From Methylopila sp. M107 (GTDB lineage Bacteria; Pseudomonadota; Alphaproteobacteria; Rhizobiales; Methylopilaceae), in the NCBI RefSeq assembly GCF_000384475.1, contig NZ_ARWB01000001.1, positions 846,022-910,021 of the forward strand: a DNA stretch of 64,000 bases. Reading direction: 5' to 3'. This document shows positions 1 to 64,000 of this stretch, piece after piece. The position numbers were made by a program, and so were the translations under genes. The notes below the pieces were generated by a model. It did no database searches and was not told the origin of the DNA. It saw only the letters and a program-made list of their open reading frames with translations. Numbering within the stretch: the stretch's first letter is position 1; each line of letters begins with the position of its first letter.

Positions 1-272
1 GTTCAGTCTGGAAGGGTCCCTTCGTCGACGGGTACCTGCTCAAGAAGGCCGACGTCGCGCGGTCTTCGACGCGGTCCGAGGTCATCAAGACCTGGAGCCG
101 TCGCTCGACCATCCTGCCGCAGTTCGTGGGCCTCACCTTCGGGGTCTACAACGGCCAGAAGCACATCCCGGTCAACGTCTCCGAGGAGATGATCGGCCAT
201 AAGCTCGGCGAATTCGCCCCGACGCGGACCTTCTACGGTCACGCGGCGGACAAGAAGTCGAAGAGGAAGTAA
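1..272 (+). CDS. rpsS: 30S ribosomal protein S19 (5' end outside window)
   Basis: This is a partial gene. The frame beginning at base 3 reads [15 protein letters not shown] and ends KKSKRK at the TAA at 270-272, so only the first few codons are missing. S19 binds the head of the 30S subunit with S13. It lies directly upstream of rplV, rpsC and rplP in the standard S10-operon order, with a 5-bp gap to rplV, so it is co-transcribed. Identity is firm from the sequence and the neighbourhood. Confidence 0.97.
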
Positions 273-277
273 GGATC

Positions 278-667
278 ATGGGCAAGCAGAGCGCAAAACG
301 CGCGCTTCCCGACAACGAGGCCAAGGCTGTGCTCCGCACGGTCCGGATCTCGCCGCAGAAGCTCAACCTCGTCGCGCAGCTGATCCGCGGCAAGAAGGTC
401 GACACGGCTTTGGCCGAGCTGACCTTCTCGCGCAAGCGCATCGCCGGCCAGGTGAAGAAGACGCTCGAGAGCGCGATCGCCAACGCCGAGAACAATCATG
501 ATCTCGACGTCGACGACCTGATCGTCTCGGAAGCCTTCGTGGGCAAGTCGATCGTGATGCGCAGGTTTAGCCCGCGCGCCCGTGGTCGCGTCGGCACGAT
601 CCAGAAGCCGTTCTCGCATCTGACCATCGTCGTCCGTCAGGTCGACCAGAACGCCGCGAAGGCCTGA
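278..667 (+). CDS. rplV: 50S ribosomal protein L22
   Basis: The 129-residue protein begins [18 protein letters not shown] and has the L22 core with [17 protein letters not shown] near residues 24-40 and the conserved SFRPRARGR-like loop (here [11 protein letters not shown]) near residues 97-107, which lines the peptide exit tunnel. A purine-rich stretch overlaps the end of rpsS and precedes the ATG. It sits between rpsS and rpsC as usual. No anomaly was seen. Confidence 0.98.
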
Positions 668-677
668 GGAGACCACC

Positions 678-1379
678 ATGGGCCACAAGGTCAACCCGAT
701 CGGGCTTCGGCTCGGCATCAACCGCACCTGGGACTCGCGCTGGTTCGCCGGAAAGGGCGAATACGGCAAGCTGCTCCAGGAGGACATCAAGATCCGCGAC
801 GCGCTGCTCAAGGATCTGAAGCAGGCGGCGGTCTCGAAGATCGTCATCGAGCGCCCGCACAAGAAATGTCGCGTGTCGATCTACTCGGCGCGTCCGGGCA
901 TCGTGATCGGCAAGAAGGGCGCGGACATCGAGAAGCTTCGCAAGAAGGTCGGCTCGATGACGGCGTCCGAGGTCCACATCAACATCGTCGAGGTCCGCAA
1001 ACCGGAAATCGACTCGACGCTGGTGGCCGAGTCGATCGCGCAGCAGCTCGAGCGCCGCGTCGCGTTCCGTCGCGCCATGAAGCGCGCCGTGCAGTCGGCG
1101 ATGCGTCTCGGGGCCGAGGGCATCCGCATCAATTGCGCGGGTCGTCTCGGCGGCGCCGAGATCGCGCGCACCGAATGGTACCGTGAAGGCCGCGTGCCGC
1201 TGCACACGCTTCGCGCCGACGTCGACTACGGCGTCGCGACCGCGAAGACCGCGATGGGCACCTGCGGCGTCAAGGTCTGGATCTTCAAGGGCGAAGTCAT
1301 GGAGCACGACCCCATGGCCCAGGACAAGCGCCTGAACGACGGCGACGGCGGTCGTCCGCCGCGCCGCGACCACGCTTAA
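678..1379 (+). CDS. rpsC: 30S ribosomal protein S3
   Basis: The protein has 233 residues, the usual S3 length. It begins [14 protein letters not shown] and carries a type-II KH domain with the GKKG loop at residues 78-81, then the C-terminal domain with [26 protein letters not shown]3 lies at the mRNA entry channel of the 30S subunit. The start is supported by GAGGAGACC just upstream. The last residues are a basic tail ([10 protein letters not shown]). Order rplV-rpsC-rplP is canonical. Confidence 0.98.
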
Positions 1380-1403
1380 GGCGGGGCCGCGAGGAGTTAA
1401 GCC

Positions 1404-1817
1404 ATGCTGCAACCGAAGAAGACCAAGTTCCGCAAGCAGTTCAAGGGCCGCATCAGCGGCGCCGCGAAGGGCGGATTCGAGCTGGACTTCGGCGCCTACG
1501 GCCTCAAGGCCATGGAGCCGGACCGCATCACCGCGCGTCAGATCGAGGCCGCCCGCCGCGCCCTGACCCGTCACATGAAGCGCGCCGGCCGCGTCTGGAT
1601 CCGTGTGTTCCCGGACGTGCCGGTTTCGAAGAAGCCGACCGAAGTCCGCATGGGCAAGGGCAAGGGCGCGAACGAGTTCTGGGCCGCCAAGGTGAAGCCG
1701 GGCCGGATCATGTTCGAGATCGACGGCGTGCCGCTCGACATCGCAAAGGAAGCGCTGCTGCTCGCGGCCGCCAAGCTGCCGATCCGCACCCGTTTCGTGC
1801 AGCGCGTGGCCGAGTGA
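1404..1817 (+). CDS. rplP: 50S ribosomal protein L16
   Basis: 137 residues starting [16 protein letters not shown], the hallmark L16 N-terminus, with [23 protein letters not shown] in the middle. L16 organises the A-site region of the 23S rRNA. A GAGGAG-type ribosome binding site precedes the ATG. It is followed after 11 bp by rpmC. The assignment is secure. Confidence 0.98.
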
Positions 1818-1828
1818 GGTTTGAGACC

Positions 1829-2038
1829 ATGACCAAGGCCCAGGATTTCCGCGCCATGACCGTCGACCAGCTCGACGACGAGCTCGTCAAGCTGAAGAAG
1901 GAGCAGTTCAACCTGCGCTTCCAGAAGGCGACCGGCCAGCTCGACAACACCGCGCGCGTGCGCACGGTGCGCCGCGACATCGCGCGCATCCGCACGGTCG
2001 CGACCGCCAAGCGCGCCGACGCGCCGGCGAAGGTCTGA
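1829..2038 (+). CDS. rpmC: 50S ribosomal protein L29
   Basis: The protein is 69 residues from the ATG at 1829 ([14 protein letters not shown]). An in-frame ATG at 1814 overlaps rplP, but the GAGGT at 1816-1820 is correctly placed only for 1829. It has the L29 helical core [17 protein letters not shown] and [14 protein letters not shown]29 sits near the exit tunnel and contacts trigger factor and SRP. The usual rplP-rpmC-rpsQ order is kept. Confidence 0.96.
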
Positions 2039-2048
2039 GGAGGACACA

Positions 2049-2321
2049 ATGCCGAAGAGAGTCCTGCTCGGAACGGTGATTTCCGACAAGAACGCCAAGA
2101 CCGTCGTGGTCAAGGTGGAACGCCGCTTCACGCATCCGCTTCTCAAGAAGACGGTGCGCCGGACCAAGCACTACCACGCCCATGACGAGGACCAGACCTT
2201 CAAGGTCGGCGACCTCGTGTGGATCGAGGAGAGCCGTCCGATCTCGCGGCTGAAGAGATGGGTCGTGCGGCCCGACGCCTCGGTTGATCCCGATGCGTCC
2301 GCGCCCGCTCCGACCGAGTGA
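2049..2321 (+). CDS. rpsQ: 30S ribosomal protein S17
   Basis: 90 residues. It begins [21 protein letters not shown], followed by [10 protein letters not shown] and the ES(R)PISRLKRW motif near residues 60-70 that is typical of S17, an OB-fold protein binding 16S helix 11. GAGGAG precedes the ATG. The short acidic and Pro/Ala C-terminal tail ([15 protein letters not shown]) is a little longer than in E. coli but common in alphaproteobacteria. The 84-bp gap to rplN holds no recognisable signal. Confidence 0.97.
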
Positions 2322-2405
2322 GCAACATCTGAAACGGCCCGCCGGGCGAGGTCCGCAGGACTTGAGCGGATACCGGTCCGGGCGAAATAAGAAAGGCTTC
2401 AGGCC

Positions 2406-2774
2406 ATGATTCAGATGCAGAGCAACCTCGACGTCGCCGACAATTCCGGCGCCAAGCGAGTGATGTGCATCAAGGTACTAGGCGGCGCCGGCCGTCGCTA
2501 CGCCGCCGTGGGCGACATCATCGTGGTGTCGATCAAGGAGGCCATTCCGCGCGGCCGCGTGAAGAAGGGCGACGTCATGAAGGCGGTCGTCGTTCGCACC
2601 GCGAAGGACATCAAGCGCGTCGACGGCTCGGTGATCCGCTTCGACCGCAACGCCGCCGTTCTGATCAACAATCAGAAAGAGCCGGTCGGCACCCGCATCT
2701 TCGGACCGGTTCCGCGCGAGCTTCGCGCCAAGAACCACATGAAGATCATTTCGCTCGCGCCGGAGGTGTTGTGA
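2406..2774 (+). CDS. rplN: 50S ribosomal protein L14
   Basis: 122 residues, the standard size. It opens [17 protein letters not shown] and has [15 protein letters not shown] and FGPVPRELR, all diagnostic of L14, which forms an inter-subunit bridge on the 50S subunit. Its TGA overlaps the ATG of rplX (ATGA at 2772-2776), so the two are translationally coupled. Confidence 0.98.
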
Positions 2775-3100
2775 TGGCCGCGAAGATCAAGAAGGGCGAC
2801 AAGGTCGTCGTTCTGGCTGGCCGCGACAAGGGCAAGACCGGCGAAGTGCTCAAGGTTCTCCCCAAGGAGACCCGGGCCGTCGTGCAGGGCGTCAATGTCG
2901 TCATGAAGCACCAGCGCCAGACGCAGAGCCAGGAAGGCGGCATCATCCGCAAGGAAGCCGCGATCCATCTTTCCAACATCGCGCTCGCCGATCCGAAGGA
3001 TGGCAAGCCGACGCGCGTCTCCTTCAAGATCGAAGGCGAAGGCGCCAATCAGACGAAGGTCCGCGTCGCGTCGCGGTCCGGGGAGCGTATCGATGGCTGA
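2774..3100 (+). CDS. rplX: 50S ribosomal protein L24
   Basis: 108 residues from the ATG at 2774, which overlaps the rplN stop; GGAGGTG just upstream is its ribosome binding site. The KOW motif [20 protein letters not shown] occupies residues 6-25. L24 initiates 50S assembly by binding the 5' domain of 23S rRNA. Its end overlaps the start of rplE by 8 bp. A longer in-frame reading into rplN is a shadow. Confidence 0.97.
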
Positions 3101-3650
3101 GGCCGCTTACACGCCGCGCCTGAAGCGGCATTACGACGAAGTGGTTCGCGCCCAGCTCATCGAGGAGTTCGGCTACAAGAACCCGATGGCTGTGCCGACG
3201 ATCGACAAGGTCGTCATCAACATGGGCATCGGCGAAGCCGTCGCCGACTCGAAGAAGGCCGCGATCGCCGCGGCCGAGCTCGCCAAGATCGCAGGCCAGA
3301 AGCCGGTGATCACCAAGGCGCGCACGTCCATCGCGACGTTCAAGCTGCGCGAAGGCCAGTCGGTCGGCGCGAAGGTGACGCTGCGCCGGGCCCGCATGTA
3401 CGACTTCATCGACCGCCTGGTCACGATCGCGCTGCCGCGCGTCCGGGACTTCCGCGGCCTGAACCCCAAGAGCTTCGACGGCCGCGGCAACTTCGCCATG
3501 GGCGTCAAGGAACACATCGTGTTCCCCGAGATCGAGTACGACAAGATCGATCAGGTCTGGGGCATGGACGTCATCGTCTGCACGACGGCGAAGTCTGACG
3601 ACGAGGCGCGCGCGCTGCTGCGGGCCTTCAACTTCCCCTTCAGGCAGTGA
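3093..3650 (+). CDS. rplE: 50S ribosomal protein L5
   Basis: 185 residues from the ATG at 3093, inside the end of rplX and preceded by GGGAG. It starts [18 protein letters not shown] and has [12 protein letters not shown] and the C-terminal [19 protein letters not shown], as expected for L5, which binds 5S rRNA in the central protuberance. The overlap with rplX indicates coupled translation. An in-frame start at 3000 would run back over rplX and is rejected. Confidence 0.97.
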
Positions 3651-3662
3651 CGGGAGGATCGC

Positions 3663-3968
3663 ATGGCTAAGAAGAGCGCGATCGAAAAGAACGAACGTCG
3701 CCGCAAGATGGTCGCGCAGCACGCCGCCAAGCGCGCGGAGCTGAAGTCCATCGCCAAGAACCCGAACCTCGACCTCGAGGATCGTTTCGCCGCCCGCCTG
3801 AAGCTCGCCGAGCTTCCGCGCAACGGCTCGAAGGTCCGCATCCGCAACCGGTGTGAAGTCACCGGCCGGCCGCGCGCCTATTATCGTAAGCTCGGTCTGT
3901 CGCGCATCGCGATCCGGGACCTCGGTTCGGCCGGCCTCGTGCCCGGCCTGACGAAGTCGAGCTGGTAA
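3663..3968 (+). CDS. rpsN: 30S ribosomal protein S14 (zinc-free type)
   Basis: 101 residues starting [17 protein letters not shown]. The C-terminus has [21 protein letters not shown] but only one cysteine, so this is the long C-minus form that does not bind zinc. S14 belongs to the 30S head next to S3 and S10. GGGAGG precedes the start. Location between rplE and rpsH is canonical. Confidence 0.98.
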
Positions 3969-3979
3969 GGGAGGACGAG

Positions 3980-4375
3980 ATGGTGAACGATCCTCTCGGC
4001 GATATGCTGACGCGAATCCGCAACGCGCATATGCGGAACAAGACCTCGTGCTCGACCCCTGGCTCGAAGCTCCGGCAGCATGTGCTGGACGTCCTGCAGG
4101 CGGAAGGCTACATCCGCGGCTACACGCAGACGGAGCTGACCAACGGGCGCACCGAGTTCGAGATCGAACTCAAGTACTATGACGGCGCGCCCGTCATTCG
4201 CGAGCTGCAGCGCGTCTCGAAGCCCGGTCGTCGGGTCTATGCGTCGGTGAACAACCTGCCGCGCGTGGCGAACGGTCTCGGCATCTCGATCCTCTCCACG
4301 CCGAAGGGCGTGATGGCGGATCACGACGCCCGCGACAACAACGTGGGCGGGGAGATCCTTTGCCGCGTCTTCTGA
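3980..4375 (+). CDS. rpsH: 30S ribosomal protein S8
   Basis: 131 residues. It starts [16 protein letters not shown] and has [31 protein letters not shown] at the C-terminus, the S8 signature region. S8 binds the central domain of 16S rRNA and in many bacteria represses the spc operon. GGGAGG precedes the start. Spacing to rpsN is 11 bp. Confidence 0.98.
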
Positions 4376-4417
4376 CGCTGGCGAAGGGTTTTCCACGAAG
4401 GATTTAGGAGAGCGATC

Positions 4418-4951
4418 ATGTCGCGCATCGGCAAGAAGCCGGTCGACGTGCCGTCGGGCGTGACCGCGGCGGTCGACGGACAGAACGTCAAGGTCAAGGG
4501 ACCGAAGGGCGAACTCGCCTTTCGGGTTCACGACGATGTCGTCGTGGAGTTCAAGGACGGCAAGGTCTCGGTGCAGCCGCGCAGCGAGACCAAGCAGGCC
4601 CGCGCCATGTGGGGCATGTCCCGCACCATGGTGTCGAACCTCGTCGAGGGCGTCACCAAGGGCTTCGAGAAGAAGCTCGAGATCACGGGCGTCGGTTACC
4701 GCGCTTCGGTCCAGGGCAAGAACCTGGTTCTGGCGCTCGGCTACAGCCATGACGTGGTCTATCCGATCCCGGACGGGATCCAGATCGCGTGCGCCAAGCC
4801 GACCGAAATCTCGGTTGCGGGCGTCGACCGTCAGCGTGTCGGCCAGGTCGCGGCGGAAATCCGCGACTGGCGCCGCCCCGAGCCCTACAAGGGCAAGGGC
4901 GTGAAGTACGCTGGCGAGTTCATCTTCCGCAAGGAAGGCAAGAAGAAGTAA
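4418..4951 (+). CDS. rplF: 50S ribosomal protein L6
   Basis: 177 residues: [15 protein letters not shown] at the start, two L6 repeats, and [15 protein letters not shown] near the C-terminus, the L6 signature. L6 lies near the factor-binding site on the 50S subunit. TTAGGAG precedes the ATG. The stop is separated by one base from the rplR start. Confidence 0.98.
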
Positions 4952-4952
4952 G

Positions 4953-5315
4953 ATGTCGAAGAACCTCGCCACCACAGCGCGCCGCAAGGCGCGCGTCCGC
5001 CGGACGCTCGCCGCCGCCGCGAGCGGCCGCCCGCGTCTTTCCGTCCATCGCTCGTCGAAGCAGATCTACGCCCAGATCATCGACGACGCGAAGGGCGTGA
5101 CGCTGGCCTCCGCCTCGACGCTCGACAAGGATTTCCGCGCGTCGAAGAAGACTGGCGCGGACATCGCGGCCGCGGCCGAAGTCGGCAAGCTGGTCGCCGA
5201 GCGCGCCGCAGCGGCCGGCGTCAAGGACGTCGTGTTCGATCGCGGCGGCTACATTTATCACGGCCGGGTCAAAGCCCTGGCCGAGGCCGCCCGTGAGGGC
5301 GGGCTCAACTTCTGA
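4953..5315 (+). CDS. rplR: 50S ribosomal protein L18
   Basis: 120 residues starting [19 protein letters not shown], with [18 protein letters not shown] and the C-terminal [26 protein letters not shown], both diagnostic. L18 binds 5S rRNA. The ATG lies one base after the rplF stop, and the A/G-rich end of rplF supplies the ribosome binding site. Confidence 0.98.
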
Positions 5316-5345
5316 AGCCCGCTCTGAAGGGAAGAGGACACTTAA

Positions 5346-5912
5346 ATGGCTCGTGAGCCCAGAGAGAACCGCCGCGATCGCGAACGCGAGGACAGCGAGT
5401 TCGTCGACAAGCTGGTCCACATCAATCGCGTCGCCAAGGTGGTGAAGGGCGGCCGTCGCTTCGGCTTCGCGGCCCTCGTCGTCGTCGGCGACCAGAAGGG
5501 CCGCGTCGGCTTCGGCCACGGCAAGGCCCGTGAGGTGCCGGAGGCGATCCGCAAGGCGACCGAGAGCGCCAAGCGCGGCCTGATCCGCGTGCCGCTGCGC
5601 GACGGCCGGACGCTTCATCACGACGTCGACGGCCGCCATGGCGCCGGCAAGGTGGTGCTGCGCGCCGCCCCGGCCGGCACCGGCATCATCGCGGGCGGCC
5701 CGATGCGCGCCGTCTTCGAGACGCTTGGCGTCCACGACGTCGTCGCCAAGTCGCTCGGCTCGTCCAACCCGTACAACATGGTTCGCGCGACTTTCGCCGC
5801 GCTGAAGCATGAGGATAGCCCGCGTTCGGTCGCGGCGCGCCGCGGTCTCAAGGTTTCGACCCTGCAGGCCCGCCGCCGTGACGTCGACGCCGACGCCGTC
5901 GCCGAAGGCTGA
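5346..5912 (+). CDS. rpsE: 30S ribosomal protein S5
   Basis: 188 residues. The N-terminal dsRBD-like domain has [20 protein letters not shown] near residues 19-38, followed by [17 protein letters not shown] and the C-terminal domain with [16 protein letters not shown]5 contributes to decoding accuracy at the mRNA entry. GGGAAGAGGA lies just upstream. Order rplR-rpsE-rpmD is canonical. Confidence 0.98.
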
Positions 5913-5937
5913 CCGGTTTTATTGAAGGAGGCTGACC

Positions 5938-6387
5938 ATGGCCGACAAGCAAGACAAGAAGGCCGCAGCCGCCGAGGACACCAAGGCTGCGCCGAAGGCC
6001 GTCAAGGCTTCGGCGAAGCCGGCTGGCAGGAAGCCCGCCGCCAAGGCTGCGCCCGCGAAGGCGGCTGACGCCTCGGCCGCCGGCAAGGCCGCCAAGAAGG
6101 CCCCGCACAAGGGTCTGGTCCGCAAGGCCGCCAAGAAGGCTGTCCGCAAGGAAGCCGTGAAGGCGGGCGAGCGTCCGGCCCCGAAGAAGCGCGCCGCCAA
6201 GGCGTCGTCTGGCGACACCGTGACGGTCGTGCAGACCGGCTCGTCGACCCGTCGCCCGGCCGACCAGCACGCGACCCTCGTCGGTCTCGGCCTCGGCCGG
6301 ATTGGCAAGCGCCGCGCGCTCACCGACACGCCGGCGGTTCGCGGCATGATCGCCAAGGTCGCGCATCTTCTGCGCGTCGAAGCCTGA
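5938..6387 (+). CDS. rpmD: 50S ribosomal protein L30 with a long lysine/alanine-rich N-terminal extension
   Basis: The last roughly 60 residues, from [19 protein letters not shown] to [16 protein letters not shown], are a normal bacterial L30. They are preceded by about 90 residues rich in Lys, Ala and Pro with short repeats such as AKAA and KKA, resembling histone-H1-like tails. L30 is usually about 60 residues. No methionine occurs between residue 1 and the L30 core, and AAGGAGG at 5926-5932 sits 5 bp before the ATG, so the extension appears to be translated. Whether it stays on the mature ribosome or binds RNA or DNA is unknown. Confidence 0.95.
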
Positions 6388-6406
6388 GAGCGGCGGAGAG
6401 AAGACG

Positions 6407-6898
6407 ATGAAACTCAACGAGCTCCACGACAATCCCGGCGCCACCAAGAAGAGGATGCGCGTCGGACGCGGCATCGGCTCCGGCAAGGGCAAGACCGGCG
6501 GCCGCGGCGTCAAGGGTCAGAAGTCCCGCACGGGCGTTCGCGTCAAGGCGTTCGAGGGCGGTCAGATGCCTCTCTATCGCCGTCTGCCGAAGCGCGGCTT
6601 CACCAACCTGTTCGCGACCGACCTCAACGAGGTCAACCTCGCGCGCCTGCAGCAGGCGGTCGACGCCGGCAAGCTCGACGCGGGCAAGCCCGTGACCGAG
6701 CAGGCCCTGATCGAGGCCGGCGTGCTGTCGAAGTCGCGCGACGGCGTGAAGGTTCTCGGCCGTGGCGTGCTCAAGACCAAGCTCGACCTCGAGGTCTACG
6801 CCGTGTCGAAGTCGGTCGCGGACGCGATCGAGAAGCTCGGCGGCAAGGTGACGCTGCTCGCGCCGGCCCCGAAGGCCGATGATGCGCCGGCCGCGTAA
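6407..6898 (+). CDS. rplO: 50S ribosomal protein L15
   Basis: 163 residues. It starts [22 protein letters not shown] and has the Gly-rich [20 protein letters not shown] stretch (residues 24-43) and the [17 protein letters not shown] signature. L15 is a late 50S assembly protein. A strong hairpin terminator follows at 6921-6963, before secY, which is unusual because secY normally follows rplO in the same transcript. Confidence 0.98.
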
Positions 6899-6920
6899 GC
6901 TTCCTATCTAACGACTGCGC

Positions 6921-6963
6921 GCCGCTTCCGGGGTTTAGCGCCCCGGAAGCGGCGTTTTGTTTT
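6921..6963 (+). terminator. Strong intrinsic terminator between rplO and secY
   Basis: A perfect 13-bp stem (6921-6933 with 6941-6953) with a 7-base loop is followed by TTTTGTTTT. This is a textbook rho-independent terminator. It may end most spc-operon transcripts and leave secY-adk to read-through or its own promoter. Confidence 0.85.
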
Positions 6964-6987
6964 GGTCCAGACGGACAGAGGGCGCCC

Positions 6988-8325
6988 ATGGCATCCGCAG
7001 CTGAACAGCTCGCAGCCAATCTGAACTTCTCCGCCTTCTCGAAGGCCGACGAACTCAAGAAGCGCATCTGGTTTACGCTTGGCGCGCTGATCATCTACCG
7101 GCTCGGCACCTACATCCCGATGCCGGGCATCAATCCGAGCGCGCTGGCTGAGGTGTTCCGCCAGCAGTCGACGGGCATCATCGGCCTGTTCAACATGTTC
7201 TCGGGCGGCGCCGTCGGCCGCATGGCGATCTTCGCGCTCGCCATCATGCCCTACATCTCGGCCTCGATCATCGTGCAGCTGATGACCTCGGTCTCGCCGC
7301 ACCTCGAAGCTCTCAAGAAAGAGGGCGAGCAGGGCCGCAAGATCATCAACCAGTACACCCGCTACGGCACCGTGGCGCTCGCGGCCGTCCAGGCCTACGG
7401 CATTGCGGTCGGCCTCGAGGGCCAGGCCAATGTCGTGGTGGATCCCGGCCTGTTCTTCCGGATCTCGACCGTCATCACGCTGACGGGCGGCACCATGTTC
7501 CTGATGTGGCTCGGCGAGCAGATCACCGCGCGCGGCATCGGCAACGGCATCTCGCTGATCATCTTCGCCGGCATCGTGGCCGAGCTGCCGTCGGCGATCG
7601 TCGGCACCCTCGAGCTCAACCGCCAGGGCGCGCTGTCGACCGCGCTGATCCTCGGGATCATCGTGATGGCGATCGTCGTCATCGCCTTCATCGTCTACAT
7701 GGAGCGGGCCCAGCGCCGGCTGCTGATTCAGTATCCGAAGCGCCAGGTCAGCCAGAACCGGATGACGGGCGGCGAAAGCTCGCATCTGCCTCTGAAGCTC
7801 AACACGGCCGGCGTCATCCCGCCGATCTTCGCCTCCTCGCTGCTGCTGCTGCCGACCACGATCGCGAATTTCTCGGCGACCGGCGCCGCGGGCGGCTGGC
7901 TCAGCGTCATCACCTCGTATCTGGCGCATGGCCGCCCGCTCTACATGGTGCTGTACGTCGCGCTGATCCTGTTCTTCTCGTTCTTCTACACCGCGATCGT
8001 GTTCAATCCGACCGAGACGGCCGACAATCTCAAGAAGTATGGCGGCTTCATTCCGGGCATCCGTCCGGGCGAGCGGACTGCGGAATATATCGACTACGTG
8101 CTGACGAGAATCACGGTGGTCGGCGCGATCTACATCGCCGTGGTGTGCGTGATTCCCGAAATCCTCATCTCCTGGGCCGCCGTGCCATTCTACTTTGGCG
8201 GGACTTCTCTGCTGATCGTGGTTTCGGTTACCATGGACACGGTCGCGCAGGTCCAGGGTCATCTCTACGCCGCGCAGTACGAGGGCCTCATCAAGAAGGC
8301 CAAGCTCAGAGGAAAGCGCAGATGA
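6988..8325 (+). CDS. secY: Preprotein translocase subunit SecY
   Basis: 445 residues with ten hydrophobic segments. Recognisable pieces are RLGTYIPMPGI (first periplasmic region), FNMFSGGAVGRMAIFALAIMPYISASI, the GIGNGISLIIF segment and the C-terminal GTSLLIVVSVTMDTV. SecY forms the inner-membrane protein-conducting channel with SecE and SecG. Its stop overlaps the adk start (ATGA), so the two are coupled. It is separated from rplO by an intrinsic terminator. Confidence 0.98.
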   Translation: MASAAEQLAANLNFSAFSKADELKKRIWFTLGALIIYRLGTYIPMPGINPSALAEVFRQQSTGIIGLFNMFSGGAVGRMAIFALAIMPYISASIIVQLMTSVSPHLEALKKEGEQGRKIINQYTRYGTVALAAVQAYGIAVGLEGQANVVVDPGLFFRISTVITLTGGTMFLMWLGEQITARGIGNGISLIIFAGIVAELPSAIVGTLELNRQGALSTALILGIIVMAIVVIAFIVYMERAQRRLLIQYPKRQVSQNRMTGGESSHLPLKLNTAGVIPPIFASSLLLLPTTIANFSATGAAGGWLSVITSYLAHGRPLYMVLYVALILFFSFFYTAIVFNPTETADNLKKYGGFIPGIRPGERTAEYIDYVLTRITVVGAIYIAVVCVIPEILISWAAVPFYFGGTSLLIVVSVTMDTVAQVQGHLYAAQYEGLIKKAKLRGKRR

Positions 8326-8921
8326 GGCTGATACTGCTCGGGCCGCCCGGCGCCGGCAAAGGCACCCAGGCCGAGCGCCTGGTGGCGAAGCATGGCATCG
8401 TGCAGCTCTCGACCGGCGACATGCTGCGCGCGGCGGTGGCCGAGGGGACGCCCGTCGGCCTCGAGGCGAAGGACGTCATGGCGCGGGGCGAACTCTGCCC
8501 CGACAGCCTGGTCGTCTCGATCGTGGCCGATCGGATCGAGCAGCCCGACGCCCATAACGGCTTCATCCTCGACGGCTTCCCGCGCACGCTCGCGCAGGCC
8601 GAGGCGCTCGATAAGATGCTGCACGAGCACAAGCTCGACCTCGACGCGGTCGTTGAACTGGTCGTCGACCAGGAGGCGCTGCTGGAGCGCGTCGAGCGCC
8701 GCGCTCGCGAGAACGCCGCGGCCGGCAAGCCCGTTCGCCCAGACGATGCGCCCGAGACGGTCAAGCGCCGGATCGCAGACTTCAACCGCGTGACGAGCCT
8801 GCTGCGCCCGTTCTACGAGGAGAAGGGCATCCATTCGTCGGTCGACGGCATGGCCTCGATCGACGAGGTCGCCCGCCAGATCGACGCCGCGCTCGCGAAG
8901 ACCGAGACCGCGGCGGCGTAA
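8322..8921 (+). CDS. adk: Adenylate kinase (short-lid form)
   Basis: 199 residues from the ATG at 8322, overlapping the secY stop. The P-loop GPPGAGKGTQ is at residues 7-16; STGDMLRAAV and DGFPRTLAQAEAL follow. It converts AMP and ATP to two ADP. The LID region around residues 120-140 is short and has no zinc cysteines, the form usual in alphaproteobacteria. Any reading frame extending back into secY is a shadow. Confidence 0.97.
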   Translation: MRLILLGPPGAGKGTQAERLVAKHGIVQLSTGDMLRAAVAEGTPVGLEAKDVMARGELCPDSLVVSIVADRIEQPDAHNGFILDGFPRTLAQAEALDKMLHEHKLDLDAVVELVVDQEALLERVERRARENAAAGKPVRPDDAPETVKRRIADFNRVTSLLRPFYEEKGIHSSVDGMASIDEVARQIDAALAKTETAAA

Positions 8922-9237
8922 GAATCGGTCGGTCCGGCAAGCGCTGGATTGCTGATCTATCTGGCCCCGAATTTCGTGTTCGGGGTTCATCCGCATCGGA
9001 AACTCAGGCGTGGCGGAGGAATCTCTGCTCGCCTGCCTCGAAAGGGTTGACGCCGCGTCCTTAAGGCGCTACGCGCACCCATCACCGAAAATTGTCGGGT
9101 CGCGCTGACGTATCGACGCTGCGCGCCCTGATGCTTTTTCGGTTCTCAGCCTCAAGGCGCGCAAGGGCCGGACTCCACCGGACGCGAGCCTCATTCCGCC
9201 AGCTTTTCGAAGCCGGCCTCATATGGAGGGAAGACAG
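8922..9237 (+). other. Intergenic region adk-rpsM without a recognisable gene
   Basis: The 316-bp gap holds a 7-bp hairpin (CCCCGAA...TTCGGGG, about 8965-8985) soon after adk that could be a weak terminator, and the ribosome binding site GGAGGG at 9225-9230 for rpsM. The long distance suggests a separate promoter for the alpha operon, but no clear -35/-10 pair was found. Confidence 0.5.
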
Positions 9238-9606
9238 ATGGCCCGTATCGCCGGCGTCAACATTCCGACGAACAAGCGCGTCGTGATCGCGCTCCAGTAC
9301 ATTCATGGCATCGGCCAGAAGAAGGCCTCCGAGATCTGCGAGAAGGTCGCGATCCCGTCCGAGCGCCGCGTCAACCAGCTGACCGACGCCGAAGTCATCC
9401 AGATCCGCGAGACGATCGATCGCGACTATCAGGTCGAAGGCGACCTTCGCCGCGAAGTCGCGATGAACATCAAGCGCCTGATGGATCTCGGCTGCTATCG
9501 CGGCCTGCGCCATCGTCGCGGCCTGCCGGTCCACGGCCAGCGCACGCACACCAACGCCCGCACCCGCAAGGGCAAGGCGAAGCCGATCGCCGGCAAGAAG
9601 AAGTGA
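9238..9606 (+). CDS. rpsM: 30S ribosomal protein S13
   Basis: 122 residues from the ATG at 9238, which has GGAGGG seven bases upstream. It begins [15 protein letters not shown] and has [14 protein letters not shown] and the C-terminal [20 protein letters not shown], all S13 hallmarks. S13 is in the 30S head and contacts S19 and the 50S. A start at 9223 is possible but not supported by spacing. A repeat-filled gap of 260 bp separates it from rpsK. Confidence 0.98.
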
Positions 9607-9633
9607 CGTTAGGGCGGCGTCGCGCCGCCTGAA

Positions 9634-9771
9634 CGTCATCCCGGCCGAAGCGAAGCGCAGAGCCGGGATCGTCCTCAGAATTGAGGGCGTCCTGAATGCG
9701 ATCCCGGGTCAAGCCCGGGATGGCGCAAAATCGAACGATCCCGGATCGCGCTTCGCGCGTTCGGGATGACG
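9634..9771. repeat. Palindromic intergenic repeat cluster (CGTCAT...GATGACG family) inside the alpha operon
   Basis: The stretch begins CGTCATCCCGGCC and ends TTCGGGATGACG, with an internal GATCCCGGG...CCCGGGAT palindrome. The same ends recur at 11970, 13817, 17533, 37784, 42307, 52338 and 62110. These are REP/BIME-like intergenic palindromes. Here they lie between rpsM and rpsK, inside a normally compact ribosomal operon. Confidence 0.75.
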
Positions 9772-9866
9772 ACAGACCAGTTCCCGGACCGGCGTGCGGC
9801 CGCCCGGGAGACGCATTAATCCCGAGCGCCTGGCATCACGGGCGCGCCTGAAGGATCGAGAGCCAT

Positions 9867-10256
9867 ATGGCCAAGGAAGCCCAGCGCATTCGCCGTCGCG
9901 AGCGCAAGAACATCGCCTCCGGCGTCGCCCACGTGAACGCCACGTTCAACAACACGATGATCACCATCACGGACGCCCAGGGCAACACCGTGTCGTGGTC
10001 CTCGGCCGGCGCGCAGGGCTTCAAGGGCTCGCGCAAGTCGACCCCTTACGCCGCCCAGGTCGCCGCCGAAGACGCCGCGAAGAAGGCCGCCGAGCACGGC
10101 ATGCGCACGCTCGAGGTCGAGGTTCGCGGCCCGGGTTCGGGGCGTGAGTCGGCGCTCCGCGCGCTGCAGGCCGCAGGCTTCATGGTCACCTCGATCCGCG
10201 ACGTGACCCCGATCCCTCACAATGGCTGCCGTCCGCGCAAGCGCCGGCGCGTCTGA
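9867..10256 (+). CDS. rpsK: 30S ribosomal protein S11
   Basis: 129 residues starting [36 protein letters not shown], with [17 protein letters not shown] and the C-terminal [18 protein letters not shown], the S11 signature. S11 forms part of the 30S platform at the mRNA exit. It is followed by a terminator-like hairpin and then rpoA. Confidence 0.98.
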
Positions 10257-10271
10257 CGCGTTTTCTTGAAC

Positions 10272-10307
10272 ATGCGTCCCGAGACGTCGGGGCGCATCTT
10301 TCTTTCC
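10272..10307 (+). terminator. Terminator-like hairpin between rpsK and rpoA
   Basis: An 11-bp stem with one G-U pair (10272-10282 with 10287-10297) and a 4-base loop is followed by CTTTCTTTCC. It could attenuate transcription between S11 and rpoA and so set the ratio of ribosomal protein to polymerase mRNA. Confidence 0.5.
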
Positions 10308-10313
10308 CGCTCC

Positions 10314-10348
10314 CTCCGCGACCGGTCGCCTGGGGGCGACCCGCGGAG
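10314..10348 (+). promoter_or_regulatory. Bulged hairpin in the rpoA leader
   Basis: CTCCGCG pairs with CGCGGAG, and inside that GGTCGCC pairs with GGCGACC around a TGGG loop, with a 3-base bulge. The 14-bp structure lies about 40 bases before the rpoA start. A regulatory role, for example binding of a ribosomal protein, is only inferred. Confidence 0.4.
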
Positions 10349-10388
10349 CGAGGGCGGCCCGCGGACGACCGTCGAAGGATGCACTGAA

Positions 10389-11405
10389 GTGATCCAGAAA
10401 AACTGGCAAGACCTTATTAAGCCGAACAAGCTCGAAGTCTCCGCTGGCGGCGACGGCAAGCGTTCCGCCACCATGATCGCGAGCCCGCTGGAGCGCGGCT
10501 TCGGCCTGACGCTCGGCAACGCGCTGCGCCGCATCCTGCTGTCGTCGCTGCAGGGCGCGGCCGTGACTTCGGTCCACATCGACGGCGTGCTGCACGAGTT
10601 CTCGTCGATCCCGGGCGTCCGTGAGGACGTCACCGACATCGTCCTCAACATCAAGGACGTCGCCATCAAGATGCAGGGCGAAGGCCCGAAGCGGATGGTG
10701 CTGCGCAAGCAGGGTCCGGGTCCGGTGGTCGCCGGCGACATCCAGGTGGTGGGCGACGTCCAGATCCTGAACCCCGACCTCGTGCTCTGCACGCTGGACG
10801 ACGGCGCCGAGATCCGCATGGAGTTCACAGTCGACACCGGCAAGGGCTACATCTCGGCCGACCGCAACCGTCCCGAAGACGCGCCGATCGGCCTGATCCC
10901 GATCGACAGCCTCTATTCGCCGGTCAAGAAGGTTTCGTACCGCGTCGAGAGCACCCGCGAGGGCCAGGACCTCGACAAGGACAAGCTGACGCTCTCGGTC
11001 GAGACCAACGGTTCGATCACGCCCGAGGACGCGGTGGCCTACGCCGCCCGCATCCTGCAGGACCAGCTCGAAGTGTTCGTCAACTTCGAGGAGCCGAAGA
11101 AGGAAGTCGCGCCGTCGTCCATCCCGGAGCTCGCCTTCAACCCGGCGCTGCTCAAGAAGGTCGACGAGCTCGAGCTTTCGGTCCGCTCGGCGAACTGCCT
11201 GAAGAACGACAACATCGTCTACATCGGCGACCTGATCCAGAAGACCGAAGCCGAGATGCTTCGCACTCCGAACTTCGGTCGCAAGTCGCTCAACGAGATC
11301 AAGGAAGTGCTCGCCCAGATGGGTCTGCACCTCGGGATGGAAGTCGGCGGCTGGCCGCCGGACAACATCGACGAGCTCGCGAAGCGCTTCGAAGAACATT
11401 ACTGA
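10389..11405 (+). CDS. rpoA: DNA-directed RNA polymerase subunit alpha
   Basis: 338 residues from the GTG at 10389 ([17 protein letters not shown]), the start typical of alphaproteobacteria, with AAGGAT about ten bases upstream. An upstream in-frame ATG would add about 40 unrelated residues that overlap the leader hairpins and is rejected. The N-terminal dimerisation domain ([18 protein letters not shown]) is followed by the C-terminal domain with [21 protein letters not shown], which contacts UP elements and activators. It lies between rpsK and rplQ as usual. Confidence 0.98.
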
Positions 11406-11459
11406 GGTCGCGAGGACCTGACGCCCAGAGAGGCGAGGGTCCTTCGAGGAGAATAGACA

Positions 11460-11870
11460 ATGTCCATGCACGCCCGCCGCGGCCGCCGCTTCAACCGCCT
11501 GCAGAGCCATCGCAAGGCGATGTTCGTGAACCTCGCGCAGTCGCTGATCGAGCACGAGCAGATCGTCACCACCCTGCCGAAGGCGAAGGACCTTCGTCCG
11601 GTGGTCGAGAAGCTCGTCACGCTCGCCCGCACCGACGACCTTCACTCGCGCCGCCTCGCGCTCGCCGAGCTCCGCCACCTGCCGACGGTGCGCAAGCTCT
11701 TCGAGACCATCGGTCCGCGTTACAAGGAGCGTCCGGGCGGGTATCTGCGCATCATCAAGGCGGGCTTCCGCCATGGCGACAACGCGGCGGTCGCCGTGAT
11801 CGAGTTCGTCGACCGCGACGTCGACGCCAAGGGCAAGGTTGACCGCGAGCGCGCGGAAGCCGCGGCCTGA
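11460..11870 (+). CDS. rplQ: 50S ribosomal protein L17
   Basis: 136 residues. GAGGA at 11446-11450 supports the ATG at 11460 over the one at 11466. The core has [33 protein letters not shown] and the C-terminal [19 protein letters not shown], typical of L17. It is the last gene of the ribosomal superoperon and is followed by a strong terminator. Confidence 0.98.
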
Positions 11871-11900
11871 GCTTTACGGTTCAAGTGAGGACCTGACGGG

Positions 11901-11931
11901 AAGCGGCCGGCGACGGCCGCTTTTTCGTTTT
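11901..11931 (+). terminator. Intrinsic terminator after rplQ
   Basis: A 9-bp stem (AAGCGGCCG with CGGCCGCTT) with a GCGA loop runs into TTTTTCGTTTT. It closes the ribosomal protein operon. Confidence 0.9.
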
Positions 11932-11969
11932 GGGGAGAGCCTGGGTGCTGATTTCAGGTCGAACCACCA

Positions 11970-12053
11970 CGTCATGCCCGGACTTGATCCGGGCATCCAT
12001 CATACAGGCCGCGTCCGCGGCCGATGGATCGCCGGGTCAAGCCCGGCGATGAC
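11970..12053. repeat. Palindromic intergenic repeat (CGTCAT...GATGACG family)
   Basis: Two inward-facing copies: GTCATGCCCGGACTTGATCC at the left and the matching GCCGGGTCAAGCCCGGCGATGACG at the right, enclosing a GCGTCCGCGGCC spacer. It fills the gap between rplQ and the next small gene. Same family as at 9634 and 52338. Confidence 0.75.
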
Positions 12054-12103
12054 GGCGATCGGGCCAGGTGGAACTCAGTTCATGAAGCGCACGAGAGGCG
12101 TGT

Positions 12104-12295
12104 TCACCGTCGCGCCCACACCACCAACCCGAGCCCGACCGCTGCCACCACCGCGCCATACAAGGCCCATTCGGTCTGGCGGATCATGAAGCTTTCCTGC
12201 GGCCAGATGATCAGCCCAAGTCCCTGGCCGATCCAGAGCAGGCCAATGGCGAGGCCGACGAAGCCGGTGATCAGGAGCAATGTTCTAAACGACAT
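12104..12295 (-). CDS. Small two-helix membrane protein, function unknown
   Basis: The 63-residue protein starts MSFRTLLLITGFVGLAIGLLWIG and contains WPQESFMIRQTEWALYG between two hydrophobic helices, ending in WARR. This layout (helix, short loop with SFMI-Q--WA-YG, helix) resembles small inner-membrane proteins seen widely in rhizobia-like bacteria; that is from memory of the family and was not tested. It is transcribed opposite to its neighbours. No function is proposed. Confidence 0.7.
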   Translation of the reverse strand: MSFRTLLLITGFVGLAIGLLWIGQGLGLIIWPQESFMIRQTEWALYGAVVAAVGLGLVVWARR

Positions 12296-12401
12296 GACGG
12301 CGACCAGACCTGTTTGAACGGCTCATTCAGTCGCGCCGCTTTCAGGCGCGGGAGCCCGCGACCTATATAGGCGCGAAAGCGATTTGCTGGAGCACCCGGG
12401 A

Positions 12402-13796
12402 ATGCGTGAACTCGTTCGACTGGTCGCGGCGGCGTCGGCGCTTTTCGTCTACTCGGGGGCGCTCGCGCAGGAGCGGCGCGTGCCGGAGAGCCGGCAAGAG
12501 CTGAAACTCTCCTTTGCGCCGGTCGTCGCCCAGACGACGCCGGCGGTCGTCAACATCTACGCCACCCGCACCGAGAAGCGGCGCCGTAACCCGATCATGG
12601 ACGATCCGTTCTTCCGCCAGTTCTTCGGCGACGGCGCCCAGCCGCAGGAGCGGGTGCAGCGCTCGCTCGGCTCCGGCGTGATCGTCTCGGACGACGGCCT
12701 CGTCATCACCAACAACCACGTGGTCGAGGGCATGACCGAGATGCGCGTCGCGCTCTCGGACAAGCGCGAGCTGCCGGCCAAGCTGATCCTGAAAGACAAG
12801 CGCACCGACCTGGCGGTTCTGCGGATCGGGGAGGGCAAGGAGAAGTTTCCGGCCCTCGCTTTCGGCGATTCGGACGCGCTCGCGATCGGCGACCTCGTGC
12901 TTGCGGTCGGCAATCCGTTCGGCGTCGGCCAGACGGTGACGTCCGGCATCGTCTCGGCGCTCGCGCGCACGCAGAACGGGCTCGGCGACTTTCAGTCCTT
13001 CATTCAGACGGACGCGGCCATCAATCCCGGCAATTCCGGCGGCGCGCTGGTGGACCTCGACGGCCGGCTGGTCGGCGTCAACACCGCGATCTTCTCGCAG
13101 ACCGGCAGCTCGGTCGGCATCGGCTTCGCCATCCCCGCCAATATGGTGAAGGTCGTGGTGTCGTCCGCGCGTGCGGGCTCCAAGGGCGTGATCCGGCCGT
13201 GGTTCGGCGCGGAGCTGCAGCCGGTCACGACTGAGATCGCGGAATCGCTAGGGCTGAAACATCCCGCGGGCGCGCTTGTCTCCAGCGTCGCGAAGGGCTC
13301 TCCGGCCGCGAAGGCCGGCGTCGAGACCGGCGACCTGATCACGGCGGTCGACGGCCGCCCCGTCGACGACGTCGAGGGCTTCGCGTTCCGCTTCGCGACC
13401 CAACCGGTCGGCGGCCAGACGACGGTCTCGGCGCAGCGGCAGGGCAAGCCGATCAGCATGATCGTGGCGCTCGCCGCCGCGCCCGAAACGCCGGCGCGCG
13501 ACCAGCGCACCATCGGGGGCGAGTCGCCCTTCACCGGCGCGACGGTCGCCAATCTCTCGCCTGCGCTTGCGGAAGAGATGGCGCTGAAATCGGACCTGCG
13601 CGGCGTCGTGGTGGCGGAGGTCGCGGGCGGCTCGATCGCCGAGCGGCTCGGCTTCCAGAAGGGCGACCTGGTCCGACAGGTGAACGACGGCAAGGTCGGC
13701 TCCACCCGCGACCTCGAAAAGGCGTCCGCCGGTTCGCAGGGCTATTGGAAGGTCACGATCGAGCGCGACGGGCAGCTCATCACCAGCGTGTTTTGA
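12402..13796 (+). CDS. Deg/HtrA-family periplasmic serine protease
   Basis: 464 residues from the ATG at 12402, with GGAG about nine bases upstream; an in-frame TTG at 12384 is less likely. Residues 1-22 form a signal peptide ending AQ. The trypsin-like domain has the triad His106 (NNHVV), Asp136 (RTDLAVL) and Ser212 (GNSGGAL). Two PDZ domains follow, near residues 275-360 and 375-460. It degrades or refolds damaged envelope proteins. The second PDZ is weaker. DegP versus DegQ cannot be separated by eye. Confidence 0.95.
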   Translation: MRELVRLVAAASALFVYSGALAQERRVPESRQELKLSFAPVVAQTTPAVVNIYATRTEKRRRNPIMDDPFFRQFFGDGAQPQERVQRSLGSGVIVSDDGLVITNNHVVEGMTEMRVALSDKRELPAKLILKDKRTDLAVLRIGEGKEKFPALAFGDSDALAIGDLVLAVGNPFGVGQTVTSGIVSALARTQNGLGDFQSFIQTDAAINPGNSGGALVDLDGRLVGVNTAIFSQTGSSVGIGFAIPANMVKVVVSSARAGSKGVIRPWFGAELQPVTTEIAESLGLKHPAGALVSSVAKGSPAAKAGVETGDLITAVDGRPVDDVEGFAFRFATQPVGGQTTVSAQRQGKPISMIVALAAAPETPARDQRTIGGESPFTGATVANLSPALAEEMALKSDLRGVVVAEVAGGSIAERLGFQKGDLVRQVNDGKVGSTRDLEKASAGSQGYWKVTIERDGQLITSVF

Positions 13797-13816
13797 CGCG
13801 ACTTGGGGAACACAGT

Positions 13817-13904
13817 CGTCATGCCCGGCGAAGCCGGGTATCCACGATGTGGTCGTCAAGCGCGGCGTTTTCCAAGTCGTGGACGCCCGAAGGCGGGCAT
13901 GACG
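13817..13904. repeat. Palindromic intergenic repeat (CGTCAT...CATGACG family)
   Basis: CGTCATGCCCGGCGAAGCCGGG at the left and CGCCCGAAGGCGGGCATGACG at the right frame a central stretch. It lies between the Deg protease and rarA and belongs to the family listed at 9634. Confidence 0.7.
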
Positions 13905-13938
13905 GGTTGAGCGACTGGCGCCAAGTTTCGGAACGTAG

Positions 13939-15243
13939 ATGGCGAATCTCTTCGAAGCCGCCGGACTGGAGCGGGACGCGCCGCGGCCTCTCGCGGACCG
14001 GCTGCGGCCGCGCGCTCTCGACGAGGTCATCGGGCAGGAGCATCTGCTCGGGCCCGACGGCGCCCTCGGTCGCCTTGTCGAAGCCGGCTCGCTCGGCAGC
14101 CTGATCTTGTGGGGACCGCCCGGCACCGGCAAGACGACAGTCGGCCGGCTGCTCGCCGACGCGACGAACCTCGCCTTCGAGCCGATCTCGGCGATCTTCA
14201 CCGGCGTCGCGGACCTCAAGAAGGTGTTCGAGACGGCCCGCGGGCGGCGGATGGCGGGCCGCGGAACGCTGCTGTTCGTCGACGAGATCCACCGCTTCAA
14301 CAAGGCGCAGCAGGATTCGTTTCTGCCCGTGATGGAGGACGGGACCGTCACGCTGGTCGGCGCGACGACCGAAAACCCGTCCTTCGCGTTGAACGCCGCG
14401 CTTTTGTCGCGCGCGCGAGTCCTCGTGTTCCGGTCGCTCGACGCCGAGGCGCTCGAAAAGCTGCTCGCGCGGGCCGAGGCGATCGAGGGCAGGGCGCTTC
14501 CGCTTGACGAGGAGGCGCGCACAGCGCTCGTCCGCATGGCGGACGGCGATGGGCGCGCGGCTTTGACGCTTTCTGAAGAGATCTGGCGCGCGGCGCGCAA
14601 AGGCGAGGTGTTCGACGCGACCCGCGTGCAGGACGTCGTGCAGCGCCGGGCGCCGATCTACGACAAGTCCTCCGACGGCCACTACAACCTGATCTCCGCG
14701 CTGCACAAGTCGGTGCGCGGCTCCGACGCCGACGCCGCGCTCTACTGGCTCGCCCGCATGCTCGACGCAGGCGAAGATCCGCTCTACCTCGCCCGCCGGC
14801 TGATCCGCATGGCGTCGGAAGACATCGGGCTCGCCGATCCGCAGGCGCTGGTCGTCTCGATCGCGGCTCGCGACGCCTATGAGCAGCTCGGCACGCCGGA
14901 AGGGGAACTCGCGCTCGCCGAATGCGTCGTTCATCTCGCGACCGCGCCGAAGTCGAACGCGGTGTACGTCGCCTACAAGCGCGCGCGGGCGGCCGCGAAG
15001 GAGCACGGCTCGCTCGTGCCGCCAAAGCACATCCTGAACGCGCCGACCAAGCTGATGAAGTCGGAAGGCTATGGCGACGGCTACGACTACGACCACGACG
15101 CGCCCGACGCCTTTTCGGGGCAGGACTACTTCCCGGAAGCGATGGGCCGCCGCGTCTTCTACGACCCGCCGGACCGCGGCTTCGAGCGCGAACTCAGGAA
15201 GCGGATCGACTATTGGGCGAAGCTGAGGGCGGAGCGGGGGTAG
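13939..15243 (+). CDS. rarA: Replication-associated recombination protein A (MgsA/RarA AAA+ ATPase)
   Basis: 434 residues. The Walker A motif GPPGTGKT is at residues 59-66 and Walker B LLFVDEIHRF around Asp115-Glu116; then the MgsA C-terminal region with YDKSSDGHYNLISALHKSVRGSD and LARRLIRMASEDIGLADP. RarA acts at stalled replication forks with the single-strand binding protein. A toxin-antitoxin pair follows, then crcB. Confidence 0.97.
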   Translation: MANLFEAAGLERDAPRPLADRLRPRALDEVIGQEHLLGPDGALGRLVEAGSLGSLILWGPPGTGKTTVGRLLADATNLAFEPISAIFTGVADLKKVFETARGRRMAGRGTLLFVDEIHRFNKAQQDSFLPVMEDGTVTLVGATTENPSFALNAALLSRARVLVFRSLDAEALEKLLARAEAIEGRALPLDEEARTALVRMADGDGRAALTLSEEIWRAARKGEVFDATRVQDVVQRRAPIYDKSSDGHYNLISALHKSVRGSDADAALYWLARMLDAGEDPLYLARRLIRMASEDIGLADPQALVVSIAARDAYEQLGTPEGELALAECVVHLATAPKSNAVYVAYKRARAAAKEHGSLVPPKHILNAPTKLMKSEGYGDGYDYDHDAPDAFSGQDYFPEAMGRRVFYDPPDRGFERELRKRIDYWAKLRAERG

Positions 15244-15292
15244 GCAGCTCGCTGCGCGGGCGTGCTATGATGCGCTGAAAGCGGGGACCGAC

Positions 15293-15559
15293 ATGGGTGC
15301 GCAGGCGAAGATTGCGGGTTCCGACGCTCTGACGGATTTAATGGCCGAAGCGGTGTTGCGGCTTTCAGCGCTTCCGGCGGAACGTCAGGATGAACTTGCG
15401 CAGATGCTCCTCGACGTTGCGGAGGGCGACAGGCTCCTTGCAAGTGGGGATATCGCGTTGACGCCGGAGCAGCTTGCGGAAGTCGACGCGGCGATCGCTG
15501 AGAACGATTTTCTGAGCGAAGAAGAGACGGAGGCTTTCTTTGCGCGCCTGCGCGCATGA
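15293..15559 (+). CDS. Putative antitoxin of a ParE/RelE-type module
   Basis: 88 residues, rich in Ala, Leu and acidic residues, with LPAERQDELAQMLLDV and LTPEQLAEVDAAIAEND. No DNA-binding motif was recognised by eye. Its TGA overlaps the ATG of the downstream toxin gene (ATGA at 15556-15559), the arrangement expected of an antitoxin-toxin pair. The toxin partner is frameshifted, so this may be an orphan antitoxin. Confidence 0.7.
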   Translation: MGAQAKIAGSDALTDLMAEAVLRLSALPAERQDELAQMLLDVAEGDRLLASGDIALTPEQLAEVDAAIAENDFLSEEETEAFFARLRA

Positions 15560-15844
15560 AAGTCGTCATTGGCCGGCGGGCAGCGCGGCATCTGGATCAG
15601 ATCAAGCACTACATCGAAGAGCGGAATCCCACCGCGGCCAAGGATGTTGTGCGGCGCATTCACGCTACGGCGCAACGGCTTGGCGAGTATCCGCGCTCTG
15701 CTGCTCGAGAACGCGCCAACGGAGTTATCGACTGTCGTTCCCGGATTGCCATATGTGATCAGTTATAGGATCGAAGCTGACCGCTTGCAGATCCTCGGCG
15801 TCTTCCACGCCGCGCGCCACCCTTCCGTCCGGTCTCGCCCATGA
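15556..15844 (+). pseudogene. ParE/RelE-family toxin, frameshifted
   Basis: The first frame starts MKVVIGRRAARHLDQIKHYI, continues through GEYPRS, and stops at 15768. The ParE C-terminal half (VPGLPYVISYRIEADRLQILGVFHAARHP) is in a different frame. One extra base near 15736 (TGT-C-GTT CCC GGA) restores a single reading frame of about 95 residues, the usual size of ParE. The reading frame then ends across the crcB ATG. The toxin is probably inactive. A sequencing error cannot be excluded. Confidence 0.75.
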
Positions 15845-16218
15845 TCTCCATCCTCTTCGTCGCCTTCGGCGGCGCGCTCGGCTCCGTCGCGCGCTACGGC
15901 GTGAACGTCTGGACCATGCGCGCCTTCGGTCCCGGATTTCCCTGGGGAACGCTCGCCGTGAACGTCTTCGGCGGGCTCGTCATGGGACTGCTCGCGGCGA
16001 TCTTCGCGCTGAAGGCCGAGGCGCCGCCTGAGGCGAAGCTGTTCCTGATGACCGGCGTGCTGGGCGGCTTCACCACCTTTTCTGCGTTTTCGCTCGACTC
16101 GGTCGCCCTATGGGAGCGAGGGGAGGTCGGGCTGGCGGGCACCTATGTCGCGGCGTCCGTCGTCCTGTCGATCGGCGCGCTCGCCGCGGGCCTCGCGCTC
16201 GGGCGCGCGCTGGGTTAA
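15841..16218 (+). CDS. crcB: Fluoride-specific ion channel Fluc/CrcB
   Basis: 125 residues with four hydrophobic helices. It has GGALGSVARYG near the start, WGTLAVNVFGGLVMG, and GVLGGFTTFSAFSLD, the hallmark Fluc motif. It exports fluoride as a dual-topology dimer. The ATG overlaps the end of the frameshifted toxin. No fluoride riboswitch was seen upstream, so it may be expressed by read-through. Confidence 0.95.
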   Translation: MISILFVAFGGALGSVARYGVNVWTMRAFGPGFPWGTLAVNVFGGLVMGLLAAIFALKAEAPPEAKLFLMTGVLGGFTTFSAFSLDSVALWERGEVGLAGTYVAASVVLSIGALAAGLALGRALG

Positions 16219-16263
16219 GCCAAGGCCGCGCAGGCTTTTCGCGCTCGAAAGATACTGACGTCC

Positions 16264-17523
16264 ATGGCTCAAAGACCCACACGCGGACCCCGATCCGGAT
16301 CCGGAAAGAGCGGCCCCGGCCGGCCGGCCGGCAAGCGGCCCGACGGCAAGCCGACCCGCGCCGCCTCGCGCACGGCCGCGAACGCCGCGTTCCGGGCGCC
16401 GAAGCCGAAGATCGAGCCGAAATCCGCTCCCAAGCCGCGCACGCTGGTGGAGAAGAGCGTCGCGCTCGCCGAAAGGGTCTTGCCGGCGCTGCCGGGCAAG
16501 TCCGCCGGTGTGCAGATGATCCCGGTGCGCGAGGCCGAAGAGGGGCTTCGGCTCGATCGCTGGTTCAAGGAGCGGTTCCCGGCGCTCGCCTTCGGGCATC
16601 TCCAGAAGCTCTGCCGCACCGGCCAGATCCGGGTCGACGGCGCGCGCGCCAAGACCGCGACGAGGCTCTCCGCCGGCATGACCGTGCGGGTGCCGCCGCT
16701 GAAGGACGAGAGCGGCGGGGAGGAGGGCGACGAGGTCGCCAAGCCCGCGGTCAAGCGCGCCAGCGTCGACGACCGCGACGCCAAGGACCTGCGCCAGATG
16801 ACGATCCACGAGGATCGCGACGTTCTGGTGCTGAACAAGCCGTTCGGGCTCGCGGTGCAGGGCGGTTCGGGAATCTCGCGCCATGTCGACGGCATGCTGA
16901 CGGCGCTGACGGACCGCAGCGGGCAGAAGCCGCGCCTCGTCCACCGCATCGACAAGGACACGTCGGGGGTTCTCGTCGTGGCGAAGACCCGGCTCGCGGC
17001 CTCCGAACTCGCGCGCGCCTTCCGGTCGCGTTTCGCCCGGAAGGTCTACTGGGCGCTCGCGCCCGGCGTGCCGCGCGTCCGGCAGGGGCGGATCTCGACC
17101 TATCTCGCCAAGGGCGAGGGCGAAGGCGGCGAGGGCGAGCGCATGATGGTCGCCGAACACGGCGACGACGGCGCGTCTCATGCGCTGACCTATTACGCCG
17201 TGGTCGAACATGCGGCGCAGAAGATGTCCTGGCTGTCGCTGAAGCCGGTGACGGGCCGCACCCATCAGCTGCGCGCGCACGCCGCCCATATCGGCCATCC
17301 GATCGTGGGCGACCCGAAATATTTCGACATCGAGAACTGGCAGCTGCCGGGCGGCATCCAGAACCGGCTGCACCTGCTCGCGCGACGGCTCGTGCTGCCT
17401 CTGCCCTCCGGCGACGTGCTCGACGTCTCCGCGCCGCTCCCTCCGCACATGCAGCAGAGCTGGAACCTGCTCGGCTTCGACGCGGAGAAATACGACCCGA
17501 TCGTCGAAGCGCCGGAGGAGTAG
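16264..17523 (+). CDS. rluC: RluA-family ribosomal RNA pseudouridine synthase (RluC-like)
   Basis: 419 residues. A basic, Pro/Ala-rich N-terminal tail (about residues 1-75) is followed by an S4 RNA-binding domain (GLRLDRWFKERFPALAFGHLQKLCRTGQIRVDG) and the catalytic domain with HRIDKDTSG; the catalytic Asp is residue 230. Family members modify 23S or tRNA uridines. Choice of RluC over RluA or RluD rests on the S4 domain and the general context, so the exact target is uncertain. Confidence 0.9.
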   Translation: MAQRPTRGPRSGSGKSGPGRPAGKRPDGKPTRAASRTAANAAFRAPKPKIEPKSAPKPRTLVEKSVALAERVLPALPGKSAGVQMIPVREAEEGLRLDRWFKERFPALAFGHLQKLCRTGQIRVDGARAKTATRLSAGMTVRVPPLKDESGGEEGDEVAKPAVKRASVDDRDAKDLRQMTIHEDRDVLVLNKPFGLAVQGGSGISRHVDGMLTALTDRSGQKPRLVHRIDKDTSGVLVVAKTRLAASELARAFRSRFARKVYWALAPGVPRVRQGRISTYLAKGEGEGGEGERMMVAEHGDDGASHALTYYAVVEHAAQKMSWLSLKPVTGRTHQLRAHAAHIGHPIVGDPKYFDIENWQLPGGIQNRLHLLARRLVLPLPSGDVLDVSAPLPPHMQQSWNLLGFDAEKYDPIVEAPEE

Positions 17524-17532
17524 GGCTTGGCA

Positions 17533-17630
17533 GTCATCCCGGGCTTGGCCCGGGATCCAGAAGCGCAAACGTCGGCGCTCTATTGGAGGCGTTGGCGTGT
17601 CTGGATTCCGGCCCTCCGGCCGGAATGACG
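17533..17630. repeat. Palindromic intergenic repeat (CGTCAT/GTCATCCCGG family)
   Basis: GTCATCCCGGGCTTGGCCCGGGATCC at the left is a near-perfect palindrome, and TTCCGGCCCTCCGGCCGGAATGAC at the right is another. Same family as at 9634, 13817 and 37784. It fills the gap between rluC and the convergent DUF3616 gene. Confidence 0.7.
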
Positions 17631-17662
17631 GAGGGGGTCCCGGCGCGTTTCTTGTCCGCCCC

Positions 17663-18964
17663 TCAAAACCTCTCCGGCGCCTCGAACACGTCCGCCAGCA
17701 CGCCGCCGCCCTCCGCCAGCCGTTTTCGCGAGGGCGTGTCGTAGGCGACCATCAGGCGCTCGGGTTCGCCCGGCGCGAGGCTGAGCAGCGTCGCGCCTTC
17801 GGCGTGGTCGTCGCCTTCGCCGAACGGCAGGTCGAGCGAACGCTCGACGTCGGCGCGCGGCGCGACGGTGGAATCCCTCGCGTCGAGCCCGCCGCGCCAG
17901 CGATAGATCCGCACCGGCCCGTCGAGATCCATGGTCGGGCCGGCGAGCAGGACGAGGTCCGTTCCGTCGATCAGCAACGAGCGCACGCCCAGCCCGTCGA
18001 GATCCAGAAAATGGCGGCGGATGACGTCGCCGTCGTCGAACGGCTCCAGCTTCAGGCTTCCATTCTTGCGCGCGCTGAACTTCAGCTCGAGGACCGTGGC
18101 CCAGCCGCGCAGCACGGGCCCGCGTAGGCCGAGGAAGATGCGGTCGCCCGTCACCGCCATGCCCTCGACGTCAAGCCCGTTGTCCTTCGACGGTACGCCC
18201 ATGAACGGCCCGAGGTGCCAGTCGCGAAACAGCCGCTTGGAGAGCGTGCTGCCGTTGCGGGTCATCTTCACGGCGCCCGCGCGGCGCTTGCGCTTCGAAC
18301 CGTCGATCGCCGGCGCCTTGGCCGCGAGGGTCGGGACGCCGGGGCGGTCGCCGGCCACCAAAGGGACGCGGCCGATTAGAAATCGGTTGGCCTCACGCTT
18401 CACCAGGCTGAGTTTTTCGAGCGCCTCTTCTGGCGTGTCTTCAGTCTTCGGCTTCTTGCGCTTCAGGCTGTGCGAGCCGACGACCCAGAGATAGCCGTCC
18501 GAGATCGCAAGCCCCTCGACGTCGGCCTCTTCCTCGACGCCGTTCGGGAATTCGAAGAACTGGTGCAGGTCGAACCGCACATGATCCCCATAGCCGACGA
18601 TCCGTCCAGCCTCGTCGCGCCGCGCTGTGAGACGTTCGAGCGAGGCCCCTTCGTCGGCGCCGATCCAAAGGCTCTCGCCGTCGCCGATCGCGGCGATCGC
18701 GGAGATGTCCTCGCGGATCAGTTTCTCGGGCTCCGGGTCGATGTCGTGGAACAGAAGCGGGATGCGCGCGACGCGCTTCGCCTTGCGGCGCGCGACGATC
18801 GCCTTCGCGAGCCGCGCGAATTCGGGCTCGGTGACGCCGAGCCTTAACGCCGCCTCCCGCGGATCGAGCCCGTCCTGCACGTCGCGCATCGCCGCCGCGA
18901 CCCGCCGGGGCGCGCGCCCATCGGGGTCGGGCTCGTCCGTTGGGGCGTTTGCGCGTGTCGTCAT
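17663..18964 (-). CDS. DUF3616-like cytoplasmic protein of unknown function
   Basis: 433 residues from the ATG at 18962-18964; a GTG start 30 bp upstream is possible. The N-terminal 80 residues (RRVAAAMRDVQDGLD and RLGVTEPEFARLAKAIV) look like a small helical domain. The rest is the DUF3616-type repeat body with DVEGLAISDGYLWVVGSHS, GLDVEGMAVTGDRIFLGLRGP and HFLDLDGLGVRSLLIDGTDLVLLAGPTMDLDGP, suggesting a beta-propeller-like fold. No signal peptide was seen. Function unknown; it is transcribed opposite to the neighbouring cluster. Confidence 0.75.
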   Translation of the reverse strand: MTTRANAPTDEPDPDGRAPRRVAAAMRDVQDGLDPREAALRLGVTEPEFARLAKAIVARRKAKRVARIPLLFHDIDPEPEKLIREDISAIAAIGDGESLWIGADEGASLERLTARRDEAGRIVGYGDHVRFDLHQFFEFPNGVEEEADVEGLAISDGYLWVVGSHSLKRKKPKTEDTPEEALEKLSLVKREANRFLIGRVPLVAGDRPGVPTLAAKAPAIDGSKRKRRAGAVKMTRNGSTLSKRLFRDWHLGPFMGVPSKDNGLDVEGMAVTGDRIFLGLRGPVLRGWATVLELKFSARKNGSLKLEPFDDGDVIRRHFLDLDGLGVRSLLIDGTDLVLLAGPTMDLDGPVRIYRWRGGLDARDSTVAPRADVERSLDLPFGEGDDHAEGATLLSLAPGEPERLMVAYDTPSRKRLAEGGGVLADVFEAPERF

Positions 18965-19062
18965 GGTTTCATCCCGCTGTTGTCCCTTGCGCACATAGCG
19001 GAGGCGCGCCGGGCGACGAGCATGTGCTTGTGCGCCGTCTGCGCGGCGGCTACGTGTGAAAC

Positions 19063-19752
19063 ATGACGCCAGATCCCAAGATGCTGATCGTGTTCGACGT
19101 CGACGGCACGCTTGTCGACAGCGCGCACGCCATCGTCGAAGCGATGACCGACGCCTATGTCTCGCACGGCCTTGCGGCCCCGAGCCGCGCGGCGATCGTC
19201 GGCGTGGTCGGCCTGTCGGTGTCTCAGGCGGTGGCGGAGCTGTCGCGCGAGGCGCCGGAGCATCCGGTCGAGACGCTTGGGGCGGCGTTCAAGTCGAGCT
19301 TCAACAGGGGCCTCGAAACCGCGCCCGACCAGAGCGGGCTCTATCCCGGCGCGGCCGAGCTGATCGAACGGCTCAGCCGCCGCGACGACGTGCTGCTCGG
19401 GCTCGCGACCGGCAATTCCCGGCGCGGCGTCGCGCGGTTCATCGACCGGTTCGGCTTCGAGGGCGTGTTCGTCACAACCCAGTCGGCCGACGACGCGCCC
19501 TCCAAGCCGCATCCGGCGATGATCCAGCAGGCCGCCGCGGAGGCCGGGGTGTCGGTCGACGAGACCGCGATGATCGGCGACACGACCTTCGACATGGAGA
19601 TGGCCCGCAGCGCCGGCGCCCGGGCGATCGGGGTTTCCTGGGGATACCATTCGCCGGACAGGCTGCTCGCGGCGGGCGCCGAGCGGGTGCTTCAGTCGTT
19701 CGACGAACTCCTCCCGGCGCTCGGCCTGCCGGACCCGGCGCGCGCGGCATGA
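19063..19752 (+). CDS. HAD-superfamily hydrolase, phosphoglycolate-phosphatase-like
   Basis: 229 residues. Motif I DVDGTLVD begins at Asp12 (FDVDGTL); motif II is in LATGNS; motif III Lys is in SKPHPAM; motif IV is in IGDTTFDMEMA. The layout (cap domain inserted after motif I) is that of Gph-like phosphatases. Its stop overlaps the ATG of the ATP12-family gene. The substrate cannot be read from the sequence. Confidence 0.85.
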   Translation: MTPDPKMLIVFDVDGTLVDSAHAIVEAMTDAYVSHGLAAPSRAAIVGVVGLSVSQAVAELSREAPEHPVETLGAAFKSSFNRGLETAPDQSGLYPGAAELIERLSRRDDVLLGLATGNSRRGVARFIDRFGFEGVFVTTQSADDAPSKPHPAMIQQAAAEAGVSVDETAMIGDTTFDMEMARSAGARAIGVSWGYHSPDRLLAAGAERVLQSFDELLPALGLPDPARAA

Positions 19753-20492
19753 CGGGCGGCGTCCGTCCCGAAGCGCTCGGCGGTCGGCCGGCGCTGCCGA
19801 AACGCTTCTACAAACAGGCGGACGTGCTTGAGACAGCCGACGGATTCTCGGTCGCGCTCGACGGCCGTCCGGCCCGTACGCCCGCCAAGGCGCCGCTGGC
19901 CCTGCCGACGCGCGCGCTGGGCGAGGCCGTCGTCGCCGAGTGGAACGCGCAGGTCGAGGTCATCGACCCGTTCAAAATGCCGCTCACGCGGCTCGCCAAT
20001 TCCGCAATCGACGGCGTCGCGCGCGAGATGGACGCGGTCGCGGCCGAAATCGTGAAATATGCCGGCAGCGACCTCGTCTGCTACCGCGCCGCCCATCCCG
20101 ACAGGCTCGTGGCCCGGCAGACGCTGCACTGGGACCCGGTGCTCGCATCCGCCCGCCAGGACCTCGGCGCCCGCTTCGTCCTCGCTGAAGGCGTGATGTT
20201 CGTCGAACAGTCCGCCGAGGCGATCGAGGCCGTGTCGCACGCCGTTCCGCGCGACAACGCCTTCGTGTTGACGGGCGCAAGCGTGGTCACCACGCTGACA
20301 GGCTCCGCCCTGATCGCGGTCGGCCTCGCGCGCGGCTGGCTGACTCTGGAGGCGGCATGGGCCGCCGCCGACGTCGACGAGGCCTGGAACGCCGAACTCT
20401 GGGGCGCCGACTCGGAGGCCGAGGCCCGGCGTGACAACCGCCGCCGCGAAATGGCTGCGGCCGCGACCATGATGGCGCTCGGCCGCGCCTGA
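19749..20492 (+). CDS. ATP12-family F1-ATPase assembly chaperone
   Basis: 247 residues from the ATG at 19749. It contains LPKRFYKQADV, EAVVAEWNAQVEVIDPFKMPLTRLANSAID and CYRAAHPDRLVARQTLHWDPVLA, diagnostic of the ATP12 family. In mitochondria and alphaproteobacteria ATP12 assists assembly of the F1 alpha subunit. It overlaps the HAD gene by four bases, so the two are coupled. Confidence 0.93.
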   Translation: MTGGVRPEALGGRPALPKRFYKQADVLETADGFSVALDGRPARTPAKAPLALPTRALGEAVVAEWNAQVEVIDPFKMPLTRLANSAIDGVAREMDAVAAEIVKYAGSDLVCYRAAHPDRLVARQTLHWDPVLASARQDLGARFVLAEGVMFVEQSAEAIEAVSHAVPRDNAFVLTGASVVTTLTGSALIAVGLARGWLTLEAAWAAADVDEAWNAELWGADSEAEARRDNRRREMAAAATMMALGRA

Positions 20493-20496
20493 CGGT

Positions 20497-21870
20497 CTAC
20501 GGCACGACCGCGGTCGCCGGCAGCACGCGCGCGGCTCCCATCGAACCGACCGCCAGGAACTTCGCCTTCGCCGGATCGTACAGCTCCGCGGTCTTCAGCG
20601 GCGCGCCGCTGCCGCCGGTGGTGCGGCCCTTCGCGCCGACGCCGCCGAGCAGCAGGACCTTGCCGTTGGGCAGGAGCACGGCGCCATGGGCGGTGCGGGC
20701 GTTTATCATGACGCCCTTGCAGCGGCCGCCATTCTTTCCGCCAAGACACGAAATCTCGTTCTTCTCGGGGTCGTAGATCTCCGCCGAATCCTGGATTCCG
20801 CCGATGATTCCGAAGATCCGCTTCGCGCCGTAGCTCACCTGGCCGTAGAGCCCGCCCGTGATCAGCACCTTGCCGGTCTTAAGCAGCGTGGCGCCCTGCA
20901 GCGCCCGCTCGTCGGTCATCTTCGGCGCGGCGCCGAAGTTCCGAGCGACGGGATTGTAGAGCGTCATGACGTCGGAGGTGGATTCCGTCGCAGAGGCGCC
21001 GAACGCGACGCCGAAGAAGCCGCCGGAGATCAGCACCTTGCCGTCCGCGGAGCAGCCGCAGCCCGAGATCAGCGTCGCGGCGTGGCCGGCGACCGCCTGC
21101 GTCATGCGCGGCGGAATGAACACCGTCCCGTCGTCGGGATCGTAGATCTCGGCCGTATTGGTCGTCGCGCCCGACGAACTGACCATGCCGCCGGCGACGA
21201 GGATCGTGCCGTCGCCGAGCAGCGTCGCGGTGTGGAGGGCGCGGGTGAAGACCATGCGTTCCGCCGGCTTCACGGTCTTGCTCAGCGGGTCGTAGATCTC
21301 GACGATCGCCAGCGGAACGCCGTCGCTGTCGAAGCCGCCGATGATGACGACGCGCCCGTCGGGCAGCGCGGTCGCGGTCTGCCCGACGCGGGCCGCGACG
21401 CGCCCGCCGAGCGTCTGCGACTTCTCGCTGTCCGGATCGTAGGCCTCGGACGACCCGATCGCCTTGGTCTTGAAGGTCAGGTTGCGGCCCTTCAGCTTGG
21501 CCTTCCCCTCCATGCCGCCCGACAGCAGAACCTGGTCCTCGAGCGCGCCGTCGCCGATGACGGCCGCGGGCTCCGCGACGCGGTTGGCCTTGAGCGCGCC
21601 GGACTTCGCGAATTTGAGCTTCTTGGCGTCGAAGAACTCGACCGCCCCGACCTTTATCGTCTCGAACGTCTTCTTGCCCGAGACGCCGCCGCCGAGGACC
21701 AGCACGTCGCCCGCGCCGGGATCGCCGAGAGGCAGCGCCTCGGTCGTGATCTCGTCGTCCGCCTCGTTGAACGGACGCTGGTCCGACTCGTTGCAGGCGG
21801 CGAGCGACAGCGCCACGAGCGCCAGGATCGCCGCGAAAGGCGACCGACAGAATGCAATAAAGCAAGCCAT
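20497..21870 (-). CDS. Kelch-repeat lipoprotein, function unknown
   Basis: 457 residues. A lipoprotein signal ends LSLAAC with Cys26 as the lipidation site. The mature part has at least five repeats of the form G(T/K)ILVAGG...TAEIYDP, typical of kelch or galactose-oxidase-like blades, so a beta-propeller in the outer or periplasmic face is likely. No catalytic residues were recognised. The gene is transcribed toward atp12 and ends four bases from it. Confidence 0.8.
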   Translation of the reverse strand: MACFIAFCRSPFAAILALVALSLAACNESDQRPFNEADDEITTEALPLGDPGAGDVLVLGGGVSGKKTFETIKVGAVEFFDAKKLKFAKSGALKANRVAEPAAVIGDGALEDQVLLSGGMEGKAKLKGRNLTFKTKAIGSSEAYDPDSEKSQTLGGRVAARVGQTATALPDGRVVIIGGFDSDGVPLAIVEIYDPLSKTVKPAERMVFTRALHTATLLGDGTILVAGGMVSSSGATTNTAEIYDPDDGTVFIPPRMTQAVAGHAATLISGCGCSADGKVLISGGFFGVAFGASATESTSDVMTLYNPVARNFGAAPKMTDERALQGATLLKTGKVLITGGLYGQVSYGAKRIFGIIGGIQDSAEIYDPEKNEISCLGGKNGGRCKGVMINARTAHGAVLLPNGKVLLLGGVGAKGRTTGGSGAPLKTAELYDPAKAKFLAVGSMGAARVLPATAVVP

Positions 21871-22020
21871 GACGATGCCCCCGAAATTGAGCGAATGCTC
21901 AAAAACCGCTATGCAACGCCGAATGAATGCTATGAATACTGAGCGGATACGGGCGAGAACAAGTTATCAGAAAGTACAAGCTGGCAGGGCCGGCTTCGGG
22001 ACGCCGCGTTTCGGCAAGCG

Positions 22021-22953
22021 TCAGTCGTCCATGCCCATGGTCCGGAACACCTCGGACAGCTGGGCGCTCATGGGAAGCGAGATCTCTTCGCCGCTCGGCG
22101 TGCGGCGCTCGAACCAGCGATGGTAGGCCTCGATCAGGTCGCGGTTCTCGGCCATCGACGCGAAGGTCCGCCCGACGGCCCGCGCCATCTGCGGGTCGTC
22201 CTTTCGGAACATCAGTCCATAGGGGTCGTAGGAGAGGAAGCCGCCCACGACCATGAGGTCCTTCTCGGCCTTGTGGCGGGCGATCAGGCCGTAGAGCAGC
22301 GCGTCGTCGGTCGCGAAGGCGTCGGCCTGGCCGGAGGCCGCCATGGCGTAGCTCTGTTCGTGATCCGGCGCGGTGACGATGTTGAGGCCGAGCTTGTTCT
22401 TGTCGTTCAGCGCGCGGAGCGCCTTTTCGTTGGTCGTGCCGGCGGTGACGACGACGGTCTTGCCCGAAAGATCGCGATAGGACCGATAGGACGAACTCGT
22501 CTTCACCATCAGCTTGGTGCCGGCCACGAACATGATCGGCGAGAACGCGACCTGGGTCTCGCGCTCCTTGTTCGCGGTGGTCGATCCGCACTCGATGTCG
22601 ATCTTGCCGGAGACGAGGTCGGGGATGCGGGTCTCCGGCGTCACCTTCACGAAGGCGACGTTGACGGCCGGATCGTCGAGCTCCTTCCGGATTTCCTCGA
22701 CGACGTGCAGGCAAAGGTCGATCGAATAGCCGACCGGGCGCTGGCCCACGAGGTAAGAGAACGGGAACGACGCCTCCCGATAGCCGAGCGTCACAGAGCC
22801 GGCGTCGTGGACCTTCTTCAGCGTGCCGGCGAACACGTTCGTGTCGCCGGGCGACGTCGCGGGCTCCTGCGCTCGCGCGCCGGCGCCAAGCAGCGCCAAA
22901 GCGAGGCAGGCGCCGGCGAGCGCGGGAGACGGCGGGCGGCGGTGCTGCGCCAT
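22021..22953 (-). CDS. Amino-acid-type periplasmic solute-binding protein (GltI-like)
   Basis: 310 residues. It has a signal peptide (about 1-28, ending ARAQ), then the PBP2 fold with VTLGYREASFPFSYL, QRPVGYSIDLC, IDIECGSTTANKERETQVAFSPIMFVAGTKLMVK and SYAMAASGQADAFATDDALL, like glutamate/aspartate-binding proteins. No ABC permease or ATPase is nearby. Instead it lies 13 bp downstream of a DctA-like secondary transporter on the same strand. Confidence 0.88.
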   Translation of the reverse strand: MAQHRRPPSPALAGACLALALLGAGARAQEPATSPGDTNVFAGTLKKVHDAGSVTLGYREASFPFSYLVGQRPVGYSIDLCLHVVEEIRKELDDPAVNVAFVKVTPETRIPDLVSGKIDIECGSTTANKERETQVAFSPIMFVAGTKLMVKTSSSYRSYRDLSGKTVVVTAGTTNEKALRALNDKNKLGLNIVTAPDHEQSYAMAASGQADAFATDDALLYGLIARHKAEKDLMVVGGFLSYDPYGLMFRKDDPQMARAVGRTFASMAENRDLIEAYHRWFERRTPSGEEISLPMSAQLSEVFRTMGMDD

Positions 22954-22966
22954 GGCGCCGGCCTCC

Positions 22967-24250
22967 TCAGGCCGCGGCCGGAGCGTGGGCGCCGGCCGGC
23001 TTGTCGGACGCGCTCTCCTGCGCGGTGTCGTGCAGCTCGCCCTCCCAGTTCGCCACCACGGCGGCGGCGATCGAGTTGCCGATGACGTTGGTGGCGCTGC
23101 GGCCCATGTCGAGGAACTGGTCGATGCCCATGATCAGCAGCAGGCCGGCCTCGGGGATGTTGAAGGTGGACAGCGTCGCCGCGATCACGACGAGCGAGGC
23201 GCGCGGCACGCCCGCCATGCCCTTCGAGGTCACCATCAGCAGCAGCAGCATGGTGAGCTGCTCGCCCCATGAGAGATGGATGCCGTAGGCCTGCGCGATG
23301 AACATGGTCGCGAAGGTGCAATAGGCCATCGTGCCGTCGAGATTGAACGAATAGCCCATCGGCAGAACGAAGCTCGCGATGCGGCGGGCGACGCCGAACT
23401 TGGCGAGCTGGTCGAGGATCTTCGGATAGGCCGCTTCCGAGCTCGCGGTCGAGAAGGCGAGCAGGAACGGCTCCTTGACCATGTTGATCAGCGTGATGAT
23501 GCGGGGCCCGAGCGCCAGGAACCCCGCGAGCGTCAGCAGGCACCAGAGGATCAGCAGCGTCGCGTAGAATTCCAGGATGAAGGCGCCGTAGGTCCAGAGC
23601 ACCGTGATGCCCTGGGTGGTGATCGTGGCGGCGATGGCGGCGAACACCGCGATCGGCGCGGCCTTCATGACGTAGCCGGTGATGACCAGCATCATGTGCG
23701 CGACCTGGTCGGCCATCTCGGCGAGCAGCTTGCCCTTTTCGCCGAGCGAGGCGATCGCGAGCCCTGCGAAGATCGAGAACACCACGATCTGCAGAATCTC
23801 GTTGGTCGCCATCGCCTCGATGATCGACGCCGGCACGAGATGCGGCACGAACTCCTTCAGCGTCAGCGAGGAGACCTTGAGGTTGGTCGCCTGGCCGGCG
23901 TCCGGCAGCGGCAGGTTCAGGTTCGCGCCCGGCTGCAGGATGTTGACCATCACGAGGCCGAGCAGCAGCGAGACCAGCGAGGCGGAGATGAACCAGCCCA
24001 TGGTCTTGGCGCCGATGCGCCCGACGGACGCCGTGTCGCCCATATGCGCGATGCCGACGATGAGGGTGGAAAACACCAGCGGCGCGATCAGCATCTTGAT
24101 CAGGCGCAGGAACACGGTGGTGATCAGCGAGATGTATCCGGCGACCGTCCCGGCGGTCTTCACGTCCGGAAAGGCCACATGGCAGGCCTGCCCGACGACG
24201 ATCCCCAGAACCATGGCGATCAGAATGTAGAGCGTGAACCGGTTGCGCAT
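22967..24250 (-). CDS. dctA: DAACS-family dicarboxylate/amino-acid:cation symporter (DctA-like)
   Basis: 427 residues with eight hydrophobic segments and two hairpin regions: STASSEAAYPK (HP1), MGYSFNLDGTMAY (TM7) and DQFLDMGRSATNVIGN (TM8/HP2), the diagnostic DAACS motifs. It imports C4-dicarboxylates or acidic amino acids using a cation gradient. The DctA label is by similarity; glutamate (GltP-like) is possible, given the adjacent glutamate-type binding protein. It is upstream of that gene in one operon. Confidence 0.9.
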   Translation of the reverse strand: MRNRFTLYILIAMVLGIVVGQACHVAFPDVKTAGTVAGYISLITTVFLRLIKMLIAPLVFSTLIVGIAHMGDTASVGRIGAKTMGWFISASLVSLLLGLVMVNILQPGANLNLPLPDAGQATNLKVSSLTLKEFVPHLVPASIIEAMATNEILQIVVFSIFAGLAIASLGEKGKLLAEMADQVAHMMLVITGYVMKAAPIAVFAAIAATITTQGITVLWTYGAFILEFYATLLILWCLLTLAGFLALGPRIITLINMVKEPFLLAFSTASSEAAYPKILDQLAKFGVARRIASFVLPMGYSFNLDGTMAYCTFATMFIAQAYGIHLSWGEQLTMLLLLMVTSKGMAGVPRASLVVIAATLSTFNIPEAGLLLIMGIDQFLDMGRSATNVIGNSIAAAVVANWEGELHDTAQESASDKPAGAHAPAAA

Positions 24251-24284
24251 GTCTCGATCCCCTTCCGCCGCATTTCTGACGGAA

Positions 24285-24313
24285 ATGTGAACGGAACATC
24301 ACGAAAGTGTCAA
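24285..24313 (-). promoter_or_regulatory. Candidate sigma-70 promoter for dctA
   Basis: On the minus strand a perfect TTGACA (24308-24313) is followed after 17 bases by TCACAT (24285-24290), 35 bases before the dctA start. The -10 matches the consensus at four of six places. Confidence 0.45.
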
Positions 24314-24573
24314 CGCGATAACGGACAAAAATGCCGCGGATTTAATCACGCTCAAGAAGTGGATTTCGTCGAAATCGCCATCGGAGGTCGTGGTTTAGCC
24401 GCGCGGGAACGGACGCATCCGGCGTTTTCGACGGCGGACGCCAAGGGACGACTCGCATCGATGCGCGGCCGCCACAGGCGCTTGCCGATACGATCCGCCA
24501 CGAAAAAAGCGCATTGCGTCCTATGCGTGCAGCGGGCGTATTCGGTCGCTCACTTCGTCCGATGGATTCGCCG
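24314..24573. other. Intergenic region between dctA and the lipoprotein gene
   Basis: Divergent promoter region. Apart from the dctA promoter just to its left nothing is recognised; translated pieces in this stretch look like GC-driven shadows. Confidence 0.5.
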
Positions 24574-25230
24574 ATGCGCACCGCCCTCACGAAGCTTCTG
24601 ATCATCGCCCCGTTCGCGCTGATGCTCGCCGCCTGCGCCGGCGCGCCGGGGATCCTGCCGCAAAACGAACCCGCCCATATCAGCAAGGTCCAGGTCTCGC
24701 TCGCTCCAAACGTATCCTCGCAACGCTTCGCCACCTCGCTGCAGACACGGACGATGCAATATGCGGCGCGGTTCGGACGCGCAGGCGCCGCCAAAGAGCT
24801 TCGCATCGTCGTCGAGCGGCACAGTTACAAGAACGCCGCGATGTCGCTGCTGGTCGGCGACGCCAACGTCGCGATGGGACGCGTGGCGGTGATCGACGTG
24901 GCGTCGGACAAGGTGCAGGGCGAAGCCCAAGCGGGCGCCATCGACACGCTGGCGATCAATGGGATCGCCGGCGCGATCATCGCTGCGGCTCAGGACAAGG
25001 AGAAGGTAGACCAGCGTCTTGTGGAAGGTTTTGCGAAGGCCGCGTTGAGGCACGCTTATGGGGCCGCGCGCGCGGAGCCTTTTCTCGATCAGCCTGAGCC
25101 GTCCGCCGGCGTGGCGGAGCCCGAGAAGCCGGACGCCGCGCCTGCTCCCGCCAAAAAGGACGTTCCGCTCGCTTCCGCCGAGAAGCGCCGCACCGCGATG
25201 GCGGGATCGACGCCCGCGGTCGCGCGCTAA
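24574..25230 (+). CDS. Small lipoprotein of unknown function
   Basis: 218 residues from the ATG at 24574 (upstream in-frame ATGs at 24562 and 24514 are possible). Residues 1-21 are a lipoprotein signal ending LMLAAC, with Cys21 lipidated. The middle has ELRIVVERHSYKNAAMSLLVGDANVAMGRVAVIDV, and the tail is Pro/Ala/Lys-rich and probably disordered. No function is recognised. Confidence 0.7.
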   Translation: MRTALTKLLIIAPFALMLAACAGAPGILPQNEPAHISKVQVSLAPNVSSQRFATSLQTRTMQYAARFGRAGAAKELRIVVERHSYKNAAMSLLVGDANVAMGRVAVIDVASDKVQGEAQAGAIDTLAINGIAGAIIAAAQDKEKVDQRLVEGFAKAALRHAYGAARAEPFLDQPEPSAGVAEPEKPDAAPAPAKKDVPLASAEKRRTAMAGSTPAVAR

Positions 25231-25334
25231 CCGCAAAATCCGTGCGGCGTCGGCCCTTCGTCGGCGTTGCGGCGCCGCACAGCGCGCGTTAGGGCTCTGC
25301 TCTTGAGACAAGCGTTGAGCCGGGGCCGCCCACG

Positions 25335-26861
25335 ATGAAGGACATTCTGCACGAGCTCGAAGAGCGCAGGGCGACAGCCCGGCTCGGCGGCGGCAAGAAG
25401 CGCATCGACGCCCAGCACGCCCGCGGCAAGCTGACCGCGCGCGAGCGCCTCGAAATCTTCCTCGATCCGGGATCGTTCGAGGAATACGACATGTTCGTCC
25501 AGCACCGCTCCCATGACTTCGGCATGGAGAAGCAGACGTTCCCGGGCGACGGCGTCGTCACCGGCTGGGGCACGGTCAACGGCCGAAAAGTCTTCGTGTT
25601 CGCGAAGGACTTCACGGTGTTCGGCGGCTCGCTTTCGGAAACGCACGCCCAGAAGATCATCAAGATCCAGGACATGGCGATCCGCAACCGGGCCCCGATC
25701 ATCGGCCTGTTCGACGCCGGCGGCGCGCGCATCCAGGAGGGCGTCGCGGCGCTCGGCGGCTATGGCGAGGTGTTCCAGCGCAACGTCCTGTCCTCGGGCG
25801 TCATTCCGCAGATCTCGGTGATCATGGGCCCGTGCGCCGGCGGCGACGTCTATTCTCCGGCCATGACCGACTTCATCTTCATGGTGCGCGACCGCTCCTA
25901 CATGTTCGTCACCGGCCCGGACGTGGTGAAGACCGTCACCAACGAGACGGTGACGGCGGAGGAGCTCGGCGGCGCCAAGGTCCACACCTCGAAGTCCTCG
26001 ATCGCGGACGGGGCCTATGACAACGACGTCGACGCGCTGGTCGACATGCGCCGCCTGATGGACTTCCTGCCCGGCAACAACATCGAGGGCGTGCCGGAAT
26101 GGCCGTCCTTCGACAGCGCCGAGCGCGACGACCTCTCGCTCGACACGGTGATCCCGGACAATCCGAACAAGCCCTACGACATCAAGGAACTGATCACGAA
26201 GACGGTCGACGAGGGCGACTTCTTCGAGATCCAGTCGGATTTCGCCCGGAACATCGTGGTCGGCTTCGGCCGCATGGAGGGACGCACGGTCGGCTTCGTG
26301 GCGAACCAGCCGATGGTGCTCGCCGGCGTGCTGGACAGCGACGCGTCCCGCAAGGCCGCGCGCTTCGTGCGGTTCTGCGACTGTTTCGAGATCCCCATCG
26401 TCACCTTCGTCGACGTGCCGGGCTTCCTTCCCGGAACCGCGCAGGAATATGGCGGCCTGATCAAGCACGGCGCGAAGCTGCTCTTCGCCTACGCCGAGGC
26501 GACGGTGCCGAAGGTCACCATCATCACCCGCAAGGCCTTCGGCGGCGCCTATGACGTCATGGCGTCGAAGCATCTGCGCGGCGACGTGAACTACGCCTGG
26601 CCGACGGCGCAGATCGCCGTGATGGGCGCGAAGGGCGCGGTCGAGATCATCTTCCGCGGCGCGGACGCGGAAGGCATCGCGCAGAAGACCAAGGAGTACG
26701 AGGACCGCTTCCTGTCGCCCTTCGTGGCGGCCGAGCGCGGCTATATCGACGAGGTCATCCTGCCGCGCACCACCCGTCGCCGCGTCGCGCGCGCGCTCGC
26801 CATGCTGCGCGGAAAACGCCTCGAGAACCCGTGGAAGAAGCACGACAACATCCCGCTCTGA
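25335..26861 (+). CDS. pccB: Propionyl-CoA carboxylase beta subunit (carboxyltransferase)
   Basis: 508 residues. N- and C-terminal crotonase-like carboxyltransferase domains contain [40 protein letters not shown] (the two oxyanion-hole stretches), [26 protein letters not shown] and [12 protein letters not shown]. It transfers carboxyl from biotin to propionyl-CoA to give methylmalonyl-CoA. The alpha subunit gene is 4.9 kb downstream, separated by an unrelated insert. An acetyl-CoA preference is less likely from the domain length. Confidence 0.95.
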
Positions 26862-26889
26862 GCGGGATGATCGGGGGCGGGGGGATGCA

Positions 26890-27420
26890 GTGAGCCGGCT
26901 GTCGCTCGCCGCGCTGATCTTCGCCTTCGCCGCCTTTGCGATCGGCGCGGCCGCGCCGGTTCTCGATCCGGCCGTCCTTGAACAGCAGCTCGCTCTGGCG
27001 CGGCGGGTCGCGGCGCAGCCGGAACCGGTCGAGCCGACATCCGCCGAGCGCGAGCCTGGCTTTCGCGAGGAGGCGGGCCGCTGGATCGCCCGCAAGATCC
27101 GAGAGCGGAACGCGCGCGCAGAGGCGGATGAGAGCCGGGCGGCATCGCCGGGCCGCGAGACCGGCGCGGGACTGTTCGGAGCCGCCGCGCCTTACCTCGT
27201 GCCGCTTCAGTACCTGCTCGCGCTGGCGGGGCTCGGTTTCGCGCTCGTCGACTGGCTCCGCACGCGCGCGCTGCGCCGCAACGCGACCGCGGGCGTCGTA
27301 GCCTTAGGCGCCCTCCTCATACCATTCGCCTGGGGGGCGATCGGCGTCGCGATGGGCGTCGTGGGCGCGTTCGTCGCAATCTTGCTCGTCATGGGGTTGT
27401 TGGGCGCGATCGCCGGCTGA
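26890..27420 (+). CDS. Predicted membrane protein, function unknown
   Basis: 176 residues from a GTG at 26890. An N-terminal hydrophobic signal-like segment (AALIFAFAAFAIGAAAPV) is followed by a charged middle (about 40-85) and two or three C-terminal membrane helices (PYLVPLQYLLALAGLGFAL, GVVALGALLIPFAWGAIGVA, GAFVAILLVMGLLGAIAG). It lies 28 bp after pccB and may be co-transcribed. No family was recognised. Confidence 0.65.
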   Translation: MSRLSLAALIFAFAAFAIGAAAPVLDPAVLEQQLALARRVAAQPEPVEPTSAEREPGFREEAGRWIARKIRERNARAEADESRAASPGRETGAGLFGAAAPYLVPLQYLLALAGLGFALVDWLRTRALRRNATAGVVALGALLIPFAWGAIGVAMGVVGAFVAILLVMGLLGAIAG

Positions 27421-27499
27421 CGCGCCGAATTTGGGACGGAACTTGCATGGCGCGCGCCGCGATGCCTAATCCTGCAATGCCCGCTGGTTTTGCCGTTCC

Positions 27500-28780
27500 A
27501 TGCTGATCCTGATCGCCGCCTTCGGTTCGCACGGCGACGTGTTGCCGCTGGTCGCCATCGGCGCCGAGCTGAAACGGCGCGGCCACCGCGTGATCGTCGG
27601 GACGATGGAGCCGTTCGGGCCCATCGTCGAACGGGCAGGCCTCGAATTCGAGCAGATCGGCACCGAGGCCGAGTATCGCGAGGGGCTCGGCCACGCCGAT
27701 CTGTGGCGGCCGATCCGTGGCGCGCGGCGTCTGTTCGCCTTCGCCGAACTTGGGATCCGCCCGACCCTGGAGTTCATCGAGCGGCGACGCGACCGGAAGA
27801 CCGGTACGCTGGTGGTCGCCTCGACGCTCGCGATCGGCGCGCGACTCGCGCATGACGTCTTCAAGGTGCCGATCGTGACAGTGCATCTGTCGCCGATGCT
27901 GCTTCAGAGCCGCTACGCGCCGCCGAAACTGCCGTTCGTGCCGGAGTTCAAGATTCCGCCGTGGCTCGAATGGGAGTTCCAACTCGGCGTCGACGAGTGG
28001 TTCATAGATCCGCACATCACGCCGAAGCTCAATGCGGTCCGGGCGGAGCATGGCCTGCCGCCCGTCAAGCGCCTGCGGCACTGGTGGAACGCGCCGCGAC
28101 GCGTGCTGTTGATGTGGCCGGACTGGTTTGCGCCCCCGCAGGCGGACTGGCCGAAGCAGATGGTCTGCGTCGGGTTTCCGCGCGTTGACGCGCTGGGCGG
28201 GGAGGGCGGCCCGCTCGATCCGGCGCTGGAGGCGTTCCTCGCGGCCGGCGATCCGCCGGTCGCCGTGACGTTCGGCACGGCCATGCGCAGCGGCGCGGCG
28301 CTCTACCGCGCCGCGATCCGGGCGGCGCTGAAGGCTGGTCGTCGCTGCCTCGTCCTGTCGCCCGTCGAGGTCGACGTCCCCTCCGCCGATCGGGAACGCG
28401 TCTTCCGGGCGGGATACACGCCCTTCGGGCAGGTGCTGCCGCGATGCGCGGCGTTCATCCACCATGGCGGAATCGGCACGACGTCGCAGGCGCTGGCGGC
28501 GGGGGTCCCGCAGCTCGTCGCGCCGCTCGCCTTCGACCAGTTCGACAACGCCGCGCGCGTCCGCAAGCTCGGCTGCGGGCTCGTCGTCGAGCGGCTGGCG
28601 CTCAAGACCATCTACGGCGCGCAGAAGCTGCGGCGCCTCCTCGGCTCGCGGGCGATCGCGGAAGCCTGCGCCCGGATGGCCCTCCTCGGCGATGGGAGAG
28701 CAGTTGCACGCGCCTGCGACGAGATCGAGACGGAATATGTCCGTCGAGGAAAACGTTCCGGAAGCCACGCGGTCGGATGA
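27500..28780 (+). CDS. GT1/MurG-like glycosyltransferase A
   Basis: 426 residues. The N-terminal Rossmann domain opens LIAAFGSHGDVLPLVAIGAELKRRGH; the C-terminal nucleotide-sugar domain has FIHHGGIGTTSQALAAGVPQLVAPLAFDQFDNAARV, the GT1 signature near residues 317-352. This pattern is that of UDP-glucose:sterol or lipid glucosyltransferases. The middle has LRHWWNAPRRVLLMWPDWF, shared with the next gene. Acceptor unknown. Part of a two-gene tandem inserted between pccB and pccA. Confidence 0.85.
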   Translation: MLILIAAFGSHGDVLPLVAIGAELKRRGHRVIVGTMEPFGPIVERAGLEFEQIGTEAEYREGLGHADLWRPIRGARRLFAFAELGIRPTLEFIERRRDRKTGTLVVASTLAIGARLAHDVFKVPIVTVHLSPMLLQSRYAPPKLPFVPEFKIPPWLEWEFQLGVDEWFIDPHITPKLNAVRAEHGLPPVKRLRHWWNAPRRVLLMWPDWFAPPQADWPKQMVCVGFPRVDALGGEGGPLDPALEAFLAAGDPPVAVTFGTAMRSGAALYRAAIRAALKAGRRCLVLSPVEVDVPSADRERVFRAGYTPFGQVLPRCAAFIHHGGIGTTSQALAAGVPQLVAPLAFDQFDNAARVRKLGCGLVVERLALKTIYGAQKLRRLLGSRAIAEACARMALLGDGRAVARACDEIETEYVRRGKRSGSHAVG

Positions 28781-28900
28781 ATTGGGACCTGTGACGGAAC
28801 GGCGCTTGCATTGTGCGCAAGCGGTATGGAAGGGTCCGTCACGAAATCTTCAATCAGGACGCCGGTCCCGCGCCTCGGGCGCAGCCGGCCTTTATGGTCG

Positions 28901-30232
28901 ATGCGTATTCTGGTCGTGTCTCTGGGGACCTACGGCGATGTATTGCCGTTCATCGGGCTCGCGGCCGAGATGCGGCGGCGCGGCCACGACGTCACCCTCG
29001 CGAGCGCGGAACGCTTCGCCGGCGCCTCCGAGCGCGCAGGCGTGCCGTTCGTCTCGGTCATGCCTCAGTCCCAATATGCCGACGTCTTCGAGCACCCGTC
29101 CTTCTGGCGGCCGGTCGCCGGCGCGCTGAGGCTTTTCCGGGCGATGCCGGCGTTCCTCGCGCCGGTCTACGAGTTCATCGAACGCGAGAACCGGCCAGGA
29201 GAAACCCTTGTGGTCGCGTCGCATCTCGCGCTCGGCGCGCGCGTCGCGGAAGAAGCGCTCGGCGTCCCGACCGCGTCGGTCCACCTCACGCCCATTATGC
29301 TGGTCAGCAAGCATGTCGGGCCGCGGACGCCGGTGGTCGGCGCGCCGAGCTGGCTGCCGGTTTCGCTGCAGTGGAAGCTGCAGACCGGCATCTACACGCA
29401 TTTCATCGCGCCGCTGCTGCTGCCCGGCCTCAACGCCTTCCGCCTCACCAAAGGCCTCAAGCCTCTCAAGAAGGTGCGGAAGTGGTGGCATCCGCGTCGG
29501 CGCATGATTCTGCTGTTTCCGGACTGGTTCGCCGCCCAGCAGCCCGACTGGCCGCTGCAGGTCCGCCAGGTCGATTTTCCGCGGGCGGACAGATTCGGCG
29601 CCGAGCAGGCGGAGCTCGACCCGCGGCTGGACGCGTTCCTCGACGCCGGCGAGCCGCCGATCGCGGTGACGTTCGGGTCGGCGCGCCAGAAAACCGATCG
29701 GCTCTACCTGGCCGCCGTCGAGGCCTGCGCGCGGCTTGGCCGGCGCTGCCTCGTCCTGTCCCAGCAAGAGCTCGCGCCGCCGCCGGGCTATGAGGATCGC
29801 GTGCTGTTCACGCGCTACGCGCCGCTGAGCGAGGTGCTGCCGCGCTGCGCCGCGCTCGTCCATCACGGCGGGGTCGGCACCGTCGCGCTGGCGCTCGCGG
29901 CGGGGACGCCGCAGCTCGTCGTGCCGTTCGCGTTCGACCAGTTCGACCACGCCGCCCGCGTGAGCCGGCTCGGCTGCGGCACATGGATGCGCCGGCTCGG
30001 CTTCACGGCCGGCCGCGCCGCCCGGACGCTTCGGGCGCTGCTCGCCGATCGCGACGTCGCGGAGAACTGCCGGCGCGTCGCCGACATCGCAGCGACCGGC
30101 GACGACGCCATCGAGCGGGCCTGCGATGAACTCGAGGCCGAGTTCAGGCCGGCGGCGACGGCGACGGTTTCGCGCCGGGTCCGGGCGCGGCCGACTGATG
30201 AGCCGGTCGTGGCGACGCGCGCGCCTGCCTGA
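28901..30232 (+). CDS. GT1/MurG-like glycosyltransferase B (paralogue of A)
   Basis: 443 residues from the ATG at 28901 (MRILVVSLGTYGDVLPFIGLAAEM); longer in-frame starts exist but carry unrelated residues. It has the same two-domain layout as the preceding gene, including VRKWWHPRRRMILLFPDWF and LVHHGGVGTVALALAAGTPQLVVPFAFDQFDHAARV. The pair is a tandem duplication with clear divergence. It ends in a short basic tail (RRVRARPTDEPVVATRAPA). Acceptor unknown. Confidence 0.85.
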   Translation: MRILVVSLGTYGDVLPFIGLAAEMRRRGHDVTLASAERFAGASERAGVPFVSVMPQSQYADVFEHPSFWRPVAGALRLFRAMPAFLAPVYEFIERENRPGETLVVASHLALGARVAEEALGVPTASVHLTPIMLVSKHVGPRTPVVGAPSWLPVSLQWKLQTGIYTHFIAPLLLPGLNAFRLTKGLKPLKKVRKWWHPRRRMILLFPDWFAAQQPDWPLQVRQVDFPRADRFGAEQAELDPRLDAFLDAGEPPIAVTFGSARQKTDRLYLAAVEACARLGRRCLVLSQQELAPPPGYEDRVLFTRYAPLSEVLPRCAALVHHGGVGTVALALAAGTPQLVVPFAFDQFDHAARVSRLGCGTWMRRLGFTAGRAARTLRALLADRDVAENCRRVADIAATGDDAIERACDELEAEFRPAATATVSRRVRARPTDEPVVATRAPA

Positions 30233-30292
30233 TCGACGCTGCGGCGGCAGGCCCGCTTGCCTTTTTCCACCGCGATGTGAAATGAGCCTGTC

Positions 30293-31624
30293 ATGCCTCA
30301 TGACGACGGCGCGGCCGGCCTCGATACGCGACTCGACGACGACGATCTGGCCCGTCGTCCGAGCGGAGCGACCCATGTGCAGGAGGTCCGCCGGCGCCAC
30401 GTGCTCTATGTCCCGGGCTACGACCCGAGGGACCCGGGCCTCTATCGCCGCATGGCGTCGTTCGAGCTGCGCCGCTTCGCCAAGCTCTGGGGCGCGAAGG
30501 TCGACGTCGACCAGCACCACGTCGACGATCCGAGCGTGCCGAGCGTGCGCTGGAGCGCGCGCGCGACCGCAGGCGAAGCCCAGGTCGAGGTCACCTACGA
30601 GACCCTGCGCTGGGACGACATCGTCGCGCGGGATTTCGCGACGCCGCTGCCGATCAAGTTCCTGACCGGCATCGTCACCGTGCTGGACGCGCTGTTCTCG
30701 GGCCTTTTGGTCCGCGTCGCCAAAGCCGCGCCGTGGTGCGCGGTCGCCTGGCTGTTCCCGGTCGTCGTCAACCTGTTCTGGGCGGCGCTCGGCGCCGGCG
30801 TCGGCTATGGCGCATGGCGTCTCGCGAGCCTCTACGGCTACGGCGCGGCCGGCGTCGTCGCCTGGGTCGCGTTCACGCTGCTCGCGCCGCTGCTGGCGCT
30901 CGCAGTCATGCGCTGGCGCGGCAGTTTCGTGGTCCATCTGATGGACGACGGCGCAGCTCAGCGAAGCTACGCCCGCCGTCTCGACCCGATGACGCAGGCC
31001 CGAATCGACGCGTTTGCGGCGCGGATCCGCGCTTTGAAGCGCGCGCCGGACCTTCAGGAGCTGCTGGTCGTCGGCCATTCGAGCGGAAGCTTCATGGCGA
31101 TCGACGCGGTGGCGCGCGCCTTCGAGGCCGATCCCGAACTCGGCAAGGGCAAGCCCGCGCTCGCTCTGCTGACCGTGGGCGCCAGCGAACTGCTGGTGGG
31201 CCTGCACCCGAGGGCCGGCTGGTTCCGCGAGCGGCTGAGGCGCGTCGCCATGGAGCCCGGCGTTTTCTGGGCCGAGGTCGTGGCGCCGTGGGACACGCTG
31301 AACTTTCCGCATCGCAGCCCCGTCGAGGAACTGAAGCTCGACGTGCCCGCCGATCATCCGAACCCGACCTTCCGCCGCGCCTTCCTGACCAAGATGCTGA
31401 AGCCGGAATCGATCGCGAAGCTCCGGCGCGAGCGGAACATTTTCCGCGCCCACTTCCAGTTCATCATGGCCAACGAGGTGCGCGGGCCGTTCGACTATTT
31501 CTCGCTGGTCTGCAGCCCGTGGCGGACACGGACCCAGTTCCGCAGGACCGCCAGAGGCGCCTACATGTCGCCGCATCTCGGTCCGCCGGTCTATCCGCCG
31601 CCCAAAGACCCTGTGGCGGCCTGA
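30293..31624 (+). CDS. Membrane-anchored alpha/beta-hydrolase-like protein
   Basis: 443 residues. An N-terminal region (RRHVLYVPGYDPRDPGLYRR) carries the lipase-type oxyanion segment HVLYVPGYD. Three hydrophobic stretches (about 125-195) are membrane segments. The C-terminal part has the nucleophile elbow GHSSGS (VVGHSSGSFMAIDA) near residues 261-266. It is 60 bp after the two glycosyltransferases and may act on the same lipid. The hydrolase activity is inferred from motifs only. Confidence 0.7.
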   Translation: MPHDDGAAGLDTRLDDDDLARRPSGATHVQEVRRRHVLYVPGYDPRDPGLYRRMASFELRRFAKLWGAKVDVDQHHVDDPSVPSVRWSARATAGEAQVEVTYETLRWDDIVARDFATPLPIKFLTGIVTVLDALFSGLLVRVAKAAPWCAVAWLFPVVVNLFWAALGAGVGYGAWRLASLYGYGAAGVVAWVAFTLLAPLLALAVMRWRGSFVVHLMDDGAAQRSYARRLDPMTQARIDAFAARIRALKRAPDLQELLVVGHSSGSFMAIDAVARAFEADPELGKGKPALALLTVGASELLVGLHPRAGWFRERLRRVAMEPGVFWAEVVAPWDTLNFPHRSPVEELKLDVPADHPNPTFRRAFLTKMLKPESIAKLRRERNIFRAHFQFIMANEVRGPFDYFSLVCSPWRTRTQFRRTARGAYMSPHLGPPVYPPPKDPVAA

Positions 31625-31747
31625 CGCGTCCGACAATCGAACAGGTGGCGCGGTTCTTTCGGCTCGCCTAAACAACGGTCTTGCCTTTCGACAGCCCGCC
31701 CGACTCTTGCGGGGCGCGGCCTGCGGCTCCGGGGAGTCCACGTCTCG

Positions 31748-33769
<2,022 letters not shown>

Positions 33770-33772
33770 GCG

Positions 33773-35587
33773 CTATCTGATCACAAGCGGCCCCTCGATC
33801 AGGTGGGGCCGCAAAGCGTCGGGCTCGCCGCTTCCCGGACGCGACCCGCCGGCTTTCGGGGTTCGCGTCAAGCCGATCGGATAGACGCGCAGCGCGCCGT
33901 CCGCATCGATGCTCATTCTGAGGAAGCACTTGAAATCCTTGATGGCGAGCGCCGAAAACGCCTCGTTCCAGTGCCGACCGAAGAGGTTAAGGCTGATCAG
34001 GAAGTAGAGGCCGAGAACGGTCGCCGACCCGACCGCGGCCAGCGCGCTGCCGAGAACGATCGCCCCGACGTTCGACGATCCGGAAAACAGCAAGTCCTGC
34101 GGCCATATGTGGCCGACGAGCAGCGCCATGGCGCAGGTGAGCAACACCGCAGTCAGGGTCTGCGCTATCCAGTGGGCGGCGCCGATCAGAACGCGCTGCG
34201 GTCCATTTGGCTCGCCGGCGAGGTAGTAGTAGCCGCCATAGGCTGAGCCCATCAGGATGAAGGACCAGGGCGAAGCAAACAGCAGCTTGGCGTAGGCGCA
34301 CAGCGCCTCTGGGAAGCCGCCGCCGCCGATCGCCGCCAGAAGCGACCCGTGGCCGGTCGTGCGGGCGTTCACCTCGAGCAGCCAGTTGAAGACCAGATAG
34401 GCTCCGAAATAGACCAGCGTCATTCCAGGATTGAGGAACGCGAAGCCGAAGTTTCCCCGCGTCAGACGGCGCGACGTGGCGGGATCCGGAAACAGGGCCG
34501 GGCGACCGTCCGCCGCCACTGCAATGTCGAAACGGCGGGTCTGGGGCGGTTGGTCAGGATCATGGGCGACGCCCGGCGGCGGGTATTTCCACTGGAACGA
34601 CTTGTCCTCGAGGTGGTGCGTCGGGTGGAGGAAGGCGCCTCCGCCGCCGCAAGTCACATACTGCACCGAGGCGCTTTCATGGCGCGCGTAGTGGTGGCTG
34701 TCGCCGGCGAGCACGAGCTTCAATTCATGGCCCATGAGCTTGGGCGCGTCTTTCGGATTCCGCGCGATGCCGGCGAGCCGTTCGACATAGGACATGGTCC
34801 TGAACTGCGGTTTGGGGTCGGCATTGTCGACATAGGCCCAGTGGGGCTGGCCGACGCACAGGATGAGCTTTGACCGCGGTTCCATCCAATGGCTCGCGAC
34901 CCACTGGAAATACTCGATCTGCGGTTGGTCGATATGGCCTTCGAGCTGGCTGTCCGTTCCCCACAGCCACCAGCCGCCGGGCAGCTTGAGCGCGAAATAG
35001 CTCCGCGACTGCAAGGTTTTGCGGCCGGCGATGACGCTGCCGTCGCGCGGCACGCCGATCGACCCCGACGACGTCATGCGGCGCCGGCAGAACAATTCGA
35101 AGAACGAGTTCAGCCCGTCATACCAGTCGTGATTCCCGGGCATGACGTAGAGATCGGGCATCGGAGGCGGCGCTTCGCCGAGGTTCTCGAACGCCTGATC
35201 GAACGGGCCGAGGAACCGGTCTTCATAAGCTTCCCGCGACGGCGTCGGGTAGACTTCGTCGCCGCCGAGCACGAGCACGCGGCCTCGCGGCAGGTCGTCG
35301 TCGCCGAACCGAAGATTTGGTTCGGTGACGAGCTGGGCCATTGCGAAGGTCGAGTCCCAGCCATCGCCAGTGTCCGCCATGAAGTCGAGCCAGAACGCGC
35401 CGTCCGTGCTCTTCTTTGAATAGTCGAAACTCGGGTCGAACGGCTGGGCGGCGACGGCGTTGGCCGCCGCGATGGATTCCCGACGATCGACGAATTGGCC
35501 GAACACGGTCGATATCGCCACGCGGATGCCGGTCTGGACCAGCATCCCAGGGTCGTACCACCCGGTCATCGGAAGTTGTTTGCGCAT
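33773..35587 (-). CDS. Metallophosphoesterase with C-terminal membrane segments
   Basis: 604 residues from the ATG at 35585-35587, preceded by GGGGGGAT. The metallophosphoesterase core has ADTGDGWDST (about 71-80), GGDEVYP (108-114), PGNHDWYDG (150-158) and LAGDSHHYARH, which supply metal ligands. The C-terminal third has three to four hydrophobic helices (LVYFGAYLVFNWLLEV; WIAQTLTAVLLTCAMALLVGHIWP; VLGLYFLISLNLFG). It is a membrane phosphoesterase of unknown substrate, not LpxH-like in layout. It diverges from acyP. Confidence 0.8.
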   Translation of the reverse strand: MRKQLPMTGWYDPGMLVQTGIRVAISTVFGQFVDRRESIAAANAVAAQPFDPSFDYSKKSTDGAFWLDFMADTGDGWDSTFAMAQLVTEPNLRFGDDDLPRGRVLVLGGDEVYPTPSREAYEDRFLGPFDQAFENLGEAPPPMPDLYVMPGNHDWYDGLNSFFELFCRRRMTSSGSIGVPRDGSVIAGRKTLQSRSYFALKLPGGWWLWGTDSQLEGHIDQPQIEYFQWVASHWMEPRSKLILCVGQPHWAYVDNADPKPQFRTMSYVERLAGIARNPKDAPKLMGHELKLVLAGDSHHYARHESASVQYVTCGGGGAFLHPTHHLEDKSFQWKYPPPGVAHDPDQPPQTRRFDIAVAADGRPALFPDPATSRRLTRGNFGFAFLNPGMTLVYFGAYLVFNWLLEVNARTTGHGSLLAAIGGGGFPEALCAYAKLLFASPWSFILMGSAYGGYYYLAGEPNGPQRVLIGAAHWIAQTLTAVLLTCAMALLVGHIWPQDLLFSGSSNVGAIVLGSALAAVGSATVLGLYFLISLNLFGRHWNEAFSALAIKDFKCFLRMSIDADGALRVYPIGLTRTPKAGGSRPGSGEPDALRPHLIEGPLVIR

Positions 35588-35719
35588 CGATCCCCCCGAA
35601 TCCAATGTGCAGGAGGGGCGTCGCATCGCCACCCCGCAGTATCGAATGTTCTTCCTCCCAGCGAGCCGCGTCGAGCGAAAATTGTAAGCTGGACAACCAG
35701 TATTTGGAGGTGGTCCGCA

Positions 35720-36004
35720 ATGACCGTCGAGCGCTTCACGATCACCGGCCGTGTGCAGGGCGTGTTCTACCGAAAATGGGCGCAGGCGAACGCCAGGGGG
35801 CTCGGCCTGCGCGGTTTCGTGCGGAACATGGCCGACGGTTCCGTCGAGGCGGTGCTGGCCGGCGACAAGAGCCGGCTCGACGCCTTTGCGGAAGCGGCGC
35901 TCGCGGGACCGCCGAACGCGCGGGTCGACCGGGTCGCCCGCCGCGCCGCGGGCGCCGAGGACCTGCCGGCCGGGCAGGGGGTCGCGATCGCCCACGACGG
36001 TTGA
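35720..36004 (+). CDS. acyP: Acylphosphatase
   Basis: 94 residues from the ATG at 35720, with GGAGG ten bases upstream. It has the diagnostic GRVQGVFYRKWAQ (the phosphate-binding loop and catalytic Arg) and GFVRNMADGSVEAVLAG (the catalytic Asn). It hydrolyses acyl phosphates. The upstream 132 bp also hold the promoter region of the divergent phosphoesterase. Confidence 0.95.
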   Translation: MTVERFTITGRVQGVFYRKWAQANARGLGLRGFVRNMADGSVEAVLAGDKSRLDAFAEAALAGPPNARVDRVARRAAGAEDLPAGQGVAIAHDG

Positions 36005-36059
36005 GAGCGAGTTCTTGCGCCGTCGGAGCTGCCGATCGCCGGGAAAGCAGAGCAATCGT

Positions 36060-36190
36060 CGTTCGGTTTTTCTTCGGCGGATATTGTTTCTATGGGATTT
36101 CCGACTTTACGGTGACGGTAACAAGCAAACTGCAGCTTTGAATATGTTTATGTATTCGAAAGACAATATGCTCAATTTTACTCAAGTTTA
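36060..36190 (+). promoter_or_regulatory. AT-rich leader upstream of the chemoreceptor gene
   Basis: This stretch is strikingly AT-rich against the GC-rich background (for example GAATATGTTTATGTATTCG, TCAATTTTACTCAAG). It is the likely promoter region for the chemoreceptor gene at 36280. No -35/-10 pair was assigned. The composition could also reflect recent insertion. Confidence 0.4.
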
Positions 36191-36279
36191 ATCGGTCTGG
36201 GAGCTTCCTTGGAGGCTGGTCCCTCTGCGACTTCGCCTTTCCGGCGCTGGCGCGGCGCGGACTCTCCAGGAGCTGCGTA

Positions 36280-37755
36280 ATGTTCGGACTCCGCGCATCG
36301 AGGGACGTCGACGCCAAACTTGCGGCGCTCGACCGCGTCCAGGCCGTGATCGAATTCGATCTCGAGGGCAGGGTGCTCTCCGCCAACGACAATTTTCTGT
36401 CCGTCCTGGGCTACCGTCTGGATGAGATCGTCGGGCGGCCTCACAGCCAGTTCGTGGAGCCGGCCTATGGCCGGAGCGCCGAATACAAGGCGTTCTGGGA
36501 CGGGCTTCGGCGCGGCGAGTTTCAGGCGGCGCAGTTCAAGCGGCTCGCAAAGGACGGCCGCGAGGTCTGGATCGAGGCGTCCTACAATCCCGTGCTGGAC
36601 GCGCTCGGCCGGCCCTACAAGGTCATCAAGTTCGCGACCGACGTCACCCGTCAGAAGATGGAGGACGCCGACCGCGCCGGCCTCATCGCCGCGATCCGCA
36701 AGTCGCAGGCGGTGATCGAATTCACCCTCGATGGCGTCGTGCTCGACGCCAACGAGGCGTTCCTGTCCGCAGTCGGCTACCGGCTCGACGAGATCAAGGG
36801 CGAGCATCACCGCATGTTCGTCGACGCCGAGACGGCCGCGAGCATCGCCTATGCGGCGTTCTGGTCCGCGCTGGCGCGCGGCGAATATCAGGCGGCGCGC
36901 TACAGGCGCATCGGCAAGGGCGGCCGCGAGATCTGGATCCAGGCCTCCTACAATCCGATCTTCGACGCGTCGGGACGCCCCTACAAGGTCGTCAAGTTCG
37001 CGACCGACGTGACCGAGCAGGTGACGCTGCTGGCGGAACTGCGGCGGATGATCGACCAGAACTTCGGCGAGATCGACCGCGCGCTGCAGATGTCGAACCG
37101 CGAGTCGAGCAGCGCGAGCGGAGCGGCCGAGTCCGTCACGCAGAACGTGCAGGCGGTCGCGGCGGCCGCGGAGGAACTTGCGGCCTGCATGAGCCAGATC
37201 TCGGACTCCATGTCGCGCTCGAGCGAGGCGACCGACAGCGCCGTGCGCCACACCGCGTCCGCCGGCGCGTTCACCAAGCGCCTCGGCGACGCGGCGAGCT
37301 CGATGGGCGGCATCGTCGGGCTGATCCAGAACATCGCGGCGCAGATCAACCTGCTCGCGCTGAACGCGACCATCGAAAGCGCGCGGGCCGGCGAGGCGGG
37401 CCGGGGCTTTGCGGTGGTCGCCCAGGAGGTCAAGAACCTCGCGGGCCAGGCCGGGCGGGCCACCGACCAGATCAGCGCTGAGATCGCGAGCGTGCAGACG
37501 GTCGCGAGCGACGTGGTCGCGACGCTGACGGAGATCGGCCAGGCGGTCGAGGTGATGCGCGAGCATGTGTCGGCGACCTCCGCCGCGATCGTCGAGCAGC
37601 GCGTGGTGACGCAGGACATGTCCTCCGCAATGCAGGGCGCCGCGACTGCGGTCTCGGACATCTCCGCCAACATCACGGCGATCTCGTCCGCCGTCACGCA
37701 GGTGAACACGGCCGTGACGACGACGCGGGAAGCTGCGCGCGTGCTGGCGCGATAG
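36280..37755 (+). CDS. Soluble PAS-PAS methyl-accepting chemotaxis protein
   Basis: 491 residues without membrane segments. Two tandem PAS domains (about 20-130 and 145-255) share [38 protein letters not shown] and end in GRPYKV(I/V)KFATDVT, so they are a tandem duplication. The C-terminal MCP signalling helices carry the conserved tip [21 protein letters not shown] near residues 357-377. It probably senses an intracellular or redox cue through the PAS pair. No chemotaxis genes are nearby. Confidence 0.9.
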
Positions 37756-37783
37756 GGCGCAATCGGATCTACCAGATTCGCCA

Positions 37784-37894
37784 CGTCATTCCGGCTGCAG
37801 CGAAGCGGAAGGCCGGAATCCAGAACCACGAAGGTTCCAGGAAGTAACGGAGGCGACTGTGGTTCTGGATTCCGGGCCTCCGCCCGGAATGACG
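37784..37894. repeat. Palindromic intergenic repeat (CGTCATTCCGGC...GGAATGACG family)
   Basis: CGTCATTCCGGCTGCAGCG at the left and CCGCCCGGAATGACG at the right enclose a 70-bp middle. It shares TTCTGGATTCCGG with the 17533 copy. Confidence 0.7.
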
Positions 37895-37987
37895 GTTCCA
37901 CCTGAGCCGGTCACGCTCTGGGGAAACTTGCTGCGGAGCCGGGGCTTCGGTCCCCGGCGAACCGTGCTTCCACACGGAACTCGGGAC

Positions 37988-38018
37988 AAAAAAAAGCAAG
38001 GCCAGGGCCCTGCTTTTT
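37988..38018. terminator. Bidirectional hairpin terminator after the chemoreceptor gene
   Basis: An A-tract, a GCAAGGCC/GGCCCTGC hairpin (one mismatch) and TTTTT lie at 37988-38018, which suits termination from either direction. It follows the chemoreceptor gene by about 230 bp. Confidence 0.6.
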
Positions 38019-38388
38019 GAAGGTCATCTTGTGCCCACCTTGATCCAGGCCGCGAGCGGTGCGGGACTTCGGCGCTGGATCAAGCGGCGCAAGGCTCGAG
38101 GCCGCGCCGCGACGGACATCCTCCCAAGACTTGAGCCGTTCGTTTGAACCGAAGAGGCAACGTCTTCAGTCCGGCTCTTTATTGCCGCAGACCGTATCTG
38201 CAAACAAACGGGTTGTCATCTGTTTGTGCAGAGGCGCCTAAAATTGAAGCGAGCCGGCTCGGTCCCAACCGATCGCCCTGTGGCGAGCCGACGACCCTTG
38301 TGTTTTCAACGCCGTTCGGCTTGTCTCCCGCCGCCTTACCGGCTCGCGCGTCCGCGCGCGGATTCCTCGTTCCGCCTGGAAGAAGCGC
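38019..38388. other. Intergenic region before proS
   Basis: No gene, tRNA or repeat was recognised here. It probably holds the proS promoter; none was assigned. Confidence 0.4.
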
Positions 38389-39711
38389 ATGCGTCTCAGC
38401 CGATACTTTCTGCCCATCCTGCGCGAGGCGCCCAAGGAAGCCGAGATCGTCTCGCACCGCCTGATGCTGCGCGCCGGCATGATCCGTCAGGAGGCGGCCG
38501 GCATCTACGCCTGGCTGCCGCTCGGCCTGCGCGTGCTGAACAAGATTTCGGCGATCATTCGCGAAGAGCAGGACCGCGCGGGCGCGATCGAGTGCCTGAT
38601 GCCGACCATCCAGCTCGCGGACCTGTGGCGCGAAAGCGGGCGCTACGACGCCTACGGCAAGGAGATGCTGCGCATCAAGGACCGGCGCGACCGCGAGCTG
38701 CTGTACGGCCCGACCAATGAAGAGATGATCACCGAGATCTTCCGGTCCGGCGTGCGCTCCTACAAGGACCTGCCCAAGAACCTCTATCACATCCAGTGGA
38801 AGTTCCGCGACGAGGTGCGGCCGCGCTTCGGCGTCATGCGCTCGCGCGAGTTCCTGATGAAGGACGCCTATTCGTTCGACGTCGACGCCGAGGGCGCGCG
38901 GGTCTCTTACAACCGCATGGTCGTGGCTTACCTGCGCACCTTTGCGCGGTTCGGCATGAAGGCGATCCCGATGCGCGCCGACACAGGGCCGATCGGCGGC
39001 GACCTGTCTCACGAGTTCATCATCCTGGCGAACACCGGCGAGAGCGCTGTGTATTGTCACAGGGATTTTCTGGACTTCGACGCGCCGCCGGCCGACGTCG
39101 ACTTCGGCGATCCGGCCGCTCTCGCGGCCATCGTCGAGAAGTGGACCGGGCTCTACGCCGCGACCGAGGAGATGCACGACGAGGCCGCCTTCGCCGCGGT
39201 CCCTGAAGACAAGCGCGTCTCGGCGCGCGGCATCGAGGTCGGACACATCTTCTATTTCGGGACGAAGTATTCCGAGCCGATGAAAGCCGTTGTGGCGGGT
39301 CCGGACGGTCAGACGGCGCCGGTGCACATGGGCTCCTACGGCATCGGCCCGTCGCGCGTCGCGGCCGCCATCATCGAGGCGAGCCATGACGACGGCGGCA
39401 TCATCTGGCCGGAGTCGGTCGCGCCGTTCCGCGTCGGGCTCGTGAACCTGAAGGCCGGAGACGCGGCCTGCGACGCCGCATGCGAGGACCTCTACGCCAG
39501 GCTCCAGGCGGCGGGCGTCGACGTGCTCTATGACGACACCGACGAGCGGCCAGGCTCCAAATTCGCGACCATGGACCTGATCGGCCTGCCGTGGCGGCTG
39601 GCCGTCGGTCCCAAGGGTCTTGCGAACGGCCAGGTCGAACTCAAGCGGCGCGCCGGCGGAGCCGCCGAAAGCGTCACGCCCGACGCGGCGCTCGCCGCGA
39701 TCCTCGGCTGA
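38389..39711 (+). CDS. proS: Prolyl-tRNA synthetase, short type 2
   Basis: 440 residues, the size of the alphaproteobacterial ProS that lacks the insertion (editing) domain. It starts [19 protein letters not shown], with class II motifs in [21 protein letters not shown] and [13 protein letters not shown], and the anticodon-binding C-terminal domain ([31 protein letters not shown]). It attaches proline to tRNA-Pro. In related genomes it is usually followed by lolE; here 4.3 kb intervenes. Confidence 0.97.
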
Positions 39712-39750
39712 CGAAAAAGAAAGCCCCGGCCGCAGCGGCCGGGGCTTCAT
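39712..39750. terminator. Hairpin terminator between proS and the 95-residue gene
   Basis: A 10-bp stem (AGCCCCGGCC with GGCCGGGGCT) follows GAAAAAGAAA. Read on the minus strand it ends in TTTCTTTTTC, so it is a proper terminator for the minus-strand gene; on the plus strand it is weaker. Confidence 0.65.
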
Positions 39751-39772
39751 GGTCTCGCATCAGGGTTCGGGC

Positions 39773-40060
39773 TTACTTGCCCGTCGTCGGCGTCTCGCTG
39801 TGGCCGCGCAAATCCTTGGCCTGGTCGCCGGACGAGCCGGCCGAAGTCGGCGTCTCGTCCTTCATTCCCATCGAGCCGGACGAGCCCTTCATATCGCCGC
39901 CCTTCATGTCGTCCTTCATGCCGGACTTGGGCGGGGCGCCCTTTTCGGAACCGCTCGTGGCGTTGTTTTCCGTGCCGGTCGCCTGAGCCATGGCGAAAGT
40001 GGTTGACGCGACGAGAAGAGCCGCGCTGACGCCAGTTGTGATCGTCTTACGAATAGTCAT
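39773..40060 (-). CDS. Small secreted protein, function unknown
   Basis: 95 residues. A signal peptide (MTIRKTITTGVSAALLVASTTFAMAQ, cut after AMA) is followed by a low-complexity mature part rich in Gly, Ser, Lys, Asp and Met, with repeats such as MKDDMKGGDMKG. The methionine spacing suggests metal binding but that is a guess. It is followed by a hairpin terminator and preceded by AGGAG-like bases. Confidence 0.75.
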   Translation of the reverse strand: MTIRKTITTGVSAALLVASTTFAMAQATGTENNATSGSEKGAPPKSGMKDDMKGGDMKGSSGSMGMKDETPTSAGSSGDQAKDLRGHSETPTTGK

Positions 40061-40470
40061 GGTTTCTCCTTAGATTTTTTTGCACATCGCTGCGCGTTCT
40101 TCTGACGAGCAGAAGTGATGAAGCGCAGAGAAGAGCGAAGCCACGACTTTTTATGTCGCTGAAATCAGCTCCGTTGATCTGAATACGATCCGGGACGCGC
40201 ATTCGTTTCGTTGAAATATTGGATTATTTATTTCTGCAGCGTGTGATCCAGTCGAAGTTCCAAAAGCTCCGCACGATCGACGCCGTCGCGATCCTCGGCT
40301 GACGGCGGGGTCGTCGCCAGAACCGCGACGGTCGATCCGCGCGGACGCTCCGCGGCGCTGGACGGTCGCCTCCTTGATCCTCCCCTGCGCCCTTCGGCGC
40401 GGGGGAGGGGGACCATGCGAAGCATGGTGGAGGGGGCGGGCTCGCGGCGCGTTCTCCGCACTGCCTCGTT

Positions 40471-40609
40471 CCCCTCCCCCTTGCGGGGAGGGGCTAGGGG
40501 TGGGGGTGGTTCAGAACATGGCTCGGCGAGCGAAGCTGCTCTGCGCCGACGCGGGGCGCTTTATCCGGAGGGACCCCCACCCCTAACCCCTCCCCGCAAG
40601 GGGGAGGGG
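40471..40609. repeat. 37-bp inverted repeat with a 65-bp spacer
   Basis: Left arm 40471-40507 and right arm 40573-40609 are reverse complements with one mismatch; each starts or ends CCCCTCCCCC or its complement. Each arm itself contains a CCCCTCC...GGGGAGG hairpin. It resembles the CCTCTCCCC...GGGGAGAGG repeat at 43111 and 49880 in style but not in sequence. Confidence 0.75.
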
Positions 40610-41250
40610 GACAGCAGCGTCGCGGCGGGTTTGGAAATAGCAGTACTAGGTATTTTGTCCTTGACATTATTCCCATCATCCCGCACGCTCCCTTCACCTC
40701 CTCCCGCCGGGAGGCGCGTCCGGACCGGCCGTTCGCGCGGGATGTGAGGGCGGCGCCTGCGCGGGTTCAGCACCGGTCTGAAGCCTCCCGGGACGTCGAT
40801 CGAAGGCTTTTCGCGGCGGAAGCCGGAAGCTTTTGGCCGATGAGGTCAAGGGCGCCCGGACAACGCCAAGGAACGACGGCCGCCCGCCCTGCACTATGAC
40901 GGGGCCGCCCTTCAGTGGGCCGTAACGCGGCGGGACTGGTCCGGACCCCTTTGAGAGACCGAAGGGCCAACGGGTCGCCCGACGTCGGAGCGCGGTTCCT
41001 TCGATCGATGAAAAATCGCCGTGCGTGGGGCGCCGGGCGACCGGTTCTCTAAGTTTTAAGATGCGGCCGCCTGGCGTCCCCGCCTCCCAATGCCCAAAAC
41101 CTCGCGCGAAAGCGGCGGGACGACGGCGCTCGACCTCTGCGCCGGGATGTGCGCCGCCGTCGTCTCCCCGCGCGCACAATCCGGAAGAACGAACGGCGCT
41201 CGACAGGCCGGATCACACTCCCATCACGCTCATGTTAACAAATCTATCAG

Positions 41251-41268
41251 TTTAGTAGATTGACTAAA
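41251..41268. promoter_or_regulatory. Candidate operator upstream of the rhodanese gene
   Basis: TTTAGT and ACTAAA form a perfect 6-bp inverted repeat with a 6-base centre, overlapping a TTGACT that could be a -35 element. ArsR-family regulators such as BigR control rhodanese/YeeE genes through AT-rich palindromes elsewhere; that link here is inferred only. Confidence 0.4.
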
Positions 41269-41326
41269 GCGCGCGCCCGGAAAGGATGTCGTTCGGATTA
41301 TCGAACGGTCGTGAAAGGCCATCGTG

Positions 41327-42247
41327 ATGAGATTTTCTTCGATGACGTTGGGCGTCGCGTTGGCGGCGCTCTCGGCCGCCGCGGCGCTCGCCCAGAGCGG
41401 GCCGCTCGTCACCGCCGACTGGGTGGCGGACAACCTCAAGAACCCGAAGGTCAAGGTGTTCGAGGTCAGCGTCGATCCCGGCGTCTACGAGCGCGGCCAC
41501 GTGCCTGGCGCGACGAACATCCGCTGGCACACTGAACTGGTCGACCCGGTGAAGCGCGACATCGCGAGCCGCGAGAGCCTGCAGAAGCTGCTGAGCGCGG
41601 CCGGCGTCGACAAGGACACGACGGTCGTCCTCTACGGCGACAACAACAACTGGTTCGCCGCCTGGGGCGCCTGGGTGCTGGAGTCTTACGGGCTTGGCGA
41701 CAGGGTGAAGCTGCTCGACGGCGGCCGCAAGGTCTGGGAGGCCAAGGGCCTGCCGCTCGACACCGCGACGCCGGAAGCCGGCAAGGGGTCTGTCGAGCTC
41801 ACCCCGGTAAACACGAAGGTGCGCGCGCGGCTCGGCGACGTGCTGAAGGTCGCCGAGGGCGAGCAGGGCGTGACGCTGCTCGACATCCGCTCGCCGGACG
41901 AGTTCTCCGGAAAGATCTTCGCGCCGGAAGGCTCAAAAGAGCTGTCGATCCGCTCGGGACACGTGCCGGGCGCCAAGAACGTTCCGTGGGGCAAGGCAGT
42001 GAACGCCGACGGCACGCTGAAGCCGAAGGAGGAGCTCAAGAAGCTCTATGCCGACGCCGGGGTCGACGGCTCGAAGCCCGTGATCGTCTACTGCCGCATC
42101 GGCGAGCGGTCGAGCCACACCTGGTTCGTGCTGGCCAAGGTGCTCGGTTACGACGTGAAGAACTATGACGGCTCGTGGACCGAATACGGCAACTCGGTCG
42201 GGGTCCCGGTCGCGAACCTCGCCGGCACGGTCTGGCAGGGCAAGTGA
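41327..42247 (+). CDS. Periplasmic two-domain rhodanese (thiosulfate sulfurtransferase)
   Basis: 306 residues from the ATG at 41327, which has AAAGG nine bases upstream. A signal peptide ends AALAQS. Two rhodanese domains follow: an inactive first (EVSVDPGVYERGHVPGATNIRWHTEL) and a second with the catalytic loop CRIGERSS, active Cys256. It transfers sulfur from thiosulfate to a thiol acceptor. A YeeE-type transporter gene lies 213 bp downstream. Confidence 0.93.
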   Translation: MRFSSMTLGVALAALSAAAALAQSGPLVTADWVADNLKNPKVKVFEVSVDPGVYERGHVPGATNIRWHTELVDPVKRDIASRESLQKLLSAAGVDKDTTVVLYGDNNNWFAAWGAWVLESYGLGDRVKLLDGGRKVWEAKGLPLDTATPEAGKGSVELTPVNTKVRARLGDVLKVAEGEQGVTLLDIRSPDEFSGKIFAPEGSKELSIRSGHVPGAKNVPWGKAVNADGTLKPKEELKKLYADAGVDGSKPVIVYCRIGERSSHTWFVLAKVLGYDVKNYDGSWTEYGNSVGVPVANLAGTVWQGK

Positions 42248-42306
42248 AGGCGCGGGGCGTTCCGGCCATGCGCCTGGACGATCCGCTCAATTCGAATAAA
42301 GAAGCG

Positions 42307-42399
42307 CGTCATGCCCCGGCTTGTCCGGGGCATCCAGCGTTCCGCCGCGCGGCGTTCCGTGAACTGGGCTGGATCCCCCGGACAAGCCGGGGGATGACG
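42307..42399. repeat. Palindromic intergenic repeat (CGTCATGCCCCGGC...GGGGATGACG family)
   Basis: CGTCATGCCCCGGCTTGTCCG at the left and CGGACAAGCCGGGGGATGACG at the right are inverted copies, with CATCCAGCG between. It lies between the rhodanese and the YeeE-type gene. Confidence 0.75.
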
Positions 42400-42460
42400 A
42401 GGTTCTCTCCATGACGCCGCGATTACCGCGAACGCGTCGTTTCATGAACTCTGCATCCTC

Positions 42461-43819
42461 ATGACAACTGAATCGTCGCAGCTTCCGGGCCCTGCCGCCT
42501 CGCTCGTCGCGGCGCTCGTCGTCGCGGCGATCGCCGCTTCAGCCTATGCGCTCTCCCAGACGCCTGGGCTCGGCGGGCGCCAGTCCTTCGCGCTGCTGGC
42601 GGGCGCGGCGTTTGGGATCGCCCTGCAGCGCGGCCGGTTCTGCTTCCTGTGCAATCTCCGCGATTTTACGCGCGAGCGCGACCCGAGGGGCGTGTTGGCC
42701 ATCCTCGTCGCGCTCGCCGTCGGCGCAATCGGCTACGCCGCGGTGTTCGGCGCCTGGCTGCCGAACCCGTTCGGCGGACGCCTGCCGCCGACCGCCCATA
42801 TCGGGCCGGCGGGACCGGCCCTCGCGCTCGCGGCCTTCGTGTTCGGCGTCGGCATGGCGATCTCGGGATCGTGCCTCTCGGCGCATCTTTACCGGCTGGG
42901 CGAAGGCTCGCCGACCTCGCCCTTCGCGCTTGTCGGCGCGGTCGGCGGGTTCGTGACCGGCTTCCTGACCTGGAACCCGCTCTACCTCGCCTTCGTGGCG
43001 GACTCGCCTGCGCTCTGGCTGCCGGCCCGGCTCGGCTATGGCGCGACACTCGTCCTCACGCTGGCGGCGCTCGGCGGACTCGCCGCCCTCGTGCTGTCGT
43101 GCGCCGCGTCCTTCACCTCTCCACAGCGGGGAGAGGTCGTGAGGCGAAGCCGAGCGGGTGAGAGGGAGCAGGGCCATCCGGAACGGGCGGCGCCCCCTCA
43201 CCCGACCCTGCGGGTCGACCTCTCCCCACCGGGGAGAGGTGAAGGCCGGAGCTTCGTCTCGGATGACGGTCTCAGTCTCCCTGAGACGCCCACTTTGCGC
43301 GGCGTCGCGACCGCCATCTTCGTCCGCCGCTGGCCTTTCCTCCCGACGGGCCTGCTCATCGGCCTGATCGCGACGCTCTATTACTTCCGCGTCGCCCCGC
43401 TCGGCGTGACGGCGGAGCTCGGCAGCGCCGCGCGCACCGCGGCGGTCGCGTCCGGACTGCTGCCCTCCGTGCTGCACGGCCTCGATGGCCTCAGGGGCTG
43501 CGCGACCGTGGTGAAGGAGACGCTGCTCTCCGACAACGGCCTGTTCGTGCTCGGCCTCGTCGCCGCGAGCTTTTCCGCCGCGCTCGTCTCGGGACGTTTC
43601 AGGCCGACGCCGCCCAGCGGGGGCCAAGTCGTCCGCGGCCTTTTCGGCGGCGCGTTGATGGGGTGGGGCGCGATGACCGGACTCGGCTGCACCGTCGGCG
43701 TGCTGCTCTCCGGCATCCATGCGGGGGCGGTGTCGGGCTGGGTCTTCCTCGCCTTTTGCGTCGCCGGCGCGCTCGTCGCCGACGCGGCCGCGCGGCGCGC
43801 CTCCCAACGCACAGCTTGA
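42461..43819 (+). CDS. YeeE/YedE-family sulfur transporter with an in-frame repeat insert
   Basis: 452 residues with about nine to ten hydrophobic segments. The cysteine motifs [11 protein letters not shown] (Cys61, Cys64), GSCLSAH (Cys138), LRGCATV and GLGCTVGVL are those of YeeE/YedE thiosulfate or sulfur-compound transporters. Residues about 217-262 (for example [20 protein letters not shown]) are encoded by the 134-bp repeat at 43111-43244 and fall between two membrane segments. It is paired with the periplasmic rhodanese upstream, so a sulfur-import role is likely. Whether the insert disturbs function is unknown. Confidence 0.88.
43111..43244. repeat. 134-bp palindromic mobile repeat inserted in the YeeE-type gene
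   Basis: It starts CTTCACCTCTCCACAGCGGG and ends CCGGGGAGAGGTGAAG, with inverted ends (CTTCACCTCTCC/GGGAGAGGTGAAG). The same element, as its reverse complement, lies at 49880-50013. Internal landmarks such as GTGAGGCGAAGCCGAGCGGGTGAG are shared. It resembles a MITE-like or Rickettsia-palindromic-element-like unit. Confidence 0.9.
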
Positions 43820-44007
43820 GGGGGGACGCCGCTGGTCGCACGGCCGCGCGGCGTCCAGTATGAGGGAAGCGGGGTCGGCGGCGGTCGATTCGCAAGCCCG
43901 CATCCGGCCGTCGACCTTCGTTAAGACGCAATTCGAGGGCTTAGACGGCATCCGGCGCGCCTGCGCGGCGACCGGCCTTTCTCCTCCAGCGAGCGTTCGC
44001 CCGGCCC

Positions 44008-45293
44008 ATGTCCCAAGCCGCGACCACCGACGACGCCCCCGGCGGAACGAAACCCTTCGCGGGCTTCGAATGGCTGATCGCGGGGCGCTATCTGCGCGCG
44101 CGGCGGAAAGAAGGTTTCATCTCGGTCATCGCCGGGTTCTCGTTCCTCGGCATCATGCTGGGCGTCGCGACGCTGATCATCGTGATGGCGGTGATGAACG
44201 GGTTCCGCACGGAACTGCTCAACAAGATTCTGGGCATCAACGGCCATGTCGTGGTGCAGCCGCTCGACGGGCCGCTGACCGATTACGAGCAGGTCGCGGA
44301 GCGCCTCGCCAAGGTTTCCGGCGTCAAGTTCGCGATCCCGCTGGTCGAGGGCCAGGCGCTGGCGTCGTCGCCGGCCGCCTCGAACGGAGTGCTGGTCCGG
44401 GGTCTTCGCGCGCAGGACCTCGGCAAGCTGAAGCTCGTCGCCTCGACCATCAAGGAAGGCACGCTCGAAGGCTTCGACGAGGCCGGCGGCATTCTCATCG
44501 GCCGCAGATTGGCGGACCAGCTCGGCGTGCGCGCGGGCGACACCATCTCGCTCGTCACCCCGCGCGGCGCCGTCACTCCAATGGGCGTCACGCCGCGCAT
44601 CAAGGGCTATCAGGTGCAGGCGGTGTTCGAGATCGGCATGTCCGAATACGACGCCGCCTTCGCGTTCCTCCCCTTCGAGGAGGCGCAGGCCTATTTCAAC
44701 CGAGAGGGCGACGCCTCGTCGATCGAGGTCTATCTCGACCATCCCGACCTCGTGGACGAGGTGAAGCCGGCGCTCGAAAAGGCCGCCGGCCGGCAGGTCT
44801 ACATGGTCGACTGGCGGGCGCGGAACAAAACCTTCTTCTCCGCGCTCGAGGTCGAGCGGAACGTCATGTTCCTGATCCTCACCCTCATCGTGCTGGTGGC
44901 CGCGCTCAACATCATCTCCGGCCTCATCATGCTGGTGAAGGACAAGGGGCGCGACATCGCGATCCTGCGAACCATGGGCGCGACGCGCGGCGCCGTGATG
45001 CGCATCTTCCTGATCACCGGCGCCTCCATCGGCGTGGTCGGCACGCTTGCCGGCTTCGCGCTCGGCATGATCGTGTGCTGGAACGTGGAGGGCATCCGCG
45101 CCTTCCTCGCATACCTCACCGGCACCGAGCTGTTCTCGCCCGAGATCTACTTCCTCAGCCGCCTGCCGGCCGAGCCCAACGTCCGCGAGACCGCGACCGT
45201 GGTGCTGATGGCGCTGGTGCTCTCGGTGGTCGCGACGCTCTATCCGTCCTGGCGGGCCGCCAAGCTCGATCCGGTCGAGGCGCTCAGATACGA

Positions 45294-45297
<4 letters not shown>
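44008..45297 (+). CDS. lolC: Lipoprotein-releasing system permease LolC/LolE
   Basis: 429 residues with an N-terminal helix (about 40-70), a large periplasmic domain (about 70-285) and three C-terminal helices ([77 protein letters not shown]). It works with LolD to extract lipoproteins from the inner membrane. Alphaproteobacteria often have a single LolC/E-like permease. Overlaps lolD by four bases (ATGA). Confidence 0.93.
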
Positions 45298-46019
<722 letters not shown>

Positions 46020-46077
46020 AACTGCGCACGCGTCGGAGCGCCTTCACGAAAATACGCCAGATCGACTTCAGGGGTGC

Positions 46078-46113
46078 TTGACTCTGCGATCAAGGCGGGA
46101 ACAAATAAGGAAC
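46078..46113 (+). promoter_or_regulatory. LexA-type SOS box with a candidate -35 element
   Basis: GAAC (46099-46102), seven bases, GAAC (46110-46113) is a perfect GAAC-N7-GAAC, the reverse complement of the GTTC-N7-GTTC LexA site of alphaproteobacteria. TTGACT at 46078-46083 gives a -35; a weak -10 (ACAAAT, 46101-46106) would lie under the box, so LexA would block RNA polymerase. It is 25 bp before the start of a 36-codon ORF. Confidence 0.7.
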
Positions 46114-46138
46114 ATAAGCAAACCCGGAGGGCGAAGTC

Positions 46139-46249
46139 ATGGACGTGTGGCGCGTGAAGGAATTGGCGCTCGGCGCGCTGGAGCTCGGCTCGGTGGCGGC
46201 CTTTATGGGCGCGCTGTTCGTCTGGGCCGACGCGCTGATGCGCGTGTGA
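46139..46249 (+). CDS. 36-residue single-helix membrane protein, candidate SOS-induced
   Basis: The ORF reads MDVWRVKELALGALELGSVA to FVWADALMRV and stops with TGA at 46247-46249. GGAGG at 46126-46130, eight bases upstream, is an excellent ribosome binding site. Residues about 9-31 are one hydrophobic helix. The LexA-type box 25 bp upstream suggests SOS control. Caulobacter SidA is a 29-residue SOS-induced inner-membrane division inhibitor, so a similar role is possible, but no sequence relation was checked. It lies between lolD and dnaE. Confidence 0.65.
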   Translation: MDVWRVKELALGALELGSVAAFMGALFVWADALMRV

Positions 46250-46341
46250 AACGACCCTTTCCTGTGGACGCATCGGAGCGCAGGCCGTTCCGGCGCGCGG
46301 ATATCCGCTAGGGTCGGGGGCTTGAGAAGCGGGAGGGGCGT

Positions 46342-49300
46342 TTGGGCGTGATCGACGGACTGAAGGCCAGCCCCGGCTTCGTCCACCTCAATGTGCGCTC
46401 GTCCTATTCGCTGCTGGAAGGCGCGCTCAAGGTCGCGAAGATCGCCGATCTCGCCAAGGCGGACCATGCCCCGGCCGTCGCGCTGACCGACGACAATCTG
46501 TTCGGCGCGCTGGAGTTCTCCGAAAAGCTCGCGGGCGCCGGCGTCCAGCCGATCGTCGGACTGACGATCCGGGTTGACTTCCAGGACCGCGAGCAGCGCT
46601 CCGGCCGTCCGGTCAAGGACGAGGGGCGGCCGTCGATCGTGCTGCTGTGCTCGGACGAGGCCGGCTATCGCAACCTGATGGCGCTTTCGAGCCACGCCTT
46701 CATGACCGGCGACGGAGACGGCGCGCCGTTCGTGACGCCCGATGTCCTTGAGCGCTGGCGCGACGGGCTGATCGCGCTGACGGGCGGGCCGGAGGGTCCG
46801 GTCGACCGGGCGTTCCACGAGGGCGCGGACGACGTCGCGGCGGCGCGGCTGGGGCGGCTCGAGGCGCTCTATGGCGACCGGCTCTATGTCGAGCTGCAGC
46901 GCCACGACCTCGCTTCCGAAAAGGCTGTCGAGGGCGGGCTGGTCGGCCTCGCCTACAAGCGCGGCCTACCGCTGGTCGCAACCAACGGGGCGCGGTTCGC
47001 CGCGCGGTCCGACCACGAGGCGCACGACGCCCTGATCTGCCTCGCCGAGGGCCGCGTGCTCGCCGAGACCGAGCGCCGCCAGATGTCGGCGGACCATTTC
47101 TTCAAGACGCGCGCCGAGATGGCGGCGCTGTTCTCCGACCTCCCCGAGGCGCTGGCCTCGACGGTCGAGATCGCGCGCCGCTCGTCCTACCGTCCGCGCA
47201 CGGCGAAGCCCATCCTGCCGCGCTTCACCGTCGGCGACGGGGAGGGGGCCGACGAGGCGGCGGAACTCAGGCGCCAGGCGATCGCAGGCTTGAAGGCCCG
47301 GCTCGACGCGCACGGGCCGGCGCCGGAACTCGACGTCGCGACTTACGAGGCGCGGCTCGACTTCGAGCTCGGCGTCATCGAGCGCATGAAGTTTCCGGGC
47401 TACTTCCTGATCGTCGCCGACTTCATCAAGTGGGCGAAGGCGCAAGGCATCCCGGTCGGGCCGGGCCGCGGCTCGGGCGCGGGTTCGCTCGTCGCCTATT
47501 CGCTCACCATCACGGACCTCGATCCGCTGAGGTTCGGCCTGCTGTTCGAGCGCTTCCTCAATCCCGAACGCATCTCGATGCCGGACTTCGACATCGACTT
47601 CTGCCAGGATCGGCGCGAAGAGGTGATCCGCTACGTCCAGGCTCGCTACGGGCAGGATCGGGTCGCGCAGATCATCACCTTCGGCACGCTGCAGGCGCGC
47701 GGCGTCATGCGCGACGTCGGCCGCGTGCTCGAAATGCCCTACGGCCAGGTGGACAAGCTCTGCAAGCTGGTGCCGCAGAACCCGGCGAACCCGGTCACGC
47801 TCCGCCAAGCCGTGACCGATGAGCCGAAACTCGCGGAGGCGCGCGAGGGCGACGCGACGGTCGGCAAGATGCTCGACATCGCGCTGAAGCTCGAAGGTCT
47901 CTACCGCCACGCCTCGACTCACGCCGCCGGCATCGTGATCGGCGACCGGCCGCTGTCGGAACTCGTGCCGCTCTACCGCGATCCGCGCTCCGACATGCCC
48001 GTCACCCAGTTCAACATGAAGTGGGTCGAGCCGGCGGGCCTCGTGAAGTTCGATTTCCTCGGCCTCAAGACGCTGACGACGCTGACGACCGCGGTGTCGC
48101 TCCTGAAGCGGCGCGGGATCGAGCTCGATCTGGAAAAAATCCCGATCGACGACGCGGCGACCTACGCGATGCTGGCGCGCGGCGAGACGGTCGGCGTGTT
48201 CCAGCTGGAAAGCGCCGGCATGCGGCGCGCGCTCGCCGACATGAAGCCCGACCGCTTCGAGGACATCATCGCGCTGGTCGCGCTCTACCGGCCGGGCCCG
48301 ATGGCCAACATCCCGACCTACTGCGCGCGCAAGCACGGCCAGGAGAAGCCGGACTATCCGCATCCGAAACTCGAGCCGATCCTCGGCGAGACCTTCGGCG
48401 TCATCATCTATCAGGAACAGGTGATGCAGACCGCCCAGTCGCTGGCGGGCTACACGCTCGGCGAGGCCGACATGCTCCGCCGCGCCATGGGCAAGAAGAT
48501 CCGCGCCGAGATGGACGCCCAGCGCGAACGCTTCGTGTCGGGCTGCGTCGAGCGCGCGATCGGCAAGTCCGACGCCTCGACGATCTTCGACCTGCTCGCG
48601 AAATTCGCCGACTACGGCTTCAACAAGAGCCACGCGGCGGCCTATGCGCTGGTCGCCTACCAGACCGCCTATCTCAAGGCGAACCACCCGGTCGAATTCC
48701 TGGCCGCCTCGATGACGCTCGACATGGGCTCGACCGACAAGCTGGCGGAATTCCGCCAGGAGGCGGTGAGGCTCGGCATCTCGGTCAAGCCGCCTTGCGT
48801 GAACCGGTCCGACGTCGCCTTCGACGTCGAGGACGGCGCCATTCTCTATGCGCTGTCGGCGCTTAAGGGCGTCGGCGGATCCGCTGTCGCAGGGCTCGTC
48901 GCCGAGCGGCGCGAGCGCCCGTTCGCGAGCCTCAATGATTTCGCGCGTCGTCTCGACGTGCGCGCGCTGCCGAAGCGCGCGCTCGAAAGCCTCGTCCAGG
49001 CCGGCGCGCTCGACGCGCTGGTTCCCGATCGCGCCCGCGCGCTCGCCTCCGTCGAGAGCGTCATGGCGATGGCGGCGCGCACCAAGGGCGGCGAGGCGAC
49101 CGGCCAGTCGGACTTCTTCGGCGCGAGCGAGGAGCCGATCCGCCCCGTGGCGCATGAGCCATGGACGGCGGGCGAGCGGCTGAAGCGGGAATACGAGGCC
49201 GTCGGCTTCTTCCTGTCCGGCCATCCGCTCGACGACTATGCCGGGCTGCTCGACCGGTTGCGGGTCAAGCGCTACGTCGACTTCGTCGCGGCCGTGAAGG

Positions 49301-49782
49301 CGGGCGCGACCGCCGGCCGGCTCGCCGCCACCGTGCTGTCGCGCCAGGAGCGCAAGACCAAGACCGGCAACCGCATGGGCGTCGTGACCCTGTCGGACCC
49401 GACCGGACACTACGAGGCCGTGATTTTTTCGGAAGGGCTCGCGCTCTATCGCGACCTGCTGGAGCCGAACACGCCCGTGATCATCGGCGTCGCCGCCGCG
49501 CTCGAAGGCGACGAGGTGCGGCTGCGTCTGGAATCCGTCGAGCCGCTCGACCGTGCGGCCGAACGGCAGCAGAAGTCGGTGCGGGTGTTCCTGCGCTCTC
49601 CGGAACCGTTCGACGCCCTGTCGCGGCGGCTCGAACGGGGAGACGGCGAGGTCTCGGTCGTCATGCTGCTGGAGGCCGGCGCGGAGGTCGAGATCAAGCT
49701 GCCCGGAAAATACCGCGTCTCGCCGCAGGTCGCCGGCGCGCTGAAGACGGTTCCGGGCGTGGTCGCGGTCGAGGCGGCCTGA
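46342..49782 (+). CDS. dnaE: DNA polymerase III subunit alpha
   Basis: 1146 residues from a TTG at 46342 (a GTG at 46348 is possible; GGAGG lies at 46332-46336). The PHP domain starts FVHLNVRSSYSLLEGA, where the HxH metal motif of active PHP domains reads N-V-R, so PHP is probably inactive. Catalytic Asp residues are 417 and 419 (PDFDIDF) and 571 (KFDFLGL). The tail carries the OB fold (TAGRLAATVLSRQERKTKTGN). It is the replicative polymerase. The short SOS-type ORF lies upstream. Confidence 0.97.
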   Translation: MGVIDGLKASPGFVHLNVRSSYSLLEGALKVAKIADLAKADHAPAVALTDDNLFGALEFSEKLAGAGVQPIVGLTIRVDFQDREQRSGRPVKDEGRPSIVLLCSDEAGYRNLMALSSHAFMTGDGDGAPFVTPDVLERWRDGLIALTGGPEGPVDRAFHEGADDVAAARLGRLEALYGDRLYVELQRHDLASEKAVEGGLVGLAYKRGLPLVATNGARFAARSDHEAHDALICLAEGRVLAETERRQMSADHFFKTRAEMAALFSDLPEALASTVEIARRSSYRPRTAKPILPRFTVGDGEGADEAAELRRQAIAGLKARLDAHGPAPELDVATYEARLDFELGVIERMKFPGYFLIVADFIKWAKAQGIPVGPGRGSGAGSLVAYSLTITDLDPLRFGLLFERFLNPERISMPDFDIDFCQDRREEVIRYVQARYGQDRVAQIITFGTLQARGVMRDVGRVLEMPYGQVDKLCKLVPQNPANPVTLRQAVTDEPKLAEAREGDATVGKMLDIALKLEGLYRHASTHAAGIVIGDRPLSELVPLYRDPRSDMPVTQFNMKWVEPAGLVKFDFLGLKTLTTLTTAVSLLKRRGIELDLEKIPIDDAATYAMLARGETVGVFQLESAGMRRALADMKPDRFEDIIALVALYRPGPMANIPTYCARKHGQEKPDYPHPKLEPILGETFGVIIYQEQVMQTAQSLAGYTLGEADMLRRAMGKKIRAEMDAQRERFVSGCVERAIGKSDASTIFDLLAKFADYGFNKSHAAAYALVAYQTAYLKANHPVEFLAASMTLDMGSTDKLAEFRQEAVRLGISVKPPCVNRSDVAFDVEDGAILYALSALKGVGGSAVAGLVAERRERPFASLNDFARRLDVRALPKRALESLVQAGALDALVPDRARALASVESVMAMAARTKGGEATGQSDFFGASEEPIRPVAHEPWTAGERLKREYEAVGFFLSGHPLDDYAGLLDRLRVKRYVDFVAAVKAGATAGRLAATVLSRQERKTKTGNRMGVVTLSDPTGHYEAVIFSEGLALYRDLLEPNTPVIIGVAAALEGDEVRLRLESVEPLDRAAERQQKSVRVFLRSPEPFDALSRRLERGDGEVSVVMLLEAGAEVEIKLPGKYRVSPQVAGALKTVPGVVAVEAA

Positions 49783-49879
49783 TCGACCGGTGAGGGGGGC
49801 AGATCGGCGCGGGCTCGGTCGGCGACGTGAGGCGCGATCCGCCGATAGGGCGGTCGCTTGAATGGCGTGACGCTTCCTT

Positions 49880-50013
49880 TTCACCTCTCCCCGTTTGGGG
49901 AGAGATCGGCCCGCAGGGCCGGGTGAGGGGGCGCCGCCCTCTTCGGAAAGCCCTGATCACCCTCACCCGCTCGGCTTCGCCTCACGACCTCTCCCCACCG
50001 GGGAGAGGTGAAG
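49880..50013. repeat. 134-bp palindromic mobile repeat, second copy
   Basis: The reverse complement of the element at 43111-43244; ends TTCACCTCTCCCC and GGGGAGAGGTGAAG, with CTCACCCGCTCGGCTTCGCCTCAC inside. It lies between dnaE and the rpsB promoter. Confidence 0.9.
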
Positions 50014-50060
50014 ACCGCGCTGTTGGTTCAAGCGAGCGCCACGCGCGCGGCGATCCTCGC

Positions 50061-50090
50061 TTGCCTTTTCTCGGATTCCTCGCCTATAAG
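50061..50090 (+). promoter_or_regulatory. Candidate rpsB promoter
   Basis: TTGCCT (50061-50066) and TATAAG (50085-50090) are separated by 18 bases, about 108 bp upstream of the rpsB start. Four of six and five of six matches to the sigma-70 consensus. The long leader would suit S2 autoregulation. Confidence 0.55.
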
Positions 50091-50198
50091 CCGCGCCATC
50101 TCACACGCGGGATCAGCGGCGATAACCAAGCCGTTCCGGCGGCGGGTCCAATGACGGGCCCGTTCGATCGCCCGCGGAGGTTACCGGAGAACGACATT

Positions 50199-51254
50199 AT
50201 GGCGCTGCCCGATTTCACCATGCGTCAGCTTCTCGAAGCTGGCGTGCACTTCGGCCATCAGGCCCACCGTTGGAACCCCAAGATGTCGCAGTACATCTTC
50301 GGCGCCCGCAACAACATCCACATCATCGACCTCGCCCAGACCGTGCCGATGCTGCATCGCGCGCTCCAGGCGGTCAGCGACGTCGTCGCCGGCGGCGGCC
50401 GCGTGCTCATCGTCGGCACCAAGCGCCAGGCCGCGGAAGTCGTGGCCGATTCGGCCCGCCGCTCGGCGCAGTATTTCGTGAACTCCCGCTGGCTCGGCGG
50501 CATGCTGACCAACTGGAAGACGATCTCGGGTTCGATCCAGCGCCTGCGCAAGCTCGAAGAGATGCTCGCCGGCGAAGCCCACGGCTTCACCAAGAAGGAG
50601 CGTCTGACGCTGTCGCGCGAGCGCGACAAGCTCGAGAAGACGCTCGGCGGCATCAAGGACATGGGCGGCCTGCCGAACCTCATCTTCGTGATCGACACGA
50701 ACAAGGAGCAGATCGCCGTGCAGGAGGCCCGTCGCCTCGGCATTCCGGTCGCCGCCATCCTCGACACCAATTCCGATCCGGAAGGCATCACCTATCCGAT
50801 CCCGGGCAATGACGACGCCGGCCGGGCGCTCGCGCTCTATGGCGACCTGATCGCCCGCGCCGCGATCGACGGCATCGGCCGCGGCCAGGGCGACAGCGGC
50901 GTCGATCTCGGCGCGCAGGAAGCCCCGGCGATCGAGCCGGTCGTCGAGGAGCCGGTTTCGGCCGAGGCCTCCGTGGTCGCGAGCTCGGACGCGCCGGTCG
51001 AGACCGTCGAGGAGACCTTCGAACTGCTCGCCGCCCCGCGCGGCGCGCCGGACGATCTGTCGAAGCTGTCAGGCGTCGGCCCGCAGCTCGAGCAGAAGCT
51101 CAACGAGTACGGCGTCTATCACTACTGGCAGATCGGCGCGATGACGCCGGTCGACGTCGCCAAGGCCGACGCCGACATGAAGCTCAACGGCCGCTTCGAG
51201 CGCGAGGGCTGGGTCGCCCAGGCCCGCGAGCAGCTCGCCGGCGTCGCCGCCTGA
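50199..51254 (+). CDS. rpsB: 30S ribosomal protein S2 with a C-terminal helix-hairpin-helix-like extension
   Basis: 351 residues from the ATG at 50199 ([21 protein letters not shown]); GGAGG is upstream. Residues 1-250 are S2 ([34 protein letters not shown]). The extension, about 285-351, has [22 protein letters not shown] and [16 protein letters not shown], like the helix-hairpin-helix module added to several alphaproteobacterial proteins. Its role is unknown. An upstream in-frame start is rejected. Confidence 0.96.
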
Positions 51255-51303
51255 GTTTTCGCCGTCCCGTCACATGGCTGACGGGCGCCATCTGTTTTTG
51301 TCT

Positions 51304-51340
51304 GCGTCGCCCGGGTTTCCGGGCGACGCGCATTTTTCTT
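51304..51340 (+). terminator. Intrinsic terminator between rpsB and tsf
   Basis: GCGTCGCCCGG and CCGGGCGACGC form an 11-bp stem with a GTTT loop, followed by CATTTTTCTT. It may partly separate rpsB from tsf expression. Confidence 0.75.
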
Positions 51341-51351
51341 CGAGGATGATT

Positions 51352-52278
51352 ATGGCCAACATCACCGCCGCCATGGTGAAGGAGCTTCGCGAGAAGACCG
51401 GCGCCGGCATGATGGACTGCAAGAACGCGCTCGGCGAAGTCGCCGGGGACATCGAGGCCGCGGTCGACTGGCTGCGCAAGAAGGGTCTCGCCAAGGCCGC
51501 CAAGAAGGCCGGCCGCACCGCCGCCGAAGGCCTCGTCGCGGTCGCGACCGACGGAACCAAGGCGGTCGCGGTCGAGGTCAATTCCGAAACCGACTTCGTG
51601 GCGCGCAATCCCGAGTTCCAGGAGATGGTCTCGAACATCGCCAAGGTCGCGCTCGGCGTCGGCGACGACGTCGAGGCGATCCTCGCGGCCGCCTATCCGG
51701 GCGGCGGCACCGTCTCCGAGAAGATCCAGGCGACCGTCGGCAAGATCGGCGAGAACATGACGCTGCGCCGCGCGAAGCCGCTCGCCGTGTCGAGCGGCTC
51801 GGTCGGAACGTATGTCCACGCCCCGGTCGCGCCGAACCTCGGCAAGATCGCGGTGCTGGTCGCGCTCGAATCCGAGGGCAAGGCCGAGGCGCTCGCCGGC
51901 GTCGGCAAGCAGGTCGCGATGCATGTCGCGGCCACCAATCCGGCCGGCCTCGACGCCGCCTCGATCGACCCCGCGGTCGTCGAGCGTGAGAAGGCCGTGC
52001 TCGCCGACAAGGCGCGTGAGGGCGGAAAGCCTGAAGCCGTCATCGAGAAGATCGTCGAGAGCGGCATCAAGACGTTCTACAAGGAAGCGACGCTGCTCGA
52101 GCAGCCCTTCGTGCACGATACCTCCAAGACCGTCGCCCAGGCCGTGAAGGCGGTCGAGGCGGAAGCCGGCGCGCCGATCAAGATCGTGGGCTTCGTGCGC
52201 CTCGCGCTCGGCGAGGGCGTCGAGAAGGAAGAGAGCGACTTCGCGGCCGAAGTCGCGGCGGCTTCGGGCGTCAAGTAA
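51352..52278 (+). CDS. tsf: Elongation factor Ts
   Basis: 308 residues from the ATG at 51352. It begins [27 protein letters not shown] and has the conserved [14 protein letters not shown] stretch. It is the guanine-nucleotide exchange factor for EF-Tu. An upstream in-frame start at 51274 would run through the terminator and is rejected. rpsB-tsf order is canonical. Confidence 0.98.
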
Positions 52279-52337
52279 GCGCGACAGTCGTCGGCGCCAC
52301 TGGCGGTTGTCAGTCAATCGCACGGACGACCCGACAT

Positions 52338-52407
52338 CGTCACGCCCGGGCTTGACCCGGGCGTCCATCCCTGGCGATGGATTGTCGGATCAAGTCCGGC
52401 GATGACG
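52338..52407. repeat. Palindromic intergenic repeat (CGTCACGCCCGGG...GATGACG family)
   Basis: CGTCACGCCCGGGCTTGACC at the left and GGATCAAGTCCGGCGATGACG at the right, with TCCATCCCTGGCGATGGATTG between. Same family as at 11970. Confidence 0.75.
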
Positions 52408-52448
52408 CTCACCGGACTGCCTAATCCGCCCCAACGAGGAGCCTCCCG

Positions 52449-53171
52449 ATGGACGCCAAGCCGCTCTATCGCCGCGTCCTCGTCAAGGTGTCGGGAGAGG
52501 CCCTGATGGGGCCGGAAGCGTTTGGGCTTCACCAGCCGACGGTCGAGCGCATCGCCGACGATCTCGCCGCGACCCATGCGCTCGGCGTCGAGCTCGGCGT
52601 CGTGGTTGGGGGCGGCAACATTTTTCGCGGCATGCAGGTCTCGTCCAGCAAGGGCGTCGACCGTGCGACCGGCGACTATATGGGCATGCTCGCGACCGTG
52701 ATGAACGCGCTCGCGCTCAACGCCGCGGTCATGCGGCGGGGCGTGCAGTCGCGCGCGCTCTCGGCGCTCGACATGCCGGCGGTGTGCGAGACCTATACGC
52801 GTCCGCGCGCGCTCGCCCATCTCGACCGCGGCCGCATCGTCATCTTCGCGGCCGGCACCGGCAACCCGTTCTTCACCACCGACACGGCCGCCGCCCTGCG
52901 CGCGATCGAGACCGGCTGCGAGGCGCTGCTGAAGGCGACCAATGTCGACGGCATCTATTCGGCCGACCCGAAGAAAGACCCGTCGGCGACGAGGTTCGAG
53001 CGCCTGACGCATGACGAGGTGCTGCACAAGGACCTCAAGGTCATGGACACGGCCGCCTTCGCGCTTGCGCGCGAGAACGCGCTTCCGGTAATCGTCTTTT
53101 CCATTCACGAGCCCGGCTCGATCCAGGCGGCGGTCTGCGGCGGGGGTCGCGCGACCACGGTCGCGAGCTGA
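52449..53171 (+). CDS. pyrH: Uridylate kinase
   Basis: 240 residues. It has [27 protein letters not shown] and [25 protein letters not shown], the UMP-kinase motifs. It converts UMP to UDP and is regulated by GTP and UTP in the family. GAGGAG lies before the ATG. Order tsf-pyrH-frr-uppS is canonical. Confidence 0.97.
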
Positions 53172-53211
53172 AGAGGCGGCTTCAACCGCCCGAGCGCCAG
53201 CAGGAGGCCAC

Positions 53212-53772
53212 ATGTCCAGCCCTTTCGATCTCGAAGACATCAAGCGCCGCATGACCGGCGCGGTGACGTCGCTTAAGACCGATCTGTCAGGCCTGAGGAC
53301 CGGCCGCGCATCGACGAACCTGCTCGATCCCGTGACGGTGACGGCCTACGGGGCCGAGATGCCGCTCAACCAGGTCGCGACGGTGAGCGTGCCCGAGGCC
53401 CGCATGTTGAGCGTGCAGGTGTGGGACCGGTCCATGGTGAACGCGGTCGAGAAGGCGATCCGGGAGGCCAATCTCGGCCTCAACCCGATTACCGAAGGCC
53501 AGCTGATGCGCATCCCGCTGCCGGAGCTCAACGCCGACCGGCGCAAGGAACTCGTCAAGGTCGCGCACAAATACGCCGAGAACCAGCGCGTCGCCGTCCG
53601 CCATGTGCGGCGCGATGGCATGGACGTGCTGAAGAAGGCCGAAAAGGACGGCGACGTCAGCAAGGACGACCATGATAGGTTCGCCGAACAGGTGCAGAAG
53701 GCGACCGACGCCGCCGTGGCCGAAATCGACCAGGCCCTTGCGGCGAAAGAGAAAGACATTCTGCAGGTGTGA
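53212..53772 (+). CDS. frr: Ribosome recycling factor
   Basis: 186 residues, the usual length. It has [15 protein letters not shown] near the start, then [23 protein letters not shown] and [24 protein letters not shown]. With EF-G it splits post-termination ribosomes. A GGAGG site precedes the ATG. Confidence 0.98.
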
Positions 53773-53903
53773 TAGGCTGCGCGCTTCGGCGTCGTGACCG
53801 ACTGAGTCTGCGCGCCGGGAGACGCGCGGCGCGACGTAAGAAGGCGCGAGCCCGTGAACGGGCCTAGAATTCCAGCTGCACTCTCGTCCGGGCGCTTTTC
53901 GCG

Positions 53904-54677
53904 ATGATGCCGACCAATCTGCCGCGATGGACAGATGATGCGCCCGAACCCGGCGTTCCCGGCGCGCCGCCGCGCCATGTCGCGATCATCATGGACGGCA
54001 ATGGCCGCTGGGCCGCGGCGCGCGGTTTGCCGCGGCTCGAAGGGCACAGGCGCGGCGTCGAGGCGCTGCGGCGCGCGGTGCGCGCGGCGCATGAACTCGG
54101 CGTGCGGCACCTGACGCTCTACAGCTTCTCCGTCGAGAACTGGTCCCGGCCTGTCGAGGAGGTCTCCGACCTGATGAACCTGCTTCGGCTGTTCATCCGG
54201 CGCGACCTGGCGGAGCTCCGCGACTCGAACGTCAGGATCCGCGTCATCGGCGAGCGGGTCGGCCTTCCGGCCGACATCCTCGGCCTGCTGGTCGAGGCGG
54301 AGACGACGACCCGCGCGAACACCGGGCTGACCCTCGTGGTGGCGTTCAACTATGGCGGCCGGCAGGAGCTGGTGTCGGCGATCCGGCGCATCGCGGAGGC
54401 CGCGCGCGACGGTCGCCTCGACCCTTCGAAGATCGACACGGGCGTCGTGTCGGACCATCTCGACACCGCCGACATTCCCGACCCAGACCTCGTCATCCGG
54501 ACCAGCGGCGAACTCCGGATCTCGAACTTCCTGCTCTGGCAGAGCGCCTATGCGGAATTCGCCTTCCTGCCGATGCACTGGCCGGATTTCGACAAGAAGG
54601 CCTTCGAGGACGCGGTCGCCAACTATCAGTCGCGGCAGCGTCGCTATGGCGGGCGCCTGACCCGGGCCGGGGCGTGA
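53904..54677 (+). CDS. uppS: Undecaprenyl diphosphate synthase
   Basis: 257 residues. The catalytic Asp31 lies in [14 protein letters not shown]; the family pieces [11 protein letters not shown] and [27 protein letters not shown] follow. It makes the C55 lipid carrier for peptidoglycan and other surface polymers. Its stop overlaps the cdsA GTG by four bases. Start could be the second ATG, one codon later. Confidence 0.97.
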
Positions 54678-55531
54678 ACCCACCCGAACTCGAGCAGCGC
54701 CGGCGGTCTTCGGATCTCGGTCCGCGCACCGCGTCCGCCGTCGTCATGGTCGTCGCGGCGCTCGCTGCCGCCTACGCCGGTGGGCTTGCCTTCGCGGCGT
54801 TCTGGACGCTGGCCGGCGTGGCGGTCGGCGTCGAATGGGCGTGGCTCGTCGCGTCCGACCCGCGCCGCCGCCGGCTGGTCGCAGCCGCGGTCGCGACGAC
54901 GCTGCTGCTCGCGGGGCTCTCCCTATGGCTCGCCGTCTATCTGCCGAGCGCGCCGCTCGCGGCGGCCGCCATGCTGGCGGTCGGCGCCGGCGTGGTCGCG
55001 CTGCTGGCGCGACCGGACCGCTTCGCCTTTGTGGCTGTACCTTACGGCGCCGCGGTCTTCGTCGGCGCGATCCTGCTGCGGCAGGACCCGCAGGACGGGC
55101 TGCTCGCGATCCTCTGGCTGTTCGCGGTCGTGTGGGCGACGGACATTGCGGCCTATTTCACGGGTCGGGCGCTCGGCGGACCGAAGCTCGCGCCGCGCAT
55201 CTCGCCGAAGAAGACCTGGTCGGGCGCGATCGGCGGCGCCGCGGCAGCGGTTCTGGCGGGCGTCGCCGTCGCGGCCGCGGGCGGCGCGGAAAGGCTCTGG
55301 CCGGTCGCGCTGATCGCGCTTGCGGTCTCGATCTCGGCCGAGTTCGGCGATCTGGTCGAATCCGGCGTCAAGCGGATCTACGGCGCGAAGGATTCGAGCC
55401 AGCTGATCCCGGGCCATGGCGGCCTGATGGACCGTCTCGACGGCTTCCTGTTCGCCGCGAGCCTCGCCGTCGCCATCGGCGTCGCGCGGGGCGGGCTCGA
55501 CGGCGCAGGGCAGGGGCTGCTCAGGTGGTGA
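54674..55531 (+). CDS. cdsA: Phosphatidate cytidylyltransferase
   Basis: 285 residues from a GTG at 54674. It has about seven hydrophobic segments and the CDP-synthase signature [37 protein letters not shown] near the C-terminus. It makes CDP-diacylglycerol. Overlaps of four bases with uppS and dxr show tight coupling. Confidence 0.95.
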
Positions 55532-56718
55532 GCCCCGCGCGCAAGCGGACCGTCACCGTGCTCGGCGCGACCGGATCGGTCGGCGGCGCGACGGTCGACC
55601 TGCTGGCGCGGCGGGCGGACCTGTTCGACGTCGAGGCGGTCGTAGCCGGCCGCGACGCCGAAGCGTTGGCGGAGGTCGCGCGGCGGCTCGGCGCCCGTCG
55701 CGCGGTGATCGCAGACCCCAGCCGGGCGCAGGCGCTCGGCGACGCGCTCGCCGGCTCGGGCGTCTCCTACGCCGCCGGCCACAGCGCGGTGATCGACGCG
55801 GCCTCGATCCCCGTCGATTGGACGATGGCCGCGATCTCCGGCGCGGCCGGGCTCGCGCCGACGATCGCGGCGGTGCGGCGCGGCGGCGTCATAGCCCTCG
55901 CCAACAAGGAATGCCTCGTTTGCGCGGGCGCCGCCTTCATGGCCGAAGTCGCGCGATCGACCGCGACGCTGCTGCCGGTCGATTCGGAGCACAACGCGCT
56001 GCTGCAGGCGCTCGGCGGTCAGAGCGTGGACGACGTCGAGACCATGACGCTGACCGCGTCGGGAGGGCCGTTTCGGACATGGGAGCCGGCGCGGATCGCG
56101 GCCGCCCGCCCGGAGGACGCGCTGCGCCATCCGACCTGGTCGATGGGCGCCAAGATCACGATCGATTCGGCGACGCTGATGAACAAGGGTCTCGAGCTCA
56201 TCGAGGCGCATCACCTGTTCGCGATCGAATCGGAACGGCTCGACGTGCTGGTGCACCCCCAGTCCGCGGTGCACGGTCTCGTGACCTTCAGGGACGGCGC
56301 GGTGACGGCGGGGCTTGCGGCCCCCGACATGCGGGTCCCGATCGCCCACACGCTCGGCCATCCCCAGAGGCTTGCGACGTCGGCGGCGCGGCTCGACCTG
56401 GCGCGGCTCGGCCAGCTGACCTTCGAGGCTCCCGACACCGAAAGGTTCCCGGCGCTCCGCCTCGCGCGCGAGGCGCTCGCCGAGGGCGGCGCGACCGCGA
56501 CCGTGCTGAACGCCGCGAACGAGGTGGCGGTCGCGCTGTTCCTCGACCGCCGGATCGGCTTTATGGACATTCCGAGACTGGTCGAGGAGACGCTCGCGCT
56601 CTTCGGCAAGGTGAGCTCCGCCGCTCCGGCGAGCGTGGAGGAGGCGCTGGCGCTCGATCGCGAGGCCCGCAGCGTCGCGTCCGAACGCTTGCCCGCCGCC
56701 CGCTTTCGGGCTCACTAG
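55528..56718 (+). CDS. dxr: 1-deoxy-D-xylulose 5-phosphate reductoisomerase
   Basis: 396 residues from a GTG at 55528, overlapping the cdsA stop (a GTG three bases earlier is possible). It has the NADPH-binding GATGSVGGATVDL, the metal-binding DSEHNALLQ, TASGGPFRTW and the NKGLELIEAHHLF stretch. It runs the second step of the methylerythritol phosphate pathway, supplying the isoprenoid units used by UppS. Confidence 0.97.
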   Translation: MSPARKRTVTVLGATGSVGGATVDLLARRADLFDVEAVVAGRDAEALAEVARRLGARRAVIADPSRAQALGDALAGSGVSYAAGHSAVIDAASIPVDWTMAAISGAAGLAPTIAAVRRGGVIALANKECLVCAGAAFMAEVARSTATLLPVDSEHNALLQALGGQSVDDVETMTLTASGGPFRTWEPARIAAARPEDALRHPTWSMGAKITIDSATLMNKGLELIEAHHLFAIESERLDVLVHPQSAVHGLVTFRDGAVTAGLAAPDMRVPIAHTLGHPQRLATSAARLDLARLGQLTFEAPDTERFPALRLAREALAEGGATATVLNAANEVAVALFLDRRIGFMDIPRLVEETLALFGKVSSAAPASVEEALALDREARSVASERLPAARFRAH

Positions 56719-56774
56719 CAAACGCCGGCGTCGATCCCGATCTTGCGGGAGGGCAGGCAGAACCGAGGGCCGAA

Positions 56775-57923
56775 ATGTCGTTCCTGAATGAAATGTGGGG
56801 AGCGGGCTGGTCCGCCGGCGCCTATGTCGTGCCATTCCTGTTCGTGCTCACCATCGTGGTGTTCTTTCACGAGCTCGGCCACTTCCTCGTGGCGCGCTGG
56901 ACCGGCGTGAAGGTCGAGACCTTCTCGATCGGCTTCGGGCCGGAAATCTTTGGTTTCAACGACCGCCACGACACGCGCTGGCGCCTCGCCGCGATTCCGC
57001 TCGGCGGCTACGTCAAATTCTCCGGCGACGAGAACGCCGCGAGCGCGCCTGACGCGGAGACGCTCGATCACATGACGCCGGAAGAACGGCGCAGCAGCTT
57101 CTACTTTGCGCCGCTGCCGGCGCGCGCCGCCATTGTCGCGGCCGGGCCGATCGCCAATTTCCTGCTCGCGATCGTCATATTCGCCGGGCTGTTCACGCTG
57201 GTTGGGCGCACCGTCATCGACGCGAGAATCGGCTCGGTCGATCCGTCGAGCGCGGCTGCGGAGGCGGGACTGCAGCCCGGCGATCTCGTGCTCGAGATCG
57301 ACGGCCATAAGATCTCGTCCTTCAGCGACGTCCAGCGCGCCGTCGAGATCAGCGCGGACCGACCGCTGCGGATCACGCTCGAACGCGGGAACGAGCAGCG
57401 CGAGATCACGGCGACGCCGAAGCTGAAGGAGATCAAGGATCCGTTCGGCAACAAGCTCAGAATCGGCCTGCTCGGCGTCAGGCCCTCGGTCGAGCCGCAG
57501 AACGTCCGGCTGGAGAAGTACGGACCGATCGACGCAGTCGTGGCCGGCGTCAAGGAGACTTGGTACATCCTCGACCGCACGGTGAAGTTTATCGGCGGCC
57601 TGATGACCGGCCGCGAGTCGGCCGATCAGCTGAGCGGACCGATCGGCATCGCCAAGATGTCCGGAGACGTCGCCAAGCTCGGTTTCGCCTCGCTGATCTC
57701 GATGGCGGCGCTGCTGTCGGTGTCGATCGGCTTTCTCAATCTGCTGCCGATTCCGGTGCTCGACGGCGGCCACCTGCTGTTCTTCGCGGTGGAGGCCCTG
57801 AGAGGCCGCCCATTGAGCCCGCGAGCGCAGGAGATCGGCATGCGGGTAGGGCTGGCGCTGATCCTCCTCTTGATGGTGCTGGCCACCAAGAACGACATTT
57901 TTAACCGGTTGTCCCTAGGTTGA
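56775..57923 (+). CDS. rseP: Site-2 metalloprotease RseP
   Basis: 382 residues from the ATG at 56775. HELGH, with His32 and His36 as zinc ligands, lies in the first helix; a PDZ domain occupies about 135-215; the C-terminal LLPIPVLDGGHLLFF motif completes the zinc site. It cleaves anti-sigma factors or remnant signal peptides in the membrane. It precedes bamA as in many relatives. Confidence 0.95.
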   Translation: MSFLNEMWGAGWSAGAYVVPFLFVLTIVVFFHELGHFLVARWTGVKVETFSIGFGPEIFGFNDRHDTRWRLAAIPLGGYVKFSGDENAASAPDAETLDHMTPEERRSSFYFAPLPARAAIVAAGPIANFLLAIVIFAGLFTLVGRTVIDARIGSVDPSSAAAEAGLQPGDLVLEIDGHKISSFSDVQRAVEISADRPLRITLERGNEQREITATPKLKEIKDPFGNKLRIGLLGVRPSVEPQNVRLEKYGPIDAVVAGVKETWYILDRTVKFIGGLMTGRESADQLSGPIGIAKMSGDVAKLGFASLISMAALLSVSIGFLNLLPIPVLDGGHLLFFAVEALRGRPLSPRAQEIGMRVGLALILLLMVLATKNDIFNRLSLG

Positions 57924-58098
57924 AATCGGGGTGGCGTGGCAGAGCCGCAACGGCTCGGTCCAATCGTCCGACCTGCGTTGAGTAGCGAGTTTGCACGTGC
58001 GTCAAAGTTCGATAGAAGCGGACAGGGTCGCTCCGCGGTCACCCATGTGTCTCTGCATGGATGACGTCGCGGGACACGGCACGGGGGTCCGTCTGCCC

Positions 58099-60576
58099 AT
58101 GATGCGTATGGTTCGAGTTTTCGGGCGTCTTGCCCTTGCTTCGTCGGTCGCCATTGGCGCCCTGACGGCAGGCGGCGGATTCGGGGCTCCCGGAGTTTCC
58201 TCGGCGTACGCCCAGAGCGGCGGCATCACGGTTCGCGGCAACCAGCGCGTCGACGACGAGACCGTCCGCTCCTATTTCACGGGCCGCGGCCCGCTCACCC
58301 AGTCGGTCGTCGACGAGGGCATCCGTGGGCTCTACGCCTCGGGGCTCTTCTCCGACGTGCGCGTTGCGCGCGGCGGCGGCGGCATCGTCGTGACGGTCAG
58401 TGAGAACCAGGTCCTCAACCGCGTCGCCTTCGAGGGCAACAAGAAGGTCAAGGACGCGGTGCTGGCCGGCGAAGTGCAGTCGAAGCCGCGCGGTCCGTTC
58501 AACCCGGCCGTCGTGCAGGCCGACGCGCAGCGCATCCAGGACATCTATCGCCGTTCGGGCCGTTACGAGGTCCAGGTCGAGCCGAAGACCATCTCTCAGC
58601 CGAGTGGTCGCGTCGATCTCGTGTTCGAGATCAACGAAGGCGAGAAGACCAAGATCAACGCCATCAATTTCGAAGGCAACACCAACATCTCGAGCGGCAC
58701 GCTGCGCGACCAGATGTCGACCACCGAGTCGAACTGGCTGAGCTGGCTCAAGACGTCGGACGTCTACGATCCGGACCGCGTGAACGCCGACCTCGAGCAG
58801 ATCCGTAAATACTACCTGAACCGCGGCTACGCCGATTTCCGCGTGCTCTCGGCCAACGCTTCGCTTGATCCTGCCACCAACGCTTTCACGCTCAACATCG
58901 CGGTCGAGGAAGGCCAGAAGTACAAGTTCGGCGGCGTCGACGTGGAATCGAGCGTGCCGGACGTCGACGTCGGGACTCTGCGCGGCAAGATCCAGACGAG
59001 CACCGGCTCGACCTACTCGGCGCAGGAAATCGACAAGACCGTCGAGGCGATGTCGCTCGACCTCGCCTCCCGCGGCTACGCCTTCGCGCAGGTTCGCCCG
59101 CGCGGCGACCGCAATACGGCGGACGGCTCGATCGGCGTCGTCTACGTCGTGGAGGAGGGCGCGCGCGTCTATGTCGAGCGCATCAACGTGCGCGGCAACA
59201 CCCGCACCCGCGACTACGTCGTCCGCCGCGAGTTCGATATCGGCGAAGGCGACGCCTACAACCAGATCTTCATCGACCGCGCAGAGCGGCGCCTGAAGGC
59301 GCTCGGCTTCTTCAAGACGGTCAAGATCGGCACCGAGCCCGGCTCCTCGCCCGACCGCGTCATCGTGAACGTGGACGTCGAGGATCAGCCCACCGGCGAG
59401 TTCTCGGTCGCGGGCGGCTACTCCAGCCAGGACGGCATGATCGGCGAAGTGGCGCTCGGCGAGCGCAACTTCCTCGGCCGCGGCCAGTACGCCCGCATCG
59501 CGGCGCAGTTCGGCCAGAACGTGTCCGGCTTCGACTTCTCGTTCACCGAGCCGTACTTCCTCGGCAGCCGCGTTTCGGCCGGCATCGACCTGTTTGTGAA
59601 GAAGCGCGACGAGACCGACTACACCTCGTACAAGCTCGACACCTACGGCGGCGGCCTGCGCTTCGGCCTGCCGATCACCGAAGAGATTTCGATCGGCGCC
59701 CGCTACCAGGCCTATCAGCAGGACCTGGATATTCCGGAAGAGTACAAGCAGCTCACGATCTTGCGCGACCGGAACCCGCTGAACACCGGCCCGGGCGACG
59801 GCATCAAGCATCGCACGAACCGCGGCGACAATCCGGATCGCGCGTCGGCCGCCATCTTCGAGGCCGAAGGCAAGCGCCTGACCTCGCTGGCCGGTCTTTC
59901 GCTGATCTACAACACGCTCGACAATCCGCAGACTCCGACGCTCGGCTTCTACGCGGAACTGAAGGGCGACATTGCGGGTCTTGGCGGCGACGCGAAGTTC
60001 TTCCGCACGACGTTCGACGGCCGCTACTACCACCCGCTCGGTTGGGAGAACCTGATCGGCATGCTTCGGGTTCAGGGCGGTCACATCAAGGCGTTCGGCA
60101 ACGACGACCTCGCGGTGCTCGACCACTTTGCGGGCGGCCCGGACCTCGTCCGCGGCTTCGAGCCCCAGGGCTTCGGTCCGCGCGACAAGTACTTCCGCGC
60201 CTCCGGCGACCGGTACGGCATCGGCAGCCCGAACAACGATCCGCTCGGCGGCACGACCTATTACGGCGGCAGCGCCGAGGTTCAATTCCCGATCTTCGGC
60301 CTTCCGAAGGAGATCGGCCTGAAGGGCGCGCTGTTCGCCGACGCCGGCAGCGTGTTCAACTATGAAGGCATCTCGAGTATCCGGGTCGACAGCAGCAGGC
60401 ACGGCCTGCTGACCGTGAACGCGACCGACGACAAGAAAATCCGCTCGTCGGTCGGCGCCTCGCTGCTCTGGAACTCGCCGCTCGGCCCGATCCGCTTCGA
60501 CTTCGCGAAGGTCCTGAGCAAGGCCAAGTACGACGAGACGCAGGTGTTCCGCTTCTCGGGCGGCACGCGCTTCTGA
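58099..60576 (+). CDS. bamA: Outer membrane assembly factor BamA
   Basis: 825 residues from the ATG at 58099 (an upstream ATG is possible; the signal peptide fits 58099 best, ending AYAQS). Five POTRA domains span about 30-430; the rest is the Omp85 barrel ending RFSGGTRF, with the VRGFEPQGFGPRD stretch (lid-lock region). It inserts beta-barrel proteins in the outer membrane. The presence of BamA, RseP and LolCD shows an outer membrane is retained. Confidence 0.97.
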   Translation: MMRMVRVFGRLALASSVAIGALTAGGGFGAPGVSSAYAQSGGITVRGNQRVDDETVRSYFTGRGPLTQSVVDEGIRGLYASGLFSDVRVARGGGGIVVTVSENQVLNRVAFEGNKKVKDAVLAGEVQSKPRGPFNPAVVQADAQRIQDIYRRSGRYEVQVEPKTISQPSGRVDLVFEINEGEKTKINAINFEGNTNISSGTLRDQMSTTESNWLSWLKTSDVYDPDRVNADLEQIRKYYLNRGYADFRVLSANASLDPATNAFTLNIAVEEGQKYKFGGVDVESSVPDVDVGTLRGKIQTSTGSTYSAQEIDKTVEAMSLDLASRGYAFAQVRPRGDRNTADGSIGVVYVVEEGARVYVERINVRGNTRTRDYVVRREFDIGEGDAYNQIFIDRAERRLKALGFFKTVKIGTEPGSSPDRVIVNVDVEDQPTGEFSVAGGYSSQDGMIGEVALGERNFLGRGQYARIAAQFGQNVSGFDFSFTEPYFLGSRVSAGIDLFVKKRDETDYTSYKLDTYGGGLRFGLPITEEISIGARYQAYQQDLDIPEEYKQLTILRDRNPLNTGPGDGIKHRTNRGDNPDRASAAIFEAEGKRLTSLAGLSLIYNTLDNPQTPTLGFYAELKGDIAGLGGDAKFFRTTFDGRYYHPLGWENLIGMLRVQGGHIKAFGNDDLAVLDHFAGGPDLVRGFEPQGFGPRDKYFRASGDRYGIGSPNNDPLGGTTYYGGSAEVQFPIFGLPKEIGLKGALFADAGSVFNYEGISSIRVDSSRHGLLTVNATDDKKIRSSVGASLLWNSPLGPIRFDFAKVLSKAKYDETQVFRFSGGTRF

Positions 60577-60610
60577 TCTCGACGCTTCCGGGCGCTCGCA
60601 AAATCTCGTA

Positions 60611-60645
60611 AACGGGCGGCGGACTTCCGCCGCCCGTTTTGCGTT
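60611..60645 (+). terminator. Intrinsic terminator between bamA and lpxD
   Basis: A perfect 12-bp stem (AACGGGCGGCGG with CCGCCGCCCGTT), loop ACTT, then TTTTGCGTTT. It should cut lpxD-fabZ off from strong bamA transcription. Confidence 0.8.
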
Positions 60646-60670
60646 TGGCGTCCCAAGAACCGCCGGGGCC

Positions 60671-61576
60671 ATGACCGAACCTCGCTTTCATCAGGCCTCC
60701 GCGCCGCTCGACCTTGCGGCCATCCTCGCGCTGACCGGCGCGCGCGCGGACGTGGTCGCGGCGCGGCGGCCGCTCGCCATTACGGGCGTCGGCGCGCTCG
60801 ACTGGGCGGGGCCGGCCGATATCGCCTTCTTCGACGGGCCGCCGGCCGAAACCGAGGCCTATGCGGCGCTCGGGCGGACCGACGCCGGGGCCTGCTTCGT
60901 GCCGCCGCATGCGGAGACGAGAGTGCCGCCGGCGGCCGTCGCTCTCGTGACCGAAGAGCCGCGCCGCGCCTATCTGGCGGTCGCCGCCGCCCTGTTCCCG
61001 GCCGCGCTAAAGCCCGTCGCGATGTTCGGACCCGGCGTCGCGGCCGGGGCGGCGGTCCATCCCGAGGCCCGGCTCGAGCCGGACGTCTCGGTCGATCCGG
61101 GCGCCGTGATCGGTCCCGGCGCCGAGATCGGCCGTGGCGCCGTAATCGGCGCGAACGCGGTCGTCGGTCCGGGCGTCAGGATCGGACGCGACAGCGCGCT
61201 CGGCCATGGCGCGGCGGTGTCGAATGCGCTCGTCGGCGACCGCGTGGTCATCCAGCAGGGCGTCGCGATCGGCGATTGCGGGTATGGCGAGTGCGGCGGG
61301 GCCGCCTCGCCGTCGCTCGGCCGCGTCATCGTGCAGGACGACGCCGTGATCGGCGCGAACGCAGCCGTCGCGCGCGGACGGGATCGCGACACCATCATCG
61401 GCGAAGCGAGCCGCGTCGCGGCGCTGGCGCGCATCGCGCCGGACGTCGTCATCGGCCGGCATTGCCTCGTCTACGCCGACGCCGCCGTCCCCGAAGGCGC
61501 GACTGTCGGCGACCACTCGATTTGCGGACTGGAGGCGGGAAGCCGCCATCCGTCGCCGAAGGATTCTGGATCATGA
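60671..61576 (+). CDS. lpxD: LpxD-like acyltransferase, degenerate and truncated
   Basis: 301 residues, versus about 340-350 for normal LpxD. The uridine-binding N-terminal domain (about 1-105) and the hexapeptide left-handed helix (about 105-280) are recognisable, including [15 protein letters not shown]. The stretch aligned with the catalytic IAHN of E. coli LpxD reads IAPD (Pro257), so the general-base His is missing; DGFGF is replaced by DCGYGE, and IDRG by VARG. The C-terminal helical part with the second His is absent. It overlaps fabZ by four bases. Function is probably lost or altered. Confidence 0.85.
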
Positions 61577-62061
61577 GCGAAACCGAAAACCCGACCGCCG
61601 AGAGCGACGCCCCGAAGACGCTGCTTGCGGCCGACATCATGCAGGTCCTCGCGGCTCTGCCGCACCGCTACCCGTTTCTGCTGGTCGACAGAATCGAGGA
61701 AATCGACGGCGACGTGTCGGGCGTCGGCGTCAAGAACGTCACGTTCAACGAGCCGCACTTCCAGGGCCACTTCCCGGGCGCGCCCGTGATGCCCGGGGTG
61801 CTGATGATCGAGGGCATGGCCCAGACGGCCGGCTGCATGTGCATCGCGGCCCGCACCGCCAAGGCCTCGCCGCGGCTCGTCTATTTCATGACGATCGACA
61901 AGGCGAAGTTCCGCAAACCTGTCGTGCCGGGCGACGTGGTCCGCTACCACATGACCCAGATCAAGAAGCGCGCGAACATGTGGTGGTTCAAGGGCGTCGC
62001 CAAGGTCGACGGCAAGACGGTGTGCGAGGCCGAAATCTCGGCGATGATCGTCGACGCCTGA
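61573..62061 (+). CDS. fabZ: 3-hydroxyacyl-ACP dehydratase FabZ
   Basis: 162 residues from the ATG at 61573. It has [13 protein letters not shown] and the [20 protein letters not shown] signature, with His66 and Glu80 as the catalytic pair. It removes water in fatty acid elongation. It overlaps the lpxD-like gene. In relatives lpxA, lpxI and lpxB follow, but here a short repeat-bearing gap and gltA follow. Confidence 0.97.
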
Positions 62062-62109
62062 CGGCCGTCCCTTGTAGAGCAGTTTCAGTTTGGGCGAGGT
62101 CATCTCGAA

Positions 62110-62190
62110 CGTCATGCCCGGCTCCGCCGGGCATGACGGCTTTGATCTGGTCAGCGCCGTGTCATCCCGGCCGTCAGAGCCGGGATCCAG
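62110..62190. repeat. Palindromic intergenic repeats at the fabZ-gltA junction
   Basis: CGTCATGCCCGGCTCCGCCGGGCATGACG (62110-62138) is a near-perfect palindrome, and GTCATCCCGGCC...GCCGGGATCC (62161-62190) is a second. Same family as at 13817 and 17533. They occupy the place where lpxA-lpxI-lpxB would be expected. Confidence 0.75.
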
Positions 62191-62227
62191 AAACGTCGGC
62201 ATCGCATTGTGCGCGTTGAGGTCTTTC

Positions 62228-62251
62228 ACTCCGGGCGCAGTCGCCCGGAGT
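62228..62251. terminator. Hairpin downstream of gltA (weak terminator)
   Basis: ACTCCGGGCG and CGCCCGGAGT form a 10-bp stem with a 4-base loop. On the minus strand it follows gltA by 33 bp, but a T-tract is lacking, so termination is uncertain. Confidence 0.4.
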
Positions 62252-62284
62252 TGACCGCCGCAAGTCGGGGAGCCGAGCCTGGCG

Positions 62285-63622
<1,338 letters not shown>

Positions 63623-63794
63623 TTCGCCAAACCCCTTCGCTTGACTGCGGTCGCGCCCATACGACCGGTCCGGAGTCTGCGCCGTCCGAGCGAGAGCTCC
63701 GGGCCGAGAGGATGGTCTCGCGACCCTACAATAGTTTTGCTGCGGCGCAATCTAAGGCGCCGGTTCGATCGGCCCAGATTTTATGGCGTGATGA

Positions 63795-64000
63795 TCAAGA
63801 ATTAGGCGCCGATCGCCCTGCGCCGGATGGCCGCGCCTGATCGGCGATACGTGCGATGCTCTCGTCCCGGCCGAGAGCCACAAGGACGTCGAAGATGCCG
63901 GGAGACGTCTTGCGTCCCGTGAGCGCGGCGCGCAGGGGTTGCGCGACCGCGCCGAGCTTGACTCCGGCTTCCTCGGCGACGGAGCGGACGATCTCCTCGG
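63795..64000 (-). CDS. gltX: Glutamyl-tRNA synthetase, C-terminal end (partial)
   Basis: The minus-strand frame from 63998 reads [20 protein letters not shown] and continues with PLRAALTG and [20 protein letters not shown], then a stop at 63795-63797. This is the anticodon-binding end of GltX; most of the gene lies to the right of the window. The gltX-gltA pairing is common in alphaproteobacteria. Confidence 0.9.

Follow-up and report, generated by a model that had tools for sequence, protein, structure and literature searches.

The bamA-fabZ-gltA locus and its LpxD-like gene

The window (the whole analysed stretch of 64,000 nucleotides) covers C1:846022-910021 of the 4,453,493-base single-contig genome of Methylopila sp. 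M107 (G000), which is rated 100% complete. The LpxD-like gene under study is embedded in the following arrangement.

57991..60576, + strand: bamA, the upstream neighbour and a conserved landmark
60671..61576, + strand: LpxD-like remnant of 301 amino acids without the C-terminal part of LpxD
60986..61270, + strand: left-handed beta-helix core of the remnant (amino acids 106-200), its most constrained part
61439..61441, + strand: codon 257, encoding Pro where LpxD has its catalytic His (IAPD for IAHN)
61573..62061, + strand: fabZ, with an ATGA overlap with the LpxD-like gene
62062..62284, no strand: 223 bp containing inverted repeats, at the site of lpxA and lpxB in LPS+ relatives
62285..63622, - strand: gltA, the downstream landmark, convergent to fabZ

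Profile searches were carried out on G000 and 60 relatives (61 genomes), of which 13 (G000-G012) make up the genus. Eight genus genomes are denoted LPS-: G000, G001 (Hansschlegelia zhihuaiae), G002 (H. beijingensis), G003, G006, G008 (Chenggangzhangella methanolivorans; rated 88% complete, with broken frames), G009 (filed as Chelatococcus sambhunathii) and G011 (a Methylopila MAG from an uncultured organism). The other five are denoted LPS+ and comprise G004 (Methylopila jiangsuensis), G005 (M. turkensis), G007, G010 (M. capsulata) and G012 (Methylopila sp. Yamaguchi). Hansschlegelia is placed in the Methylopilaceae, Hyphomicrobiales.

The frame at the lpxD position is intact and its stop codon overlaps the start of fabZ (ATGA at 61573). 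Between the ends of fabZ (62061) and gltA (62285), 223 bp with perfect inverted repeats remain. In the LPS+ sisters, fabZ is followed by lpxA and then lpxB, neither of which is found there in G000. Gaps free of lpx genes were likewise measured between fabZ and gltA in six other LPS- genomes (54, 49, 66, 64, 253 and 71 bp), and because the arrangement recurs in these six, it is not a product of chance. In G008, no gltA was found within the fetched stretch. The perfect inverted repeats of the gap are GC-rich and lie at 62110-62251 of the window, in which the tested 30-bp unit occurs once. The initial annotation, which had described an intact LpxD-like frame coupled to fabZ, a palindromic 223-bp gap before gltA and the loss of lpxA and lpxB after fabZ, was thus accurate for this locus.

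A remnant between bamA and fabZ occurs in all eight LPS- genomes of the genus. It resembles LpxD (UDP-3-O-acylglucosamine N-acyltransferase) in position, N-terminal domain and left-handed helix, and the G000 protein shares 54% identity with the LpxD of G004. The helical core is supported by sequence (Hexapep, 82.8 bits), and the best PDB match is the LpxD structure 2iu8, with residues 47-301 of 374 aligned. Unlike LpxD, the G000 remnant lacks the catalytic His, the DGFGF stretch and the C-terminal part, and although NCBIfam LpxD models are its best families, it scores below their cut-offs (194.5 versus 207 bits and 161.2 versus 242.5 bits). Aligned with seven LPS+ LpxD proteins (the five of the genus and those of G013 and G015), the G000 remnant has Pro at codon 257 (CCG), while all seven carry a His in the motif IAHN or IGHN. 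We take this His to be the catalytic residue of LpxD (His239 in E. coli). DGFGF and IDRG are altered as well, and the 357-residue sister LpxD ends in approximately 75 residues, GGHVGVVGHV among them, that are missing from the G000 protein. The C-terminal part is missing from all eight LPS- remnants, that of G008 being cut short. Among the seven assessable remnants, the catalytic position holds Pro (G000, G001), Gln (G003, G006) or Arg (G009), and His has been kept in two (G002, G011). The G003 remnant has lost its N-terminal domain and consists of the core and a degenerate catalytic region. Each of the changes reported by the initial annotation (Pro257, the altered DGFGF and IDRG stretches, the missing C-terminal part) is therefore seen in the alignment, and judged by its sequence the remnant is no longer able to work as LpxD.

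Constraint was compared between six LPS- and five LPS+ genomes, G003 and G008 being dropped for truncation, by the ratio of second- to third-codon-position differences. LPS+ LpxD is most tightly constrained in its catalytic part (0.050), followed by the core (0.070) and the N-terminal domain (0.259). The LPS- remnants are relaxed in both the catalytic part (0.641) and the N-terminal domain (0.668), whereas their core has a ratio of 0.302 (95% interval 0.207-0.405), similar to fabZ of the same genomes (0.326). This core is nonetheless less constrained than that of LPS+ LpxD. Pairwise omega values, calculated by NG86 with our own script and with dS up to 0.9-1.2 in the widest pair, are 0.15-0.21 for the core in the four LPS- pairs computed, 0.29-0.41 for the catalytic part, and 0.58-0.69 for the N-terminal domain in three pairs, with 0.134 in the pair G009/G011. 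Since constraint is clearly stronger in the helix core than in the rest, the gene is not simply dead, and this regional pattern led us to reject in part the view that it is nothing but a dead pseudogene. Of the earlier description as decayed or repurposed, decay holds for the catalytic part; the core, still under constraint, looks repurposed rather than dead by its substitution pattern, even if it is held less tightly than in the LPS+ sisters.

Lipid A genes in the genus and its relatives

LpxB, LpxK and WaaA were not detected in a search of the whole G000 genome, and neither LpxA nor LpxD scored above cut-off; a complete lpx set was thus not found elsewhere in this genome. The same genes are missing in G001, G002, G003, G006, G008, G009 and G011, with weak sub-cut-off WaaA matches in G006 and G008. 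All five LPS+ genomes, on the other hand, contain LpxA, LpxB (split over two frames in G012), LpxK, WaaA, LpxD and canonical LpxC. The set is consequently absent in 8/13 and present in 5/13 genomes of the genus, in line with the deletion of lipid A genes in this lineage as first annotated. Together, these gene contents support the reading that G000 and its seven relatives are without lipid A, and with it the earlier suggestion that the outer membrane may lack classical LPS.

Across the 61 genomes, 14 are devoid of canonical LpxC and, above cut-off, of LpxA, LpxB, LpxK, WaaA and LpxD: the eight of the genus and, elsewhere in the order, G021, G031, G039, G052, G053 and G054. Individual lpx genes escaped detection in G022, G023, G024, G026, G033, G041 and G049, too; as these are mostly fragmented assemblies, only loss of the whole set was used. 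The eight LPS- members of the genus probably reflect one loss, so that their species are not independent. Over the whole set, at least two losses of the pathway are inferred from counts that are not phylogenetically independent.

The Lpt export bridge and the sphingolipid cluster

The initial annotation did not extend to the Lpt components, whether kept (LptA, LptD) or exchanged (LptF/G), nor to the sphingolipid genes. LptD is present in 59/61 genomes, including all LPS- genomes, and an LptA-type domain in 61/61; both occur in all 13 members of the genus. The eight LPS- genus members each have an LptD above cut-off in an open frame of 858-982 codons. LptB was examined in G000 and G007. In G000, lptA and lptB directly follow rnd, and the lptC that G007 carries there is missing. 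LptC scores above cut-off in 0/8 LPS- versus 5/5 LPS+ genus genomes, and no LptC2 was detected in the genus. Members of the LptF/G family number four in each LPS+ genome of the genus and two in 7/8 LPS- genomes, while G008 has four fragments of one pair. All surviving LPS- copies are located at the sphingolipid cluster. In the four LPS- loci examined (G000, G001, G002, G006), the interval between pepA and lptD holds no canonical LptF/G pair, while 5/5 LPS+ genomes have one there. Upstream of lptD, where the LPS+ sisters carry an intact gene, a fossil of the C-terminal end of lptG was observed in G006 (L219 4249-4410, E = 1e-4) and, weakly, in G002 (L218 3662-3742, E = 0.007), with none seen at the same site in G000 or G001.

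The cluster itself was mapped in G000 as follows.

C1:2929000-2948999 (locus L092): sphingolipid cluster
Gene order in L092: GNAT, LptG2, LptF2, HIT, CDP-alcohol transferase, lipid kinase, 355-residue protein, SPT, ACP, acyl-AMP ligase, ABC exporter

The SPT assignment is based on NF047599 (677.9 bits versus a cut-off of 500). Of the genes expected in such a cluster (aasR-type acyl ligase, acpR, cerS-like GNAT, kinase and cerR), a ligase, an ACP, a GNAT and a kinase were recognised, cerR was not located in the cluster analysis, and the ABC exporter resembles HepA/MsbA at scores below their cut-offs. LptF2 and LptG2, which are linked to spt, fall below the LptF and LptG equivalog cut-offs. In the tree, they are placed apart from the LptD-linked LptF/G; those of the seven LPS- genus members covered cluster with one another (0.968 and 1.000), and the LptG2 proteins from within and outside the genus are joined weakly (0.324).

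A marker gene of the cluster is found in 20/61 genomes, i.e., in 14/14 without the lipid A pathway and in 6/47 of the others. These six are the five LPS+ genus members and G023, a 94% complete assembly in which LpxC, LpxK and WaaA are present and LpxA, LpxB and LpxD are not found above cut-off. All six LPS-lacking genomes outside the genus have LptF2- and LptG2-like genes next to the CDP-alcohol transferase, and all six keep LptC. In three of them (G021, G039, G054), no canonical LptF/G pair was seen upstream of lptD and just two LptF/G proteins occur; the other three (G031, G052, G053) have further LptF/G homologues beside the cluster pair, one of which, in G031, groups with canonical LptG. 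SPT was not seen in the fetched stretches of G031 and G039.

Sphingolipids in place of LPS: proposal and alternatives

Based on this pattern, we consider it probable that sphingolipids have replaced LPS in the LPS- members of the genus and are exported over an Lpt bridge with dedicated LptF2 and LptG2. The ancestor of the LPS- side would have lost lpxA, lpxB, lpxK, waaA, canonical lpxC and a functional lpxD, together with LptC, LptF and LptG, the LPS-specific components of the bridge at the inner membrane. LptA and LptD (and LptB, as seen in G000) would have been kept, most likely driven by the LptF2 and LptG2 of a Caulobacter-type sphingolipid cluster. Ceramide-phosphate lipids made by the cluster would be flipped by its ABC exporter and reach the outer leaflet by way of LptA and then LptD, and the LpxD-like beta-helix core would have been kept for a probably non-catalytic role. 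The cargo of LptF2 and LptG2 is not proven by their sequences. A narrower version, to which we give somewhat less than an even chance, is that a hybrid bridge of LptA/B/D from the LPS system and LptF2/G2, with no recognisable LptC, serves as the sole surface-lipid exporter for ceramide-phosphate lipids, with the dead LpxD core selected as a structural protein. An LptC-free bridge is thinkable, since mutations in LptF bypass LptC in E. coli (PMC4986956).

A different account would retain a lipid A-like pathway in an unrecognised form, to which the LpxD-like protein and a divergent LpxC would belong. The divergent LpxC is found in 11/13 genomes of the genus and is encoded in G000 at C1:1749071-1749886 (L009 9997-10995, - strand). 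It scores above the Pfam cut-off and below those of NCBIfam (340.1 versus 423 and 176 versus 187.25). LpxC motifs are kept in 7/8 aligned rows, the eighth being the broken frame of G008 (two of four extra canonical rows, L003 and L008, were left out of the alignment as they were in the wrong frame), and six of the eight LPS- genomes (G000, G001, G002, G008, G009, G011) have this LpxC only (181-238 bits), which speaks for such a route. However, the five LPS+ sisters carry it too (approximately 226-231 bits) alongside canonical LpxC (approximately 323-327 bits), and neither kind was found in G003 and G006 in the 61-genome search. The gene adjoins an MFS gene and, in the sisters, a Cu/Zn-SOD gene rather than lipid genes, in a neighbourhood that is largely conserved over the 11 loci examined. 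The LPS- genomes moreover have no LpxB, LpxK, WaaA or true LpxA, and the truncation of the LpxD remnant extends to all eight of them. We hold this account to be highly improbable. The divergent LpxC, which the LPS+ sisters possess besides the canonical one, is read as a paralogue with another task; a rescue of lipid A synthesis by it is judged unlikely. Relatives of the divergent LpxC were found in Methylobacterium.

Rather unlikely in our view is the idea that the LpxD-like frame is an ageing pseudogene, retained to couple the translation of fabZ to the upstream genes. It would account for the relaxed catalytic and N-terminal parts, for a core that is looser than in LPS+ LpxD, and for the ATGA overlap with fabZ, which is shared by G000, G001, G009, G011 and 5/5 LPS+ genus members. 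Translational coupling may indeed help to retain the remnant in these four LPS- genomes. Yet the overlap is absent in G002, G003 and G006, where the frame is nevertheless kept, G003 having preserved the core and the degenerate catalytic region, and the fabZ-like ratio of the core departs from the 0.64-0.67 found outside it. Also unlikely in our view is the possibility that LptA, LptB and LptD are leftovers or carry other cargo, with sphingolipids reaching the outer membrane by another route. The missing LptC fits such a scenario, but LptD has stayed open in all eight LPS- genomes through the loss of six lipid A steps and three Lpt parts, and the only LptF/G pair left sits in the sphingolipid cluster. 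The replacement of LPS by sphingolipids on a modified Lpt bridge thus remains the preferred reading.

LPS-free bacteria with sphingolipids are already known (Sphingomonas); the stronger point of the present data is that lipid A loss goes together with an exchange of inner-membrane Lpt parts for sphingolipid-linked ones. A study on Caulobacter proposes LptC2, LptF2 and LptG2 for sphingolipid transport and calls the route unknown in 2024 (PMC11324152). By the gene numbers given there, the Caulobacter crescentus region CC_1168-CC_1152 is alike in comprising a flippase, acyl ligase, ACP, spt, kinase region, LptF2, LptG2 and a cerS-like gene. Caulobacter nonetheless makes LPS, has an LptC2 and holds the cluster parts as second versions, whereas the loss of lipid A genes and canonical LptCFG here leaves LptF2/G2 as the only pair. 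According to another study, anionic sphingolipids help LPS-less Caulobacter to survive (PMC12275187). Sphingomonas koreensis, as cited in PMC11324152, is likewise an alphaproteobacterium without LPS and with an essential sphingolipid; it belongs to another order, while the loss described here splits a single genus with LPS+ sisters and fossil genes (the lpxD remnant and the end of lptG). Lipid A loss within the Alphaproteobacteria is also described for the Anaplasmataceae (Wolbachia, Ehrlichia, Anaplasma; PMC3087551); these lack the pathway too but are intracellular, unlike a 4.45-Mb genome with a sphingolipid cluster. Among the titles and abstracts of the open literature, we found no report of LPS loss in Hansschlegelia, nor of a loss of canonical LptFG with LptF2G2 kept.

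If the hybrid-bridge version is true, evolution has carried out the missing transport experiment for sphingolipid export. The split of one genus into LPS+ and LPS- members, with LptC/F/G lost and the sphingolipid-linked LptF/G kept, makes the sphingolipid route testable in culturable bacteria such as H. beijingensis DSM 25481 and M. capsulata DSM 6130, both presumably harmless methylotrophs. For work on the essentiality of LPS, the genus also provides an outer membrane that naturally does without lipid A genes, and in the remnant an enzyme has outlasted its pathway with its core still under selection.

Several further loci touch on the lipids of these bacteria. At C1:2472000-2491999 of G000 (L091 8787-19051), a type I PKS of 2561 amino acids with KS-AT-DH-MT-ER-KR-ACP domains lies beside a second alpha-oxoamine synthase and a further protein; it is a possible source of a polyketide-derived long-chain base. 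Similar synthases occur in LPS+ and LPS- sisters, with the PKS linkage seen only in G000. Near bioF, a nucleotidyltransferase (L094 8309-9202 in G000), by eye similar to sugar/phosphoalcohol cytidylyltransferases, may be the protein that takes the CpgD role in the synthesis of ceramide diphosphoglycerate. A hopanoid difference within the genus is possible as well: in a hopanoid survey (PMC12583986), a genus table gives values for Hansschlegelia, and Methylopila and Chenggangzhangella are listed among the order's other genera. Finally, the window itself encodes two tandem UDP-glucosyltransferase-like proteins (27500-30232, + strand; Glyco_transf_28/EryCIII-like) between genes that by eye resemble the two CoA carboxylase subunits, and these are possible lipid glycosyltransferases.
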